From the NCBI GenBank assembly GCA_947168825.1, contig CAMVNH010000001.1:1-61752 (forward strand): a stretch of 61,752 bases of DNA. The letters run 5' to 3'. This DNA is from an uncultured Candidatus Saccharibacteria bacterium. Its GTDB lineage: Bacteria; Patescibacteriota; Saccharimonadia; Saccharimonadales; Saccharimonadaceae. A program made the position numbers and the translations under genes. Each line of letters opens with the position of its first letter. The stretch's first letter is position 1. Shown here one piece after another: positions 1 through 61,752 of this stretch. The notes under the pieces were generated by a model, which worked only from the letters and a program-made list of their open reading frames with translations, was not told the origin of the DNA and searched no databases.

Positions 1-39
1 TATTCCACTAACGGTCTAACTCTACGCCCTGTCTACTAG
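1..39 (+). CDS. 3' end of a probable DGR target gene (partial)
   Basis: Frame 1 reads YSTNGLTLRPVY and then TAG at 37-39. The NG-x-(S/T)-(I/L)-R-x-V ending matches the C-terminus typical of C-type-lectin-fold DGR targets and resembles the peptide encoded by the template repeat at 2187-2358 (NGQSIRCVSR). Nucleotide identity to that repeat over these 39 bases is poor, with many differences not at adenines. So this could be sequence beyond the variable repeat, or a target of another template. The position directly before the accessory and RT genes supports the call. Only the last 12 codons are visible, so the assignment is tentative. Confidence 0.4.
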   Translation, partial: YSTNGLTLRPVY

Positions 40-54
40 TTGGGGTACCATTCA

Positions 55-88
55 GGCCGCGCTAGCCTTTGCCGCAGCCTTGCCTCCC
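55..88 (+). repeat. Left copy of 34-nt inverted repeat flanking the DGR accessory/RT genes
   Basis: This GC-rich 34-mer begins GGCCGCGCTAGCC and ends TTGCCTCCC. It recurs in reverse complement at 2152-2185 with a single difference (C at 78 against T in the other copy, read in the same sense). It lies 15 nt after the target stop codon, whereas the other copy lies 1 nt after the stop of the template-repeat reading frame. Read in their own sense, both lectin-like ends are therefore followed by the same element. An IMH/IMH*-like role in retrohoming is inferred. Confidence 0.85.
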
Positions 89-91
89 TTT

Positions 92-110
92 GCGGCGACG
101 GAGTCGCCGC
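92..110 (+). other. GC-rich hairpin downstream of the DGR target
   Basis: A perfect 8-bp stem, GCGGCGAC paired with GTCGCCGC, closes a 3-nt GGA loop. It starts 3 nt after the 34-nt repeat at 55-88. Known DGRs (Bordetella phage type) need a short GC-rich hairpin or cruciform with an 8-bp stem just downstream of the variable repeat. No T-run follows, which argues against an intrinsic terminator. Confidence 0.6.
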
Positions 111-161
111 GGAATAAGGCAAGACGACAATTAAAATAAGGAAGCAAGAGAAAAAGTAAAG

Positions 162-1019
162 ATGACAAATGAAAACCAGGCTAAAATCCCAACCAGCAGA
201 ATGACGCCTGCGCAAAAGCGTAAACAACGGGCTGAGGAAGGTCGGAAAATGCGGGCGGCGTACTTCCGGTACAAAGAGGTAATCTTGCAGCGAGAAAAAG
301 ACAACGACGGAAAATTGTATCTCCTGAAGACGCACGACGGTTGGGGATGGAAAATGTTTTCACATTCAGCTTTGATCTACGCTCATGAAATTGCACCAAA
401 ATTGCAGCGAAACGTGAAGCTTCGAGAGGATACAGATTTCAGATGTAGGACCACGGACGGAGTGGTGACCATAAAATCTTTGGAAACCGTGAAAGAGGAG
501 CTGAAAATCATCAAGGCAGAAATGGAATTCGACAAGGACGGACTGGTGATTTTCAATCTGAAAGAAAAATTTTCGAAAGAGCAAATCGAGCAGATGCGCA
601 GAGATGATGAAAAAAGCTGGGAAGATGCGAATAAGCTCGTGGACGTGCCGAAGAGGATTTTCCCGATGCTAAATAAGGAACTCAAAGCAACGGAGAAAAT
701 TTTATATGAAAATGTGCGAAAATTTAATCCCTCGGCGAGAGTGCTGATTGGCGATAGAATTTTGCAGACCGTTTCTTCCATGATGGAAAATTTTATGATG
801 ACAATGAAGGGGCGAGGAATAGAAGTCGCCGAATGCCTAGAGTTTTTGATGGAAGAGGCGTACAGATTGGAGTCACAGCACGTGATAGTTTGCAACGAAA
901 AACTGACGGACGCCGCGCAAGCAAAGAAGATTGCCTTTCAAATTCAAGAGCTCGAAAGAAGAATCGACGAGGCGCTAGAAAAGGAAAAGAAGAAAAGTGG
1001 TACAAAGAAAAAAGCGTGA
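162..1019 (+). CDS. DGR accessory protein, MutS-I-like domain plus Avd-like helical bundle
   Basis: The protein has 285 aa. Residues 1-30 are basic. About 33-125 resemble the N-terminal mismatch-recognition domain of MutS (the stretch around GWGWKMFSHSALIYA), as in the MSL accessory class reported for some DGRs. About 165-275 form a helical region whose RVLIGDRILQTV core resembles the Avd four-helix bundle (family memory, not a search). The C-terminus is lysine-rich. Avd-type proteins bind the RT and template RNA during mutagenic cDNA synthesis. The gene overlaps the RT start by 23 nt, so the two are probably translationally coupled. The domain assignments are by eye. The location beside a DGR RT is the strongest support. 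Confidence 0.6.
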   Translation: MTNENQAKIPTSRMTPAQKRKQRAEEGRKMRAAYFRYKEVILQREKDNDGKLYLLKTHDGWGWKMFSHSALIYAHEIAPKLQRNVKLREDTDFRCRTTDGVVTIKSLETVKEELKIIKAEMEFDKDGLVIFNLKEKFSKEQIEQMRRDDEKSWEDANKLVDVPKRIFPMLNKELKATEKILYENVRKFNPSARVLIGDRILQTVSSMMENFMMTMKGRGIEVAECLEFLMEEAYRLESQHVIVCNEKLTDAAQAKKIAFQIQELERRIDEALEKEKKKSGTKKKA

Positions 1020-2124
1020 GGACGCATTACCTTTCGACGAATGGTTGCTACATGAGCTGACGGTAGCTTTTTTTGATGCTCGGAAGGGCAAACGAGATAC
1101 GGTGGACGAATTTCGATTCGAGATAAATTGGGAGAAAAATTTAATTCAGCTACGCGACGATATTTTAAATGGCGTCTATAAACCTAGTCGAGGGATTGCG
1201 TTTATTACTAGACGGCCGGTGATTCGTGAGATTTTTGCGGCGCCGTTTAGGGACAGGGTAGTGCATCATTTTTTGTTTAATATGGTGGCAGATTGGTGGG
1301 ATGTGAGGCTGATTAGAGATTCTTATTCATGTAGAAAAGGCAAAGGTACACTAGATGGGATTAAGCGGCTCGAGCATCACATTCGGGCGGCTTCTTGTAA
1401 CTACACTAAGAAAGCGTACGTGATTAAACTTGATATTCAGGGATATTTTATGAGCTTAAGTCGGCAAAAGCTTTACGAACGCATAAAATATGGCCTGAGG
1501 CGGCAATTTCATGATCAGCCAGCGACGCGGAATTTGATGGAATATGTTTGGAGGGAGGTGATTTTTGACGACCCGGTGAGTGGGGCGAAGCGGCGTGGAA
1601 AAATCTCGGATTGGGATATGTTACCAAAGAACAAAAGCTTGTTTAATCAGCCGCCGGGACAAGGGATTGTGATTGGGAATTTGTCATCTCAGCTGCTTTC
1701 TAATGTGTACTTAGACCAACTTGATAAATTCATAAGGTTTCAGCTTGGGTATAAACATTACGGAAGGTATGTGGATGATTTCTACATTGTGGTTCCCGAG
1801 GAGGAATATGCGCAAGCGAAAAAGGACGTGGGAATAATAGAATGGTTTTTGAAAAGTCATTTGGGGCTGGTTTTGCATCCGCGAAAAAGATATATGCAAG
1901 AAGTACATAAGGGCGTAGAATTTTTAGGGGCGGTAATTTATCCGAATCATAAGGTGCCGTCTAAGCGGTTTGTGAGGAATTTTTATGAGGCGGCAAATTT
2001 GGTTTCGGCTGGGCGAAAAGACGTCGATTCGATAGTCTCGTATCTTGGGCATTCAAAACATTTAAACGGGAAAAAATTGGCGGCAAGGGTGTTTGCCAGC
2101 CAGGGTTGGGAATATAAATTTTAG
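997..2124 (+). CDS. DGR reverse transcriptase
   Basis: This 375-aa RT copies the template repeat into cDNA with errors at adenines. Visible RT blocks are TRRPVIREIFAAPFRDRVV (about 71-89), DSYSCRKGKGT (108-118), motif A YVIKLDIQGYF with catalytic D146, motif B GQGIVIGNLSSQ (221-232), motif C YVDD (258-261) and GVEFLGAVI (306-314). The GNLSSQ form of motif B in place of the group-II-intron PQG..SP pattern is the hallmark of DGR RTs. No maturase or endonuclease domain is present. The ATG at 997 lies inside the end of the accessory gene. The template repeat lies 62 bp downstream, pointing towards the RT gene. Confidence 0.93.
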   Translation: MVQRKKREDALPFDEWLLHELTVAFFDARKGKRDTVDEFRFEINWEKNLIQLRDDILNGVYKPSRGIAFITRRPVIREIFAAPFRDRVVHHFLFNMVADWWDVRLIRDSYSCRKGKGTLDGIKRLEHHIRAASCNYTKKAYVIKLDIQGYFMSLSRQKLYERIKYGLRRQFHDQPATRNLMEYVWREVIFDDPVSGAKRRGKISDWDMLPKNKSLFNQPPGQGIVIGNLSSQLLSNVYLDQLDKFIRFQLGYKHYGRYVDDFYIVVPEEEYAQAKKDVGIIEWFLKSHLGLVLHPRKRYMQEVHKGVEFLGAVIYPNHKVPSKRFVRNFYEAANLVSAGRKDVDSIVSYLGHSKHLNGKKLAARVFASQGWEYKF

Positions 2125-2151
2125 AGATTGGTTGCGGGATGGGGTTGCTGC

Positions 2152-2185
2152 GGGAGGCAAGACTGCGGCAAAGGCTAGCGCGGCC
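2152..2185 (-). repeat. Right copy of the 34-nt inverted repeat (template side)
   Basis: This is the reverse complement of 55-88 with one mismatch. On the minus strand it begins 1 nt after the TAG (2187-2189) that ends the template-repeat reading frame. Together the two copies enclose the accessory and RT genes (about 2.1 kb) as an inverted pair. Confidence 0.85.
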
Positions 2186-2186
2186 A

Positions 2187-2358
2187 CTAACGACTGACGC
2201 ACCTAATAGACTGCCCGTTGTACTTGTTGTTGTTGTTCTGCGAGTTGACGTTCGACGTATTCAGGTTCATGTTGTACGCGTTGTTGTAGCTGTTCACCGT
2301 ACTAGACCAGAAGTTGCCGTTGCTACTAACGTCGTTCTGACCGCTGGTGTTGACGTTG
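2187..2358 (-). other. DGR template repeat (TR), inverted relative to the RT
   Basis: Read on the minus strand, this non-genic stretch encodes a lectin-like tail: GNVNTSGQ, then NGNFWSSTVNS, then NNNNKYNGQSIRCVSR and TAG. Eighteen asparagine codons occur and seventeen are AAC, the codon that adenine mutagenesis diversifies most without making stops. The FWSST and IRCV landmarks are those of C-type-lectin DGR variable regions. The minus-strand frame stays open to 2444, so the true 5' limit of the repeat is uncertain. The orientation is opposite to RT and accessory genes. The plus-strand frame over it is antisense and not a gene. Confidence 0.85.
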
Positions 2359-2577
2359 CCAGAGAGGGCGAACGCCGCAACCAATATATCGGAACTTGCA
2401 AAGCTGTGCAACCCCATGAACCCGAACTCAAGAACGCGCCACACTCACAAAGAGCAGCAACAGAGTAATTTTGCAACCATTGCTAAATCACGACATAGAA
2501 ACAGCTATATGAGCGGACGAGTTTCGAAAATGTTCGTTATTTTCTGGAAACTAGCCACAATTTTGCTTATATTTTTT

Positions 2578-2613
2578 GCAAAATTAAAGCCTCGTTAGAT
2601 TTTTCCAACGAGG
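2578..2613 (-). terminator. Intrinsic terminator of the small RNA at 2578-2690
   Basis: On the minus strand a 7-bp stem CCTCGTT/AACGAGG (2590-2613) is followed by CTTTAATTTT. It stops transcription before the template repeat. Confidence 0.7.
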
Positions 2614-2690
2614 GCTGTTTCGGCCTCCCGGCGGGTGTCTCCGAGTGGAGGACGTCCGATTTAGTCCCCGAGCCAGAGATCCATCCCGCT
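2578..2690 (-). ncRNA. Unidentified structured small RNA, about 110 nt
   Basis: A TATAAT box with the extended TG motif sits at 2697-2702, placing the start near 2690, and an intrinsic terminator ends it near 2578. The RNA folds as nested helices: GCGGG pairs with CCCGC, UCUC with GAGA, and GGGGAC with GUCCUC around a 10-nt loop. The terminator hairpin follows. No long reading frame is present. It does not contain the SRP, tmRNA, RNase P or hammerhead signatures I looked for. It could be a free RNA or a riboswitch-like leader without a gene. A role in the neighbouring DGR is only a guess. Confidence 0.6.
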
Positions 2691-2696
2691 AAAGAT

Positions 2697-2702
2697 ATTA
2701 TA
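2697..2702 (-). promoter_or_regulatory. -10 box (extended TGcTATAAT) for the small RNA
   Basis: A perfect TATAAT on the minus strand is preceded by TGC. A weak TTTAAA at 2720-2725 occupies the -35 position with a 17-nt spacer. The predicted start is the A of AGCGGG at about 2690. Confidence 0.65.
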
Positions 2703-2762
2703 GCAGGAAACTGTTGCTTTTTAAAACCATATTTTTAGTTTTACACAAGGGCAGTGATGGCG

Positions 2763-2792
2763 TTCGGTTCTGTTCGGTTCTGTTCGGTTTTG
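2763..2792 (+). repeat. Three tandem copies of a 10-bp unit
   Basis: TTCGGTTCTG is repeated three times, the last copy with C changed to T. Between 2703 and 3247 I see no convincing gene. The 96-codon open frame there has no recognisable features. The stretch holds this repeat, two GTGGAAAAG words and the promoters listed below. Confidence 0.7.
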
Positions 2793-2893
2793 GAAAGGTT
2801 GTGGAAAAGTTTATCCCTGTTACAGCGAGATCGGAGCAGGGAATTGTGGAAAAGTTCAGTAGGGGAAATGTGAAAAAATCTCGGAAAAAGCAC

Positions 2894-2922
2894 TTGCATT
2901 ATTTTTATTTTGAGTATATACT
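2894..2922 (+). promoter_or_regulatory. Distal promoter upstream of the cell-division cluster
   Basis: TTGCAT (2894-2899), a 17-nt spacer and TATACT (2917-2922). A transcript from here would carry a leader of about 320 nt into rsmH. No fold was recognised in that leader. Confidence 0.45.
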
Positions 2923-3213
2923 GAGGTTAGTGGAAAGCACAAAGATAAAAATCCACAAACAAAAATCAAAGTACCTTAAAATACGTTTGAGATTGGCCAA
3001 CTAGGAGTTTTGGCGCGCGTTTAGGACACGCGAAACCAAAACCGAGATGTACCTCTTTGAAAACACCTCCCAATTAACTCTAAAACAACTATACATATTA
3101 AGTCTCTCAACTGTCACAATATGAGTTCGGGCTTGATCCGAGCAGATTGTGATAAAACTGATATGTGTGAAAAAACAAAAATCAAACCAAAACAAACACG
3201 CTAAAATTTCTAG

Positions 3214-3241
3214 TTGGGCAATCTCAAACAAGGTGTATAAT
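3214..3241 (+). promoter_or_regulatory. Proximal rsmH promoter, leaderless
   Basis: TTGGGC (3214-3219), a 16-nt spacer and a perfect TATAAT (3236-3241) whose end is 6 nt from the ATG at 3248. Transcription should therefore begin at or within 1-2 nt of the start codon. Confidence 0.7.
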
Positions 3242-3247
3242 ATACAC

Positions 3248-4129
3248 ATGGAGACATTACATAATCCAGTATTGTTATCCGAAGTCATGGCGCAGCTGCA
3301 GCCGAAAGCTGGTGAGTCTTATCTTGATCTCACAGCCGGATATGCAGGGCATGCGCAGCCGATTTTGGCAGTAACACGGAATTATAAAGACGCGGTCTTA
3401 GTCGATCGTGACGAATATGCGATTCGGTTTTTGGAGTCGAAGTACCCTATGGGTGAAGGTCCGAAGCTTGTGCATAGGGATTTTTATAATGCGGTGCTAC
3501 TCTTAATTGAGTGTGGAAAGACTTTTGATATGATACTAGCGGATTTTGGGGTGTCATCTCCGCAGCTAGATCAAGCAGATCGTGGTTTTTCATTTCGTGA
3601 AGCTGGGCCGCTAGATATGAGGATGGATAGGAAACAAGAGTTTACGGCGGATGTCGTCGTGAATAAGTGGGGCCTGGGTCAGTTGATAGAAATTTTTGAG
3701 AAGTATGGTGAAATGAGTTCGGGATTTGCGAGGAAGGTAGCGAGGGAAATTGTAACTCACCGACCGTTTCATAATACGTTGGAACTGGCCGAGACGATTG
3801 CGAAGGGTTCGCGGCATTCGCGGATTCATCCGGCGACGAAGGCTTTTCAGGCGATACGGGTGGTGGTGAACGATGAGCTTGCGTTGATTGAAAAGACGCT
3901 GCCGCTTCTGCCGAGGTTGTTAAACCCGGGAGGAAGGTTAGCGATTATTACCTTTCATAGTCTAGAAGATCGGTTAGTGAAGAATTATTTCAAAGAGGCC
4001 TCGTCGAGAGGTTTCGAGAGTGAACTGAGACTGATAACGAAGAGTCCGATTACGGCGGGGAAAATGGAGTTAGTTAACAATCCGCGTGCTAGGAGCGCAA
4101 AATTGCGCGTTGCGGCACGAGGTTGTTAA
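3248..4129 (+). CDS. rsmH: 16S rRNA (cytosine-N4)-methyltransferase RsmH
   Basis: RsmH (MraW) methylates N4 of C1402 in 16S rRNA using S-adenosylmethionine. The 293-aa product starts METLHNPVLLSEV, and the family's HxPVLL opening fixes the start at 3248, not at the upstream ATG at 3149. Further landmarks are YLDLTAGYAGHA (SAM-binding loop), the DFGVSSPQLD and RGFSFREAGPLDMRMD motifs, and the C-terminal FHSLEDRLVKNYF and PRARSAKLRVA. It opens the division cluster, its usual place. mraZ, which often precedes it, is absent. Transcription is probably leaderless. Confidence 0.95.
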   Translation: METLHNPVLLSEVMAQLQPKAGESYLDLTAGYAGHAQPILAVTRNYKDAVLVDRDEYAIRFLESKYPMGEGPKLVHRDFYNAVLLLIECGKTFDMILADFGVSSPQLDQADRGFSFREAGPLDMRMDRKQEFTADVVVNKWGLGQLIEIFEKYGEMSSGFARKVAREIVTHRPFHNTLELAETIAKGSRHSRIHPATKAFQAIRVVVNDELALIEKTLPLLPRLLNPGGRLAIITFHSLEDRLVKNYFKEASSRGFESELRLITKSPITAGKMELVNNPRARSAKLRVAARGC

Positions 4130-4163
4130 AAATAAAAACAAAAAACAAAAAAAGGAGGCAAAT

Positions 4164-4229
4164 ATGCCACGTCAAATCATTGTTGCGAACAAATCTCGCG
4201 CACAAAAAGTTCGGGTCCGCTTTTGCTAA
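4164..4229 (+). CDS. Small ORF, 21 aa, possible leader peptide
   Basis: ATG at 4164 follows an optimal AGGAGG (4153-4158) with a 5-nt spacer, the strongest ribosome-binding site in this part of the cluster. The peptide is MPRQIIVANKSRAQKVRVRFC: basic, no membrane segment, ending at TAA. Immediately downstream lies a row of RNA hairpins (4259-4376), then the ftsL-like gene. A basic peptide of this size could be a leader that senses translation, or a small protein in its own right. I recognise no family. Confidence 0.55.
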   Translation: MPRQIIVANKSRAQKVRVRFC

Positions 4230-4258
4230 GTAGTAGAAGAAACCTTAGCTTTTAAAAC

Positions 4259-4376
4259 GGCCCTTCGGGGCCCCGTATGGAGGGAAACCTCCACCACAAA
4301 TGGTTGTTTTTGAGAGTAACCAGGTGTTTTTAAATATATATATGACCTCTCCGGGACACTTATGGCTCTGTTCCGG
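4259..4376 (+). promoter_or_regulatory. Structured RNA element between rsmH and the ftsL-like gene
   Basis: Three strong helices occur on the plus strand. GGCCC-UUCG-GGGCC is at 4259-4272, UGGAGG-GAAA-CCUCCA at 4278-4293, and CCGGGACA paired with UGUUCCGG at 4351-4376 with a 10-nt loop. The UUCG and GNRA tetraloops are canonical only in this orientation, so the RNA is read with the operon. No U-run follows, so it is not a simple terminator. The 233-nt gap between the small ORF and the next gene contains nothing else I recognise. Confidence 0.6.
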
Positions 4377-4462
4377 ATCTGGGCCCTGCGACCGAGTAGG
4401 TTTTTGGGCTTGCCAAAAAATAAAAACAAATATCAATCTAAACAAGGACAAAAAACAAAAAA

Positions 4463-4807
4463 ATGCGTAACGAATATGTGTCAAGACGGGGGGCGAGTTA
4501 TTCGACCTGGTCTCGCAACCGTAATACGGTGCGACATTCGTCTGGCTCTCTCGGTACTTTGTCCTTGTCGGCGATTTTGGGGATGTTGCTGCTCGTTGTG
4601 GGATTGATATATTTGACGCAAGGTGCGAAAGCAACTTCGTATGATTATGAGTTGTCACAAATTGATGATGAAATTTCGGAATTGACTGCGCAGAAAGAGG
4701 ATCTCGCGGTGGAGAAAGCGCGGCTGACTTCGGTTGCGGCGGCGGAGAGTTCGGAAGTGGCGGCTGCGATGCAGGACGCTCAAGTTTCTGGCTATGTTAA
4801 TGAATAA
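4463..4807 (+). CDS. FtsL/FtsB-like divisome membrane protein
   Basis: This small bitopic protein (114 aa) has a basic cytoplasmic N-terminus, one membrane helix (about 34-55, LSAILGMLLLVVGLIYL) and an extracytoplasmic coiled coil (about 63-95, rich in E, L and A). That architecture and the slot between rsmH and ftsI are those of FtsL, which bridges FtsQ and the FtsWI synthase. Sequence conservation in the family is too weak to separate FtsL from FtsB. Only a weak AAGGA lies upstream of the start, so the structured leader before it may matter for translation. Confidence 0.7.
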   Translation: MRNEYVSRRGASYSTWSRNRNTVRHSSGSLGTLSLSAILGMLLLVVGLIYLTQGAKATSYDYELSQIDDEISELTAQKEDLAVEKARLTSVAAAESSEVAAAMQDAQVSGYVNE

Positions 4808-4845
4808 TAGGGGTTTTTGACTCTTTTTCGTGGTATAATTAAAGC

Positions 4846-6570
4846 ATGAGCCGTACGAGGATTTTGAAGTATGGGCTAGTTATCGCGATGTCGGTGATTG
4901 TCGCGAGGCTTTTTGTGATTCAGATTTTGCAACATGGAAGTTGGGTGGCAAAAGCGGATGCGGAGCATATCGTGCAGAACACGATTGTGGCGGATCGGGG
5001 TGAGATTTATATGATGGACAATGATGCGCCGGTGAAGGTGGTGATGAATCGGGCGGTGTGGACGGTGATTGTGGATCCGATGACGGCGAACGAGGAGAAG
5101 GTTGCCACTGTGATTTCGGCGGCGGCGCCGGATAAGATGGTGGCGAAATGGGACGATGTGTTTAAAGACCGGACGAGGCGATATTATGTGGTGGCGCGAA
5201 ATGTGGAAAGAAAAGAAGTACAGAAGATGAAGGAGGCGGCGCTGGTGGGAGTTTATTACCAGGAGGGTAATGCGCGAGTGTATGCCGAGGGGGAGATGGC
5301 GTCTTCGCTGTTGGGGTTTGTAAATGCGGACGGCAAGGGGCAGTATGGAGTTGAGGGTGCGCTTAATGATGATCTTTCGGGAAAGAATGGTTTACTCAAG
5401 ACCGTGACGGATGTGAATAATGTGGCGCTTTCGATCGGCGATAATAATGTGCGGGTGCCGGCGGAGAACGGGAAGAATATTGTACTTTCGATTGATCGGA
5501 CTTTGCAGAATCGGATTGAGAAAAAGATGGCGGAATATCTCTCGACATCTAAGGCTGGACATGCGAGTGCAGTGGTGATGGAGCCGTCTTCTGGTAAAAT
5601 TTTGGCGATGGCGACGTTGCCGAATTATAACCCGGCTGACTATGGGCGGGTTTCGAGCGCTTCTGTGTATCAAAATCAGATTACGGAAGTGGCGTATGAG
5701 CCGGCGTCGATATGTAAGACGTTTGCGTTTGCGGCGGCGATTGAGGAAGGGGTGATGACGCCGGGGACTACTTATTATAATTCGGGGTCGATTACGGTTG
5801 ACGGGTGGCCGATTAAGAATGCGTATTCTGGGCAGCTTGGTACGATTACGATGCAGACTGCGCTTAATTATTCGCTAAATACGGGGTCGATGACAGCGCT
5901 GATGTTGCTCGGAGGGTCGGGTTCGGAAATTACTCAGGCTGGTCGAGAAAAGCTGTATGATTATTATTACAATCATTTTGGGTTGGGACAGGCGACTGGG
6001 ATTGAACTTTATGAGGCGACTGGTTTGATTGTGGGGCCAAACGATGGGTATGGTCTAAATTCGCGGTATGCGAATATGACGTTCGGGCAGAATATTAATT
6101 TGACGCCGATACAGGTAGCGGCGGCATTTTCGGCGCTAGTGAATGGTGGGCATTATTATGCGCCGACCGTTGTGGCGGGTGAGATGACCGAGGATGGAAA
6201 ATTTGTGGCGAAGGAGCAAAAGGGGCCAGTGAGAGATGTGGTTTCGGAAGAAACTTCGGCGACGATGCGGGAAATGATTTGGGGAACGAGAGGGCTGCAG
6301 CGAACGTATGGGATTGATCGGCCTGGATACTATATCGGAGGGAAGACTGGTACGGCGCAGGGAATTAAAAACGGTGCGTATACGTTTGACGAGACGACCG
6401 GTAGTTATATTGGGTTTGGGGGAACAGAGGGGGAGTTGCCAGAATACGTAATAATGGTTAAAATATGGGAAGAGGGTAGAACGCTCGAGGGGACAGCGGA
6501 CGCTTTGCCACTATTTAACGTGTTATCCAATGTGACGATTGATGAACTAAGGATAAGGCCAAAGGAGTAA
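4846..6570 (+). CDS. ftsI: Peptidoglycan transpeptidase FtsI (class B PBP)
   Basis: This 574-aa penicillin-binding protein crosslinks septal peptidoglycan. It has an N-terminal membrane anchor (about 9-28), a pedestal domain with the VADRGEIY motif near residue 50, and a transpeptidase domain. The active-site motifs are S288-I-C-K291 (SxxK), S343-L-N345 (SxN) and K500-TGT. A cysteine inside SxxK is unusual but the S and K are kept. A TATAAT box ends 6 nt before the ATG, so this gene has its own leaderless promoter besides read-through from ftsL. FtsW, its partner polymerase, lies two genes downstream. Confidence 0.95.
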   Translation: MSRTRILKYGLVIAMSVIVARLFVIQILQHGSWVAKADAEHIVQNTIVADRGEIYMMDNDAPVKVVMNRAVWTVIVDPMTANEEKVATVISAAAPDKMVAKWDDVFKDRTRRYYVVARNVERKEVQKMKEAALVGVYYQEGNARVYAEGEMASSLLGFVNADGKGQYGVEGALNDDLSGKNGLLKTVTDVNNVALSIGDNNVRVPAENGKNIVLSIDRTLQNRIEKKMAEYLSTSKAGHASAVVMEPSSGKILAMATLPNYNPADYGRVSSASVYQNQITEVAYEPASICKTFAFAAAIEEGVMTPGTTYYNSGSITVDGWPIKNAYSGQLGTITMQTALNYSLNTGSMTALMLLGGSGSEITQAGREKLYDYYYNHFGLGQATGIELYEATGLIVGPNDGYGLNSRYANMTFGQNINLTPIQVAAAFSALVNGGHYYAPTVVAGEMTEDGKFVAKEQKGPVRDVVSEETSATMREMIWGTRGLQRTYGIDRPGYYIGGKTGTAQGIKNGAYTFDETTGSYIGFGGTEGELPEYVIMVKIWEEGRTLEGTADALPLFNVLSNVTIDELRIRPKE

Positions 6571-6572
6571 GA

Positions 6573-7616
6573 ATGAATCTATCAATATCTGGCGAAATGT
6601 TTTATGGATTAGTACTGGCATTAGGCTCGTTTTTGCTGGCGATGTTTTTGACACCGCTCTATACGCATTTTGCCTATAAACATAAGTGGTGGAAGAAGCA
6701 GAAAAAGACGGCTGTGGATGGTAAGGCGTTGCCGGTAATGACGAAGTTGCACGCACATAAGTTTGCTAAGGGTCGCGTATTTCCGACGATGGCGGGAGTT
6801 GTGGGGGTGACGACGGTGACGGTTGTAACGTATGTTTGCAACTGGGACAGGGGGCAGACGTGGTTACCGCTATTTGGATTCGTTGGCGGGTCGTTCGTGG
6901 GGCTGATTGATGATTTGATTAATGTGTTTGGCGATGGTCATGGGGCGGCGGGGCTGCGTGCGCCGGTGAAGTTTGCGATGATTACAGCGGTAGGATTGCT
7001 ACTCGGGTGGTATTTTGCGGTAAAATTGGGCTGGAATGCGGTGGAAATTCCGTATGTGGGGCCGTTGGTTTTGCCAGAGTGGCTGATGATTTTGATATTT
7101 GCGTTTGCGGTGGTGGCGACTTCGAATGCGGTAAATATTTCTGATGGATTAGATGGGCTGGCCGGGGGTCTGTCGATGATTGCTTATGGTGCATTCGGAG
7201 TGATTGCGCTTTTCCAGGGAAATTGGATGCTTGCGGGCTTTTGTTTTACGGTGGTAGGGTGGCTGCTTTCTTATGTTTGGTTCAATGTGCCGCCAGCGAG
7301 GTTTATGATGGGTGACGTAGGTTCGTTTGCGCTAGGTTCTGGACTCGGGGTGGTGGCAATGATGACGAACTCGTTTTTGCTACTGCCGGTGATCGGTGGG
7401 CTTTTTGTGGTAGAAGCTGGATCTTCACTTTTGCAGATGTTTTGGAAGAAAGTATTTAAGCATAAACTGTTTATCTCGGCGCCGATTCATCATCATCTTG
7501 AAGCTAAGGGTTGGGGAGAGGCGAAAATTGTGATGCGGTTTTGGGTGATTGCGGGGATTTTGGGGCTGATTGGCGTATTTATGGCGGCAGCGGGGGGAAT
7601 TATTAACTATGCGTAG
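6573..7616 (+). CDS. mraY: Phospho-N-acetylmuramoyl-pentapeptide transferase MraY
   Basis: MraY transfers phospho-MurNAc-pentapeptide to undecaprenyl phosphate, giving lipid I. The 347-aa polytopic protein shows GLIDDLINVFG (aspartate pair), NAVNISDGLDGLAGG, MMGDVGSFALG and the PIHHHLEAKGW histidine motif. It starts 2 nt after the ftsI stop, with AAGGAG at 6562-6567 (5-nt spacer) overlapping the last ftsI codons. Lipid II synthesis continues with murG in the same operon. Confidence 0.96.
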   Translation: MNLSISGEMFYGLVLALGSFLLAMFLTPLYTHFAYKHKWWKKQKKTAVDGKALPVMTKLHAHKFAKGRVFPTMAGVVGVTTVTVVTYVCNWDRGQTWLPLFGFVGGSFVGLIDDLINVFGDGHGAAGLRAPVKFAMITAVGLLLGWYFAVKLGWNAVEIPYVGPLVLPEWLMILIFAFAVVATSNAVNISDGLDGLAGGLSMIAYGAFGVIALFQGNWMLAGFCFTVVGWLLSYVWFNVPPARFMMGDVGSFALGSGLGVVAMMTNSFLLLPVIGGLFVVEAGSSLLQMFWKKVFKHKLFISAPIHHHLEAKGWGEAKIVMRFWVIAGILGLIGVFMAAAGGIINYA

Positions 7617-8814
7617 ACATCGCAGCAATCGGGCGATTGGGGTTTTGACATTCTTGTTGCTCGGGGTGGGGCTAGTGGTGATTTATGCGATTGGCTCGCA
7701 GAGGGCGAATTTTATGAATTCGGCTTATGGTACGAATTATTCGACGAGTTATTTTTTCGTGCATCAGGCGATTTCGGTAGCGCTTTCTATAGTGGCGTTC
7801 GTAGCGGCTTTTCGTTTTCCTTATGCTAAGCTGGCTAGTTTTGCCAAAGTGCTTATGCTTTTGTCGCTTGGGGCTTGTGCTTTTTTGTGGTTACTAGCGC
7901 TGGTGGGGTCGAGTTTGGCTTCATGTCAGCTGGGGGCTTGTAGGTGGATTAATTTGGGTCAGTTTAGTGTGCAGCCGGCGGAGTTTTTGAAGTTGTCACT
8001 GGTGTTATATTTGGCGCAGTTAATCTCGCAGCATAAGGCGGCTCGGACGTTCGAGACGCGCGATTTTTGGATACCTTTTGCGATTGTGTCTGGGTTGTCA
8101 CTGTTTTTCGTTGTGGTGGCGCAGAAAGATCTCGGGACTGGCGTGTGTTTAATCGCAATTATTCTCGCGATGTTGTTTATGAGTGGGGTATCGATGCGGA
8201 ATTTTGCCTTGGTTCTAGGGGTGATTTGCGTGGCTGGAGTGGGGTCGATTTTAGTGTCTCCGCACCGGTTGGAGCGCTTAATGACGTTTTCGGGCGAAGG
8301 GGACTCGGACTCGTCGTATCATATCGATAATGCGATGTTGGCGATTGGCACTGGGGGGCTGTTTGGAGTGGGAGTAGGGAATAGTGTGCAGGCGACTGGT
8401 TATTTGCCAGAGTCGATAAATGACTCGGTGTTTGCGGTAATGGGGGAGACCTTCGGTTTTGTTGGATTGGTTGCGGTGATTGGATGTTTCACGGCACTAC
8501 TTTTGAATTTGTTGAAAGTTTCGGGAAGTCTTCCTGAAGAAGAGGGACTAGTGGTGGTTGGCGTGTTTGCTTGGGTGGCGGCGCACGTAATAGTGAATAT
8601 TGCAGCGATGACGGGGTTGATACCACTGACCGGGATTACTTTGCCGCTGCTTTCTTATGGCGGAACGAGTATGATTTTTATTTCGTATGGTTTGGGGCTG
8701 TCGACCCAACTTTCGTGTTATACTGGAAGAGAAGTAAAGGAGCGAAATGAAGGTATTAGTAGTCGGCGGGGGATCAGGCGGACATATCACGCCAGCCGTC
8801 GCCGTAGTGCGTGA
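7609..8814 (+). CDS. ftsW: SEDS peptidoglycan polymerase FtsW
   Basis: FtsW-type SEDS proteins polymerise lipid II at the septum together with FtsI. The 401-aa product has about ten hydrophobic segments. Conserved SEDS stretches are QPAEFLKLSLVLYLA, GVGNSVQATGYLPESINDSVFAVMGE and the C-terminal PLLSYGGTSM. I place the start at the ATG overlapping the mraY stop (7609) because MRRHRSNRAIGV precedes the first membrane segment directly. The in-frame ATG at 7570 would run into mraY. The gene also overlaps murG by 68 nt, a tight operon arrangement. Confidence 0.94.
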   Translation: MRRHRSNRAIGVLTFLLLGVGLVVIYAIGSQRANFMNSAYGTNYSTSYFFVHQAISVALSIVAFVAAFRFPYAKLASFAKVLMLLSLGACAFLWLLALVGSSLASCQLGACRWINLGQFSVQPAEFLKLSLVLYLAQLISQHKAARTFETRDFWIPFAIVSGLSLFFVVVAQKDLGTGVCLIAIILAMLFMSGVSMRNFALVLGVICVAGVGSILVSPHRLERLMTFSGEGDSDSSYHIDNAMLAIGTGGLFGVGVGNSVQATGYLPESINDSVFAVMGETFGFVGLVAVIGCFTALLLNLLKVSGSLPEEEGLVVVGVFAWVAAHVIVNIAAMTGLIPLTGITLPLLSYGGTSMIFISYGLGLSTQLSCYTGREVKERNEGISSRRGIRRTYHASRRRSA

Positions 8815-9985
8815 AATATTGAAGCTGAAGCCGAGAACTAGAGTTGAGTTTTGGACCGATCGGAAGTACTATAAAAATGTTGTAAAAATTACAACTGAAA
8901 TTGGGGTGGCCTGGGGTGAGGAGTCGCGAGTTTCCGGAAAAAGACCTTATATCCAGGTGAGAAAAGTAGCTTCGGGGAAGTTTCATAGGTATGCCGGGTG
9001 GGGAATGCGTGAATATTTGCATAGGTTGGATATTTTCTTTAAAGATATTGTGTGGGGGAATTTTGTAGGTTTTTGCGGGTTCGTGACGGGATTAGTGCAA
9101 AGTTTCTTCAGGATGCTTCCAGCATCTAAACGCCCGGACGTAGTGTTTTTAAAGGGTGGATTTGTAGGGCTGCCGGTTGGGCTGGTGGCAAAGTTTTTGA
9201 AGATTCCGTATGTAGTACATGAGAGTGATGTGGTGCCAGGATTGGCGAATCGGTTGCTGATGAAGAGGGCGGCGAAGGTGGCTATGGGGGTGCCGTTTGA
9301 GACGGATGAGCATCCTGATAACTGGCAGTTCGTGGGGATTCCGGTAGCTCCAGAATTCAAGAAAGTTTCGGTTTCGAAACAGGTGAGCTTGAAAAAGGCC
9401 TTTGGGTTTGATCCGGAGAGGCCGTTAGTGGTGATTACCGGTGGCAGTCAGGGTTCGGAGAACATTAATAATGTAGTGCGTGAGATTTTGCCGGAGATGC
9501 TAAAGTTCACCTCGGTTGGGTTGGTAGCTGGGCGGAAGCATTATGAAGATATGGTGGATTTGAAAAAATATGAGGATTGGGAAAAAGCTAAGTTGCAGTC
9601 GGATTTTCGTATGTGGGCGTTTAACTCGGTAATGAATGAGTTGCTTGGGGCGGCAGATGTGGTAATTTCTAGGGCTGGAGCGACGACGATTGCGGAGCTG
9701 GCGGCGCTTGAGAAGGCAGTAATCCTGATACCTTTTGAGCGGTTACCGGGTGCACATCAGGTAAAGAATGCGGAGAGGTTGGTCGGAATGGAGGCGGTAG
9801 CGATGATTGGCGATGAAAGAATGATGAATCAGCCTGGGTTGCTTCTAGAATTGACGCGTAAACTAGTGCGGAGTCCGAAAGTGAGAGAGAATCTCGCAAA
9901 GAATTTGCATGATAGTGTATCTAGGCCGGAGGCAGCAAAGGAGTTGGCGGAGATGGTAATAAGGGTGGGATTGGATGAAGACTAG
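8747..9985 (+). CDS. murG: Undecaprenyl-PP-MurNAc-pentapeptide GlcNAc transferase MurG
   Basis: MurG adds GlcNAc to lipid I, giving lipid II at the inner membrane face. The 412-aa protein begins MKVLVVGGGSGGHITPAVAV, the glycine-rich loop of GT28 enzymes. It continues with VHESDVVPGLANR, ITGGSQGSENIN and ISRAGATTIAELAALEKAVILIPFE (the UDP-GlcNAc site). It is longer than the usual 355 aa because of an insertion around residues 55-125. An AAAGGAG Shine-Dalgarno lies 5 nt before the ATG, inside ftsW. Confidence 0.96.
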   Translation: MKVLVVGGGSGGHITPAVAVVREILKLKPRTRVEFWTDRKYYKNVVKITTEIGVAWGEESRVSGKRPYIQVRKVASGKFHRYAGWGMREYLHRLDIFFKDIVWGNFVGFCGFVTGLVQSFFRMLPASKRPDVVFLKGGFVGLPVGLVAKFLKIPYVVHESDVVPGLANRLLMKRAAKVAMGVPFETDEHPDNWQFVGIPVAPEFKKVSVSKQVSLKKAFGFDPERPLVVITGGSQGSENINNVVREILPEMLKFTSVGLVAGRKHYEDMVDLKKYEDWEKAKLQSDFRMWAFNSVMNELLGAADVVISRAGATTIAELAALEKAVILIPFERLPGAHQVKNAERLVGMEAVAMIGDERMMNQPGLLLELTRKLVRSPKVRENLAKNLHDSVSRPEAAKELAEMVIRVGLDED

Positions 9986-10535
9986 TAGGCGTAGAAGTGG
10001 TTTTGATTCGATGCGGGTTGGGCGAACGATTGCGGAAGAAAGGGAAAGGCTAGAGTCGGAATCGGAGCGAATCGCAGAACGTGAGAAAGTCAAAAATCGG
10101 CAGACTCGTACAGTATTAATCTTTGCGATTTTAGTAGTGGTGGTGTTTGGGCTAGTGATTTTGGGAATAAAAAGCCTAGCAGAGACTCCGCTAACTAATG
10201 TTGGAACTAAGGACGTTAAATATGAACCTTCAGTAGAGATTATAGATGAGTCTGGGATAGGGATTACGAACCGGACGCGTGAATTTGTCGGGATGTTGGA
10301 ACAAGATTTTGCTGATCTTGGCTATAAGTTGGTACGAGCGGCGGTACCGGCGGGAAAGAGGCGAGAAGTAGATGTACATGTAGATGGGGTGCCGTATTAC
10401 ATAAAGATGAATCTAGACAGAGGATCGGCGGTTTCGGCGGAAGATGCGGATAGGATGATAAAATACCTGGCTTTAAAGGGGTTTGTGCCGGGTTATCTGG
10501 ATGTACGCGTAGAGGGGAAGGCATATTTTAAGTAA
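9975..10535 (+). CDS. FtsQ/DivIB-position bitopic membrane protein
   Basis: This 186-aa protein has a long charged cytoplasmic N-terminus with a coiled-coil-like stretch (20-45), one membrane helix (about 47-66) and an extracytoplasmic domain of about 120 aa. Size, topology and the place after murG fit FtsQ/DivIB. I cannot recognise a clear POTRA domain, so the call rests on topology and context. It overlaps murG by 11 nt and ends the plus-strand operon. Confidence 0.5.
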   Translation: MKTSRRRSGFDSMRVGRTIAEERERLESESERIAEREKVKNRQTRTVLIFAILVVVVFGLVILGIKSLAETPLTNVGTKDVKYEPSVEIIDESGIGITNRTREFVGMLEQDFADLGYKLVRAAVPAGKRREVDVHVDGVPYYIKMNLDRGSAVSAEDADRMIKYLALKGFVPGYLDVRVEGKAYFK

Positions 10536-10704
10536 AATAGTGGGGGATATTTAGTTCGGTTTTTGTTCGGGTGAGGGAAGGAAAGGAATTTTTTAGAGGT
10601 GATTTTTTATGGGGTTTTTAGGGAGCCAAGCGGGGAAGGTAGGGAAATGTGAAAAAAAGAGAATAAAAGTGGGGAAAAGTCAAATTTAAAAAATCTGCGG
10701 CGGT

Positions 10705-10788
10705 TTACAGGGGTGGAGCGTGAAATGTAAATATTTCACGGAGGCTTACAGGGGTGGTAATTCTGAGCAATTCCAGAAGCGCTTCTGG
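10705..10788. repeat. Direct repeats and palindromes in the convergent gap 10536-11037
   Basis: The 502-bp gap has no credible gene. TTACAGGGGTGG occurs at 10705-10716 and again at 10746-10757. Between them is the near-perfect 22-bp palindrome 10719-10740 (arms CGTGAAAT/ATTTCACG). A perfect 16-bp palindrome, CCAGAAGCGCTTCTGG, follows at 10773-10788. No clean T-run follows on either strand. Protein binding or a site-specific recombination site such as dif are possibilities. Confidence 0.6.
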
Positions 10789-11037
10789 CGGATTTTAGAC
10801 GGATTTTTGGTTGGTTTTTTTAGAAGGTTATTTATAAGGGCGTGCGAAAGAAAATATGTTAATGATTCTCTGTTTTTTGCGTGAATAGAAGTAGGTTACA
10901 CGTTGGAAGTTTAATAGTTGGTTCGTGGGGAGCTTAGTATGTTTATGTCGTAAAATATACATTGTGCGACATTAAGATTGTATGGAAAAGACGTAAACTT
11001 GGTCGTCTAGTTTTTGTGGTTTTGCTCTAGATTAGCA

Positions 11038-13740
11038 CTATTTCTTGTTGTGCTTATATTTTCTATTGCCCGACTGCGGCTTGTCGTGCTGTTTTTTCTT
11101 TGCCTTCTCGGCTTCAGCGACAAGGGCTCCTAGATCCTTAAGACCTGGGCGGTCAGATTTATTTTCAGCGGTATTAGGGGAGAGTTTAAGCTTTTTGAAG
11201 TCAGTTTTAGGGGTAGGCTGGAAGGTAAACTTCGGAGATGGGGAAGGGGAATTATGAGTATTTTTTTCTCGCGTATTTCCCTGTTCTCCAGCCTCACGAC
11301 CAGAGTCACTAAGGTCTTTTTTGTATTTTTCACTCTGCTCAATAGTCTCACGGATTTCTTTTTCGACGGTGGCACGAGGACGTGAAAACTGTTCGCGTGA
11401 GGATGTAATGATAGCGGCGGTATTATCTTCTGGAGTATTTGGGATACTTAAGGTAGTAGCAGAGAAAGCTGGTACTTTTTCCCCGTTGATAATCATAGAG
11501 ATGACGAAGTTGCGGTTGTTCATCTGGAGGAGATCTTGATCCTCAAAGGTAGGCTCAAATTGCTTAGCGAGGATAGGGGCATCATCGGCAGAGACGCGGA
11601 AGGAAATCGTGGTACCAACGTTACCAAAGACAGCATCGCGAACAGAGTCGGTCATCTGGGAGATATACTGGTTAGCAACAGTAAGGTTGAGGCCATACTT
11701 ACGGGCTTCACTTAAGATAACCGCGAAGGAGTCAGTGGCGAAGTTCTGGAACTCATCAACATACAGGTAGAACGGACGACGATCAGCGACGTCTGGTATG
11801 TCGGAACGGCTCATAGCGGCAAGCTGGATTTTTGTGACGAGGAAGGCACCGAGAATACCGGCGTTGTCCTCCCCTACTAGGCCTTTACTGAGGTTTACAA
11901 CTAGGATCTTCCCTTCGTCCATAATTTTACGGACGTCAAAGCTGGATTTTGGTTGACCGATGATATTTCTGATGATTGGGTTCGCAGTGAAGGCGCCAAC
12001 TTTGTTCAAAACTGGGGCGATAGACTCGTTAACCTGTTTTTCATTCCATTGACCAAATTCGTGTTTCCAGAACTGGAGAACAGTAACATCTTGGCAGTAT
12101 TCGAGAGTTTCTTTGCGAAAATCTTTATCAGTGAGCAAGCGAGAAATATCAAGAAGGGTAGTTTCAGGACGGTCAAGTAGGGCGAGGAGGGTATAACGGA
12201 GGATATGCTCAAGGCGGGGACCCCAAGAGTCGCCAAACATACGTTTCAAGACGCCGATGACTTCGGAGGCTACGTTAGGTTTTCTCGAGCTATCAGAAAG
12301 CTCAAGAGGGTTAAAGGCGACTGGATATTCCCTGTCAGCTGGATTAAAATAAACCACATCTTTAATGCGAGACTTCGGAATAAACTTTAGATTATTAGTA
12401 GCAAAATCGCCGTGCGGGTCAATAATACAGTAACCTTGATTATAAAAGACATCGGACAGGGCAAATAGCTCAAGCATGCCACTCTTCCCCGCCCCGGTTT
12501 GACCGATGATATAGACGTGACGGGAGCGGTCACGGCGAAGCATACCGAATTGATGATTGATGCCACGGAAATTAGTTAGACCAAAAGCAGAGATTTGCTC
12601 GTCATTTTTTGGATCACCGGTGATGAGGGGTAGTTGAGCTGGTGGTTCGGCGGTTTTACTGGTCGCCCAGACAATATTTGGGGTTTCAACAGAGGTGTGC
12701 GGGAGATGATAGACCGAGGCGAGTTCAGAGATATTGAGAATGAAGCCACGACTAGTAAATTGTCGGAGCTGATAAGATTCAAGCGCGGAACGGTCAAAGG
12801 ACCCGCCTATACTCTTAAAACCATTAAGATTAGTAGAATTATACTGTTTAAAAGTGCCGACGAGAGCTTGCATATTGAGCTTAGCATCGGTTTGATCGTT
12901 ACCGAGATAAGCAAGGCGGATCTTTACTTCGTAGCCAAGTTTTTCAGCTTTCTCTTCAGCTTTGCTGATTTGGGTCTTAGTGCGGTCAGAAAGTTCAACG
13001 GTGGCTGGAGCAGTACCTTCGGGTGGACGGAAGAGTGCACCTATACCCTGGACGAGCCATCCCCAATCGATTCCAAATAAACGAAAATTACGGTTGCCAG
13101 ATTTCATCCGCTCTATCCAGCGGTCGGTCGTAGTTTTGTGCCAATCATCGGCGATAGGGCGAGTTAGAATTTGAATCCAGAGTTCTTCAGAGTTGTCGGG
13201 ATTGAGTTTAGCAAGTGTACCAGTAATACCGGCGAGAGGATCAACTTCAAAGCTGTCGAAGGTCTTAATAGGTAAAGCTTCGTTTTCAGATAGAGTAATC
13301 TCAGAGGTATAGACGACTGGATGATGTTTTTTGTCTATAGAGTAATCTTCTTTCATTTTGTAAATTTGGACGGAAGGGTATTGAGCATAAATCTGGCTTT
13401 CGACGAAGCTCTGGAGAACTTTAGGTACCCAGACGAAAAATCTGATTTGGCCACCAGTAGAGACAATTTCGAATGACAAATGCTCTTGGACTCCACCAGA
13501 ACTTTTCAGCTCATCACGGTCTCTTAGAATGCCGTGCAGAGAGGCAAAGAGTTGCTCTGCGGCGAGTTCCTTTTTGTCGTTAGTGCGAGGAATTTCCAGC
13601 ATCAAAAGTACACTATCAACATTTAGGACTTTGAGACGGTTCAATTTTTGATAATTGCGATAAGTTAAGACAATCAAAATAGCGACTACTGGGATCCAGA
13701 AGATTGGCATTAAAATAAAGTGGATGACGTTCGCCAACAT
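11038..13740 (-). CDS. VirD4/HerA-type membrane ATPase
   Basis: This 900-aa ATPase of the FtsK/HerA superfamily resembles VirD4/TraG coupling proteins that feed DNA or proteins to type IV secretion channels. An N-terminal membrane helix (about 7-27) is followed by a 370-aa domain without recognised motifs. Walker A is GQTGAGKS (413-420) and DPHGDFA follows. Walker B is FYLYVDEFQNFA and a downstream ANQYISQM stretch acts as sensor. The C-terminus is long, lysine- and proline-rich. No relaxase or VirB genes are nearby, so a role in conjugation is not shown. TATAAT ends 6 nt before the ATG (leaderless). Confidence 0.75.
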   Translation of the reverse strand: MLANVIHFILMPIFWIPVVAILIVLTYRNYQKLNRLKVLNVDSVLLMLEIPRTNDKKELAAEQLFASLHGILRDRDELKSSGGVQEHLSFEIVSTGGQIRFFVWVPKVLQSFVESQIYAQYPSVQIYKMKEDYSIDKKHHPVVYTSEITLSENEALPIKTFDSFEVDPLAGITGTLAKLNPDNSEELWIQILTRPIADDWHKTTTDRWIERMKSGNRNFRLFGIDWGWLVQGIGALFRPPEGTAPATVELSDRTKTQISKAEEKAEKLGYEVKIRLAYLGNDQTDAKLNMQALVGTFKQYNSTNLNGFKSIGGSFDRSALESYQLRQFTSRGFILNISELASVYHLPHTSVETPNIVWATSKTAEPPAQLPLITGDPKNDEQISAFGLTNFRGINHQFGMLRRDRSRHVYIIGQTGAGKSGMLELFALSDVFYNQGYCIIDPHGDFATNNLKFIPKSRIKDVVYFNPADREYPVAFNPLELSDSSRKPNVASEVIGVLKRMFGDSWGPRLEHILRYTLLALLDRPETTLLDISRLLTDKDFRKETLEYCQDVTVLQFWKHEFGQWNEKQVNESIAPVLNKVGAFTANPIIRNIIGQPKSSFDVRKIMDEGKILVVNLSKGLVGEDNAGILGAFLVTKIQLAAMSRSDIPDVADRRPFYLYVDEFQNFATDSFAVILSEARKYGLNLTVANQYISQMTDSVRDAVFGNVGTTISFRVSADDAPILAKQFEPTFEDQDLLQMNNRNFVISMIINGEKVPAFSATTLSIPNTPEDNTAAIITSSREQFSRPRATVEKEIRETIEQSEKYKKDLSDSGREAGEQGNTREKNTHNSPSPSPKFTFQPTPKTDFKKLKLSPNTAENKSDRPGLKDLGALVAEAEKAKKKQHDKPQSGNRKYKHNKK

Positions 13741-13760
13741 AGTTTTATTATAACATTATT

Positions 13761-14789
13761 TTAGGCGAGAGTATAGGAATTCTTATCAATTTTCTTGAAG
13801 AGTTTTTTGTTCTGGAGGTTGAGAAGAATAGTAGTTTCTTTTACCTTGCGAGCGTGGAGAACTTCTTTGACAATTTCTTCGCGAGTAAGTGGCTTGGCGG
13901 ATTCTTTTAGGATGCTGACGATAATATCAGATACGGTTCCCTTCCTGTATCCCCAGGAGTCAAGGGCGTAGATACCACGGCCGATAAGGACGAAGCGAGG
14001 GTCTTTAATTAATTCGTTATGGATGGCCTGAATAGTGACATTTTTGCGCTTGAAATCTGATTCTGAGATGGCAGCGGCAATATCGGCGAAATGCATGGGT
14101 TCTTTCTTCCCTTCGAGAACTACAAAGATTTTATCCCGAATATTTTTTGGGTTGACAGTAGGCCATTTAGATAGACCCCAGAGACCGTTAAGCGAAGATA
14201 GGGCTTTAGAAATTGAGGCAATAGCGGCAATGTGTGAAGGGTGTTCGTAATTTAGTTTTTCATCTAACTCATCAAGAGTCATAGGGGCTTTATTTTTCTT
14301 GATAATTGAAACAATCTCATCAGCTTCTGCTTTGATTTTGTGTTCATCGCCGTATTCTGAGATACCAATACTGAGATAGTAGCTATCGTTTTCGTCGATG
14401 AGGGTGAGGGAGGAAGAGATACTGCCAATGAGAGATAGTCCGGCTTGTTCAGTAGCGGTAGTTTTGCGACCGTAAATTTTGTCGGCGAGAACTGAGATAC
14501 GAGCTACGCGACCGGTTTCGGTGAGGTTTCTGATAATAATCTTTTCAGCGGCGGTGAGTTCTTTGATGGTTCCCTCTTCGGAGCCAATACGGAGACGAAT
14601 TAAGATGGCTTTTTCCAGTTGACGGACACGTTCACGAGTAATAGAGAGCATGTCACCAATTTGTTCGAGAGTCTCTTTTTGTCCCGAGAGTCCGAAACGT
14701 CTAGAGATAATTTCTCTTTCGCGGTCTTGTTCGATGATATTTAGGCTTCCTTCGATGGCATTTTGCAGGATTGCCGCGTTCTGGTCCAT
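13761..14789 (-). CDS. Sigma-70 region 4 / HARE-HTH fusion protein
   Basis: Residues about 18-68 of this 342-aa protein match sigma-70 region 4: an ISRRFGL stretch, then TLEQIGDMLSITRERVRQLE, the helix-turn-helix that reads -35 boxes. Two winged-helix segments of the HARE-HTH type (as in RNA polymerase delta, RpoE of Firmicutes) follow at about 207-275 and 282-342. Region 2, needed for -10 recognition, is absent, so it is not a complete sigma factor. It could bind RNA polymerase as an accessory regulator. It has its own consensus promoter (14837-14865) and a GGAAGGA ribosome-binding site. Confidence 0.7.
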   Translation of the reverse strand: MDQNAAILQNAIEGSLNIIEQDREREIISRRFGLSGQKETLEQIGDMLSITRERVRQLEKAILIRLRIGSEEGTIKELTAAEKIIIRNLTETGRVARISVLADKIYGRKTTATEQAGLSLIGSISSSLTLIDENDSYYLSIGISEYGDEHKIKAEADEIVSIIKKNKAPMTLDELDEKLNYEHPSHIAAIASISKALSSLNGLWGLSKWPTVNPKNIRDKIFVVLEGKKEPMHFADIAAAISESDFKRKNVTIQAIHNELIKDPRFVLIGRGIYALDSWGYRKGTVSDIIVSILKESAKPLTREEIVKEVLHARKVKETTILLNLQNKKLFKKIDKNSYTLA

Positions 14790-14836
14790 TGATTCCTTCC
14801 TTTTTCCACCCCAGTTAATATTATGGATTTGTTTTT

Positions 14837-14865
14837 ATAATATCATATTTGTATTAGAATGTCAA
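14837..14865 (-). promoter_or_regulatory. Promoter of the sigma-4/HARE gene
   Basis: Minus strand: perfect TTGACA (14860-14865), a 17-nt spacer and TATTAT (14837-14842). It gives a leader of about 40 nt with a Shine-Dalgarno. That differs from the leaderless starts common elsewhere in the window. Confidence 0.7.
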
Positions 14866-14933
14866 CTGGAGAAGCATGACTTTCTGTAAATAATTGTACC
14901 ATATTTTTGGCGAAGTCAATAAAATATTGTGTA

Positions 14934-17228
14934 TTATTTTTTAGCTTTAGCGGATTTTTTAGCGGATTTTTTGCGATTTACAGAGTGTGGGCGGCGTCTT
15001 GGGGCGGATTTTTTTTCTTCTAAAATCTTCATACATTCCGTTTTTGTCAACTTTTTTGGATCCTTTTCTTTTGGGACTTTAGCAAAATTGCGGCGACCTG
15101 GGCCTTTGACGTATGGGCCATAGGCGCCATTAATAACCTGAATGTCGCCAAAATCGGCTAAAATGCTAGCTTTTTTGGCGTTGTAGAGCTCTTCTGCGGT
15201 TTCTAGAGTAATTCTATATGGGTCGTAGCCTTTCATTTGGATATTGAAACCACCGGCTTTTAAGTATGGTCCAAAAGGCCCGCTGGCGGCGATAATTTCA
15301 GTGCCATCTTTGGCTTTACCAAGATTTCTTGGCAGTTCTGGGAGAGCGAGTTGCTTTAGAGCCTGCTCCAGAGTAACAGTTTTGACGGTTTCTCCTTTCG
15401 GCAAAGGTGCAAAACGTGGCTTTTCACCTGATTCTTTCTCATTTTCGCCAAGTTGAATAAAGCCGCCGTTTCTACCGATTTTGGCATAGATATTCTTTCC
15501 GGTTTTTGGATCTATGCCGAGAGAGTTTGCGCCATTAAAACGTTCGGTTTTCTCGGAGGCTTTCACGGTTTTGCTGAATGGACCGTAGAAATCTTTGAGC
15601 ATCTTAACACGTTCGAGCTTGTTTTCAGCGATTTTATCAAGGTCTTCCTCAATATTGGCAGTAAAATCGTAGTCGACGATTTGATCAAAGTTCCGAGACA
15701 GGAAGTCGGAGACAAGTTCTCCCACAGGGGTAGGAACAAGCTTACCTTTAGTGGCGCCAGTTTTTTCCTGGACAGTTTGTTTGGAAACTGAATCGGTCAG
15801 GACATACTCGATAATATCGCGGGGATAACCTTCGGACTCACCTTTTTCGACATATCCGCGGGCTTGTATGGCGGACATAATGGAAGCATAAGTGGACGGA
15901 CGGCCAATGCCGAGCTCTTCGAGCTTCTTCACGAGAGAACCTTCGGTATAGCGTGCTGGTGGTTTAGCGAAAGTCTGGTGAGCAATAATTTCGGTGTATT
16001 TTACAGTATCACCCTTTGCTAATTCTGGTAATTCTAGGTCTTTACTCTTGCCATAAACCCTTAGGAAGCCATCAAAAATGATGATTTCGCCTTTGGCAAT
16101 AAAATTATGAGAAAGATTAACAGTAGTTTTTGCGACTTTGGCATTTTCCATCTGGGTGGCCAACGTTCTGGTACGAATAAGATTATAGAGTTTCCTCTCA
16201 TACTCGGTTTTGCCGGCGGTTTCTTTTGCGATATTGGTAGGTCGAATGGCCTCATGAGCTTCCTGCGCGCCAGCAGACTTAGTTTTAAAAGTGCGGATGT
16301 GGAGGTAATTTTTACCAAAGTTTTCTTCGATGTAGTGCGCGATTTGACCGATGGCCTGCTTAGAAAGATTTAGGCTGTCGGTGCGGTGATAGGTAATGTG
16401 CCCGGCCTGGTAAAGAGATTGAGCAGCAGACATGGTTGTACGTGCAGAGAATCCGAGTTTACTATTAGCCTCGATCTGAAGGGCGGCAGTGGTAAAAGGT
16501 GTAGGGCCAGATTTTGTGCCTTCGGATTTCTCGACGGAGTTTACGGTGAACTCTTGACCGGATAATTTTTCGAGGAATTTTTTAGCATCCGCTTCAGTTT
16601 TTGGTTCAGAGGATTTCTCTAGGTTGGCCTGGAAGCTCGAGCGACCTTTTTTGAAAGTGCCGGTAATTTTGAATCCGGATTTACTGTTGAAGTTGTCGAT
16701 TTCACGTTCACGTTCGACAATGAGACGGAGGGCTGGACTCTGAACACGTCCAGCAGAGATAGCACCAGGAACCTTACGGCGGACAACACCAGACAAGTCG
16801 TAACCGACGAGCATATCAAGGGTTTGACGGGCTTGTTGAGATGAAACCATATTCATATCAACTGTACGAGGGTGCGCGATGGCGTCTTTCAGGGCAGGCT
16901 CGGTAATTTCATGAAATGTAATGCGGTTGGTAGCTTGCGGGAGTTTTAAGACTTCAAGAAGATGCCAAGATATACTTTCTCCTTCACGGTCTTCATCGGT
17001 AGCGAGCCAGATAGTGCTGGCGGATTTTGCGGCTTTTTTCAACTCTTTAACTATTTTTTCGTGGTCTGGATCGATTTCGTAGGTGACGGCAAAATCATTA
17101 TCCACGTCAACCTTGGTGTCTTTTCTAATATGGCCGACACTAGATAGGACCTGAAAATCTTTACCAAGGTATTTCTCGATGGTTTTGGCTTTGGCCGGGG
17201 ACTCTACGATAACCAGATTTTTTGACAT
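14934..17228 (-). CDS. topA: DNA topoisomerase I
   Basis: This type IA topoisomerase relaxes negative supercoils. The 764-aa protein opens with the Toprim domain (LVIVESPAKAKTIEKYLG, then LATDEDREGE at 75-84). SAGRVQSPALRLIVERERE lies near 158-176 and the catalytic tyrosine is Y280 in TYHRTDS. The C-terminal third has no zinc-finger cysteines. It carries glycine-rich TopoI C-terminal repeats (FGPYLKAGG, YGPYVKGPGRR) and a lysine-rich tail. A TATAAA lies 4 nt from the ATG. Confidence 0.96.
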   Translation of the reverse strand: MSKNLVIVESPAKAKTIEKYLGKDFQVLSSVGHIRKDTKVDVDNDFAVTYEIDPDHEKIVKELKKAAKSASTIWLATDEDREGESISWHLLEVLKLPQATNRITFHEITEPALKDAIAHPRTVDMNMVSSQQARQTLDMLVGYDLSGVVRRKVPGAISAGRVQSPALRLIVEREREIDNFNSKSGFKITGTFKKGRSSFQANLEKSSEPKTEADAKKFLEKLSGQEFTVNSVEKSEGTKSGPTPFTTAALQIEANSKLGFSARTTMSAAQSLYQAGHITYHRTDSLNLSKQAIGQIAHYIEENFGKNYLHIRTFKTKSAGAQEAHEAIRPTNIAKETAGKTEYERKLYNLIRTRTLATQMENAKVAKTTVNLSHNFIAKGEIIIFDGFLRVYGKSKDLELPELAKGDTVKYTEIIAHQTFAKPPARYTEGSLVKKLEELGIGRPSTYASIMSAIQARGYVEKGESEGYPRDIIEYVLTDSVSKQTVQEKTGATKGKLVPTPVGELVSDFLSRNFDQIVDYDFTANIEEDLDKIAENKLERVKMLKDFYGPFSKTVKASEKTERFNGANSLGIDPKTGKNIYAKIGRNGGFIQLGENEKESGEKPRFAPLPKGETVKTVTLEQALKQLALPELPRNLGKAKDGTEIIAASGPFGPYLKAGGFNIQMKGYDPYRITLETAEELYNAKKASILADFGDIQVINGAYGPYVKGPGRRNFAKVPKEKDPKKLTKTECMKILEEKKSAPRRRPHSVNRKKSAKKSAKAKK

Positions 17229-17246
17229 ATTCTTTATAGTAACACT

Positions 17247-17783
17247 TTATTCTTCTAAGTCAAGCTCTTTTATGAAGCCGTCAAGTTCTTTCTGGCCGAT
17301 TTTTTCGTAGGTAAACCCACGTTTTTCTGGATATTTTTCGGACCCTCGGGCGATTTTTTCAAGAATTTGGGTAAATTTTAATATATTAGCTTTTTCTTCT
17401 GCGGTGTAGAAGAAATTGCTATCAGCGAGGCCATCATAATAGAATCCATAGCCATTATGACGGCGTGGAAAAATGTGAAAGCCTTTGAAACTATTGGTGA
17501 CTTTTTCGAGTTTTTCAAGGGTGTCTTGGTCGAGTTCGGTAGAGTATTCCTCATTTTCTTTAGGATTTTCTTCTTGGGTGGCGATATTGTTATAGTGAGC
17601 GATGCTAACATTTAAATAGCCGTTTCCAAATTCGGCAGTATAGGATCGCCCAGGAGATCCGTCTGTAACGGCACGGATGTAATAGTTGTGTGAAATTGCG
17701 GAATTGATGAAGGGCCAGATTAAGAGATAAATCATGAGGCCGGCAACCGCAAGACTTAGGATTTTTTTGAGGATACTATTCAT
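17247..17783 (-). CDS. Membrane-anchored hypothetical protein
   Basis: I choose the second ATG (17783, MNSILKKILSL) because a TATAAT ends exactly 6 nt before it. An ATG 18 nt further upstream is possible on paper but would lie upstream of the predicted start site. The product has 178 aa: one N-terminal membrane segment (about 8-30), then a soluble domain with an acidic region (70-95) and several aromatic residues. No family recognised. It is the last gene before the structured RNA and points away from it. Confidence 0.65.
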   Translation of the reverse strand: MNSILKKILSLAVAGLMIYLLIWPFINSAISHNYYIRAVTDGSPGRSYTAEFGNGYLNVSIAHYNNIATQEENPKENEEYSTELDQDTLEKLEKVTNSFKGFHIFPRRHNGYGFYYDGLADSNFFYTAEEKANILKFTQILEKIARGSEKYPEKRGFTYEKIGQKELDGFIKELDLEE

Positions 17784-17817
17784 AGTTTGATTATAACACA
17801 AGAATTTTCCGGTAGCG

Positions 17818-17873
17818 AAAAAGCCACACGTATTAGGTAAGGGTGGGCATCACCTAATTCCATGTGGCTTTTT
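17818..17873. terminator. Bidirectional terminator at the end of the large structured RNA
   Basis: A long hairpin pairs 17823-17838 with 17852-17868. It is flanked by A5 on the left and T5 on the right, so it can end transcription on both strands. In context it ends the minus-strand RNA. Confidence 0.75.
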
Positions 17874-18137
17874 CGCCCCACAACACTTCTTGAGTGCAAG
17901 AATACCGGGAGACCCGGAAGCGCGACCCACCTCACACAAACACTGGGGCCCGCCCGTTATGGGGATTGCTATGTTCTTAAAATTTATCCTTTCTAAAGTG
18001 GAGGTAATACTTAAAGACCTGAAACCGTAAAGAAATTTTAGGTCTCGAAAGGGTTTTAAGAACACGCAACTCATGGTACAATAGTACCTAGAATTATGAT
18101 TTATTTAGGTGCGGTGTAGGGGTTTTGGCCCCTAACT
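17818..18137 (-). ncRNA. Large unidentified structured RNA, about 320 nt
   Basis: A strong minus-strand promoter (TTGACT-17-TATAAT) starts it near 18137 and an intrinsic terminator ends it at 17818. Internal helices, in plus coordinates, are 18118-18122/18129-18133, 18075-18079/18084-18088, a 10-bp helix 17973-17982/18054-18063 and, nested in it, 18015-18020/18040-18045. There are also 17945-17949/17875-17879, 17905-17909/17913-17917 and 17887-17892/17897-17902. I looked for tmRNA, RNase P, SRP, T-box and group I intron signatures and found none. The 74-codon frame inside it is not convincing. 6S-like or lineage-specific RNAs remain possible. Confidence 0.7.
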
Positions 18138-18143
18138 GTTTTG

Positions 18144-18172
18144 ATTATAGCACAACGTATAAATAAAGTCAA
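18144..18172 (-). promoter_or_regulatory. Near-consensus promoter of the large RNA
   Basis: Minus strand: TTGACT (18167-18172), a 17-nt spacer ending in TGC and TATAAT (18144-18149). It is the best -35/-10 pair in the window, as expected for an abundant RNA. Confidence 0.8.
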
Positions 18173-18191
18173 CACTTTTTTCACATTTTTT

Positions 18192-19070
18192 ATGAAAATC
18201 AATAAGTTTTCACCCCAAGAGACGGGTTTTACAGAGGTGTTATGCTCTATTGTGCTTAAGCCTAAAATATTGTATTACTATGGAAAAATACCGGAGAATC
18301 GTGTTCCAACAGTTGCAATTGTGGGGGCAAGGAAGAATACTAGCTATGGAAAGGAGGTGACATACAGAGCGGCATATGAAGTGGCCAAGGCTGGGGCAAT
18401 AGTAGTTTCGGGCCTAGCATATGGGACAGATTCGATAGCACATAGAGGGGCTTTGGATGCAGGCGGGGTAACTATTGCAGTGCTGGGGACGGCAATAAAT
18501 CGGATATATCCGATCAGTCATACTGGTTTAGCGCGAGAAATTATAGCGGCTGGAGGGGCGGTTATATCAGAGTACGGGCCGGATGGTAGCGGTGGATACG
18601 GAGAAGTTGGCGGAGTGCGCTTTCTGGCGCGAAATCGGATAATATCTGGACTATCGGACGTAGTCCTAATTGCAGAGGCAGCAGACCACTCCGGATCGCT
18701 TAATACCGCATCCCACGCGCTTGAACAAGGAAAGGAAGTATTTGCGGTGCCGGGGGATATTAATAGACCTTTATCGGAAGGATGTAACAAGTTGATTGCA
18801 AAAGGGGCGATTCCCTATCTTAAGCCAAGCGATTTGGTTGAAAAGTTGTTTCCAGAAAGGGTGCATGCCAAAAGGTCTAAAAAATCGTTTATGGGCGGAT
18901 CGCCGGTAGAGCAAAAAATTGTAAAGCAGATTTTATCAGGGGTAAATGATGGGGAGCAGATAGTGATGAACTCTGATATCTCAGTGCAGGAATTCAATCA
19001 GGCGATTACTATGCTTGAAATTCGGGATGTGGTGGTACCGCTAGGTATGAATAAGTGGATGTTACGCTAG
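18192..19070 (+). CDS. dprA: DNA-processing protein DprA
   Basis: DprA protects incoming single-stranded DNA and loads RecA during natural transformation. The 292-aa protein contains the Rossmann-like core: VAIVGARKNTSYG, then VVSGLAYGTDSIAHRGAL, ISEYGP, FLARNRIISGLSD and KEVFAVPGDI. A C-terminal winged-helix-like tail follows. The start at 18192 (MKINKFSPQE) is preferred because the upstream extension overlaps the promoter of the opposite RNA. No clear Shine-Dalgarno is present. The spacing to the next gene (19 nt) contains the pth promoter. Confidence 0.92.
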   Translation: MKINKFSPQETGFTEVLCSIVLKPKILYYYGKIPENRVPTVAIVGARKNTSYGKEVTYRAAYEVAKAGAIVVSGLAYGTDSIAHRGALDAGGVTIAVLGTAINRIYPISHTGLAREIIAAGGAVISEYGPDGSGGYGEVGGVRFLARNRIISGLSDVVLIAEAADHSGSLNTASHALEQGKEVFAVPGDINRPLSEGCNKLIAKGAIPYLKPSDLVEKLFPERVHAKRSKKSFMGGSPVEQKIVKQILSGVNDGEQIVMNSDISVQEFNQAITMLEIRDVVVPLGMNKWMLR

Positions 19071-19089
19071 AATTTGTTATAATAGTGCC

Positions 19090-19611
19090 ATGAAGTTAGT
19101 AGTTGGATTTGGAAATCCAGAGAGTAAGTATAATTTCACAAGGCATAACTTTGGTTTTCTTGTACTTGATTTTTATGTAAAAGTTAAGGGTTTAGAATGG
19201 CAGAAAACTCCAAAATTTGATGCAATTTACTTGCGTGCCGGCGATACGATTTTTATTAAGCCACAGACTTACTATAATAATATTGGGAAGTCGGTGCAGG
19301 CGTTTTCACATTATTTTAAGGTTTCGCCTGGCGACATATTAGTAGTCTGTGATGATTTTGATCTGCTTTTTGGTCAAATTAGATATCGAGCGAAGGGCTC
19401 GGCTGGCGGCAATAATGGCCTAAAGTCGGTGATTGCGGAGCTGAATACTAATGAGTTTTCACGATTAAAATTGGGGACTAATAATGCTGAAATAAGGGGA
19501 AAAATTAGCGATATGGACTTTGTGTTAAGTAAGTTTTCACCAGAGGAAAAAGAGCGCTTGCCGGAGATTTTGAGGGGAGCGGTCGAAAAAATTGATGAGC
19601 ATATAAAATAA
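19090..19611 (+). CDS. pth: Peptidyl-tRNA hydrolase
   Basis: Pth recycles tRNA from dropped-off peptidyl-tRNA. The 173-aa protein begins MKLVVGFGNPESKY and has the catalytic histidine in TRHNFGF. KPQTYYNN, the conserved CDDFDL aspartate and RYRAKGSAGGNNGLKSV follow. TATAAT ends 6 nt before the ATG, so it is leaderless and independent of dprA. Confidence 0.96.
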   Translation: MKLVVGFGNPESKYNFTRHNFGFLVLDFYVKVKGLEWQKTPKFDAIYLRAGDTIFIKPQTYYNNIGKSVQAFSHYFKVSPGDILVVCDDFDLLFGQIRYRAKGSAGGNNGLKSVIAELNTNEFSRLKLGTNNAEIRGKISDMDFVLSKFSPEEKERLPEILRGAVEKIDEHIK

Positions 19612-19627
19612 CCCCCTTTCGGGGGTT
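19610..19627. terminator. Terminator between convergent pth and phoH-like genes
   Basis: AACCCCC-TTTC-GGGGGTT hairpin in the 21-nt gap between two convergent stop codons. The flanking T-runs are weak. Confidence 0.6.
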
Positions 19628-19632
19628 AATAG

Positions 19633-20610
19633 CTAGAAACGAGCGGCGATTGCGCGAACAATGCCTGAGCGCTCGATTTCTTCTTGGGTGAAGGTGATAA
19701 TGCGGGTGTGATGCTCGCCTTTAAGATGGGAAGCGCCATAGGAAAGGCCGTTTGAGTTAGCATTTAAGTAGGGATTAGTCCTTTGCTCGGGGTCTCCCGT
19801 GACCACGGTCTTACTATTCTCGCCTATACGCGTAAGTAGGGCCTTAGCTTGGTAGCGTTCCATATCCTGAAACTCGTCGTAGATGATAAATGAGTCGGGG
19901 ATATTACGTCCATGCATATAAATAAGGGCTTCACTTTCAAAATGTTTAGCGTAGATGTCGCTTACGCGTCGGTTGAGAAGTTCACGCTTATTTATGGCAT
20001 TATTTTTCCCGGTATCATTGTATTTTTTGCTGCTCTCTGTCTTTAAGTAGTCTCCGCGGAGCTTCAAAAAGCTCTTGATATTATCGAAAATTGGAGCCAT
20101 CTTTGGATAGATTTTCGCATCAATACCTCCAGGCAAGTAACCGATTTCTTTGCCAAGTGCACCATCGCGTGGACAGACGAAAATCTGTTCGTAATGATCC
20201 TGTTCGGTTAGCATGATTCCGGTAGACGTAGTCAGAAAGGTTTTTCCAGAACCGAAGATTCCGGAAAGTATAACAATCGAGACCTCGTCAGGTGGGGCAA
20301 GAAGAGCGTCTAGTGCCATGGCTTGACCGGGGTTACGCGGCATAAAAGGGGCTTTGATTTCATGCAAGCGTTCCGCAATGTTGATTGGAATTACACCACC
20401 TTTTGTAGCGTCATAGCGACCGATAAGTGTGATCCAATTTTGGATATTGCGATCATGATCAGTATCGAGCGACACGGAGTCAGTCTGTTTAGGTTTACTA
20501 CTGATGGTGTCTTCGACGACGAATTCTATGTATTCGTTATCTACTAGCGGCTCATCTTCGCCGATTAATCCATGAGTTAGATCCTCAGGGATAAAATTTT
20601 GCCGTACCAA
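19633..20610 (-). CDS. PhoH-like ATPase (C-terminal half of a split PIN-PhoH protein)
   Basis: This 325-aa NTPase has Walker A LSGIFGSGKT, Walker B FIIYDEFQDM and TGDPEQ, the PhoH signature. PhoH2 proteins are one chain of PIN ribonuclease followed by a PhoH helicase-like ATPase. Here the PIN half is a separate upstream frame overlapping by 34 nt. No ATG is available at the start. The frame opens just after a TAA, with TTG at 20608-20610 as the first usable codon. Either a -1 frameshift makes a fusion, or the second half is started from TTG by coupling. The overlap has no canonical slippery heptamer in the upstream reading frame. Confidence 0.8.
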   Translation of the reverse strand: MVRQNFIPEDLTHGLIGEDEPLVDNEYIEFVVEDTISSKPKQTDSVSLDTDHDRNIQNWITLIGRYDATKGGVIPINIAERLHEIKAPFMPRNPGQAMALDALLAPPDEVSIVILSGIFGSGKTFLTTSTGIMLTEQDHYEQIFVCPRDGALGKEIGYLPGGIDAKIYPKMAPIFDNIKSFLKLRGDYLKTESSKKYNDTGKNNAINKRELLNRRVSDIYAKHFESEALIYMHGRNIPDSFIIYDEFQDMERYQAKALLTRIGENSKTVVTGDPEQRTNPYLNANSNGLSYGASHLKGEHHTRIITFTQEEIERSGIVRAIAARF

Positions 20611-21119
20611 AGGTTAGATAGTTCAAGCGGCAGAACAAGCTTGCGGCGGCCTTTGTAGACGTCTGGGTTGACATGGGCAACATCAATGTCGTTTTGATAG
20701 GCAACGATGCTCATGAGGTCGTTTCCAGTCATAATTGCAACCTCGCATTTTTTCCCCTTTAGATCTAGAGCAGTGGCTATGGCTTGAGCTCTAGAACTAT
20801 CTTTGGCCATTTTTTGGGGCATGAACTCAGGCTTTTCTTTAACTATTTTGACCAAAACCCCGTTTTCCAGCTCGAAAACCGCATGGGGAACACCTCTGGT
20901 GGCTGCAGAAATCTCTTTAAAAATTGAAAGAAGCTCTTTGCATGCTTCACCACGAGAAGATTGCTCTTTGCGGAAATCTTCAGCGCGATAGATGTAGCCC
21001 TCAGGGATATAGATACAATTAGCCTTTTTCTTAGTTTCCTTTTTGGGTCGTAGAATGTCGGGATCACCAATTAAAACGTCGAGCCCAAGTACGAGATCTG
21101 GGTGATAATCTTTTACCAT
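20577..21119 (-). CDS. PIN-domain protein (N-terminal half of a split PIN-PhoH protein)
   Basis: The 180-aa product resembles the PIN half of PhoH2: LVLGLDVLIGDPDIL near the N-terminus carries the first acidic residue, and AIMTGNDLMSIVA and DIDVAHVNPD sit in the later part. Then comes a linker-like YKGRRKLVLPLELSNLW. It ends at TAA after entering the PhoH frame region. A strong AGGAGGT lies upstream of the ATG. The der terminator (21141-21161) separates it from the gene before. Confidence 0.7.
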   Translation of the reverse strand: MVKDYHPDLVLGLDVLIGDPDILRPKKETKKKANCIYIPEGYIYRAEDFRKEQSSRGEACKELLSIFKEISAATRGVPHAVFELENGVLVKIVKEKPEFMPQKMAKDSSRAQAIATALDLKGKKCEVAIMTGNDLMSIVAYQNDIDVAHVNPDVYKGRRKLVLPLELSNLWYGKILSLRI

Positions 21120-21140
21120 AAAAACACCTCCTTAATGTAC

Positions 21141-21161
21141 AAAAAGGGCTCATAAGAGCCC
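21141..21161 (-). terminator. Intrinsic terminator after der
   Basis: Minus strand: GGGCTC-TTAT-GAGCCC followed by TTTTT. It sits between der and the PIN gene. Confidence 0.8.
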
Positions 21162-21175
21162 ACCTCTGTTAATTA

Positions 21176-22549
21176 TTATAACATATTTTTGTCTTTTTTC
21201 TCGTATTTGTGGTCATTTTTGTCATTTTTAAAAGAGAAGAAAATTGGTGTACCGAGAAATGGATAAAATTCGCGGATTTTACGCTCCAGATAGCGTTTAT
21301 AGGACCAATGAAGTAGCTCCAGCTCATGGCCATGAACGACGAACCAAGGAGGGTTTTTATCAGTCTGGACAATATATTTTGGTTTAGGGTGGGTATTTTT
21401 AAGACCAGCTGGTGGATGGGCGATAATAGCTTCTCTCAGAATTTTATTAAGATCGGAAGTTTTGAGTTCGGTTTGTCTGGCTTCTGTGATTTGTTCAGCA
21501 AGTTCGAAAAGTTTGGTCACATTTTTGCCAGTTTCGGAACTAGTTAAGAGTACTGGCGCGTAAGGTAAGAAATCAAAATCGCGTTCGAGGCGGTTTAATA
21601 GTGTGTCGGTAGGATCTAGAGGCTTACCGTCGAAGTTGTTTACTGGGGCCTGTTCTTTTAGAAGGTCAGTTTTAGTAACAACCACAATAATACCTTTGCC
21701 AGCTTTGACGATTTGGCCAGCTAGAGATTGGTCTAGTTTGGAATGTGGCTCGGTGCTATCTATGAGTAGTGCACAGATGTCGGCTTCTTCGATAGCAGCG
21801 AGTGTACGGATGGCACTGAATTTTTCGATACCAACTTCGCGTTTTCCTGGTTTTCTGAGTCCAGCAGTGTCTAAAATCTCGATGGTTTTGCCGTTATATT
21901 TTATCTCGACACGATTGATATCACGGGTAGTTCCTTGTCTACTACTGACGAGAGCTTGCTGTTTTTTGGCTAGGGTATTGAAAAGGGATGATTTGCCAAC
22001 GTTTGGGCGACCGATTAGTGCAATTTTGAGATCGGTGGTTGATTTTTGAATAGGAGCTAGCGACAGTTCTTTAGAGATTGCAGATTTAAGATCGTTGATA
22101 CCTTGGCCAGTGGTGGCTGAAGTGCGAAAAATATGGTCTTCGGGGATGCCAAGAGCACGGAAGTCGTTAGTATCTAGTGACTCACCTCTATCTGATTTAT
22201 TTAGAAGGAGATAGACTGGCTTTTTTGATCTAAGAGCTGATTTAGCAATATTTTTATCATGATGATCAAAGTATTTGGTACTATCTAGGGTAACTAAGAT
22301 AATTTCAGCAGAATCGATAGTGTCGGAAATTTGATCTTGAATACCTTGTTCGAAATCGTCTTCTGGGTCTTTTAGGCCGGCAGTATCAATTAACAAAAAA
22401 CGGTCGTCGATTTTTGCGACGACGTTGTCGCGCGTAGTTCCCTCTTCGCGGGCTACGATTGCGATATTTTTATGTGCCATACGGTTTAAAATGCTGGATT
22501 TACCGGCATTAGTTTGGCCGATGAGCGCGACGATTGGTAAAGTTTTCAT
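21176..22549 (-). CDS. der: Ribosome biogenesis GTPase Der (EngA)
   Basis: Der has two tandem GTPase domains and helps mature the 50S subunit. In this 457-aa protein the first P-loop is GQTNAGKSS (near residue 11) with DTAGL and NKSD. The second is GRPNVGKSS with DTAGLR and VTKTDL. A KH-like C-terminal domain follows (PPKPKYIVQ-type region). The ATG lies only 12 nt after the CCA end of tRNA-Glu, with no promoter or Shine-Dalgarno between. The mRNA is probably cut from a tRNA-containing transcript. Confidence 0.95.
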   Translation of the reverse strand: MKTLPIVALIGQTNAGKSSILNRMAHKNIAIVAREEGTTRDNVVAKIDDRFLLIDTAGLKDPEDDFEQGIQDQISDTIDSAEIILVTLDSTKYFDHHDKNIAKSALRSKKPVYLLLNKSDRGESLDTNDFRALGIPEDHIFRTSATTGQGINDLKSAISKELSLAPIQKSTTDLKIALIGRPNVGKSSLFNTLAKKQQALVSSRQGTTRDINRVEIKYNGKTIEILDTAGLRKPGKREVGIEKFSAIRTLAAIEEADICALLIDSTEPHSKLDQSLAGQIVKAGKGIIVVVTKTDLLKEQAPVNNFDGKPLDPTDTLLNRLERDFDFLPYAPVLLTSSETGKNVTKLFELAEQITEARQTELKTSDLNKILREAIIAHPPAGLKNTHPKPKYIVQTDKNPPWFVVHGHELELLHWSYKRYLERKIREFYPFLGTPIFFSFKNDKNDHKYEKKDKNML

Positions 22550-22561
22550 AGTAGAATTCTC

Positions 22562-22638
22562 TGGTGACTCCGGCGGGAGTCGAACCCGCGATTTTCTGGA
22601 TGAGAACCAGACGTCCTAGACCACTAGACGACGGAGCC
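22562..22638 (-). tRNA. tRNA-Glu (CTC)
   Basis: A complete cloverleaf reads on the minus strand from GGCTCCG (22638) to CGGAGTCACCA. The anticodon loop is TTCTCAT (anticodon CUC, codon GAG) and the T loop is GGTTCGACTCC. CCA is encoded. Acceptor pairing is complete with one G-U. gltX, its synthetase gene, is about 1.3 kb away on the same strand. Confidence 0.95.
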
Positions 22639-22647
22639 ATTAGAGGT

Positions 22648-22676
22648 ATTTTAGCATAGAAATTGAAATATTTCAA
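22648..22676 (-). promoter_or_regulatory. Promoter of tRNA-Glu and der
   Basis: Minus strand: TTGAAA (22671-22676), a 17-nt spacer ending TGC, and TAAAAT (22648-22653). The start would be within about 5 nt of the mature tRNA 5' end. Confidence 0.65.
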
Positions 22677-22680
22677 GCAC

Positions 22681-23871
22681 TTAGTACTTTACGGAGCCGG
22701 TGCTGTTTGGTACAGCCGAGATCCAGAGTTGTCCTGGAGTGAAGGCGATTTCTTGACCGTCTTTATCTTTGAAGATGATTTGATCTTCTCGTGAGGATTT
22801 GTTCCAGGTACCTTCGATAGCGGTTCCGTTTTGGAAAATGTAAGCTACGCCAGAGCCAATGGTTTGAGTGCGGAGGTGATAACGGTCGGAATCGAGCCAT
22901 TGATCGACCATCATGACAGCGATTGCGCTTGGGGCGACTTGTTCTGGGTCACCGCAATCACGTTTTGGTGCAGATACAGTGGTTCCCTCTGGACAAGTGT
23001 AGGTAATATGATCAGCGCCAGAAGCGTAGGACCTGAGATAGGTGTTGGTGTCTGGGCTATATTGGTAAAGGACATTATAGGTAGATGATCCGCCGAAACG
23101 AACAGAGATTTTGTCGATTAGAGGTATGACTTCGCGTTGGTTTTCGGAAGATTTTTCGTCTTCGGTAAGTGCCTTGGCTGCGGCGATATTTGCAATACTT
23201 TCAGCTTCAGCTTCTGATGGTTTTAGACGAGCAAAGGTTTTAGGATTTGAGGTTCCGTATCCAGAATCGGCGCTGAATTTAGCAAGTAGTTCTGAAGATG
23301 TAAAGAGGTTATTCGGGGCCCAGTAGCCAGAATTAATGCGCCATTCGTAGGTTCTGGACTCACTGAGGTCGCGACCGTAGCTTCTAGCGGCGGCGATAGC
23401 TTCGCTTGATCCTCCGGCATGTACGATGGTGCAGTTAAAAGGTACATCCCAGTCGAAATAGTAGAGACGGAGTGAACGAATCGGACCAATGACACTGCTA
23501 GTTGGGTTCTGATAGATGGCAGCAAAACGGGTGATACCGGCTTCAGCGATAGCTTCGAATACTACGCCGGCTTTGTTTAGGCCGACTTGTGGGCGAGCAC
23601 CGTCGTCGCCATTAGGAATCTGAATACAATAAGTTGGACTAGAGTTAAGCGTCGGGTCAGAAATTTCTTTACCGGTAAGAACGCTATAATAGTGCGGAAC
23701 TTTAATTTCCTCTTCAACAATAACATCTTCTTCGACTACTTGGCCACATAACTGGTAGTAAACCCAGCCGAGACCGGCGGTGGTGATAGTAGAGAGTAAG
23801 GTAATGAGAACGTACGGTGCCCATTTTTTTGAATGATGATGTGATTTTAGAGACATTTCTTTTTCTACCAT
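22681..23871 (-). CDS. DUF3048 (YerB-like) membrane-anchored protein
   Basis: The 396-aa protein has a short cytoplasmic tail, one membrane helix (about 18-40) and an extracytoplasmic region. The segment RPQVGLNKAGVVFEAIAEAGITRFAAIY with following IGPIRSLRLYYFDW is the conserved core of DUF3048. The biochemical function of that family is unknown. A second conserved part is near the C-terminus (YIFQNGTAIEGTWNK). TATAAT ends 6 nt before the ATG. Confidence 0.85.
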   Translation of the reverse strand: MVEKEMSLKSHHHSKKWAPYVLITLLSTITTAGLGWVYYQLCGQVVEEDVIVEEEIKVPHYYSVLTGKEISDPTLNSSPTYCIQIPNGDDGARPQVGLNKAGVVFEAIAEAGITRFAAIYQNPTSSVIGPIRSLRLYYFDWDVPFNCTIVHAGGSSEAIAAARSYGRDLSESRTYEWRINSGYWAPNNLFTSSELLAKFSADSGYGTSNPKTFARLKPSEAEAESIANIAAAKALTEDEKSSENQREVIPLIDKISVRFGGSSTYNVLYQYSPDTNTYLRSYASGADHITYTCPEGTTVSAPKRDCGDPEQVAPSAIAVMMVDQWLDSDRYHLRTQTIGSGVAYIFQNGTAIEGTWNKSSREDQIIFKDKDGQEIAFTPGQLWISAVPNSTGSVKY

Positions 23872-23903
23872 GTGCTAATTATAGCATATGCAGAATACTT
23901 TAA

Positions 23904-25385
23904 CTAGTTTTCGTCGTTGATAAGTGCTGAGCGAGTGGAGTTTAGGCGGGAGAGGAAATTCTCGCGACCAAGAACATGTGCGGTAAGATGTAGGGCTGGA
24001 GAAAATGGCGCAAACGAGGTAGCGATACGAATGAGACTAAAGAGCTCAGCTGGTTTTGTGCCGGTTTCTGTAAAAAGTTCGTTAAGTGCATTTTGGATTT
24101 TATCTGGGTTCCAATTTTCTTCTGGAATTTTCTGTAAACGGTCTACAGAAATCCTGAGGAGATCAGCAAGCTCCTGCTCGGAGAATTTTTTAAGGAACTT
24201 GTTAGAGGTTAAGAAGTCAAGATCGATATTTGGTGATGCGAAGAAATACTCGGTCATGGTTTTGAGGTCACCTAGAACTTTGAGTCGATCATAGATGATG
24301 CTGAGAACTTGCTTGCGATAGTCGTCAGAATAAGAGTCGGCGGTTTCTGGCCAGAAGCTAGTAGTGCGTTCATAGAGTGCGTCGCAACCGTCTTCGTCAA
24401 AAATTTTGCGAATCCACATACCGTTTTGCCAGAGAAGTTTTGTCTCGTTGAAGCGGGCGCTAGAATTTTGAATACGGCTGATAGAAAACTTTTCGATAAG
24501 CTCGTCTTTTGTGTAAATTTCTTGTTCGGTGCCGTCATTCCAGCCGAGGCAGGTTAAATAGTTGAGCATGGCTTCTGGCAAGACACCGTCATTTTTATAG
24601 TCAACAGCAGATTTTGCTCCGTCGCGTTTGCTAAGCTTCTTATTCCCTTGTTCGGCGAGAACGTGTGGGAGAGAGACGAATTTAGGGTGGTCGATCTCTA
24701 AGGCTTCGTAGAGTGCAAGATAGTTAGGCATACTGGAAAGATATTCAACGCCACGGACAACGTGCGTAATTCGCATCTCATAATCATCGACAATGTGTGC
24801 GAAGTTGTAAGTAGGGAGACCATCTTTTTTGATTAAAATAATATCATCGCAGACTTCGGGACCAGTTTTTAAGTCACCCATAACTTCATCATGCCATTCG
24901 TAATTTTTGGGTTCGGATTTGAAGCGAAGAGGAACACCTTCGTGCCAAATTTTAAGGATTTCTTCTGGGGGAAGGTTTGATTCTTCTGGCCGGTGATTAC
25001 GATAAAGGTAAGGGATTTTTTTGGCGCTGTCAGACTTGCGATATTCGTCGATAGTCTCAGGCGGAGTGGGGTCGGGATAAGCGCGGCCTTTCTTGATGAG
25101 ATCTAATGCGTATTTTTGATATAGCTCTTTGCGTTCTGATTGGAAATATGGGGCATTAGGGCCACCGACCTCGATTCCTTCATCCCAATTGAGGCCGAGC
25201 CATCTTAGGGTTTCGACGATGAGCTCGGTAGCACCAGCAGTATAGCGTTTTTGGTCAGTATCTTCAATACGAAGGATGAATTTACCATCACTTTGTTTAG
25301 CGATAAGATACGGATAAATTGCACTGCGTACATTACCGATATGAATATAGCCTGTCGGGCTAGGGGCAAAACGAGTTCTAAACAT
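23904..25385 (-). CDS. gltX: Glutamyl-tRNA synthetase
   Basis: This 493-aa class I synthetase charges tRNA-Glu. The HIGH-type motif is TRFAPSPTGYIHIGN at the N-terminus, and KKLSKRDGAKS is the KMSKS loop. The anticodon-binding C-terminal half is present and of normal length. TATAAT ends 6 nt before the ATG, so the gene is leaderless. Confidence 0.96.
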   Translation of the reverse strand: MFRTRFAPSPTGYIHIGNVRSAIYPYLIAKQSDGKFILRIEDTDQKRYTAGATELIVETLRWLGLNWDEGIEVGGPNAPYFQSERKELYQKYALDLIKKGRAYPDPTPPETIDEYRKSDSAKKIPYLYRNHRPEESNLPPEEILKIWHEGVPLRFKSEPKNYEWHDEVMGDLKTGPEVCDDIILIKKDGLPTYNFAHIVDDYEMRITHVVRGVEYLSSMPNYLALYEALEIDHPKFVSLPHVLAEQGNKKLSKRDGAKSAVDYKNDGVLPEAMLNYLTCLGWNDGTEQEIYTKDELIEKFSISRIQNSSARFNETKLLWQNGMWIRKIFDEDGCDALYERTTSFWPETADSYSDDYRKQVLSIIYDRLKVLGDLKTMTEYFFASPNIDLDFLTSNKFLKKFSEQELADLLRISVDRLQKIPEENWNPDKIQNALNELFTETGTKPAELFSLIRIATSFAPFSPALHLTAHVLGRENFLSRLNSTRSALINDEN

Positions 25386-25402
25386 AGGTATATTATACCA
25401 TA

Positions 25403-26182
25403 TTAAAGAGAAACGACAAGATTCCGAATCTGCTCTTTAGTGAGATTACGACCAGTAGTAGTGATTTCGTAGAGAATCCCACCGTTTACCCAAGCGGTTC
25501 CTCCAGGATAAGTATAGATGGTAATACCCTGTTCGCGAAGGGTTGAATATTCTGAATTATTTTTCTTAATATAATTGCTAAGTAGTGCATTAGAATCCCA
25601 GGTAGAGCGCTCTTCTGAAAGAGTGAAAGAATTATTGTCTAGACCGGAAAAGACCATAGTAATTTTGCCGTTTTTGTCGGAAGTAACGTTTGAGAGCTGG
25701 TAATTTCTTGGAATATAAGTTGGATAGGCGGCTTCGATACCACTCTGCATTGCGGCTACTTTAACGGATATATTCGGCATATTAAAGTTGATGAAAGCCG
25801 TGAGGCCGGCAACGGTAGCAGCTGAGCAGACAAGTGCAAGAAGAAAACGGTGAGATTTTTTGTGTTTAGTTTGAATAGGGGTAGGTTCTTCTTTTATAGT
25901 AGCAACTGAGCGTAGAGCAGATTTTACGGCGCGATCCTTAGCGATTTTTGGAGACTTTACGGAAGATTTAACCGGTTTTACTGATCTTGCTGACTTTTCT
26001 GGTTCTATGATTTTTATCGGTTTTGTAGTTTTTGCGGGTTTTATATCTTCTACTGGTTTTGCTATGTTAGCTTTGGGTTTGCGAAGCGACTTTCTGGAGA
26101 TTGCAGAAGATCTCTGCACGGTCTGGTGAGTCGCAGAACTAGGACAATTATCACCTGGCGTATCAACTGCAATTTTTACCAT
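25403..26182 (-). CDS. Bitopic membrane protein with lysine/proline-rich cytoplasmic tail
   Basis: The 259-aa protein has about 110 low-complexity residues (K, P, S, with repeated KPVK/KSxK words), a membrane helix (about 112-131) and an external domain. The domain has the pattern YPTYIPRNYQLS...ITMVFSGLDNNSFTLSE...GGTAWVNGGILYEI. This resembles the DUF4367 type of anti-sigma-like extracellular domain, but the match is by eye only. A GATAAT lies 8 nt from the ATG. It sits divergent to the PEGA gene. Confidence 0.6.
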   Translation of the reverse strand: MVKIAVDTPGDNCPSSATHQTVQRSSAISRKSLRKPKANIAKPVEDIKPAKTTKPIKIIEPEKSARSVKPVKSSVKSPKIAKDRAVKSALRSVATIKEEPTPIQTKHKKSHRFLLALVCSAATVAGLTAFINFNMPNISVKVAAMQSGIEAAYPTYIPRNYQLSNVTSDKNGKITMVFSGLDNNSFTLSEERSTWDSNALLSNYIKKNNSEYSTLREQGITIYTYPGGTAWVNGGILYEITTTGRNLTKEQIRNLVVSL

Positions 26183-26296
26183 AATTAACCATTATCTCCA
26201 CATGAAATTAATAAAGTTATCCTTATTTTAACCTTTTGCGGAATAGAAATCAATAGCTTTTTGCAACATTTTTTGCGAATTTGGTATAATGTACGT

Positions 26297-27724
26297 ATGG
26301 ATAAGGAAAGAAAGAAGCGACTTAGAACATATCGCCTGATTTTAACTGAATCATTGATGTTTTTAACCGTAGTCTTAATGGTGATAGTATTACTTTTTGT
26401 GGCAATGGGCTACAAGTTTGGCTTGGATGGTAGCTTTAATCAGACCGGACTTTTACAGATAGATTCTATGCCTACCGGAGCCACGGTGACTATTGATGGA
26501 GATGAGATGTTTGCGCGTACGAACATGAGTAAAATGTTATCTGAGGATAAACATACGGTAAAATTGACGAAGGACGGATATGAGTCGTGGGAGAATACGG
26601 TAAAAATTAAGGCAGGAATATTATATAGGCTAGACTATCCGAGGCTTTTTAAACAAAATAGAGAGTCTGAAATAGTGAAGGAGTTTGAATCGCGTTTGGG
26701 ATTTTTGTCTGCATCGACAAATCGAACAAGCTTACTATATGCGAATACTGATGACACGGTTTGGAATCTAGCGTCAATTAGGGGTGATGATGTGGCTACA
26801 TCTGAAATAAACGTGGCTCCTTATTTTCGTCTGAATGATAGCGAAGAAGTAGTAAAAATTGAGGGCGAAATTGATCGAATGGAGTGGAATAATGACGGAG
26901 ACAAAGTACTGGTGGAATGGAAAAATGGCGATATTCATGACTTTATCCTGATAAATGTTCGAAATCCGGATGCGAGCCTGAACCTTACAGAAACTTTTGG
27001 CATGGAATTTACAGATGTTAAAATGGCGAATGATTCAGCGGAGAGGTTGCTAGTCTTAGAAAATGGTAATTTACGAAAAATTTCAGTACCTAGTAAGGAA
27101 ATATCTAGTGTCCTAGTGTCTGGAGTTGAGGAGTTTGGAAATCTCGAAATGTCGGTAGTTTATGTAACAATACCGAATGAGGCAGGAGAAAAAACAATCG
27201 GTCTGTATCGAGAAGGAGAAAAGAATGTTGTAATTTTGACAACAATTTCTGGCTCAGACGTTGCTAAGGCGACAGTTTCGGAATATTTAGGTGAGAAATA
27301 TATTGGATTATCTATAAACGATGTCTTGTATGTATATAGCGGCGACTATCCTATGATGGATAAAAGTCTATCAGAAATGAAAGAAGTAGCAAAGCAGGAT
27401 TTAACTGAGATTCCAGACGAACTATACGCGCACGATAAGGGGAGATTTATTGTGGCTAAGAAAGATAAAAAGATCGTGGTGTTTAATGCGGAACTTGGAG
27501 AAATGAGTGGCGTAGCTATTGAGAGTAGTCGGATGAACTGGATGGACCCGTTCCTGATAGCAAATGTTACGGACGGAAAGTTGGTGGAGCGTGATTTTGA
27601 TGGTGCGAATCGAAGGGTCCTAGCGGATGCGAGCAGTGGATACGATAGTGTAATTTCGGCTAATAATAAGTGGTTGTACTATGTCGCTGAACACGGAACA
27701 AAGTTGAAAAGGGAGAGGCTTTAG
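26297..27724 (+). CDS. PEGA-domain membrane protein
   Basis: The 475-aa product starts at 26297, where TATAAT ends 6 nt before the ATG. The in-frame ATG at 26261 lies upstream of the promoter. One membrane helix (about 15-37) is followed by a PEGA domain (about 45-115: TGLLQIDSMPTGATVTIDGD...DKHTVKLTKDGYESW). The rest is a beta-rich region that could be a degenerate propeller. PEGA domains occur in surface proteins and bind unknown partners. The sortase gene follows 14 nt downstream. Confidence 0.75.
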   Translation: MDKERKKRLRTYRLILTESLMFLTVVLMVIVLLFVAMGYKFGLDGSFNQTGLLQIDSMPTGATVTIDGDEMFARTNMSKMLSEDKHTVKLTKDGYESWENTVKIKAGILYRLDYPRLFKQNRESEIVKEFESRLGFLSASTNRTSLLYANTDDTVWNLASIRGDDVATSEINVAPYFRLNDSEEVVKIEGEIDRMEWNNDGDKVLVEWKNGDIHDFILINVRNPDASLNLTETFGMEFTDVKMANDSAERLLVLENGNLRKISVPSKEISSVLVSGVEEFGNLEMSVVYVTIPNEAGEKTIGLYREGEKNVVILTTISGSDVAKATVSEYLGEKYIGLSINDVLYVYSGDYPMMDKSLSEMKEVAKQDLTEIPDELYAHDKGRFIVAKKDKKIVVFNAELGEMSGVAIESSRMNWMDPFLIANVTDGKLVERDFDGANRRVLADASSGYDSVISANNKWLYYVAEHGTKLKRERL

Positions 27725-27738
27725 GCTATAATATAAGT

Positions 27739-28881
27739 ATGAATTCTGAAAACGGTGGGCTATCTTCGAGTGACCGTCAAAGGCAAACGGCGGCTGAGAT
27801 TGCACGCAAGAAAGTTCTGGCGGCTTATTCTGATGCAAATCGAGCAGAGCGCGTAGAGGTTAGAGTGAATAATCCGACGGCGCAGCAAGCGAGTGAAGCG
27901 GCATGGCGACAGTATCATGCAGCGTGGCAGCAATATTATCAGAAGTACTATAGTGAATATTATGCAAAAGCGGCAGTGCAGTATGTTGAAAAAGAAAAAA
28001 TGCGTCAAGAACGTTTGAAAGCAGATGAAAAACGTAAAATGGAAGACGTAGATAATGGAATTCAGACAGTAGTTAGTGTGCAGCCGGATAGTTTTAAGGC
28101 AAGAATTCAAAAGATTGCAAGAGAGGAACAGAAGAAGAAAAAAAACCGCAAGTTTATTCCGATTTTAGCTGGGATAGCGGCAGTATTAATTATCCTATTT
28201 TTGCAATATAATCGTTTAATTTTTGCGCCGATCATGGCTTATGTGTCTCCGGGGAATACGGAAGATACCGGAATTTCTGAGGTGGACCCAACGATAGCAG
28301 TGGGGGTAAGCGATGGCTCGAGGTTGCTGATTCCAAAGCTAAATATTGATGTGCCAGTACACCTTGGAATTTCAACAGATGAGGTGATGTCGGCGATGAA
28401 TAACGGAGTGGCGCAATTTGCGATTCCGGGAGCAAATGCGATGCCTGGTGAAATTGGTAATTTGGCAATTTCGGGACACTCGGCCGGTGATATATATAGT
28501 TCAAACCAGTATAAATTTATTTTTTCGGGGCTGGAGAGATTGGAAAATGGAGATCTGATTTATATTGATTATGAGGGAGTGCGCTATACCTATAAGATGG
28601 TTGATCGAAAAACAGTAGATCCATCTGATGTACAGTCGTTAGTTTTTGAGACGAACAAACCGATGCTGACACTTATTACTTGTTGGCCGCTTGGAGTTTC
28701 GACTTATCGACTTTTGATTATTGCTGAGCAGGTTAATCCGGTACCGTCGGGGGCAACACAGTCTGAAGTTGTAGATGAGGGTGAGACACAGGCGGAGACT
28801 TCAAGCTCCGAGGTGATGCCGCAAAACGAGCCAACATTCTTCCAGAAGATTTGGAATTGGCTAACTGGACAACAAAGTTAG
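27739..28881 (+). CDS. Sortase family transpeptidase
   Basis: Sortases join surface proteins to the cell wall or to each other. The 380-aa protein has the catalytic triad: H247 in ISGHSAG, C315 in LITCWPLG and R324 in STYRLL. The membrane helix is at about 139-157. The preceding 138-residue cytoplasmic part is unusually long, with a Tyr/Gln/Ala-rich stretch (55-85) and many lysines. A proline/glutamate-rich tail of about 50 aa follows the catalytic domain. TATAAT ends 6 nt before the ATG. No substrate with a clear LPxTG motif lies in the window. Confidence 0.9.
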   Translation: MNSENGGLSSSDRQRQTAAEIARKKVLAAYSDANRAERVEVRVNNPTAQQASEAAWRQYHAAWQQYYQKYYSEYYAKAAVQYVEKEKMRQERLKADEKRKMEDVDNGIQTVVSVQPDSFKARIQKIAREEQKKKKNRKFIPILAGIAAVLIILFLQYNRLIFAPIMAYVSPGNTEDTGISEVDPTIAVGVSDGSRLLIPKLNIDVPVHLGISTDEVMSAMNNGVAQFAIPGANAMPGEIGNLAISGHSAGDIYSSNQYKFIFSGLERLENGDLIYIDYEGVRYTYKMVDRKTVDPSDVQSLVFETNKPMLTLITCWPLGVSTYRLLIIAEQVNPVPSGATQSEVVDEGETQAETSSSEVMPQNEPTFFQKIWNWLTGQQS

Positions 28882-28893
28882 ATAGTGGTAGAA
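28866..28893 (+). promoter_or_regulatory. Promoter of tRNA-Leu and the following glycosyltransferase
   Basis: TGGACA (28866-28871), a 16-nt spacer and TAGAAT (28888-28893), overlapping the last codons of the sortase gene. Confidence 0.5.
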
Positions 28894-28902
28894 TTAAGTT
28901 AA

Positions 28903-28989
28903 GGGCGAGTGGCGGAATTGGTAGACGCGCTAGACTCAAAATCTGGTTCTCGCAAGAGAGTGAGGGTTCGATTCCCTCCCCGCCCACCA
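28903..28989 (+). tRNA. tRNA-Leu (CAA)
   Basis: A class II tRNA with a long variable arm (TTCTCGCAAGAGA region) and the TGGCGGAATTGGTAGACGC D-arm typical of tRNA-Leu. The anticodon loop CTCAAAA gives anticodon CAA (codon UUG). The T arm is GAGGGTTCGATTCCCTC and CCA is encoded. The acceptor has one A-C mismatch (position 6 with 67). The next gene begins 8 nt after the CCA. Confidence 0.95.
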
Positions 28990-28997
28990 GTAAGTAT

Positions 28998-30236
28998 ATG
29001 AAAGTTGCGGTTTTTACAGATGTATTTTTAGAGGTTCCAGGTGGGATTCCGTCATCGATTGCGGCGCAGAAAAAAAGTTTGGAAGCGCTCGGACATGAGG
29101 TGACGATTTTTTGTCCTGGATGGAAAACGTCGGTTGCGGGTGATGGAGTAGTGATAGTTCCGTCGTTCTCGCATTTTTTGTCGGCAAACGGGGCGCCGAT
29201 TTCGAGGGGACCGCGGAGAGTTATGAAGTGGATTTTGACTAAATTTCCGGAATTTGATTTTGATATTGTACATGTGCATTATGAGGCGAGCTGTTCGCTT
29301 GCTGGGATGCTGATAGCGCGGAAATTTGGGCTTCCTTTGGTACAAACGATGCATGGGCGGGAGGATATGGCGGTAGCGATAAATATTCCGCATCCGTTTA
29401 AGACTTTTGTCGGTTTAGTCTTATGTTTTTTGCATGGGAAAATTATTCCGAACAAAGTTGTGGTTTCTCGAGATAAATATCTTGCGCTGACAATAGCGCG
29501 GGCAAAAATGTGGACTTTAATGGTTAACCATGCAAATTATGCCGATATGGTTTTAACTCCATCTCTGCATTTTGCAAAAAAGCTAAAACATTATGGCGTG
29601 TCAAGGCCGATCGAGGTGGTTTCAAACGGGGTAGCAGATGAAATGGTGGCAAAATTTGATGAGATGGTAAGTGGGCGGTCGCTAGTGCGAGAGATGACGG
29701 TAGGTGAGCCCTTGAAGATGATTTGGAATAGTCGAGTGTCAAATGAGAAAAGAATTATACCGTTTTTGCAAGCAATAGCGGAAATGTCTAATCCGGTTTT
29801 GGTTTCGGTGTTTGGTAATGGTAATGCTTTGAAAAAGGCCAAGAGGTATGTGGCTAAGCATAATTTAAATGTGGAATTTTATGGGATGGTGCCGCATGAA
29901 GAAATTTTGAAGCAGATGCTAGCGCAGCATTTGAGTGTAACGGTTTCGTATGGTTTTGATACGCAGGGATTGACCTTGCTTGAGGCTGAGGCGACCGGGC
30001 TTCCAGTGTTCTTTGTGGATCCAGATATGAAAGAAGTGGTGCCGGAAGGTGGGTTTATATTCAGTGGTCCAGAGATGGTTGATATGGCGAGAGCGTTGGA
30101 TGGGGTGTGTATGTCTCCTGAAAAAATTACGGAAATGAGCAAAGTGATGCTGGCTCATAGACATGAGATTTTACAATCAGCACAGATTAAGAAATTGGTA
30201 AAAATTTATACTAGTTTAAAATCGAGGCAGCAGTAG
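28998..30236 (+). CDS. GT4-family glycosyltransferase
   Basis: The 412-aa protein begins MKVAVFTDVFLEVPGGIPSS, the N-terminal loop of GT-B enzymes. Later GT4 markers are VVSNGVADEM, IWNSRVSNEKRIIPFLQAI and GFDTQGLTLLEAEATGLP (the EX7E-like sugar-nucleotide site). It probably adds a sugar to a lipid or surface polymer; the substrate is unknown. I start it at the ATG 8 nt after the tRNA because the open frame further upstream is the tRNA itself. There is no Shine-Dalgarno. The 3' end overlaps the convergent gene by 26 nt. Confidence 0.88.
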   Translation: MKVAVFTDVFLEVPGGIPSSIAAQKKSLEALGHEVTIFCPGWKTSVAGDGVVIVPSFSHFLSANGAPISRGPRRVMKWILTKFPEFDFDIVHVHYEASCSLAGMLIARKFGLPLVQTMHGREDMAVAINIPHPFKTFVGLVLCFLHGKIIPNKVVVSRDKYLALTIARAKMWTLMVNHANYADMVLTPSLHFAKKLKHYGVSRPIEVVSNGVADEMVAKFDEMVSGRSLVREMTVGEPLKMIWNSRVSNEKRIIPFLQAIAEMSNPVLVSVFGNGNALKKAKRYVAKHNLNVEFYGMVPHEEILKQMLAQHLSVTVSYGFDTQGLTLLEAEATGLPVFFVDPDMKEVVPEGGFIFSGPEMVDMARALDGVCMSPEKITEMSKVMLAHRHEILQSAQIKKLVKIYTSLKSRQQ

Positions 30237-31002
30237 CTTCAAGTGGTTTCCCTGGGTTCCAGAGATTCATAGCGGCTATTTTGGCAGCGAGTGTGCCATT
30301 CCAGAGTGATAACGGATTATATTGAGCAATTTCTAGTGGAGTAGTGATGAGTTTACCATTGTTTGCGACGATAATTTGGTTTTGATGAAGTGTGAGAATA
30401 GTAACTTTGTAACTAATAGTGAATTTGTGAAGGGTTTCGATTACCGGAAGAAGTGGCATAGATAGGAGCAGGACTTTTGGGTAGTAGACCGCGCGGAAGA
30501 CTTTTTGAAGTTGGGCGAGACTAGCAACAAGGAAAAGATGGTCGCGAGTGAGAAGTTCTGCCATCTCAGGGCATAGTAAATCGATGCTGTCGCGAGTGAT
30601 AATAGTAGGTGTGTCTGACGTTTTAATAGCTTCGGCGATAGCGATGGCTGTGGTAGCATTTTTGGATAGGTCGCCTAGAACAAGCGCAAAGTCGGATTTC
30701 TTTACGGCTTGGTTTAAGAGCTCGGATTTTTCAAATGAGCCAGATGGAGTAGCGGAAGAAAAGATGACGTCTGGAAATACAGTCGGGAATTTGGACCTGA
30801 GAGATTCTGGGAGGATGGTTTGGACAGTTCTGAATGGAAAGTTTTTTTTGATAAATTCTGAGGTCCTGATAATGGTGGAAAAATTTTGGCTGTTGCCACC
30901 AATAACTGAGATAGTACCGGTTTTTTGCTCGGGAAAATTCCATTCTAAATCTTTAAAAAGTGGCTCTTCTTGTTTTTGCCAGTAGGATTTTGGGTCTTCC
31001 AT
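30211..31002 (-). CDS. NAD(P)H-hydrate dehydratase-like (kinase-fold) protein, degenerate
   Basis: The 263-aa protein has the start of the NnrD/CARKD fold: GTISVIGGNSQNFS near residue 43, and LVLGDLSKNATTAIAIAEAI. It lacks the clear NAHPGE and GTGD(V)LAG motifs of active ADP-dependent NAD(P)H-hydrate dehydratases, so activity is doubtful. The start at 31002 follows CTGGAGT, which supports it over the longer frame at 31047. It overlaps xth by a few bases and runs convergent into the glycosyltransferase. Confidence 0.5.
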   Translation of the reverse strand: MEDPKSYWQKQEEPLFKDLEWNFPEQKTGTISVIGGNSQNFSTIIRTSEFIKKNFPFRTVQTILPESLRSKFPTVFPDVIFSSATPSGSFEKSELLNQAVKKSDFALVLGDLSKNATTAIAIAEAIKTSDTPTIITRDSIDLLCPEMAELLTRDHLFLVASLAQLQKVFRAVYYPKVLLLSMPLLPVIETLHKFTISYKVTILTLHQNQIIVANNGKLITTPLEIAQYNPLSLWNGTLAAKIAAMNLWNPGKPLEATAASILN

Positions 31003-31003
31003 A

Positions 31004-31807
31004 TTAAAACTCCAGTTTAATACTGATTGGGCAGTGGTCGGAGCCAAAATGTGATTCGTAGATTTCGGCAGACTTTAGATTTGACTCAAGGGATTTGCTG
31101 ATGAAGAAATAATCAATACGCCAGCCGATATTGCGAGCGCGGGCATTAGCGCGCCAAGTCCACCAAGTATAACGTTTCGCGTCTGGATTGAGCGTACGAA
31201 AAGTATCGATGAGGCCGGATTTTACGATATTTTCGATTCCCTGGCGCTCTTCTTTGGTGTAGCCGGCATTTTCTTCATTGTCTTTTGGTCTTGCAAGGTC
31301 GATTTCGGTGTGGGCAGCGTTGAAATCACCGCAAACAACGATAGGCTTTTGTTTTTCGAGGTCCTTTAAATAGGCTAGAAAAGCTGGATCCCAGAGTTTT
31401 TCGCGAAGTTTTAGGCGAGTAAGGTCACGTTTGCTGTTAGGGGTGTAGACGGTGACGAGGTAAAATTCGGGATATTCAGCGGTCAAGATACGACCTTCGT
31501 CTAGTGGTGTACCGTAAGTGTCTTCGTCCCAGGGGTAAGCGATTTTGATATCATCGGTAAAATCATAGATGATACTTTCGGGTTTTGGTTTAGTAAAGAT
31601 TGCAGTGCCAGAATAGCCTGGGCGTTTAGCGGAGTTCCAAATTTCTTCGTATTCGGGAAAATCTACTTCGGCCTGACCTTGGTTTGCCTTAGTTTCTTGA
31701 AGACAGAGAATATCGGGATACTCATTTTCAATGAGTTTTTGAAGCGCCCCTTTCTTTAGTACTGCGCGGATACCATTGACATTCCATGAAAATATGTTGT
31801 AATTCAT
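31004..31807 (-). CDS. xth: Exodeoxyribonuclease III / AP endonuclease
   Basis: This 267-aa metal-dependent phosphodiesterase cuts DNA at abasic sites in base-excision repair. Conserved pieces are ISWNVNGIR-type SWNVNGIRA, LQETKA (metal-binding glutamate), VCGDFNAAHTEIDL, WRIDYFF and GSDHCPI. The start overlaps the smpB stop as TAATG, so translation is coupled. Confidence 0.95.
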   Translation of the reverse strand: MNYNIFSWNVNGIRAVLKKGALQKLIENEYPDILCLQETKANQGQAEVDFPEYEEIWNSAKRPGYSGTAIFTKPKPESIIYDFTDDIKIAYPWDEDTYGTPLDEGRILTAEYPEFYLVTVYTPNSKRDLTRLKLREKLWDPAFLAYLKDLEKQKPIVVCGDFNAAHTEIDLARPKDNEENAGYTKEERQGIENIVKSGLIDTFRTLNPDAKRYTWWTWRANARARNIGWRIDYFFISKSLESNLKSAEIYESHFGSDHCPISIKLEF

Positions 31808-32220
31808 TAGTATCTACCTCTGTTGATGTCACGATTTTTAATAGCTTCGCGTTTGTCGTATTTCTTTTTTCCTTTACCTACGGCGATGACGAGCTTAATA
31901 TATCTGCCGCCAGCGAGGAGTTTGGTCGGGATGATGGTGCTGCCGTCGATTTTTTGACGTTCTAGAGATGCGATTTGCTTTTTGGTGGCGAGAAGACGGA
32001 TGTTTCTGGCGGTCTCAGAGCCAAGCGTGAGATTGTTTAGCCAAAGCTCGTGATTTCTAACGGTAACAAAAGAACCTTTAAGCTGAACATGGTGGTCGCG
32101 AATTAAACGAACTTCGGGGCCGGTCAGGCTCATGCCAACAGAAAGATCATCGCCAAGATGATAATCATAAGATGCGCGGCGATTGACGGTCACAGTGTTG
32201 GACTTTTTGGACTTTTTCAT
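31807..32220 (-). CDS. smpB: SsrA-binding protein SmpB
   Basis: SmpB delivers tmRNA to stalled ribosomes. The 137-aa protein contains RRASYDYHLGDDLSVGMSL, GSEVRLIR-type TGPEVRLIRDHHVQLKGSFV and the C-terminal KKKYDKREAIKNRDINR. The start at 32220 is chosen because TATAAT ends 6 nt before it; the frame opens 24 nt earlier. No tmRNA gene was found in the window. Confidence 0.96.
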   Translation of the reverse strand: MKKSKKSNTVTVNRRASYDYHLGDDLSVGMSLTGPEVRLIRDHHVQLKGSFVTVRNHELWLNNLTLGSETARNIRLLATKKQIASLERQKIDGSTIIPTKLLAGGRYIKLVIAVGKGKKKYDKREAIKNRDINRGRY

Positions 32221-32284
32221 AAGATAATTATAACACAATGGCATGTAATTGCCGTATGACCAGATATGATATAATAGGAGTAAG

Positions 32285-33553
32285 ATGAAAATTGTTGTAG
32301 CTTCAGATATTTATTATCCGATGACGAATGGCGTGGCGGTTTTTGCGCACAATTTGGCCTTAGGTTTGGCAAAGCGTGGCCATGAAGTGCTTGTAATTTG
32401 CCCAAGCTTTAATGGGCGAAGACATAAACGAAAAGATCATAAAACTGGCGTAACAACATTGTATCTAAAATCGATTCGCTTCCCTTTTTATCCTGATCAG
32501 ATTAGAAAGGTGGAGGACCGAAAAGAGCTTTTAGGAGTGACTTTGCCGAGAATCATATATAAGAATGGAATTTGGGCGGCGCCATACCCTTACCCAGAAA
32601 TCAAAAAGGAGTTGGATAAGTTTCAGCCAGACGTGATTCATTTACAAACGGCGGAAACGATTGCGTTAGCAATTCAAGCTTATGCAAGGCGATATGATGT
32701 ACCTATGGTTTCGACTGGGCATGCATACCCTGATAATATTACTGGGCAATTTAAGTTTTTGAAACCAGTGAAGAAGCCCGTGGATGCTTTAGTGAGGGCT
32801 TATATGAACAGTTTTTTGAAGCATAGTGAGTACGCGACGATGCCTACGGAAATGGCGATAGATGATTTGGTGCCGAAGAATCGACGCAGGTTTAAAGTGC
32901 CGGTTGAGGCATTGTCTAATGGAGTGGATTTGTCACAGTTTAGTCCGGGTAAGCCAAAGGCATCGATTTTGAAAAAATATAAGATTGATGTCGGTCGTCC
33001 GAGAGTGTTATACGTGGGCAGGGTGGATCCAGAAAAGAGTATCGGAGTGGTATTGACGGCCTTTAAAGAGGTTTTAAGTAAGATTCCAGAGGCGGAGTTT
33101 ATGATTGTGGGTGATGGAACTGACAAGATGAATTTGGAGAAGATGACAGAGGAGCATGGGATTTCTGGGAATGTACGGTTTTTAGGAAGAGTGTTACCGC
33201 CAGATTTGCAAGAGATTTACAGGACTGGTGATTTATTTGCAACGGCTAGTGAAACTGAAACTCAGGGTATTGTTTTAATAGAAGCGGCAGCAACTGGTCT
33301 GCCCCTAGTAGCTGTGGATGCTGGAGCTGTGAGCGAGCTTTGTCAGGATAAGAGAAATGGAATCTTGTGTGAACCGAAAGATGTTTCAGGTATAGCCAAT
33401 GCGATAGTCACAATCTTGAGTGACAAAAAGTTGAAAGGCGAGTACGGAAAAAATAGCCTAGAGGTGGCAGCAAAACATGATTTGAATACCACTTTATCAC
33501 GATTTGAGGAAATTTATCAAACTGCGATAGAATTGCGAACGTTTGATGATTAG
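32285..33553 (+). CDS. GT4-family glycosyltransferase (glycolipid type)
   Basis: The 422-aa protein opens MKIVVASDIYYPMTNGVAVF and carries HLQTAETIALAIQAYA, VSTGHAYPD, LSNGVDLSQFSPG, LYVGRVDPEKSIGVVL and SETETQGIVLIEAAATGLP. These are the marks of GT4 enzymes related to diacylglycerol glucosyltransferases and mannosyltransferases. It is related to the enzyme at 28998 but clearly distinct. A TATAAT lies just upstream and the AGGAG between it and the ATG is probably not transcribed. Confidence 0.88.
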   Translation: MKIVVASDIYYPMTNGVAVFAHNLALGLAKRGHEVLVICPSFNGRRHKRKDHKTGVTTLYLKSIRFPFYPDQIRKVEDRKELLGVTLPRIIYKNGIWAAPYPYPEIKKELDKFQPDVIHLQTAETIALAIQAYARRYDVPMVSTGHAYPDNITGQFKFLKPVKKPVDALVRAYMNSFLKHSEYATMPTEMAIDDLVPKNRRRFKVPVEALSNGVDLSQFSPGKPKASILKKYKIDVGRPRVLYVGRVDPEKSIGVVLTAFKEVLSKIPEAEFMIVGDGTDKMNLEKMTEEHGISGNVRFLGRVLPPDLQEIYRTGDLFATASETETQGIVLIEAAATGLPLVAVDAGAVSELCQDKRNGILCEPKDVSGIANAIVTILSDKKLKGEYGKNSLEVAAKHDLNTTLSRFEEIYQTAIELRTFDD

Positions 33554-34275
33554 TATTCTATGAAATAGGATATAGCTTCGGCAGTCTCGTGGGGTTTCTC
33601 GTAATTTAGAAGATGTCCGGTGTTGGACAGAAAAATGGTTTTGGCGTGATATTTGGTGGCAGCTTTTTTAGTGTCATTTTGGGAGACGAGACGGTCTTTT
33701 TCGCCAGCAATAAATAAGGCATTTTTTTCGAAATTGAAATCAGTAATACAATTTTTAGAAGAAAATTTGGTGGCCGAAAGGAGATGTTTCTTTTTACCAA
33801 AAAACTTGCCGCTCTCGTAGGTGGTCTTTAAAATTTGTTTTTTGTCGGTGCGATCTATAATCATATATTCAGTAGATAGGTAGCCAATAACTTTATTGGG
33901 TAGAACAGCAATCAGTGGTTGGAGGCTTGTAATGAGGCGCGAAGGCTTGGATGAGATTGGCGCAAGGAAGACAATCTTGTCGTTTAGTAATTTTGGGTAT
34001 TTTGCAGCAGTAGCAGCAGCAACTATGGACCCCATGGAGTGACCAATGAGAATAGGTTTTTTAAGATGATGGGCTTTTATATAATTGGCAATAAAATTAG
34101 CATAATTTTCTGAATCATAGGCAGGGAGAGTTTCGGCAGATTTTCCAAAAGGTGGAAGCTCTGGAAGATAAGTATCGTATTTTGTAGAGTCAAAATTTTC
34201 GGCCAACTGTTTTAATCCTAGTGCATTGCCACGGAATCCGTGGATAAGAATTAGAGGGATTTTTTCGTTTGCCAC
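33550..34275 (-). CDS. Alpha/beta hydrolase
   Basis: The 241-aa protein has an alpha/beta-hydrolase fold: LILIHGFRGN (oxyanion region), the nucleophile in IGHSMGS, the acid in GEKDRLV and the histidine in NTGHLLNYE. Substrate unknown. It starts with GTG in TAGTG overlapping the ctpA stop, with AAGGAG upstream, so it is coupled to ctpA. The last 4 nt overlap the convergent glycosyltransferase. Confidence 0.85.
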   Translation of the reverse strand: MANEKIPLILIHGFRGNALGLKQLAENFDSTKYDTYLPELPPFGKSAETLPAYDSENYANFIANYIKAHHLKKPILIGHSMGSIVAAATAAKYPKLLNDKIVFLAPISSKPSRLITSLQPLIAVLPNKVIGYLSTEYMIIDRTDKKQILKTTYESGKFFGKKKHLLSATKFSSKNCITDFNFEKNALFIAGEKDRLVSQNDTKKAATKYHAKTIFLSNTGHLLNYEKPHETAEAISYFIEY

Positions 34276-35474
34276 TAGAGCTCCTTAGCGGCATCAAGCT
34301 GAGGATCTTTGCCGGTATTGATGTCATCGTAAGTGATGGTGACTTCTTTGTCTGGTTTGATGCCGGTACCATTAATGCTTGTATCTTTAGGGGTATACCA
34401 ATGTGCGGAGGTAACTTTCAGTATGGTGTTGCCGCTAAGATCGATTAGGCTTTGGACAACGCCTTTTCCGTAGGTTGTAGTGCCGAGGATAGTAGCCTTG
34501 CCGTAATCCTGAAGAGCGCCAGCAACGATTTCCGACGCCGAAGCAGTGTTGCCGTTTACTAAAACAATGGTTTTCATATCTTTTAGAATGTTTTTACTGT
34601 GGGCAGCGTAAGTAGTAGTGTTGCCGAATTTTGATTTTTGAATACAGATTGGATCACCATCAATCCAAAGACTAAGAAGATCTTTGGCTGCGGAAACATA
34701 GCCACCACCGTTATCTCGAAGATCGAGGATAACTTTCTTAATGCCCTTTTTCTCAAAATCTTGAGCGAATTTTTGGATGATTGTACCCGTGTCGTTGTCG
34801 AAGCGAGTAACAAGTATAATGGCGGTGTCACCTTCATAAGTAACATCGGCGGAAACATTATTTATTTCTTCACGAGTAAGTTTGAAGGTTTTTTCTTTGC
34901 CATCACGAACAATAGTAAGCGATAGCTCTGAACCTGTTTTGCCGCGTATTTTTTCAGCGATTTGATCAGGGTCTAGTGTATAAACTTCTTCACCATTAAC
35001 TTTGTAGATAATATCGCCAGATAAGAGACCGGCCTTGCGAGCTGGATTGTCTGGTAGAGTACGAATTATGCGAACGTACCCATCTCTTTCGGCCACAACT
35101 ACGCCGATGCCGGCAGCACCGATTTCACCATGGAGAGATTTTTGAAAATCCGAGGCTTCGTTGGCAGACATGTAGACAGTATATTTATCCTGAAGAGAGT
35201 TTACTAGGCCAGCTTTCGCGCCTTCTATAATAGCCTCGTTGTCGATATCTCCATCAAAATTAGAGACAAGCGTATTGTAGACTTCGTCTAGGGCTGACCA
35301 ATCGATAGATGACGATGATGTTAGTTTGCCAAAGGTGAGGTAAGGGAGGAAGGTGTTTTTAATGTTGCTCCAGTTAATACCGACACCAATGCCGGCTACG
35401 AGGGTAATTGCAGCACAGATAATAGCGCTGCCTAAACTTACCTTTTTTTCTTCCCAGTTTTTACGACTGCTCAT
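34275..35474 (-). CDS. ctpA: C-terminal processing protease CtpA (S41)
   Basis: The 399-aa exported serine protease has a membrane anchor (about 14-32) and a PDZ domain (about 95-190: GIGVVVAERDGYVRI...PARKAGLLSGDIIYKVNG). The S41 domain has the catalytic serine in NTASASEIVAGAL and lysine in TTYGKGVVQ. In other bacteria such proteases trim or degrade peptidoglycan hydrolases. It follows a CHAP hydrolase gene here, which fits that role. A TAAAAT ends 6 nt before the ATG. Confidence 0.92.
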   Translation of the reverse strand: MSSRKNWEEKKVSLGSAIICAAITLVAGIGVGINWSNIKNTFLPYLTFGKLTSSSSIDWSALDEVYNTLVSNFDGDIDNEAIIEGAKAGLVNSLQDKYTVYMSANEASDFQKSLHGEIGAAGIGVVVAERDGYVRIIRTLPDNPARKAGLLSGDIIYKVNGEEVYTLDPDQIAEKIRGKTGSELSLTIVRDGKEKTFKLTREEINNVSADVTYEGDTAIILVTRFDNDTGTIIQKFAQDFEKKGIKKVILDLRDNGGGYVSAAKDLLSLWIDGDPICIQKSKFGNTTTYAAHSKNILKDMKTIVLVNGNTASASEIVAGALQDYGKATILGTTTYGKGVVQSLIDLSGNTILKVTSAHWYTPKDTSINGTGIKPDKEVTITYDDINTGKDPQLDAAKEL

Positions 35475-35491
35475 TATTCTATTTTAGCACA

Positions 35492-36625
35492 TTAACGGAA
35501 ATGAATGTAGCGAAAACTGCCGGCCGGGACATTGACACGGTAGCCGAAGTCGGCTGGTCCACCACTAATAGAGCTGTAACGGTTGTTATACTCGGATAGA
35601 TTGACTGAGCCATCACTGTTTACGGCTTCAATCCAAACGACATGACCCCATGTACCAGAAGTTTGATAACCAACGGTGCCAGCTTCTGGTTTATCATCTA
35701 CGCGGTAGCCACGACTGGAGGCACTAATTCCCCAGTATTTAGCATCTCCCCATGAACCAATCGTAACGCCGTAGCGTTCATAGGCTTTGTATCCAGCGTA
35801 ACCAGTACATTCGCAGATGGCTCCGCCATAGGCGAGAATAACTTTTCCGGTATAGCGCCAGTTTTGCTGTGGACAGCTAGAAGCGTAAGGATAAGAGTTC
35901 GTACCAGAAGCAACAACACGACCAATACTATTATATTTGGCAATTTCCTTGCTCATCTCTTCAGCCTTGATAGCATCGGCAGCCTTAGCATCTTCGTTGT
36001 ACTTCGAGGCGTCAGCTTCGTACTTAGACTTAAGTTCGGATTGCTTGGCTTTGTTGGCGGCAATATTGGCGGTTTGGATTTCCTGGTCTTCAATAAGAGC
36101 CTCGACTTGGGCCTTTTTCATTTTTAGCGATTCGGCGGTTTCTTTAACTGTGTTGGCGGATGAGCTAATTTGAGCTTTTATGCTTTCATCACGGGCTTCT
36201 TTTTCGGCACGTTCGGAAAAAGTTTTATATTTTAAGGCTTTAATAAGTTCGGATTCTTCTTGGTCAAAGTAGGCTTCAGTGTAGATTTCAGCAAAACCAC
36301 TTTGTTGTTGTGCGAGCAAAGCCTCTTGTTCGGCGATCTGATTAGCTAGATCTTCGGCGATAGCTTTGTTGGCGGCAATTTTACTTTCCATCATAACGAT
36401 TTCGGATTGTAAACGTTGGATTTCGCCCTCTAAAGTATCGGCGTGAGCCTGGGCTTCCTCGGCTTTCTGGGTAGCTTCTTCATATGCGGCAGAGGCGGCT
36501 TTACAGGTCTCGGAAACACAGTAATCACGGGCGGAGACATTAGTGATTTCTCCGTTTAAAATTGTCATACCAAAGATAGTGCCCAAAACCAGTATCAGAG
36601 ATAGTATACGTTTGAGAGCGTTCAT
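35492..36625 (-). CDS. PcsB-like peptidoglycan hydrolase (coiled coil plus CHAP)
   Basis: The 377-aa protein has a signal peptide or anchor (about 5-30), a long coiled coil (about 40-235, rich in A, E, K, Q) and a C-terminal CHAP amidase/endopeptidase domain. The catalytic cysteine is in CECTGYAGYKAYERYG and the histidine in TWGHVVWIEAV. PcsB and CwlO-type hydrolases are switched on by FtsEX through the coiled coil, and ftsX and ftsE are directly upstream here. The start at 36625 fits a signal sequence and a TATAAT 6 nt before. The longer frame to 36757 overlaps ftsX. Confidence 0.9.
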   Translation of the reverse strand: MNALKRILSLILVLGTIFGMTILNGEITNVSARDYCVSETCKAASAAYEEATQKAEEAQAHADTLEGEIQRLQSEIVMMESKIAANKAIAEDLANQIAEQEALLAQQQSGFAEIYTEAYFDQEESELIKALKYKTFSERAEKEARDESIKAQISSSANTVKETAESLKMKKAQVEALIEDQEIQTANIAANKAKQSELKSKYEADASKYNEDAKAADAIKAEEMSKEIAKYNSIGRVVASGTNSYPYASSCPQQNWRYTGKVILAYGGAICECTGYAGYKAYERYGVTIGSWGDAKYWGISASSRGYRVDDKPEAGTVGYQTSGTWGHVVWIEAVNSDGSVNLSEYNNRYSSISGGPADFGYRVNVPAGSFRYIHFR

Positions 36626-36660
36626 ACTTTCATTATAGCATAAGCGTTTTGGTCTTGCAA

Positions 36661-37680
36661 CTATTTCGCAAGATAACGGTGGATAGCGATACGTGCGGAT
36701 AAAGTACCAATGGCAATACCGATGGCAATAGTGGCAGCATATATTACAATAATCCACTGCGATTCAAGAACATCGCGGATATTAGTGATACTGATGCCGT
36801 AGTCTTCTAGTGGTTGAGCTACAAAATTGAAGCCAATATAACCTAAAGTGGCAGCAATAATACCGGAAATAATGCCACACATTTGGGCTTCGATGACGAA
36901 CGGTCCTCGAATGAAGCTGCTATCAGCACCAACGAGCTTCATCATGTAAATTTCTTCGCTACGGGAATAGATAGCCATACGGATAGTATTGAAAATGACT
37001 AAAATGGAAATAGCTAGAAATACGATAGAGAGAACGATACCGCCATTTTTCGCGATGTTGGCCCAGTTGGTAATGGTTTCTATTTCGGCACGGTTAACAT
37101 CGTAAGTTGGAAGACGATCGGGGTCAATATTGGCTTGAATTTCTTCGTCGGTTTCAACGAGATTTTTGATGTCGTCGATGTTATTAGTGTCGATGACTTT
37201 GATACGCATAGTGGATTGCATGCTTTGAAGCATAAGATTTTTCATATTTTCGTCACTCAGGGTTGTCATGAGGTTTTCGTCATCGGCATAGAGGTCGAGG
37301 GATTTTTGGTATTCTTCTTCAGTAGTTGAGAAGTTTACTTCTTTTACGTTATCGTTGGCTTTGAGGGTTTCTGAAATATCTGCAAGAACTTCTTGAGATG
37401 TTCCAGGCTTAAAGAATACGGTGATGTCGATTTTTTCCCGAATAGAATCGGCGGTAGCATTGAGTACGGCGCTAGCGATTACGGTTATGAAAAGGATGAG
37501 TAGAGTTACGGTCATAACTAGAGTAGCAGCAATTGAGAGCCAGATATTGCGGGTAAAGCCGATGGCACCATATTTAACAATACGAGAAGTATTGCGCAGA
37601 TGGTGCGATTTACCGCTTTTACTCATGGTTTTGAGGTTCTTTTTGGTGTTTTTGATTTCTTTGTTTGCAATTTTTGGCAT
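36661..37680 (-). CDS. ftsX: Cell division protein FtsX
   Basis: The 339-aa ABC-type permease has an N-terminal helix (about 50-75), an extracytoplasmic domain (about 80-215) and three C-terminal helices (YSRSEEIYMMKLVGAD lies in the cytoplasmic loop between two of them). It starts at 37680, 1 nt after the ftsE stop, with AGGAGG at ideal distance inside ftsE. FtsX passes the ATPase state of FtsE to periplasmic or wall-facing hydrolases, here presumably the CHAP protein encoded next. Confidence 0.93.
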   Translation of the reverse strand: MPKIANKEIKNTKKNLKTMSKSGKSHHLRNTSRIVKYGAIGFTRNIWLSIAATLVMTVTLLILFITVIASAVLNATADSIREKIDITVFFKPGTSQEVLADISETLKANDNVKEVNFSTTEEEYQKSLDLYADDENLMTTLSDENMKNLMLQSMQSTMRIKVIDTNNIDDIKNLVETDEEIQANIDPDRLPTYDVNRAEIETITNWANIAKNGGIVLSIVFLAISILVIFNTIRMAIYSRSEEIYMMKLVGADSSFIRGPFVIEAQMCGIISGIIAATLGYIGFNFVAQPLEDYGISITNIRDVLESQWIIVIYAATIAIGIAIGTLSARIAIHRYLAK

Positions 37681-37681
37681 T

Positions 37682-38614
37682 TTAGATAACCCTCCTAGTA
37701 CCACGTAGTCGAATTGGCGATGTTTTTAGTGCGATTGGACGACGACGAACAGGACTTTCTGGCTGAGTGGAAGTGACTGGACTAGTAGTCGCTGCTGGCG
37801 CAGGATTTTTAATGGTCTGAGCGCGTGGTTTAACGGTTTGGCGAACTTGAGTGGTCTGTACCACCTGTTGTGGAAGAGCCTGGCGATTGACAAAGTTAGT
37901 ATTCTGTGGTATAATAGAAGGAGAAGCGTCTAGGCGATAGATGCCGTTTACTTTCTGGTCACTGACGATTTTACCATCTTTTAGGGTGATAACACGTTTT
38001 TGGAGATTATTAACGATGTTTTCGTCGTGGGTAGTGACGAGGACAGTGGTGCCGAAATCATTGATTTTTTGGAGAAGATCGATAATTTCGCTACGGGTGA
38101 GCTTATCTAGGTTGCCAGTTGGCTCGTCGGCGATGAGAATTTTTGGTTGACGGGCAACAGAGCGAGCGATAGATACGCGCTGCTGTTCGCCACCGGAGAG
38201 TTGGTTTGGAAATTTTTTCTCTTTGCCAGCGAGACCGACAAGTTCGAGGACCTTAGGAACGGTTTTCTGAATCTCAGCATTGCTCATGCCAGCAATCTCG
38301 AGAGCAAAGGCAACATTCTCGAAAACTGTGCGACCAGGCAAGAGTTTAAAATCTTGAAAAACGACACCGAGGCGACGGCGATAATGTGGAATATAGCGTT
38401 TTTTGACATAGTCAAGGTCGATACCACCGATAATAATCTTGCCTTTATCGGGCACTTCTTCTTTGGTAATCATTTTCATTAAGGTGGATTTACCGGCACC
38501 AGATTTACCGACAAGGAAAACGAATTCATTCGGCTCTATATGCAAAGATACATGATCGAGCGCAGGACGACTGTCTCGTGGATAAAATTTTGTGACTCGA
38601 TCGAGTAATATCAT
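37682..38614 (-). CDS. ftsE: Cell division ATPase FtsE with C-terminal extension
   Basis: FtsE is the ATPase partner of FtsX. Walker A is [10 protein letters not shown], the signature is [14 protein letters not shown] and Walker B is [12 protein letters not shown]. The core ends near residue 225, as usual. About 85 further residues form a basic, Q/T/P-rich low-complexity tail ending [11 protein letters not shown]. This tail is absent from standard FtsE (about 228 aa). A TAAAAT ends 6 nt before the ATG. Confidence 0.93.
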
Positions 38615-38633
38615 AGTGCTATTTTAACATAAG

Positions 38634-39701
38634 CTACATATTGGCGTCAAGAAATGCATCGATAAAGTTATTGATTTTACCATCTAAAACGGCGTTGACG
38701 TCGGTTTCTTCGTGCTTCGTGCGCGTATCTTTGACAAGTTTGTATGGCTGCATGACATAGTTTCGGATTTGTTGGCCCCATCCAGCTGATTCGCCGGCGC
38801 GAAGTTTATCAATAGATTCAGCCTGCTGTTCTATTTGAAGCTGGGCAAGTTTACCGCGAAGGATTTCCATAGCTTTTTCTTTATTTTGGAGTTGAGAACG
38901 TTCATTTTGAATGGCGACGACAGTATTAGTCGGAATGTGAGTAATACGAACGGCAGAGTTGGTGGTGTTAACAGATTGTCCGCCATGGCCGCCGGAATGA
39001 TAAACGTCGATACGAAGGTCTTTTTCGTTGATTTCGATGTCGGTCGGATTGTCGATAATTGGTAGAATTTCAACGAGCGCAAAAGAGGTCTGCCTTAAGT
39101 TGTCTGCGTTAAAAGGACTTAACCGTACAAGACGATGAACACCATGTTCGGATTTGAGTCTCCCATATGCATCTTGGCCACGGACTTCGTAGACTGCAGT
39201 TTTGATACCTGCTTCTTCGCCGGCAGTACGTTCTAGGAGTGTAACTTTTAGATTTGCTTTTTCGGCAAAGCGGAGATACATACGTTCGAGCATACCTGCC
39301 CAATCCATAGCTTCGGTACCGCCGACGCCGGCAGTAATGCGAAGGATAGCGTCATTGTGATCGTAGGGGCCGTTAAAACGAAGAGATTTTTTGAGATTAT
39401 TTAGGTCGGCCTCTAACGCACTTAGTTGTTCGGCGATTTCGGATTCGAGATCTGGTTCGTTTAAATCTAATAATTCTTTAATATCTTCGATTTGGCCACG
39501 GAGGATTTTCCAGGAGTTAGTTTCTGCTGTAAGTTTTGCGAGCTGCTCGTTTTTTTGGCGAGCGGATTCTGGATTATGCCAGATTTCTGGGCTGGCAACT
39601 TCTTCTTCTAACTTTTGAACTTGTTGTAGCTTATGTTCAATATCTAATTTGGTCCAAGCGTCATTTAAATCTCTAGTTAGAGCTTCGAGCTGTTTTTGCA
39701 T
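38634..39701 (-). CDS. prfB: Peptide chain release factor 2
   Basis: RF2 reads UAA and UGA stops. The 355-aa protein carries the SPF anticodon-like tripeptide (VRLSPFNADN) and the GGQ motif in SGGHGGQSVNTTNS. The reading frame is continuous from the N-terminal helix MQKQLEALTRDLNDAW, with no in-frame TGA. The autoregulatory +1 frameshift of many prfB genes is therefore absent. The start is 1 nt after the murL stop, so it is coupled in the operon murD-murL-prfB. Confidence 0.95.
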   Translation of the reverse strand: MQKQLEALTRDLNDAWTKLDIEHKLQQVQKLEEEVASPEIWHNPESARQKNEQLAKLTAETNSWKILRGQIEDIKELLDLNEPDLESEIAEQLSALEADLNNLKKSLRFNGPYDHNDAILRITAGVGGTEAMDWAGMLERMYLRFAEKANLKVTLLERTAGEEAGIKTAVYEVRGQDAYGRLKSEHGVHRLVRLSPFNADNLRQTSFALVEILPIIDNPTDIEINEKDLRIDVYHSGGHGGQSVNTTNSAVRITHIPTNTVVAIQNERSQLQNKEKAMEILRGKLAQLQIEQQAESIDKLRAGESAGWGQQIRNYVMQPYKLVKDTRTKHEETDVNAVLDGKINNFIDAFLDANM

Positions 39702-39702
39702 A

Positions 39703-40959
39703 TTATAGCTCCTTTGTGAAATCTTGAGACTCAGTAATTTTTTCGTAGTCGAAGTCGGAAGCTGGAACTGTAAACGGTAGGGCTGGGTAATCGGCCAGTC
39801 TCATTTCGTAGGCTTTACGTAACTCGGCAATTTCACCAACACATTCGAAAGGTTTGATTTTATCGTCGATACCTAGTAGGCCCTTATAATCGTCTATCAG
39901 GCTAGGTTCTTCAAATAGACTATTATTCGGAAAGAGTGAATCAAGTTCTTCACGTTCGACGAATGGTGCGAAGAGTAAGTATGAGTTGGCGCACTTAGCG
40001 CATTTTCCGCACCATTTTAATTCTTGGTTGTCTTGTCTTTGATGGTAATTAGCGACATTACAGGAGCTGAACTTGTGGCCGTAATCTTGCCAGCATTTTT
40101 TGGCAAAAAGTTCAGCAACTTTTAGTTCAGAAAAACCACGGAGAGGAGAGCCAATATTGAGATTTGGCGAAATGTAGCGGTGGACGTAATCGGCGAGAGC
40201 CTTCTCGGCTGGCCAGGTTTTGGACCATTGGTGATTAACTTCCATGTCGCCAATTTTGGCATGAGGCTCGTTGCCTTCTCGTCCAATGGCAGTGAGGATG
40301 ACAGAGTCATGGTTTAGAATAGCCTGAACTAGCGCGATCGCACAGTTAATATAGGTAATTGGGATATGCCCATTTAGCCCGCCGACTTTTTCACGGTTTC
40401 GATGATCGATAAAACGTTTGGCTATTATAGCAGGCTTATCCGTAAGTTGGTCGATAATACTAGGGTGAAAATCAGAAGAGGCGCAGTACCATGGAGTAAA
40501 GTCGATGTTTTTAGCATTTAGTGTAGTAGCGACAAGCAGACTATCTTTGCCGCCGGATTGGAGGCTGAGTATACCGTGGTAGTCGGCGGGATTTAGAGGG
40601 ATAGGATCGGACTCATCGGGTGAGTTTTGAGTGAAATGCGCGAGATCTTCACGCGTGAGATAATTTTCAAAGGCAAGTTGAGAAAGACCTTCTTGGTAAA
40701 CAGAGCTGAAAAATTTACTTTGGAAAGCGTCAATTTTGTGGTGTCCGAGGTCGACTTTTGGTGTAGGGTGAGCTTTATAATAAGAGATGCCGATTAAAAT
40801 GAAACAAAGGAAAAGAGCGCGGCCTAAGAGTTCCTGATTAATGATGTATTCGGTCCTGGCAAATTCTATGCGTTCAGTGAAGATGGTGTCGGAAAATGCA
40901 TAACGAAAAATTGCGGTCGTGGTTTCCTCGTCGAAATAGTAGTCTAAGAATTTGAACAT
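39703..40959 (-). CDS. murL: UDP-MurNAc-L-Ala-L-Glu epimerase MurL
   Basis: MurL converts the terminal L-Glu of UDP-MurNAc-L-Ala-L-Glu to D-Glu, replacing free D-Glu made by a racemase. The 418-aa protein has a GISYYKAHPTPK segment (about 57-68), LSLQSGGKDSLL, GREGNEP...VNHQWSKTWPAEKALADYV and a cysteine cluster WCGKCAKC. I recognise these as MurL marks from memory. The start overlaps the murD stop as TAATG. The pairing of murD with murL is that of the MurD2/MurL pathway described in Xanthomonas. Confidence 0.8.
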   Translation of the reverse strand: MFKFLDYYFDEETTTAIFRYAFSDTIFTERIEFARTEYIINQELLGRALFLCFILIGISYYKAHPTPKVDLGHHKIDAFQSKFFSSVYQEGLSQLAFENYLTREDLAHFTQNSPDESDPIPLNPADYHGILSLQSGGKDSLLVATTLNAKNIDFTPWYCASSDFHPSIIDQLTDKPAIIAKRFIDHRNREKVGGLNGHIPITYINCAIALVQAILNHDSVILTAIGREGNEPHAKIGDMEVNHQWSKTWPAEKALADYVHRYISPNLNIGSPLRGFSELKVAELFAKKCWQDYGHKFSSCNVANYHQRQDNQELKWCGKCAKCANSYLLFAPFVEREELDSLFPNNSLFEEPSLIDDYKGLLGIDDKIKPFECVGEIAELRKAYEMRLADYPALPFTVPASDFDYEKITESQDFTKEL

Positions 40960-42299
40960 TATTTCAGCTCCTTAACTGCCTTTTGGAATTTTTGACCACG
41001 GTCTTCGAAGTTTTTAAACATATCAAAAGAGGCGGCGCCTGGCGACATCAAAACTGTGTTCGGTAATTGTCTGCCGTCATATACTTTGTGTGGGGTAGCT
41101 TCGGCGAGTTCTTTAGCGCGAATGACTGCAGATTCTAAATTATCGGCAAATTCATATTTTTCGGTAGGTTCATTTTCGGCTAATTTTTGTTTTGTCTCAC
41201 CGATCAAAATTGCCTTAGTTAGGTTCGGAGTGTCATGGAAAATTTTTTGTTTCATTTTGGTTAGATCTAGTCCACGGTCTTTGCCGCCGGCGATAAGAAT
41301 GACATTAGTAAATTTGGGGTTAAAAGCATTTAGCGCTACGTCGAGAGCTGGGAAAGCTGAGGCGTAGTTGTCGTCGTAGTATTCGACATTATTTAGTTTG
41401 CGGATAAATTGCAGGCGATGTGGAAGAGGTGTAAAAGCTTCTAATCCTTCGCGAATTTTGGCTTCATTTTTACGAACGAAATCTTCAAGATTTTTAGCGT
41501 TTTCGTAGGCGGCGACAGCGAGCAAGGCAGCCTCGGAATTTTCGATAAAATGTTTACCGCGAAGCTTTTTCTTCAGAAAAATACTATATAAGATTGGGCG
41601 GAACGAAAATAGAAAACCGTCAAGAACGATGCCGTTTTCGGGTGTAGCGGTACCAGTAATAAATTCATCATGGTCGTCAAATGGATAGGAAAGTTTTTTG
41701 GCCTTAGATTTTTCGGCGATTTTTTTCGAATCCTTATTGTCTCGGAAGTAGATACAAAAATCGTCCTTAGTCTGGTGAGTAACAATGTTTGATTTGGCAT
41801 CTAGATAATCATCGAAACCATCGTGAATATCGAGATGGTCTGGTTCGATGCGAAGAATGGTGGCGATATGTGGAGATTTATCGAGATCCCAAAGTTGGAA
41901 ACTGCTTAACTCGAAGATTACAACATCGTCTGGTTGGATTTTATCCAGTGCGTCTAGAGCTGGATTGCCGATGTTGCCAACAAGATGAGTGGTTTGGCCG
42001 AGGGTATCTAGAAGGGATTTGATGAGTGTACAGGTCGTACCTTTGCCCTTAGTGCCGGTAACACCAATGATTTTGGCGGGGCAGTGGTCAAAAAAATATC
42101 TTGTACTAGAAGTCCAATTAGCCTTGATTTCTTGGTGTGGGTGGACAGATGGCGAACGGAAGACAAGGTCGTATTTTTCGAGGTCGAAAGTTTTAATATC
42201 ATCTGGTTTAAAATTATCAAAAATTTTAATTTCGGCATTTTGGAAATAATTTTCGATACTTTGGCCTTCTTTGCCATAGCCTAGAATTGCGATATTCAT
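40959..42299 (-). CDS. murD: UDP-MurNAc-L-Ala glutamate ligase (MurD, probably MurD2 type)
   Basis: This 446-aa Mur ligase adds glutamate to UDP-MurNAc-L-Ala. Motifs are NIAILGYGKEGQS (N-terminal UDP site), GVTGTKGKGTTCTLI (P-loop), LSSFQLWD, EPDHLD, the YDDNYASAFPA region and IAGGKDRGLDL. Standard MurD uses D-Glu. The murL neighbour suggests this one may use L-Glu (inference). The start at 42299 is fixed by TATAAT 7 nt upstream. The frame opens 42 nt earlier inside the preceding gene. Confidence 0.9.
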   Translation of the reverse strand: MNIAILGYGKEGQSIENYFQNAEIKIFDNFKPDDIKTFDLEKYDLVFRSPSVHPHQEIKANWTSSTRYFFDHCPAKIIGVTGTKGKGTTCTLIKSLLDTLGQTTHLVGNIGNPALDALDKIQPDDVVIFELSSFQLWDLDKSPHIATILRIEPDHLDIHDGFDDYLDAKSNIVTHQTKDDFCIYFRDNKDSKKIAEKSKAKKLSYPFDDHDEFITGTATPENGIVLDGFLFSFRPILYSIFLKKKLRGKHFIENSEAALLAVAAYENAKNLEDFVRKNEAKIREGLEAFTPLPHRLQFIRKLNNVEYYDDNYASAFPALDVALNAFNPKFTNVILIAGGKDRGLDLTKMKQKIFHDTPNLTKAILIGETKQKLAENEPTEKYEFADNLESAVIRAKELAEATPHKVYDGRQLPNTVLMSPGAASFDMFKNFEDRGQKFQKAVKELK

Positions 42300-42312
42300 A
42301 TAGTATATTATA

Positions 42313-43584
42313 CTATAATCTGAGTTTTTCGGCGAGTTCACTGATTACGGATTTTTCGCATGAACTGACAGCGACTAATCCGCGAATGCCGGAGGCGGCG
42401 AACTCACGAGCGAGAGTAACGATGGCGGTTCTGTCAATAGATTTTATAAGATCAGGAATGCGATTGTAATTTTCGTAAGTGTCGCTTAGGAAGTAGTTTT
42501 CGGAGTAGAAATCAGAAATTTGGCCGACGGTTTGAGCGCCCATCTGGTAACGTCCGAGAGCATAGCTTTTGGCAGCTTCGATATCGGTATCTTTGATTTC
42601 GTTATTCAGAATTTTCATAAGTTCAGTTTGAATGAGAGAAAAGAGCTCGACTGCATTCTCAATATTAACTTCGCCATCGAAGTCCCAGGAGGAATTTTTA
42701 GCGCTATTACTGATGTAACTGCCGAGATTATAGACTAAGCCGCGTTTTCTGGCCTGACCGAGAATGCGGCTGCTCATGGTACCGGTCAAGATATGATTAA
42801 GACAATCCATAGCGCGAATTTCGGAAGCGTTTAGCCGGCGTGGGGTAACAAAACAAAAGCCAAAAGTAATATTGTTGGCATCCTTGCGACGAATAAGCAC
42901 TGGATCTGAAGATTTTAACTCATCGGTTGGAGTGTCGAAGCGTTCGCCGGGTTTTAAATCCCAGTTTTCGAGCATTTTGATGATTTGGCGTCTGCGTCCA
43001 CGAATTTGACCAGTGATAATAAAACGCATATTACCGGCAGTATGGGTTCGACGGTAGTGTTCGCGGATGTCTTTGAGCTCGATATTTTGGACAGTGCTTA
43101 GACGTTCGCGAAGGTTAGGAACGTTTTCGCCAATAGCTTTTTGCAATCGTGGCCAAAGTAGGCGGCCGTAATCATTCATATAGCTAGTAAGCTCGGCGCG
43201 AACATTCCCTTTTTCGCTCTTTAATTCATCTTCGTTGAATTTTGGCGAAGTGATGGCAATGCGCTTGAGGTCTGTGATGCGTTCCCATTCGAAGTCTGCA
43301 CACTCCGTCTCGTAGCAAACATCAAAATCCGAAGTCCAGGCATTATGATAGGCGCCGTTTTTGGTGAAGTCGGTTTCATAGGCTTGCTCGTCGCGATATT
43401 TACTGTTGGCGCCGAAACTAAGATGCTCAACGACGTGGGCGATTTCGTGGAGTTCTGGTTTTTTGGCGTAGCGCATACCAGCACGAAATTCGACTTTCAT
43501 GTTCATGACGCTGGCGCCGGGGACATCAATAAGTAGTCCTTTGGCACCATTTTTCAAGGTTATTTCTTCAACAGAATGCTTCAT
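42313..43584 (-). CDS. M16-family zinc peptidase
   Basis: The 423-aa protein has the inverted zinc motif HxxEH in EIAHVVEHLSFG (about 50), and a downstream glutamate region consistent with the third ligand. The C-terminal half is the second, inactive-like M16 domain with R-rich substrate-binding segments. Small M16 proteases process peptides or signal sequences; the substrate here is unknown. It is transcribed towards murD, whose promoter lies at its 3' end. Confidence 0.88.
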   Translation of the reverse strand: MKHSVEEITLKNGAKGLLIDVPGASVMNMKVEFRAGMRYAKKPELHEIAHVVEHLSFGANSKYRDEQAYETDFTKNGAYHNAWTSDFDVCYETECADFEWERITDLKRIAITSPKFNEDELKSEKGNVRAELTSYMNDYGRLLWPRLQKAIGENVPNLRERLSTVQNIELKDIREHYRRTHTAGNMRFIITGQIRGRRRQIIKMLENWDLKPGERFDTPTDELKSSDPVLIRRKDANNITFGFCFVTPRRLNASEIRAMDCLNHILTGTMSSRILGQARKRGLVYNLGSYISNSAKNSSWDFDGEVNIENAVELFSLIQTELMKILNNEIKDTDIEAAKSYALGRYQMGAQTVGQISDFYSENYFLSDTYENYNRIPDLIKSIDRTAIVTLAREFAASGIRGLVAVSSCEKSVISELAEKLRL

Positions 43585-43630
43585 GCTTGACTTTTTTCGT
43601 GAAGTATGATATAATTAAGTTTATGGAGAG

Positions 43631-46321
43631 CTATTTGTGGCTCTTTTTCTTTCCCTTTTTGGCAGTTTTTCTCTTAGTGGCTGTCTTCTTTGTAGCGGTG
43701 CGTTTTGTAACCTTTTTCTTTGGTGCGGATTTTTTGAATTCGGAGTCAAGATTCTTTTCACCAGCGCTGATTTCGTTGACGCCTTTCTCGGTATTACTCT
43801 CAGCCATCTTAGTAAGTTCAGAGTCATATTCTTCGCCATCCATAATATCGGTGGCAGCGGCTTCTTGTGGGGTGATGCTGAGGAGGATCTTCAAAACCTC
43901 TTCGCGTAGGGTTTTCTGAAGGCCATCGAACAGTTTTTGGGACTCGCTACGGTATTCGACGAGTGGATCGCGTTGACCAACACTGCGCCAGTGAATGCCT
44001 TCGCGAAGATGTTGCATATTCTCGAGATGTTGCATCCAGAGGGTATCAAGGACTTTTAGGTAGACTTCGCGTTCGATTTTGCGCATGATGTCTGGTCCAA
44101 ACTCGACTTCTTTGTCGGCGTAGGCTTCTTGAATGGCGATAAGAGCGAGTTTAGTACGGTCTTTTTCTTTTCTGAGTAAACCGATACTTTCGACAAGATC
44201 GTCATCAAAGTTAAATACTGACTGGAAATCGCGTTTGAAGTTCTTGTTTACGCGTGAGCTAAATTGGGCCAAATCAGCAGCGGATTCTCTCATTAAGCGG
44301 TCGATTTCGTCTTTAATGTTCTCACCGTCGAGAATCTTGCGGCGCATACCGTAGACAACTTTACGATGACGGTTAATAACATTGTCATATTGGACGACAT
44401 TTTTGCGAGAATCAAAGTTGAATCCTTCAATGCGCTTCTGAGCAGATTCAAGGGTTTTACTGACTGATTTTGCCTGGATTGGAGTGTCTTCATCAACACC
44501 GATGCGGGACATCAAAGTAGCAATACGATCGCCTTGGAAAATGCGCATTAGGTCATCTTCGCAGCTAACGAAGAATTGAGTAGTACCAGGATCACCCTGA
44601 CGACCACCACGTCCACGGAGCTGATTATCAACGCGACGAGAGTCGTGACGTTCGGAACCAATAACGACTAGGCCACCAAGTTTTTTGACTTCGTCGGTGA
44701 GTTTGATGTCGGTACCACGGCCAGCCATGTTGGTAGCAAGGGTGATGGCACCTTTTTCGCCTGCCTTTGCAATAATATCAGCTTCTTTTTCGTTATTTTT
44801 AGCGTTTAAAATTTGGTATGGGAGTTTAGCTTTGTCGAGATATTTTGCGATAAGTTCGTTTTTTACAATTGAAGCGGAGCCAATCAGTACTGGCTGGCCT
44901 TTTTCATGGTAAGTGCGGACTTCCTCGACGATGGCGCGAAGTTTACCGGCCTCAGTACGATAGATGAGGTCATCTTTGTCAATACGTTGGATTTTACGGT
45001 TTGGTGGAATTTGGATAACGTCGAGAGCGTAAATTTGTTGAAATTCTTCGGCCTCAGTGAAGGCGGTACCAGTCATACCGGAAAGCTTATGATAGAGGCG
45101 GAAGTAATTCTGGAACGAAATTGTAGCAAGCGTCATGCTCTCCTGTTTTACTTGGACACCTTCTTTGGCTTCAATGGCTTGGTGAAGACCCTCGTTATAA
45201 CGACGGCCCTGCATAAGACGACCGGTGTTTTCGTCGACAATGATCACCTCGCCAGAATTAGTAACGACGTAATCCTTATCGCGATGGAAGACGACTTCGG
45301 CGCGGAGAGCTTGGTCCATATGATAGACAAGGCGGGTATTTTCTACGGAGTAGAGGTTATCGAGTCCGAGTAGTTTTTGGACTTTATCTACGCCGGCATC
45401 GGTTAAGGTTACGGAGCGGTGTTTCTCGTCGTGGATATAGTCATCCGGTCCGAGCTTTGCAGCAATTTTGGCGAACTGATAATAGGCTTCAGGGTTATCA
45501 CCGGCAGGAGCAGAGATAATGAGCGGGGTGCGAGCTTCATCAATAAGAATGGAGTCAACCTCATCGACGATGGCAAAGTTGAGTTCACGTTGGCGAAGAT
45601 ATTTTGCTTCGGATACCATATTGTCACGGAGATAATCAAAGCCGAACTCATTGTTTGTACCATAAGTAACATCGGCAGCATAAGCTTCTTTGCGAGAGCA
45701 AGGCTTTAGGTGGCGGAAACGTTCGTCAGTATGATCTTCGTTGATATAATCTTTATCGTAAATGAAGGAAGCCTGATTAATAATAACAGAGACTTTCATG
45801 CCCAAGAAATCATAGACTGGGCCATTCCAGCCGGCATCACGTTGAGCTAGGTAGTCGTTTACGGTTACAACATGAACACCTTTTCCTGTTAAGGCATTAA
45901 GATAAGCTGGCAAGAGCGCTACAAGTGTTTTACCTTCACCTGTTTTCATTTCGGCAACACAGCCCTCGTGAAGTACGATACCGCCGACCATCTGAACATC
46001 GTAGTGACGCATCTTTAACACACGGTTTGTCGCTTCGCGAACGAGTGCAAAAGCATCAGGTAAGATGTCATTTAGGGCTTTTTCTTCGCCAACTTTTTTG
46101 GTTAATTTTTCGAGACGATTTTTGAGTACGTTGGTTTGTTCAGCAAGCTCAGCCTTTTTCATGTTTTTGTATTTTGGCTCGAGTTTGTTGATTTCAAGAA
46201 CGCGTTTATAAATGCGTTTTAGAGTTTTCTTTTGTGCATCACCAAAAATCCCCTGCAGGAACTTTTCGGTCGCGGTCTTGTCAGCCAGTTTGTCGGTAGG
46301 AGCTTTTGGTTTTTTTGACAT
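43631..46321 (-). CDS. secA: Preprotein translocase ATPase SecA
   Basis: SecA drives protein export through SecYEG. The 896-aa protein shows Walker A MKTGEGKTL, Walker B VDEVDSILID, the DNMAGRGTDI-type TNMAGRGTDIKL and RGGRQGDPG arginine-finger region. The C-terminus ends in a lysine/threonine-rich tail (KKKVTKRTATKK type) and lacks the zinc-binding CxCxS-C motif. It starts 2 nt after the hpf stop, so the two are coupled. Confidence 0.97.
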   Translation of the reverse strand: MSKKPKAPTDKLADKTATEKFLQGIFGDAQKKTLKRIYKRVLEINKLEPKYKNMKKAELAEQTNVLKNRLEKLTKKVGEEKALNDILPDAFALVREATNRVLKMRHYDVQMVGGIVLHEGCVAEMKTGEGKTLVALLPAYLNALTGKGVHVVTVNDYLAQRDAGWNGPVYDFLGMKVSVIINQASFIYDKDYINEDHTDERFRHLKPCSRKEAYAADVTYGTNNEFGFDYLRDNMVSEAKYLRQRELNFAIVDEVDSILIDEARTPLIISAPAGDNPEAYYQFAKIAAKLGPDDYIHDEKHRSVTLTDAGVDKVQKLLGLDNLYSVENTRLVYHMDQALRAEVVFHRDKDYVVTNSGEVIIVDENTGRLMQGRRYNEGLHQAIEAKEGVQVKQESMTLATISFQNYFRLYHKLSGMTGTAFTEAEEFQQIYALDVIQIPPNRKIQRIDKDDLIYRTEAGKLRAIVEEVRTYHEKGQPVLIGSASIVKNELIAKYLDKAKLPYQILNAKNNEKEADIIAKAGEKGAITLATNMAGRGTDIKLTDEVKKLGGLVVIGSERHDSRRVDNQLRGRGGRQGDPGTTQFFVSCEDDLMRIFQGDRIATLMSRIGVDEDTPIQAKSVSKTLESAQKRIEGFNFDSRKNVVQYDNVINRHRKVVYGMRRKILDGENIKDEIDRLMRESAADLAQFSSRVNKNFKRDFQSVFNFDDDLVESIGLLRKEKDRTKLALIAIQEAYADKEVEFGPDIMRKIEREVYLKVLDTLWMQHLENMQHLREGIHWRSVGQRDPLVEYRSESQKLFDGLQKTLREEVLKILLSITPQEAAATDIMDGEEYDSELTKMAESNTEKGVNEISAGEKNLDSEFKKSAPKKKVTKRTATKKTATKRKTAKKGKKKSHK

Positions 46322-46323
46322 AA

Positions 46324-46683
46324 TTAACCTCGCTTAAAGATTTTTTTAAAGACATTTTTACGGAGATGTGGAGTGGTTTCGAGCTTAAAGCGACGAATTT
46401 GTCCCATGAGTTTAGCTTCGATAATATCGATACCGGCAAAGACATTGCTAGATTCGTCCTTAGCAGCAATAACTTTTCCGCCTAGGATTTCCATAGCGGC
46501 AGAAATTTCGTATTTATTGCCATGAGTCTTATCAATCTCGGTGACGACAATTTTGGCAATAACATCTTTTTTATAACCTTTTGGTAGATAACGGTCTAAT
46601 TTGCCAATGCGTTTTTCCGCATACTTGCGAAAACTATCAGTTGGCTTATAATTTTGGCCTGTAATCTCAATTTTTTCAATCAT
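46324..46683 (-). CDS. hpf: Ribosome hibernation-promoting factor (short HPF/RaiA)
   Basis: The 119-aa protein matches the ribosome-associated beta-alpha fold: MIEKIEITGQNYKPTDSFRKYAEKRIGKL, with a conserved helix near EKRIGKLDRYLP and AAKDESSNVFAGIDIIEAKL. It binds the 30S decoding centre in resting cells. The long-form C-terminal dimerisation domain is absent. A GGAG precedes the ATG, and a TATAAT-like box lies further upstream. Confidence 0.9.
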   Translation of the reverse strand: MIEKIEITGQNYKPTDSFRKYAEKRIGKLDRYLPKGYKKDVIAKIVVTEIDKTHGNKYEISAAMEILGGKVIAAKDESSNVFAGIDIIEAKLMGQIRRFKLETTPHLRKNVFKKIFKRG

Positions 46684-46716
46684 AAAACTCCTTTGCTCTA
46701 TTATATCATAAAAAGA

Positions 46717-47961
46717 CTAAAGTTCGGTTTTTCCGCCAAGATATGGGCGTAAAACTTCTGGAACTTTTAGCTTGCCACCTTCTTCGGCGAAGTTCTCGAT
46801 TAGTACCATGAGCATACGAGCGAACGGAATGGCGGTACCATTTAGAGTATGAACAGTTTCAACGATGCCATCCTTCCTACGAACACGGATATTTAGCGAG
46901 CGAGCCTGGAAGTCGGTACAGTTAGAGCAAGAGGTAATTTCGCGGTATTTTTGATCGAGTGGAGACCAAAATTCAATATCGTATTTTTTGGCGGCAGGAG
47001 CACCAAGGTCGCCAGCTGCAACATTGATGATATGGTAAGAAATGCCGAGATCCTGAAGAATTTCCTCTTCGATTTTTACAAGTTTTTCGTGGATTTCTTT
47101 AGATTGCTCAGGGAGGCAGAAGGCGTACATTTCGAGCTTATTGAATTGATGTACTCGGAAAAGACCACGAGTAAACTTGCCATAGGTGCCAGCTTCTTTC
47201 CTAAAACAGGCGGAATAACCGGCATAAAATAACGGAAGATCTTTTTCGTCTAGGATTTCGTCCATGTGATAGCCAGTAATAGGCATTTCGGCAGTGGCAA
47301 TCATAGCGAGATCTTCGCCATCAATGAAATATTCGTCGGATTGTTCAGAAGACTTTGGTGCGAAGCCGGTACCTTCGAGAACTTTGCTAGAAACCATGTA
47401 TGGAACGGTCATATAATTTAGACCATGTTTTCGTACTTTGTCAATACCGAACTGCAAAAGGGCGTTCTCGAGAAGAGCGAGCTCGTTCTTTAGATAATAG
47501 AATTTAGAGCCGGCAACCTTTGCTCCGCGTTCAAAATCAACCCAGTCTCTTGAGATGGCATAATCAAGGTGGTCAACGCCGCCCTTAGTCTGCTCGCCCC
47601 ATTTTTTAATTTCTTTGGAGCATTCTTCGCCACCGAGGGGGACATCTTCAAAAATGATGTTCGGGACGTTTTTGAGGGCGATATTTAGGTTTTCTTCGAT
47701 ATCACTTAGCTCTGTTTCGAGAACAGAAAGATCGGCTTTCAGCTTCTTTCCCTGCTCGATGAGTTCTGGGGCAGGCTTGCCATTTTTCATTTGTTTCGCG
47801 ATAGAATTTCTCTCGGTACGAAGTTTTTCAACCTTTTGGAGTAATTCTTTGCGTCGATTATCTAGTTCAAGAATATCGTCAAGATTAGTTTTGTAGCCTT
47901 TTTCTTTAGTGGCGTGCTTTACCTCCTCTAGGTTTGCACGAATAAAATTAACATCTAACAT
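46717..47961 (-). CDS. serS: Seryl-tRNA synthetase
   Basis: This 414-aa class II synthetase has the N-terminal coiled-coil tRNA-binding arm (about 30-100). The catalytic core contains TGFAPK, a motif-2 region RKEAGTYGKFTRGLFRVHQFNK and motif 3 LNGTAIPFARMLMVLIENF. TATAAT ends 6 nt before the ATG. Confidence 0.97.
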   Translation of the reverse strand: MLDVNFIRANLEEVKHATKEKGYKTNLDDILELDNRRKELLQKVEKLRTERNSIAKQMKNGKPAPELIEQGKKLKADLSVLETELSDIEENLNIALKNVPNIIFEDVPLGGEECSKEIKKWGEQTKGGVDHLDYAISRDWVDFERGAKVAGSKFYYLKNELALLENALLQFGIDKVRKHGLNYMTVPYMVSSKVLEGTGFAPKSSEQSDEYFIDGEDLAMIATAEMPITGYHMDEILDEKDLPLFYAGYSACFRKEAGTYGKFTRGLFRVHQFNKLEMYAFCLPEQSKEIHEKLVKIEEEILQDLGISYHIINVAAGDLGAPAAKKYDIEFWSPLDQKYREITSCSNCTDFQARSLNIRVRRKDGIVETVHTLNGTAIPFARMLMVLIENFAEEGGKLKVPEVLRPYLGGKTEL

Positions 47962-47986
47962 AGGCTAATTATATCACGTTTGGCGA

Positions 47987-49927
47987 TTACCAGCCACCCC
48001 CGCCGCCGCCTCCGCCGCCCCCGCCGGAGAAACCGCCGCCCCCGCCACCAGAGAACCCAGAGCTAGATGAGCTTGATGGTTCAGAATAAGAAGTAGATGC
48101 GATAACGGCACTGTTGATATCGCGGTAGATGGAATTAAAAACAGCGATGTCGATAAGCGTGTCTGTCCCGTCATACCAAGTTGGATCGGAGACCTCCGGC
48201 ATTTGATAATATTTATTAAGTTCTTTCATCCAAGACTCTTCTAGACCAAAGAGACAGGCATAAGGTAGAAGTTTTTCATAGAGCTTAACGATTCCCTTTG
48301 CGGAAGTGTCGGCGCCCTTAGTAGACTGTAAGAATTTGATACGATCTTCTTCGGCCATGTCGATATATAACTTTAGACCTTCAAGATAGTTGCTCATGTC
48401 AAGACCGGCTTCAGTATACTTACTATATTTACTAGTCTTTGAACTAATAATAGGACAGGCGACGATAGTGGCAGCAACTATAAGAAAATCTAGGAACGGT
48501 AAGAATTCAATGCCGACGACGTAGCCAGAGAAAGAGAATAGGCCTTCGGATAGCTCGCTTAAGAAAACGAGGATTCCGGGTACGAAGATGCAAAGCATTG
48601 CAATGATGATGCCAGCAGTGGCGCCGCTAAATTGAGATGCTTTGGATTTTTTCTCGAAGAAACCTTTGGTCTTAAGGTCATCAAATGCGCTAGAGCTATA
48701 AGTACGGATGTATGACTGAAGAGTGCGGGTGGCAGAATGCTTTTTAATATCAAACTCCTCGTCGGTAACTGGCTCTTCGCCACCTTTTAAGATACGCAAA
48801 ATCATTTTTTGTGACGTTGTGAGGCCATCGACTTTATTAATATGGAGGCGCCAAGTATCTTTCTTTAAAATTTTAGTTGGCTTACCTTTTACTAAGCTGA
48901 CATAGCCGTTGACAGCGAGTTCGAGCATGGTAGCGACATAAGATTGCTTGACGTGCTTAAGGCTGAGCTGTCCAGATTCGGCAACGGTCAGGTTTTTTGG
49001 CACAGTATATTGCGGTGCGACAAAAAGTTTTTTGTAGTAGTTTGCTTTTGATTTAGCCTTTTTCTGCCAGCCACGGATAACTAAGAATAAGATAAGAAGA
49101 CAAGATGCGATTAAGATGACACTAATGATTACTAGGAGATAATTTTTTTGGAGGACGACTGGATATGTGCCAGGCTTGAATTGAGTGACAAAAGTAAGGT
49201 TTTCGCGGCTTTTTAGATTCGTAGCTTCAAAACGGTAACCATCGTTGATTTGGGTAATTTCGCAGCGGTCTTCACCCTTTACTCCGTAGCGTCCGACATA
49301 GCACCAGGCTTCGTCTTCTAACTTGTCTGGTTGGTCAACGTGGAGGGTGGCAGTGAGCTTATTGAAAGGTTGACTCCAGCCAGTACCGTTAGTATCCCAG
49401 TAAAGTTCCTGGTAAGCAACTGGGAATTCTGCACTCTTGCCGCTAACGTTGATATCGGCTTCAGTAAATTCGGTGACGACATTTTCAAAGTCGTATTCAA
49501 GGGTGTAGACTTGGGTTTCGGTAACAAAAGCGCTAGCCTTACCAATACGGACGAGATAATAGTTGTCCTCCTTTGAGATTGAATATGGTTCAACGACACC
49601 GTTTCTTTTGACGGTCAAGTTTAGGGCGCTTTCGCTTAGGACGGTAGTATTTTCGCCATTTTGGTTAGTGTAAGTGATACTGCGAGTAATGCCATGATTA
49701 CGATCGAAATCTGGAAACTCAGCGGTAAGAGCCTCCTTAACGTGGAGTTTATTTCCATCTTCGGTCTTAGTTAGATAATAGTCAAAAGAGGCATCGCTAA
49801 AATAAAAGTCGTCTGTGTCGGTAGTACTGAAATCATAGGCTAAAACAGGGGTAGGCAGGAATACCGCTTGACAAATTATTGAAAATGTGGTAACATAAGA
49901 AGATATAGCGATGAATAGTCGTTTCAT
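47987..49927 (-). CDS. DUF2207-like membrane protein with glycine-rich tail
   Basis: The 646-aa protein has a signal sequence (about 8-30), an extracytoplasmic beta-rich domain (35-260: DGNKLHVKEALTAEFPDFDRNHGITRSI is the recognisable part), a membrane helix (about 265-285) and a cytoplasmic region. A helical pair follows near 430-490. The C-terminus is SSSSSSGFSGGGG and more glycine, ending in W. Proteins of this layout are annotated DUF2207 and have no proven function. TACAAT ends 6 nt before the ATG. Confidence 0.75.
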   Translation of the reverse strand: MKRLFIAISSYVTTFSIICQAVFLPTPVLAYDFSTTDTDDFYFSDASFDYYLTKTEDGNKLHVKEALTAEFPDFDRNHGITRSITYTNQNGENTTVLSESALNLTVKRNGVVEPYSISKEDNYYLVRIGKASAFVTETQVYTLEYDFENVVTEFTEADINVSGKSAEFPVAYQELYWDTNGTGWSQPFNKLTATLHVDQPDKLEDEAWCYVGRYGVKGEDRCEITQINDGYRFEATNLKSRENLTFVTQFKPGTYPVVLQKNYLLVIISVILIASCLLILFLVIRGWQKKAKSKANYYKKLFVAPQYTVPKNLTVAESGQLSLKHVKQSYVATMLELAVNGYVSLVKGKPTKILKKDTWRLHINKVDGLTTSQKMILRILKGGEEPVTDEEFDIKKHSATRTLQSYIRTYSSSAFDDLKTKGFFEKKSKASQFSGATAGIIIAMLCIFVPGILVFLSELSEGLFSFSGYVVGIEFLPFLDFLIVAATIVACPIISSKTSKYSKYTEAGLDMSNYLEGLKLYIDMAEEDRIKFLQSTKGADTSAKGIVKLYEKLLPYACLFGLEESWMKELNKYYQMPEVSDPTWYDGTDTLIDIAVFNSIYRDINSAVIASTSYSEPSSSSSSGFSGGGGGGFSGGGGGGGGGGGW

Positions 49928-49931
49928 ATTC

Positions 49932-50840
49932 TTATTGTATCACAGAATTAATTGCAGATTTTAGGGCGTTGTTAGATTTCTGGAATTTTAGGCCTTCCTG
50001 TTCGGATAATTTCAATCCCAGTCGTCTAACTACGCCATGTCTGCCAACGATAGCCGGAAAGCCGTTGTAAACATCACAGAAGTAGTCATAGCTGGAGACC
50101 GGAAGGACGCGGCGTTCGTCTGACAATATACAGTTGATGAGCTTAGTGACGCAGGCACCGATACCGTAATAGGTTGCACCTTTTTTGTTGATGATTTCGT
50201 AGGCTTCGTTTCTGGCTTCGTTTTCGAGTTCTTCCCTAGTTTTTTCATCTAGGAGTTCGGTTAAAGGTTGGCCGCCGACGTTACTAACAGACCAGAGGGC
50301 AAATTCGGTATCACCATGTTCGCCAACCTGGAAGGCATGGATGGATTTAGGATGGACGTGGAGTTTTTCGGAGATTTTTTGGCGAAGGCGAGCGGAGTCG
50401 AGAATCGTGCCAGAACCGATGACTTGTTCCTGAGGTAGGCCAGAATAACGCCAAGTAAGATAGGTCAATACATCCATAGGGTTACTTACGACAATGAAGA
50501 TACCATGGAATCCAGCATCCATGATTTGGCCGATCATGTCTTTAAAGATGGCGGCGTTCTTTTTGAGGAGGTCCATGCGGGTTTCGCCGGGCTTCTGTGG
50601 TACACCAGCAGTAATGATGATGATATCGCAATTTTCGGCATCGTGATAGTCACCAGAGCGAATCTTCATGTAGGAAGGGGAAACAGACAGAGTGTCTCTA
50701 AGATCCATGGCTTCGCCTTCAGCATCTTCCATGTTGATATCGGTTAAGATTAGTTCGCTTACGGAGGTGCGTTGGTTGATTAAGCAGTAGCCGATACTTG
50801 CACCCACGTTACCGGTACCCACAATCATTACTTTTGCCAT
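49932..50840 (-). CDS. ldh: L-lactate dehydrogenase
   Basis: The 302-aa NAD-dependent enzyme reduces pyruvate to L-lactate. Seen are the GTGNVGASIG nucleotide loop, TDINMEDAEG, ITAGVPQKPGETRMDLLKKN (glutamine on the mobile loop favours lactate over malate), the catalytic histidine in GEHGDTEFALWS and VSNPMDVLTYL. It would close a fermentative redox balance, as expected in Saccharibacteria. TATAAT ends 6 nt before the ATG with the same TATAATAAGCTTATG as the rseP gene. Confidence 0.93.
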   Translation of the reverse strand: MAKVMIVGTGNVGASIGYCLINQRTSVSELILTDINMEDAEGEAMDLRDTLSVSPSYMKIRSGDYHDAENCDIIIITAGVPQKPGETRMDLLKKNAAIFKDMIGQIMDAGFHGIFIVVSNPMDVLTYLTWRYSGLPQEQVIGSGTILDSARLRQKISEKLHVHPKSIHAFQVGEHGDTEFALWSVSNVGGQPLTELLDEKTREELENEARNEAYEIINKKGATYYGIGACVTKLINCILSDERRVLPVSSYDYFCDVYNGFPAIVGRHGVVRRLGLKLSEQEGLKFQKSNNALKSAINSVIQ

Positions 50841-50852
50841 AAGCTTATTATA

Positions 50853-51989
50853 CTATAGCCAGACATATTTGGCGAATTTTTGGTTTAGGAACTTGTCGAT
50901 AGTTTTTTTAGCTTTCGGTGAAACGGAGCTAAGTGGAGCATAGGTGATTTCCTCTTCGCCAGTTAAGATGCTGACGTTGGTTTCTATACGAACGAGGGGG
51001 TCAAGGTAGCGACGCTTGATTTCGACATTACCAATCATAAAAATGCTGTTTTTTGGTTTTCGACTTCCGGTTTTATAAGTTTTGGAATCCCTTAGAGCAT
51101 CGAATTTTTTGCGAACTTCTTCGACTTTTGATTTTTTGATTTTTTCGATAATCTCTGGCTCGGTAAGATGGTAGAGAGATTTTGTGGTGATTTCATGGTG
51201 GTCTAGCATAGTTTTTAAGATATCGGCATAAAGGCTATTTATCAGTTGTAGGCGTTCGTCGCACCAATTATGCCAGATTTTAGAAAGGCCAAGCACGAAG
51301 TCTTCGGCGATTTTTGGGCTAGCAAAAGCAAGCTCTGGTTCTCCATCTGCGTTTTGGCCGATTTCGATATTACGGTAATAGCGCTCGAGATCTTCTACAG
51401 AATTTTCGGTTTCAAAGTGGTTGATGAGTGTGGTCTGCATTGAATATTCGAGACGGTCGGAGGACAGGCGTGGAGAATCATTGTCGGCAATAGGATATTC
51501 ATGATAGTTTGCAACTTGTTTAACTTTCAAGCCATCTCGCTTTAAGAGCTTGCAGATTTTTTCGCCGTTGCCAATAATTTCGGAAGTTGGGGCTTCGGTC
51601 GATTCCTGAGTCTTAGCATCGCCATTTAGGAAGTCAATTGCATGCTTGAAGGTTGGGGTGGAAATATCATGAAAGAGAGCGGAAAGAGTTTGTTTTTTAT
51701 CGCCTGTAAAATTCCAGACGATGAGAGCGGTCGCAACAGAATGGTCGAGTACACTATAAAAGTGAGTATAGTTTGGGTAAAGTTTAGAATAGCCGGTGCC
51801 ACAGTTTTGACTGACAAATTTAAGACGTTGCATTTCGGGGGTTTCAATATAATCATCTAGCCAATCTGGCCATTTTGGAGTAAGGATTTTGAAATATCTT
51901 TGAATCTCCGGCTCTACGGTTTTAAGATAAGCGGAATGAGACTGGAGACGATTTTCGAGTTCTTTGATGCGATGTTTCGAAATCGCCAA
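50853..51989 (-). CDS. HD-superfamily phosphohydrolase
   Basis: The 378-aa protein has an HD domain: HFYSVLDHSVATALIVW (first histidine), ALFHDISTPTFKHAID (HD pair) and later helices. This layout resembles dNTP/ppGpp-type HD hydrolases (dGTPase/SAMHD1-like), but I cannot tell the substrate. It starts 2 nt after the lysS stop. Confidence 0.8.
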   Translation of the reverse strand: MAISKHRIKELENRLQSHSAYLKTVEPEIQRYFKILTPKWPDWLDDYIETPEMQRLKFVSQNCGTGYSKLYPNYTHFYSVLDHSVATALIVWNFTGDKKQTLSALFHDISTPTFKHAIDFLNGDAKTQESTEAPTSEIIGNGEKICKLLKRDGLKVKQVANYHEYPIADNDSPRLSSDRLEYSMQTTLINHFETENSVEDLERYYRNIEIGQNADGEPELAFASPKIAEDFVLGLSKIWHNWCDERLQLINSLYADILKTMLDHHEITTKSLYHLTEPEIIEKIKKSKVEEVRKKFDALRDSKTYKTGSRKPKNSIFMIGNVEIKRRYLDPLVRIETNVSILTGEEEITYAPLSSVSPKAKKTIDKFLNQKFAKYVWL

Positions 51990-51991
51990 AG

Positions 51992-53452
51992 CTAGTCCTC
52001 TTTAGCTTTAATAAGTGGGAAAGGAACGCCTTCGCGACCGGACACCCCTTCAAGAAGCCAGAAATTACGCTCGCTATTTCCCCAACCACAAGCTGGAGGC
52101 ATGCCATATTCGAGCATTTCGACGAAATCTTGGTCTAACATTTGGGCCTCGTCGTCGCCAGCATCGCGCATAGCTTGCTGTTCTTCAAAACGTTTTAGCT
52201 GATCAAGGGGATCATTTAACTCCGAATAACCATTTCCCATTTCAGTGCCGGCGATAATTGGATGAAAACGTTCGGTAACTAGTGGGTTTTCTGGGGCAGT
52301 TTTAGCAAGTGGGCTAAGACTTAGTGGTTCTTCGATTAGCCAATATGGACCGGCAGAAGTCTTGCGAATAAGTTTCCAGACATGATCAATAAGACGGGCA
52401 TCGGACAGTTTTTCGAGATCTTTTGCTTCGACCTTAGCTTCTTTCAAGATGTTTACTAGTTGCTCATGATCAGGGTTAAATACGTCGACATCATACTTTT
52501 CTTTAAGGAGGTCGGCATATTTAATGCGTGGCCATTTTTGGTCGAGATTGATATCGAATCCACCGACATTAAACTGTAAAGTTCCCCAAGTTTCTTTGGC
52601 GACATATTTGATCATTTCTTCATAGAGATCCATGCCGTCCTCATAATTTTCATAGGCGGCGTAGGATTCAAAAGCAATGTGTTCTGGGAGATGCTCGTCG
52701 TCGACACCTTCGTTTCTGAAACGCGGACCGATGTCGTAGACTTTTTCAAACCCAGCGCCAAGCAAACGTTTCAGAGGTAACTCATGGGAAATACGAAGAT
52801 AGAAATCTTCATCTAGGGCATCCATATGAGTCACGAAAGGTGTGGCATCAGCGCCGCCAGTCGTATGTTCTAGAACTGGAGTGTTGATCTCGATGAAGCC
52901 GTGTGCATTCATGAAATCACGAGTCGCTTGCCAGAATTTAGAGCGCCTGACCATACGATCGCGAACTTCGAGATTGACATTCATATCGACGTAGCGGCGA
53001 CGATAACGTTCTTCCTTGTTGGTGAAACCGTCACGGCCTGGTAATGGGCGAAGGGATTTAGTAAGTAGCCTGATTTGATTACTGAAAACGGAAATTTCAC
53101 CGGTGCTAGATTTGTCGACAGTGCCGGTAGCTTCGACAAAGTCGCCCGTATCTAGGAGTTTGAGCAGTTTAGAATTGAAAAAGCCAGGCTTTTCATCTTC
53201 TAGCTGCATGAAAATTTGGATTTCGCCAGTATAATCACGGATTTTGACGAAGGCTATTTTACCAAAGCTGCGGATAGTAGTAATGCGACCGGCAATAGTA
53301 ACAATTTGCCCTTCTAGAGATTCAAAATTGGTTAGAATATTGGCAATTTTTGTGTCACGAAAAGATTTTGCCGGGTAAGGATTAATGCCTCGGTTTTTAA
53401 TGTCTTCGAGTTTACGGAGACGTTCATCGCGATAATCAGCTAGAGTTACCAT
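51992..53452 (-). CDS. lysS: Lysyl-tRNA synthetase (class II)
   Basis: The 486-aa enzyme has an N-terminal OB-fold anticodon-binding domain (VTIAGRITTIRSFGK, FMQLEDEKPG). The class II core carries motif 2 YDIGPRFRNEGVDDEHLPEH and FHPIIAGTEMGNGYSELNDPLDQLKRF. The C-terminal motif 3 is partly altered (GYGMPPACGWG-type EYGMPPACGWGNSERNF). The start at 53452 follows TATAAT by 6 nt. The longer frame to 53617 overlaps greA. Confidence 0.96.
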   Translation of the reverse strand: MVTLADYRDERLRKLEDIKNRGINPYPAKSFRDTKIANILTNFESLEGQIVTIAGRITTIRSFGKIAFVKIRDYTGEIQIFMQLEDEKPGFFNSKLLKLLDTGDFVEATGTVDKSSTGEISVFSNQIRLLTKSLRPLPGRDGFTNKEERYRRRYVDMNVNLEVRDRMVRRSKFWQATRDFMNAHGFIEINTPVLEHTTGGADATPFVTHMDALDEDFYLRISHELPLKRLLGAGFEKVYDIGPRFRNEGVDDEHLPEHIAFESYAAYENYEDGMDLYEEMIKYVAKETWGTLQFNVGGFDINLDQKWPRIKYADLLKEKYDVDVFNPDHEQLVNILKEAKVEAKDLEKLSDARLIDHVWKLIRKTSAGPYWLIEEPLSLSPLAKTAPENPLVTERFHPIIAGTEMGNGYSELNDPLDQLKRFEEQQAMRDAGDDEAQMLDQDFVEMLEYGMPPACGWGNSERNFWLLEGVSGREGVPFPLIKAKED

Positions 53453-53504
53453 GCTAGGATTATACCACAAAAAATGTCTGTAAGGAAGTGTAGAGGGGAG
53501 GAGG

Positions 53505-53954
53505 CTAGCTAATTTCGAGGATTTTGCCTTTATTGCCGTTTGGCAGTTCAAAATCTTCGCCAGCTTTGTGGCCAATAATAGCTTGACCAATCGGAGATTG
53601 ATCGGAGATCTTGCCATTTAGAGGGTCGGCCTCCACTGGACCGACGACAGTATAAGTAGTGGTTTTGCCGGCAAGTTTTATCTTGACAGTTGAGCCAATT
53701 GCAACAGAGCTGCGAGCAGAGGAGCTGCGAATTACTTTGGCGTTTTTTAGGATGTCTTCGATTTCTTGAATACGGCTTTCTACGGTTTTCTGTTCAGATC
53801 TAGCATCAGAATATTCTTGATTCTCAGAAAGATCACCAAAAGCACGAGCCGTCTGGAGACGTTCGGCGATTGCTGGACGACGTGCGACCAATTCGGCCAG
53901 TTCAGCTTCTAAGTCAGTTTTTCCCTGCTTAGTTAAATTAACGGTTTTTTTCAT
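53505..53954 (-). CDS. greA: Transcript cleavage factor GreA
   Basis: GreA rescues backtracked RNA polymerase. The 149-aa protein has the N-terminal coiled coil with the acidic tip GDLSENQEYSDAR (the D and E needed for cleavage). The C-terminal FKBP-like domain ends GNKGKILEIS. Two ATGs stand side by side. I take the second (53954) because it is exactly 6 nt from TATAAT, while the first is only 3 nt away. Confidence 0.95.
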   Translation of the reverse strand: MKKTVNLTKQGKTDLEAELAELVARRPAIAERLQTARAFGDLSENQEYSDARSEQKTVESRIQEIEDILKNAKVIRSSSARSSVAIGSTVKIKLAGKTTTYTVVGPVEADPLNGKISDQSPIGQAIIGHKAGEDFELPNGNKGKILEIS

Positions 53955-53983
53955 CATACCATTATAGTGTAATGATTATTATG

Positions 53984-55210
53984 TTAGTTGTCAAGGATTT
54001 TGTCGATATCGATGAGCTCGGTTTTTCCGTCTTTACGAGAAGTTATCTCGGCCTTGTTTTCGGCTAAGGTTTTGTCAGAAATGACAATGCGGTATGGTAT
54101 ACCAATAAGCTCACTATCAGCGAATTTTTCGCCAGGACGAAGGTCGCGGTCATCAAAGAGAATGTTGTCTGGATCTTTAGCGTAGATCTCTTCTGCGGCT
54201 TTTACGCCATTTTCGCCAATACCAACGAGATAATATTTAAATGGGGCAATGCTTTCTGGCCAAACTAGGCCTTTGTCGTCGGCAAATTTCTCAGCAATAA
54301 CACCCATAACGCGAGAGACGCCTATCCCATAGCAGCCCATGAAGACGGTCTTCTGTTCGCCATCACTGTCAGTGAATTTGAGATCGAGAGGCTCCGAATA
54401 TTTATAGCGGAGCGTAAAGATATTGCCAACTTCGGCAGCACGAGTAGATTCTAGATCCTCTTTTTTAACCTTGAATTCATCCAAAACTTCGGGGATAACA
54501 ACCTCTTCGTTTAGGACGATGGATCTATCTTTGTTATAATAAACTGTGTCTTCGCCGACCGGAATAATAGTTTGGAATTCATGGCTAAATTTGCTAAAGA
54601 TGCCGCCAGAGGCAAAGGTTTGATAAGTGCAGTCGCCTAAACCGACACGCTCATAAATGCGTTTGTAGGCGTTTTCTACTTGATGGTAGAACGTGTTGTG
54701 GGTCTTTTCGTCAGTAGTAAAAGAATAAAGATCTTTCATCAGAAATTCGCGAGTACGCATGATACCAGATTTTGCACGAAGCTCGTTTCTGAATTTAGTT
54801 TGAAATTGATAGACGTATGCAGGGAGATCCTTGTAGCTTTTGATGTAGGTGCGCATCATATTAGTGATAGGCTCTTCATGGGTTGGGGCAAGGCCGAGTT
54901 CGCCGCCGGAAGAAAGTTCAGTTTTAAACCAAATGTCAACTTTTTCGCTGTCCCAGCGTTCGGATTTTTGCCAAGGTTCAGGATTTTGCAATGCAGTCAT
55001 CTGCAATTCTTCGGCACCAATAGCGTTTAGTTCTTCTCTGATGATATTTTTGATATTTTCCATTACCTTCAAACCAAAAGGCAGAAAATCATAAACTCCG
55101 GCCATTTCTTTATGGACGAAGCCGGCCCGGATTAAATAGCTAGCGGAACGCGCAGTCTCGTCTTTTGGAGCGGTGCGCAAAGTTTTGACAAAAGTTTTTG
55201 AAAATCTCAT
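53984..55210 (-). CDS. proS: Prolyl-tRNA synthetase, short form without editing domain
   Basis: The 408-aa class II synthetase has motif 2 FRNELRAKSGIMRTREFLMKDLYSF and the GCYGIGVSRVMGVIAEK motif 3, plus the anticodon-binding domain. Typical bacterial ProRS has about 570 aa with an inserted editing domain between motifs 2 and 3. Here the two motifs are separated by too little sequence, so the insert is missing. The start at 55210 follows TATAAT by 7 nt. That box lies immediately after the TGA of the CPBP gene. Confidence 0.95.
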   Translation of the reverse strand: MRFSKTFVKTLRTAPKDETARSASYLIRAGFVHKEMAGVYDFLPFGLKVMENIKNIIREELNAIGAEELQMTALQNPEPWQKSERWDSEKVDIWFKTELSSGGELGLAPTHEEPITNMMRTYIKSYKDLPAYVYQFQTKFRNELRAKSGIMRTREFLMKDLYSFTTDEKTHNTFYHQVENAYKRIYERVGLGDCTYQTFASGGIFSKFSHEFQTIIPVGEDTVYYNKDRSIVLNEEVVIPEVLDEFKVKKEDLESTRAAEVGNIFTLRYKYSEPLDLKFTDSDGEQKTVFMGCYGIGVSRVMGVIAEKFADDKGLVWPESIAPFKYYLVGIGENGVKAAEEIYAKDPDNILFDDRDLRPGEKFADSELIGIPYRIVISDKTLAENKAEITSRKDGKTELIDIDKILDN

Positions 55211-55223
55211 AGAGTATATTATA

Positions 55224-55940
55224 TCACATACCGAAGATATATAACAGATAGAAGGCGATCCCGTTTTTGAGCATGTGAACGATGATGCCAGAATAAGTGG
55301 TGCCAGTGATTTCGCGAAGTACACAAAGAACAATACTAAGAGCAAAAACATTGACGCCGACATTCCATTGGCCATGCAAAATAGCAAATAATAGCGAGAC
55401 TATAATTATAGCTGGCACGAGGCTGATTTTGGCGCGAAGTTTACCGTATAGCCAGCCACGAAAAATGGCTTCTTCGGCGATTGGCGCGATAACTACTAGG
55501 GAGATGAAGGCGATTAGACGGTCGGCCATCGTATAAAGGTTATTGAAGCCGACGTCTTGCGATTGGCCAGCGTCGAACCATGGGAAGAGGTTAAAGAGAG
55601 AAATAAGCAGGCTAGCAAGGATAAAATAGATGACAAGGCCGACGAAGGCTAGGCCTATGTCTGTCCAGGTCGGTAGTCCTTTGAAGCCAATTTGTTCCCT
55701 TGTGACGGGTTTTTTACGCAGCAATTTTGGTGCATAAATAATAACGACGAGTGTAACCGAGTAGACTAGAGCCTGGTAAACGAAGTTCCAGACTGGAAGC
55801 TCAAATTTTGAACCTAGAATAAAATGAAAAGAGAATAGAAAAATAATTTCGATAGTAAAGATGACGATTCCGAGTATGAGGGCGAGGCCGATACAAGAGA
55901 GGAGCGGGTGGATTTTCTTGAAGGGTAGTGTTTTATTCAT
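55224..55940 (-). CDS. CPBP-family intramembrane metalloprotease
   Basis: The 238-aa polytopic protein has the CAAX/Abi protease motifs: EEAIFRGWLYGKL (motif 1) and the histidine in FAILHGQWNVG, with a conserved helix near IVVIAPIAEE. Substrate unknown. Its start follows the rseP stop directly (TAG then ATG), so two intramembrane proteases are coupled. Confidence 0.88.
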   Translation of the reverse strand: MNKTLPFKKIHPLLSCIGLALILGIVIFTIEIIFLFSFHFILGSKFELPVWNFVYQALVYSVTLVVIIYAPKLLRKKPVTREQIGFKGLPTWTDIGLAFVGLVIYFILASLLISLFNLFPWFDAGQSQDVGFNNLYTMADRLIAFISLVVIAPIAEEAIFRGWLYGKLRAKISLVPAIIIVSLLFAILHGQWNVGVNVFALSIVLCVLREITGTTYSGIIVHMLKNGIAFYLLYIFGM

Positions 55941-57146
55941 CTAGAAAAACCTTGTGATGTCGAGGACGGTAATAAGAACAATGAGAATGAGCAAGAAGAT
56001 AAAAGCACGTGCAACAATCTTTTCTTCGGTTTCTTTGGAAAGGCGTTTGCCTAGCAATCTGGAGATAGCTATCATGAGCCAGCGTCCACCGTCAAGGGCC
56101 GGGATAGGTAGAACATTCATACAAGCGAGCGAGACGGAAATAAGTGCGGCAAGGAAGGCAAGGTTTGTTGGGCCGGCCTTAGTAAACGCCGGGAAAATTA
56201 CGCCAATAATTCCTACTGGTCCAGATACGGAGTCGCCAGCAGATTTAATTGCGGCCTTTCCCTCTTCACGCGTGGTGTCGTCGCCACTAAATTGTTTGAC
56301 CACGCCAGACCCGAGACTCCAGAGCATGTCTCCGAGTCCACGGAAAGTTTCTCCGGTAAGTTGGACTGTAGTGGCGGCTCCAACGATTGGTGCGGACCAA
56401 GTTGAGCGATAGAGAGTTTGCTCGGTTTGATACATGGTAACACCGAGAAGATATTCATCGTCGGAACTGTTTAGCTTTGCGTCGATAGTTAAGGTTTCGT
56501 CGCCACGTTTTACTCTGTAGGAAACTTTTTCTCCAGCATGGTTGGAGTTGAAAGAGGTTAGATCGGAAGTGGAATTAATTTCTGTGTTGTTGTCTGTGCT
56601 AGTGGCAGAGATAACCTCGTCATCTTTTTTGAAACCGGCTTTGTCGGCCGGAGAGTCTTCAACGATTTCTTCAATGTAAACTGGTGCATCTGAAATATAA
56701 GTATCGCTAGCTATAGAAAATTGGTTGTCGATAAAATGTGGCATACCAGTGAACGCGAGTACGGTGAGAATCACAAAGGCTATCAACCAGTTCATAGTAA
56801 CGCCAGCAAAAAGAATTTTAGTTTTACCCCAGAAGCTTGCAGCTCCAAAGGTTCCTTTTTTTGTGTCGGCATCGGATTCGCCATCCATGGCACAGAATCC
56901 GCCAATTGGCAACCAGTTAAGGGAGAATATAAGGGTTTTTTGTTTTTTGTCCCATTCGGATTTTGGTAATTTTATCCATTTGCCGTCTTTTTTAATCCAT
57001 GCGGCAGCGCGAGGCGGAAAACCAATGCCAAATTCATTAACTTTTACACCACTAAGACGAGCAGCAATAAAATGGCCGAATTCATGTATGACGATAAGGG
57101 TCATAAGCACAAGTAGACCAATAATAATCCCAAAAACTGTATCCAT
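55941..57146 (-). CDS. rseP: Site-2 protease RseP (M50)
   Basis: This intramembrane zinc protease has HEFGH (about 21-25) in the first helix, one PDZ domain (about 165-220) and the LDGGR motif in PIPALDGGRW, which supplies the third ligand. 401 aa is shorter than two-PDZ RseP. The start at 57146 is given by TATAAT 6 nt upstream. The frame opens earlier. It follows uppS with its own promoter. Confidence 0.93.
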   Translation of the reverse strand: MDTVFGIIIGLLVLMTLIVIHEFGHFIAARLSGVKVNEFGIGFPPRAAAWIKKDGKWIKLPKSEWDKKQKTLIFSLNWLPIGGFCAMDGESDADTKKGTFGAASFWGKTKILFAGVTMNWLIAFVILTVLAFTGMPHFIDNQFSIASDTYISDAPVYIEEIVEDSPADKAGFKKDDEVISATSTDNNTEINSTSDLTSFNSNHAGEKVSYRVKRGDETLTIDAKLNSSDDEYLLGVTMYQTEQTLYRSTWSAPIVGAATTVQLTGETFRGLGDMLWSLGSGVVKQFSGDDTTREEGKAAIKSAGDSVSGPVGIIGVIFPAFTKAGPTNLAFLAALISVSLACMNVLPIPALDGGRWLMIAISRLLGKRLSKETEEKIVARAFIFLLILIVLITVLDITRFF

Positions 57147-57163
57147 AAGCTTATTATAGCACA

Positions 57164-57838
57164 CTATTTGCCAAAACGGCGGGAACGGCGGCTAAATTCT
57201 GCGAAAATATCGTCAAGATCGGAAACTTCCATGTCTGGGAAATATTTATCTAAAAATAGAAATTCGGAGTAGGCTGCTCGCCAAAGCATGAAGCCTGAGA
57301 TGCGTTCTTCACCAGAAGTGCGGACAATTAAGTCTACGGCTGGAACTTCAGGATGATAGAGATATTTGGCGACAACTTCGGGGGTAATTTCTTCCTGCTC
57401 GTTGGCGGTTCGCATTTTTGTAAAGGCGTCGGCTATTTCCCAATGGCCGCCATAGTTAAAGCAGATACAAACGGTACCGGCAGTATTGTCTGCCGTGTCA
57501 ATTTCGGCTTGATGTAGTTTTTCTAGGATGTCTTTTGGGGTGGGATTTTCACGCCCGAGTACGACGAGTCGAATATTTTCTTTTTGAAAATTTTTAACCA
57601 TGCGAGCAATGTTAACCCGAATGAGGTTCATAAGATAACTTACTTCTTCCTCGCTACGTCCCCAGTTTTCGGTACTAAAAAGATAGAAAGAAATATATTT
57701 AACACCACGTTTTACGCATTCAATAGCGATTTTTTCGACTTTAGAAAAGCCGGTTTTATGACCTTCGAGGGTAGGGAGATTTCGTTCCCTTGCCCAGCGA
57801 CGGTTGCCGTCTACGATGAAACCAAGATGATTAATCAT
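57164..57838 (-). CDS. uppS: Undecaprenyl diphosphate synthase
   Basis: UppS makes the C55 carrier used by MraY. The 224-aa cis-prenyltransferase has the catalytic aspartate in FIVDGNRRWA, ISFYLFSTENWGRSEEEV, and the C-terminal IVRTSGEERISGFMLWRAAYSEFLF. It directly follows frr (TAA then ATG). Confidence 0.95.
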   Translation of the reverse strand: MINHLGFIVDGNRRWARERNLPTLEGHKTGFSKVEKIAIECVKRGVKYISFYLFSTENWGRSEEEVSYLMNLIRVNIARMVKNFQKENIRLVVLGRENPTPKDILEKLHQAEIDTADNTAGTVCICFNYGGHWEIADAFTKMRTANEQEEITPEVVAKYLYHPEVPAVDLIVRTSGEERISGFMLWRAAYSEFLFLDKYFPDMEVSDLDDIFAEFSRRSRRFGK

Positions 57839-58384
57839 TTAGATTTTCATAATCTCCGCTTCTTTGGTCTTGAATTCTTGGTCGATGAGATCGGTGAATT
57901 CTTTAGTCATCTCATCAACCTCTTTTTCGGCGCGTTTCTTAGCGTCTTCTGGAAGATCCTCTGTAGATTTAATGTCTTTTCTGGCATCTTCGCGAATATT
58001 TCTGATAGCTATTTTGGCTTCCTCGACTTTGCCAGAGGTAGTTTTGACAATTTCTTTACGGCGTTCCTCGGTAAGTGGTGGAATAGGCACGCGAACTACG
58101 CGACCATCATCAGAAGGGTTTAGGCCAAGTGTGCTATCGGCCCGGATAGCAGATTCGATGTTGGCGATAGTGGAAGGATCAAATGGGGTCACGAGGAGCA
58201 TGGTTGCATCTGAGATGGTGACGTTTGCTACTTGATTGAGCGGCATCCACTGACCATAGGCTTCAACCTTTACTGCACCGAGCATATCTGGATGCGCACG
58301 GCCAGTACGAACTTTTTTTAGCTCACCGCGAAAACGTTCAAGCACTTCCTCCATTTTCTTACGATCATCTTTAGTATCAAACAT
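57839..58384 (-). CDS. frr: Ribosome recycling factor
   Basis: The 181-aa factor separates ribosomal subunits after termination. KVRTGRAHPDML, NPSDDGRVVRVPIPPLTEERR and the C-terminal helix are typical. I start it at 58384 (MFDTKDD), with GGAG 7-8 nt before. The next upstream ATG has no such signal. Confidence 0.96.
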   Translation of the reverse strand: MFDTKDDRKKMEEVLERFRGELKKVRTGRAHPDMLGAVKVEAYGQWMPLNQVANVTISDATMLLVTPFDPSTIANIESAIRADSTLGLNPSDDGRVVRVPIPPLTEERRKEIVKTTSGKVEEAKIAIRNIREDARKDIKSTEDLPEDAKKRAEKEVDEMTKEFTDLIDQEFKTKEAEIMKI

Positions 58385-58422
58385 ATTTGACTCCATTTTT
58401 AATTACTTTTATTTTACTATTT

Positions 58423-59391
58423 TTAGATAATGAATACAAGAGAATAGTAAACGAAGAAAGCAAGCAGCATAAAAATACCTTCTCGTCGGGAAACTTTATG
58501 GTCGGTAAGGCTGAAGAAAAATAGTAAAACTGCTGAGCCGATCAGCATACCGAGATCGATGAACTGGAACGAACCAGGAGTAACTGTGCCAAAGATGGCT
58601 ACCGGGATACCAAGCACTACGCAAATGTTGAAGATATTGCTACCGAGAATATTGCCGAGTACAAGTTCGGTCTCACCTTTTTTGGAAGCGACAACAATAG
58701 TGACAAGTTCGGGCAGTGAAGTTCCGAAGGCGATGACGGTGAGAGCGATAATACGTTCCGAAATTCCGAGACTGGTAGCAATGTCGGTGGCATTGTTTAC
58801 GACCATTTCTGAGCCGATGATGATGCCGGCGAGACCAAGTGCGGTGAAAAATAGGGATGGCAATAGTTTCCATTGAGGTTTTTCTGTGAGTTTCGTCTTT
58901 TTGCGTTTACATTCGGCGAAGGCCATGGAGATTAAATAATAGAGGAAAACTGCAAAAAACAGGAGGATAGCAATAGCGTCTGAACGGGTGATTTGGTCGA
59001 TGGAGCCGGATTTGAGTTGAACATCAAGAAAGAGTGTAACCAGGAGTGTAGAAATTAAAACCATGATAGGAATTTCTTTGCGGATGGTATTATTTTTGAC
59101 ACGTAGTGGACGAATAATGGCGGCGATGCCAAGTATTAGAAGGATATTTAGAATATTGGAGCCGATGACGTTACCAAGTACCATATCGGTGCTACCCTCA
59201 GCAAGGGCCTGGAGGCTAACGGCGAGTTCCGGAGCGCTAGTGCCAAAAGCTACAATAGTGAGACCGATGAGGATTTTTGGGACTTTGAAGTTACTGGCGG
59301 TGGAGGCGGCGCCATCTACGAAAAAATCGGCACCCTTAATTAGTAAGACAAAACCGACAATTAATAGTAGGACGTTCAAAAAAATGCTCAT
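58423..59391 (-). CDS. Sodium/calcium exchanger-family antiporter (CaCA)
   Basis: The 322-aa membrane protein has the two alpha-repeat motifs AFGTSAPELAVSL (about 46-58) and AFGTSLPELVTIV, with ten or eleven hydrophobic segments. Members exchange Na+ or H+ for Ca2+. The real ion specificity cannot be read from the sequence. TATAAT ends 6 nt before the ATG. Confidence 0.9.
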   Translation of the reverse strand: MSIFLNVLLLIVGFVLLIKGADFFVDGAASTASNFKVPKILIGLTIVAFGTSAPELAVSLQALAEGSTDMVLGNVIGSNILNILLILGIAAIIRPLRVKNNTIRKEIPIMVLISTLLVTLFLDVQLKSGSIDQITRSDAIAILLFFAVFLYYLISMAFAECKRKKTKLTEKPQWKLLPSLFFTALGLAGIIIGSEMVVNNATDIATSLGISERIIALTVIAFGTSLPELVTIVVASKKGETELVLGNILGSNIFNICVVLGIPVAIFGTVTPGSFQFIDLGMLIGSAVLLFFFSLTDHKVSRREGIFMLLAFFVYYSLVFII

Positions 59392-59407
59392 GGTTTAATT
59401 ATAACAT

Positions 59408-59436
59408 AAAAAATAAGGTCGAAGTCGACCTTATTT
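59408..59436 (-). terminator. Intrinsic terminator after tsf
   Basis: Minus strand: AAATAAGGTCGA-CT-TCGACCTTATTT followed by TTT. It lies between tsf and the antiporter gene and also has an A-run on the other side. Confidence 0.85.
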
Positions 59437-59449
59437 TTGATTAGTGTTT

Positions 59450-60040
59450 TTATTCTACAACACCAAGTTCGATGCGTTTGAATTGGCGAACAGTGATATT
59501 TTCACCAGTTTTAGCGATGTTATCCTTAATGTATTCGGCAACGGTTTTAGTATCGTCGAGAATGTAAGGTTGATCAAGGAGAACTTTGTCGACGAAAGCT
59601 TTTTTGACTTGGCCGTCAATAATCTGATCTTTCATCTTTTCTGGACCCTTGAAATTCTCTTCGAATTCTTTACGCTTGGCGTTCATGACGTCTTCTGGAA
59701 TGTCTTCTGCGCTAACGTATAATGGGCTCATCGAAGCTACTTGCATCGCAAGTTTATGAGCAAGATCTTTGAATTCATCGGTTTTAGCGACGAAACTAGT
59801 CTCACAGTTTACCTCGATGATAGCGCCGATGCGGCCGTCGTGGATGTAGCTGTCAACGAGACCTTCGCGAGTTTCGCGGTCACCACGCTTTTCGGCTTTG
59901 GTTAGACCTTTTTTACGCATAGCTTCTAGGGCTTTATCGAAATCGCCGTCAGCTTCAACAAGGGCGTTTTTGGCGTCGGTTAGACCAACACCAGAAAGTT
60001 CTTTTAATTTTTTAATATCTTCAATGGAAATATTTGCCAT
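59450..60040 (-). CDS. tsf: Elongation factor Ts
   Basis: EF-Ts recycles EF-Tu. The 196-aa protein has the N-terminal UBA-like helix bundle (IKKLKELSGVGLTDAKNALVEADGDFDKA) and EVNCETSFVAKTDEF, the core sequence. At 196 aa it is the short, one-subdomain form. AGGAGG precedes the ATG. It is cotranscribed with rpsB. Confidence 0.96.
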   Translation of the reverse strand: MANISIEDIKKLKELSGVGLTDAKNALVEADGDFDKALEAMRKKGLTKAEKRGDRETREGLVDSYIHDGRIGAIIEVNCETSFVAKTDEFKDLAHKLAMQVASMSPLYVSAEDIPEDVMNAKRKEFEENFKGPEKMKDQIIDGQVKKAFVDKVLLDQPYILDDTKTVAEYIKDNIAKTGENITVRQFKRIELGVVE

Positions 60041-60052
60041 GTTGCCTCCTAA

Positions 60053-60739
60053 TTATTTTTTACCTTCTTTGATTGCTTGGGTGAAGTAATCAAGTAGAAG
60101 AGTGGTTGCCTTAACGGAATCGTCGTTTGCTGGGATGACGTAATCGATGCCAGTTGGGTTAACATTGGTGTCGCAGATAGCGAAAACCGGAATGTTAAGG
60201 GTCTTGGCTTCTTTGATTGCGTTCTTATCTTCGCAGGCGTCAACTACGATGATGGCGGCTGGCTGTTCGGTCATATCTTTGATGCCGCCGTAGCGTTCGT
60301 TTAAGGTATCAATTTCCTCTTGGAAGCGCTGAACTTCGAGCTTAGAATAGCGATTTTCGAGTTCGCCACTAGCCATGCGACGTTCCAAATCTTGGACCTT
60401 CTTGATCTGTTTGTTGACAGTTTCTACGTTGGTCAAAGTGCCACCAACCCAGCGAACCGTAACATAAGGCATATTTACGGATTCGGCGGCAGTCTTGACG
60501 GCGTCCTTTAACTGTTTCTTTGTGCCGACGAAGAGAACTTTTTTGCCACTTTTCACGATTTCGGTGATTTTTGGAAGGGCAACTTCTAGGCCTTCAACGG
60601 TCTTTTCAAGGTTGATAATATGAGCACCCTGGCGGCGACTATGAATATATGGCGCCATTTTTGGATGCCAACGGCTGGTCTTATGACCAAAGTGAGCACC
60701 TGACTCAAGCAGGGCTTTCATGTCTACATCTACTGACAT
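60053..60739 (-). CDS. rpsB: 30S ribosomal protein uS2
   Basis: The 228-aa uS2 begins MSVDVDMKALLESGAHFGHKT and contains WHPKMAPYIHSRRQG, VLFVGTKKQLKDAV and GIKDMTEQPAAIIVVDACEDKNAIKEA. The start at 60739 follows GAAAGGA; the longer frame has no support. It heads the rpsB-tsf pair. Confidence 0.97.
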   Translation of the reverse strand: MSVDVDMKALLESGAHFGHKTSRWHPKMAPYIHSRRQGAHIINLEKTVEGLEVALPKITEIVKSGKKVLFVGTKKQLKDAVKTAAESVNMPYVTVRWVGGTLTNVETVNKQIKKVQDLERRMASGELENRYSKLEVQRFQEEIDTLNERYGGIKDMTEQPAAIIVVDACEDKNAIKEAKTLNIPVFAICDTNVNPTGIDYVIPANDDSVKATTLLLDYFTQAIKEGKK

Positions 60740-60901
60740 GTTTTCCTTTCTCACTACCGAGGGCGATTTTATCAGGAAAACTGCTCCCGGCTGTTTCATT
60801 AAAATTAATAACCCTTTAATTATAGCACGGGGGCTTGAAAAAATCAAGGGATTGTGCTAAAATGGCCTAAGTTTCGTTATGCGAAGTGGGAGGTGTACTT
60901 T

Positions 60902-61411
60902 ATGAGAACAAATGTTAATTCGATCAAAATGAAGCAGGTTGATTTGGTAACTGGTGCTGCGGGGAAGGATTTGGTGATACAGACCGAAGATGGTCAGTTA
61001 AAATCACATCTTTTAGAGACAGTACTCAAAAAGAGTCAGGATGAAGTGGCCTGGGTGCCAAGACAGTTAGTGCTCGAACTTTTGGCCGATGAACTATCGC
61101 AGAATATTATGGAAGTGTGCTTGAAAGAAGCCTGCGAAGCTCTGCTTGATGATGACGAGCTCGCCAATGTCACACAGAGGCGGGTTGATCGGGTGTTAGG
61201 AGAGGTGAAACGGCTGCAAGATCTGTATATCGACTACGTGAAAACGGTCTGTGAAATGGAAAATGGTAGCCGAAACCTGGTTATCTTTGCAACCGCGGTA
61301 GTGACGAATCGCAGGAGTGTAAGAAAGAGTCTAAAAGCTACGATCGCGAGATTAAAGGAGCTGGCCCAGCGCAAAGAGAAACGGTCACAGGAATTTTTAG
61401 AATTGGTATAA
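60902..61411 (+). CDS. Hypothetical soluble protein
   Basis: The 169-aa product has no membrane segment and is mostly helical: two long helices with many leucines and charged residues (95-140 and 145-169). Start at 60902 because GGGAGG lies 8-9 nt before it, with a TAAAAT -10 box about 40 nt upstream. No family recognised. A strong terminator follows, so it forms its own unit. Confidence 0.6.
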   Translation: MRTNVNSIKMKQVDLVTGAAGKDLVIQTEDGQLKSHLLETVLKKSQDEVAWVPRQLVLELLADELSQNIMEVCLKEACEALLDDDELANVTQRRVDRVLGEVKRLQDLYIDYVKTVCEMENGSRNLVIFATAVVTNRRSVRKSLKATIARLKELAQRKEKRSQEFLELV

Positions 61412-61428
61412 CGAAACTATTTGTACTA

Positions 61429-61452
61429 GGTCCGGATTTTCCGGACCTTTTT
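61429..61452 (+). terminator. Intrinsic terminator after the hypothetical gene
   Basis: GGTCCGGA-TTT-TCCGGACC followed by TTTTT. Confidence 0.9.
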
Positions 61453-61503
61453 CTTTTTAGGTGTTTACTTTTTGTTCGTTTTTTGTTATAATGGGGCACA
61501 GTT

Positions 61504-61752
61504 ATGAGTAAAAGTGAATTACATCCTAAAGATTATCGTTTTGTAGTCTTTTCTGATGAAGCTGCTGGTTTTTCGTTCTTGACCCGTTCAACGGCACAGA
61601 GCGAGGAGACCATCAAATGGAAAGATGGAAACGAATATCCGCTAGTCAAGGTGCAGATTTCTTCTGCTTCACATCCATTCTTCACTGGTGAAGAGAAGAT
61701 TATCGATACTGAGGGTCGCGTGGATCGCTTCAAGGCTCGTGCAGCAAAGGCA
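61504..61752 (+). CDS. rpmE2: 50S ribosomal protein bL31 type B (partial, runs off the window)
   Basis: The visible 83 residues begin [30 protein letters not shown] and include [20 protein letters not shown], the bL31 core. The zinc-binding cysteines of type A are absent, which makes this the zinc-free type B. TATAAT (61487-61492) is 11 nt before the ATG. The 3' end is not in the window. Confidence 0.92.

Follow-up and report, generated by a model that had tools for sequence, protein, structure and literature searches.

The analysed window (61,752 nucleotides at the start of contig C1, in the genome, 578 kb and 8 contigs, of a very small, host-associated Candidatus Saccharibacteria bacterium) opens with a diversity-generating retroelement (DGR) whose template repeat (TR) is probably a transcription unit of its own, converging on the operon that encodes the accessory protein (Avd) and the reverse transcriptase (RT). 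The reversed TR layout recurs in about 100 related cassettes; maintained across a genus, it matches neither the BPP-1 layout nor that of the published inverted group, and a conserved flip of the TR alone is regarded, provisionally, as novel. The system itself is considered, on sequence grounds, to be a real DGR showing every defining feature amenable to testing here: its RT is nearest to the DGR RT of BPP-1, and its targets differ from the template almost only at template adenines, which upholds the identification proposed in an earlier note on this DNA. The two outcomes that the earlier note regarded as fatal to its proposal were checked: the nearest relative of the RT was the BPP-1 enzyme instead of a retron or group II intron RT, and genes elsewhere in the genome were found that differ from the TR almost solely at A. 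The following features were delimited at the start of the window.

1-54, + strand: probable right end of an IS3-family insertion sequence that continues off the contig; the identical 54 nt are found at ends of contigs C5 and C6
55-88, + strand: orphaned homing site (IMH) of a target, with 97% identity to the 3' flank of TR1 and a pyrimidine-rich end
92-110, no strand assigned: GC-rich hairpin with an 8-bp stem and the loop GGA; the same hairpin lies behind the C4 target
162-1019, + strand: accessory protein of 285 aa, predicted to consist of an N-domain and an Avd bundle
997-2124, + strand: DGR reverse transcriptase with the motifs IVIGNLSSQ and YVDD
2152-2372, - strand: template repeat TR1, including the 3' copy of the homing site (IMH*), antisense to the RT strand; delimited by alignment to a target
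2373-2692, - strand: predicted 5' leader of the TR RNA, of which 2583-2692 is strongly structured and homologous to the TR2 leader
2697-2725, - strand: promoter-like site of the TR (TTTAAA, 17 nt with TG, TATAAT), with a conserved counterpart ahead of TR2

The RT motifs claimed earlier are present in the ORF at 997-2124, and both are invariant or nearly so among 12 relatives. The best solved relative is the BPP-1 DGR RT (8ub7, E 3.7e-27), a group II intron RT reaching just 1e-3. The accessory protein postulated next to the RT was likewise recovered (ORF 162-1019, + strand): its structure was predicted from 59 homologues (pLDDT 94.4), and in this predicted structure residues ~160-280 match BPP-1 Avd (4dwl) with a Z of 14.3 and an rmsd of 1.9 over 109 residues, with TM-scores (target-length normalised) of 0.79-0.83; helical bundles score high anyway in such comparisons, Avd chains being nonetheless among the top matches. 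The C-terminal half is thus predicted to be an Avd-type four-helix bundle. The N-terminus (about residues 12-158) forms a separate alpha/beta domain that is kept across the genus. MutS-like accessory genes are listed for some DGRs. The N-terminal domain of MutS/MSH2 was among the structural matches of the N-domain, and equating this domain with MutS domain I was rejected, the matches (Z 4-6) being tied with GFRP and KCTD; no support for MutS domain I was obtained from Pfam or from sequence comparison. A kinship to MutS domain I is suggestive only, and may serve as a lead.

The AAC-rich repeat reads on the minus strand, as the earlier note had it; alignment to a target sets its span at 2152-2372, beginning 27 nt past the RT stop. 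A search of the genome with TR1 returned five other places (E 1e-22 to 1e-76) and a short match at window 55-88. The repetition of TR1 is far beyond chance, and the differences between TR1 and its matches are concentrated on A's. Over the first ~205 nt, the target on contig C4 departs from TR1 at 23 positions, every one of them an A; 4 non-A differences follow at the far 3' terminus. Another cassette, located on C2 (L019), repeats the arrangement, its template (TR2) being on the minus strand and target, Avd and RT on the plus; the C2 target differs from TR2 over 225 nt at 23 positions, 23/23 of them A's, and given the A content of TR2 (65/225 positions) a simple calculation puts the chance of an A-only pattern at about 4e-13. 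The same pattern was seen in the TR-target pairs of relatives (n = 77), in which template A's were changed at 1626/4485 positions (36%) and other bases at 287/12849 (2.2%). Cassette 1 would work in trans: its targets are remote, and the C4 target holds a clean copy changed at A's only. Two further targets carry other changes, namely the target on C3, which comes from a TR2-like sequence (8 non-A changes and a codon deletion), and the target at 167k of C1, which is TR1-derived (8 non-A changes). The target proteins end in a C-terminal FISUMP (Fibrobacter succinogenes major paralogous) domain, which is C-type-lectin-like, and have a hydrophobic stretch at the N-terminus. Family and N-termini speak in favour of the surface-binding role that the earlier note had supposed, a role that may be considered plausible. 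Two other FISUMP proteins, at C2:118k and on C8, were discarded as current targets of TR1 or TR2, having no match at the DNA level.

Homology between TR and target continues for some 30-45 nt after the stop codon, its last part being a pyrimidine-rich tract. GC-rich hairpins with 8-bp stems follow the C4 target, the C2 target and the orphan homing site of the window (92-110); no such hairpin was seen behind TR1, TR2 or the drifted target at 167k of C1. The C2 hairpin has the loop GACA, in keeping with the GRNA loops known in phage DGRs, and the role of the hairpin in BPP-1 is known (PMC3240598). Among relatives, stems of at least 10 bp were counted behind 18/70 VRs against 8/72 TRs. The target at 167k of C1 lacks both homing site and hairpin, so its drift at non-A sites is what the DGR mechanism predicts.

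The "lectin-like target tail" reported earlier at 1-39 was an error, as was the completeness of the cassette that it implied: bases 1-54 are probably the terminus of an IS3-family element, the window contains no part of a target gene, and any adjoining target has been severed from its homing site. Identical copies of the 54 nt open C5 and close C6, the three copies standing before three different sequences. In C1 the IS end abuts a TR1-type homing site. In C6 its neighbour is a TR2-type homing site, accompanied by the hairpin and a broken start of avd; in C5 it borders a homing site of a third type, which the C8 target shares. In each of the three assembled copies, the right end lies 1-2 nt behind the position of the homologues' stop codon. 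The element itself was recognised from a congener (G243), in which the same end (27/30 bases) follows an IS3 transposase ORF (NF033516, 265.8 bits) at a distance of about 80 nt; a matching left end is present there, directly behind a lectin-type target and 9 nt past its stop codon. The G243 copy has the transposase and both ends, as expected of an IS3 transposase flanked by terminal inverted repeats TGA...TCA, and from the present genome three copies of the terminal 54 nt were assembled. Contig C1 begins at window position 1 because the IS3 end lies there, and it follows that the adjoining target of the cassette, if still present, has been parted from its homing site.

For the comparison with relatives, RT homologues (E 1e-20 or better) were collected from 75/393 genomes of the order. 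A first scan of the genome collection using the RT alone gave no confirmed match, and an alignment query of the collection gave more than 550 relatives. Among 81 cassettes of this Saccharimonadota genus, the TR was located downstream of the RT on the opposite strand in 71, on the same strand in 5 and elsewhere in 1, no TR being recognised in the remaining 4. The median distance between the RT stop and the TR reading frame in the 71 downstream-inverted cassettes is 93 nt; their targets are found upstream on the RT strand (57) or downstream on the TR strand (10), and one cassette has both. In a further set of 35 distinct cassettes from named genomes, the TR was downstream and inverted in 28 of the 30 that have one. 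Ruminant gut samples are the source of most of the named relatives. In other families, where RT identity is about 50%, TR and RT share a strand. When TR orientation was mapped as a label on the RT tree, 5 changes were required against 11.4 with shuffled labels, which indicates that the flip is old in the clade and has seldom been reversed.

The cassettes resemble the DGR of the Bordetella phage BPP-1 in RT family, in Avd fold, in the A-specific changes from TR to VR, in the homing site at the 3' end and in the GC-rich hairpin that lies behind the VR and not behind the TR. In BPP-1, however, avd, TR, spacer and RT are co-oriented, the spacer separating TR from RT, whereas here the TR lies downstream of the RT on the opposite strand with a gap of 27 nt, the accessory protein carries an extra N-domain and the targets of cassette 1 are remote. 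The "inverted" DGRs described as group 4 (Shewanella baltica OS155, Vibrio sp. RC586 and Photobacterium angustum S14; Schillinger et al. 2012, PMC3521204) share with the present cassettes a TR opposite the RT, so that RT mRNA and template RNA are separate molecules; in that group VR and target join the TR on the strand opposite the RT, and here the TR alone is usually flipped. Indeed, target and RT are on the same strand in the C2 cassette and in 57/71 of the genus cassettes, and the orphan homing site of the window is on the RT strand, which sets them outside the definition of group 4. The same authors considered TR and VR on opposite strands "theoretically possible" and described a partial case, one DGR with two remote opposite-strand VRs (PMC3521204). 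RT and TR also point in opposite directions in the RT-inverted pattern G5 (Yan et al. 2019, PMC6642488), which the BPP-1 layout outnumbers more than 20-fold; in G5, however, the RT is inverted relative to TR and VR together, unlike the TR-only flip seen here. Most CPR DGRs fall in RT clade 2 (Roux et al. 2021, PMC8144416); like them, the present systems have Patescibacteria hosts, several copies per genome and lectin-fold targets. TR strand is not discussed by Roux et al. 2021, the words orientation, strand and inverted being absent from that article (PMC8144416).

The earlier proposal of converging transcripts gains support from the opposite-strand TR, the strand of the template RNA being deduced from A-specific mutation. 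The errors of characterised DGR RTs occur opposite template A (e.g. PMC12875486), and the changes fall on A's in the coding sense of the targets; the template RNA should therefore run opposite to the RT message. With the TR opposite the RT, enzyme and template would have to be transcribed separately and towards each other. On the TR strand, 200-400 nt upstream of the TR, 47 TATAAT sites were counted in 68 loci against about 5 expected (expectation from shuffles: about 18 per 700 nt); promoter-like sites are frequent on the opposite strand of the same region too. One promoter-like site is common to TR1 and TR2, whose structured leaders are homologous (column identity 74%; fold z-scores of -3.4 for TR1 and -1.1 for TR2), and mild structure is present in the TR tail (mean z -1.2; control stretch 0.0). 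Comparison of the leader with Rfam returned no family, and a DNA-level search of 39 other genomes did not find it. Within the TR1 leader, a terminator-like hairpin with a weak T-run (2590-2613) could halt transcription ahead of the TR. Its interpretation as a plain terminator was rejected, the TR2 counterpart having no T-run, and a structural role is likelier, if unproven. A terminator shared by RT and TR was likewise dismissed as a general feature: such terminators are enriched but were found in just 15/69 loci, so readthrough and antisense effects are possible. The gap of 27 nt between TR1 and RT leaves no room for a spacer of BPP-1 length. The idea of a spacer hidden antisense in the 3' end of the RT was abandoned after 71 RTs showed no excess synonymous conservation there, and a search across loci for a conserved spacer found none.

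The strand of the template RNA could be read otherwise if the TR were co-transcribed with the RT on the plus strand by an RT whose errors fall not opposite A but opposite another base (T as read on the plus strand). The TR does lie just past the RT (median 93 nt), where readthrough of the RT message would cover it; but template A is where every characterised DGR RT makes its errors (e.g. PMC12875486), promoters are enriched on the TR strand, and the same-strand relatives L089, L097, L104 and L108 share the pattern of A changes in coding sense, so that base specificity would have to switch at each flip of the TR. Co-transcription is considered very improbable. Still less credence, close to none, is given to a retron, group II intron or defence RT that happens to lie next to an unrelated repeat: general RT models do match the protein, but weakly (group II model TIGR04416 at 76.8 bits against a cut-off of 300 bits, together with RT models of PADLOC), and the BPP-1 RT is its nearest solved relative by a wide margin. 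The SQ motif and the predicted Avd fold argue in the same direction, and the confinement of TR-target differences to A refutes this reading.

Cassette 1 might also be a relic, with RT and inverted template both inactive and the A-only differences left by past activity or made by the C2 cassette. Such a history would account for the adjoining target severed by the IS end and for the TR1-type target at 167k of C1, without homing site or hairpin and with its 8 non-A changes. It is nevertheless held to be unlikely, if less so than co-transcription, given that the RT1 and Avd1 ORFs are open and 78% and 50% identical, respectively, to the C2 copies, and that the C4 target retains homing site and hairpin and has zero non-A differences from TR1 over ~205 nt, despite the divergence of TR1 from TR2 at many sites.

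The reading preferred here remains the DGR with its TR as a separate, converging transcription unit, which would operate as follows. RT and Avd would be made from the plus-strand message, and the TR RNA would start at the minus-strand promoter near 2697 and carry a structured leader of about 320 nt. The RT-Avd complex would copy this RNA, placing random bases opposite A, and the cDNA would replace the 3' end of those genes for lectin-fold surface proteins that retain homing site and hairpin. For cassette 1, with its adjoining target separated from the homing site by the IS3 element, the C4 target would be served in trans. A wider reading is put forward as speculative and rather doubtful: in this lineage of DGRs the template might have become an autonomous non-coding RNA gene with its own promoter and structured leader, converging on the RT operon, recognition by RT-Avd might have moved from a 3' spacer of BPP-1 type to the 5' leader or to the accessory N-domain, and the IS3 element might insert at the junction of stop codon and homing site in targets.

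DGRs of the CPR were reportedly treated by Paul et al. in 2017. The roughly 100 cassettes assembled here indicate that the template of a DGR can exist as an RNA of its own, running against the RT gene, with the target staying on the RT strand, so that template, enzyme and target have been uncoupled by nature. Since there is no spacer of BPP-1 length between TR and RT, the element of the template RNA that recruits RT-Avd and primes cDNA becomes a testable object, and the arrangement could inspire a compact tool for targeted mutagenesis in which the template RNA stands alone. IS3 ends lying at homing sites hint at how targets may become frozen or detached from their cassette. Across relatives, the assembly stops upstream of the RT (on the target side), no more than 2.5 kb away, in 27/73 cassettes against 7 on the downstream side, an excess of breaks that fits, circumstantially, with hypervariable or multi-copy targets and to which IS copies may add.

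In the window's genome, each of the three assembled IS3-family insertion sequence ends falls exactly between the stop codon of a DGR target and that target's homing site, and an IS3-family element from another species of the genus lies directly behind a target stop codon:

Window 1-54: IS3-family end, between DGR target stop codon and homing site.
L207 (contig C5) 2-55: IS3-family end, at the same junction.
L208 (contig C6), last 54 nt: IS3-family end, at the same junction.
L216 (G243:C23, other species) 235-1990: IS3-family element, directly behind the target stop codon.

These positions suggest either a target preference of the IS or a repeated decoupling of targets. The TR1-type target at C1:167k (L021) has neither homing site nor hairpin; past position 4268 its homology ends 4 nt beyond the stop codon (TAGTGGC), which is next to the IS3 position in C1. 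At the end of L208, on the minus strand, the IS3 end forms part of what is left of a third cassette, together with a homing site of the TR2 type, a hairpin and a truncated avd start.

Within the RT clade, the template repeats of L082, L101, L039, L049 and L050 are on the same strand as the RT and are nested among inverted relatives, so that the template module was flipped more than once. At L036, L037, L045, L054 and L110 the target is downstream and on the TR strand, as in the published group-4 layout (Schillinger 2012), and these loci belong to the same RT clade. L062 (G303:C2) has six consecutive lectin-type variable-repeat-like units downstream of an RT with a TAA inside its frame, and no template was recognised at this locus.

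Upstream of the template repeats of cassette 1 and of the second cassette (L019, contig C2) lie strongly structured RNA-like elements, each with its own promoter-like site and matching no Rfam family:

Window 2583-2692, minus strand: element upstream of TR1.
L019 8992-9137, minus strand: element upstream of TR2.

Each may be the leader of the template RNA, or else a small RNA in its own right.

The accessory protein begins with a conserved alpha/beta N-domain (window 162-635), fused to Avd in the genus, and MutS domain I was among its several weak structural resemblances. A MutS_I domain above the Pfam cut-off was found in 0 of 61 genomes (G000 and 60 of the order), the same search detecting it in 11 of 14 control genomes. 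MutS-type mismatch repair thus seems absent from these 61 genomes, in which case DGR changes would stay uncorrected.

Fourteen nucleotides from the 3' flank of TR1 (GCTAGCCTTTGCC...) reappear, antisense, in the 3' end of RT2 (L019 8463-8476, minus strand), through chance or as a remnant.
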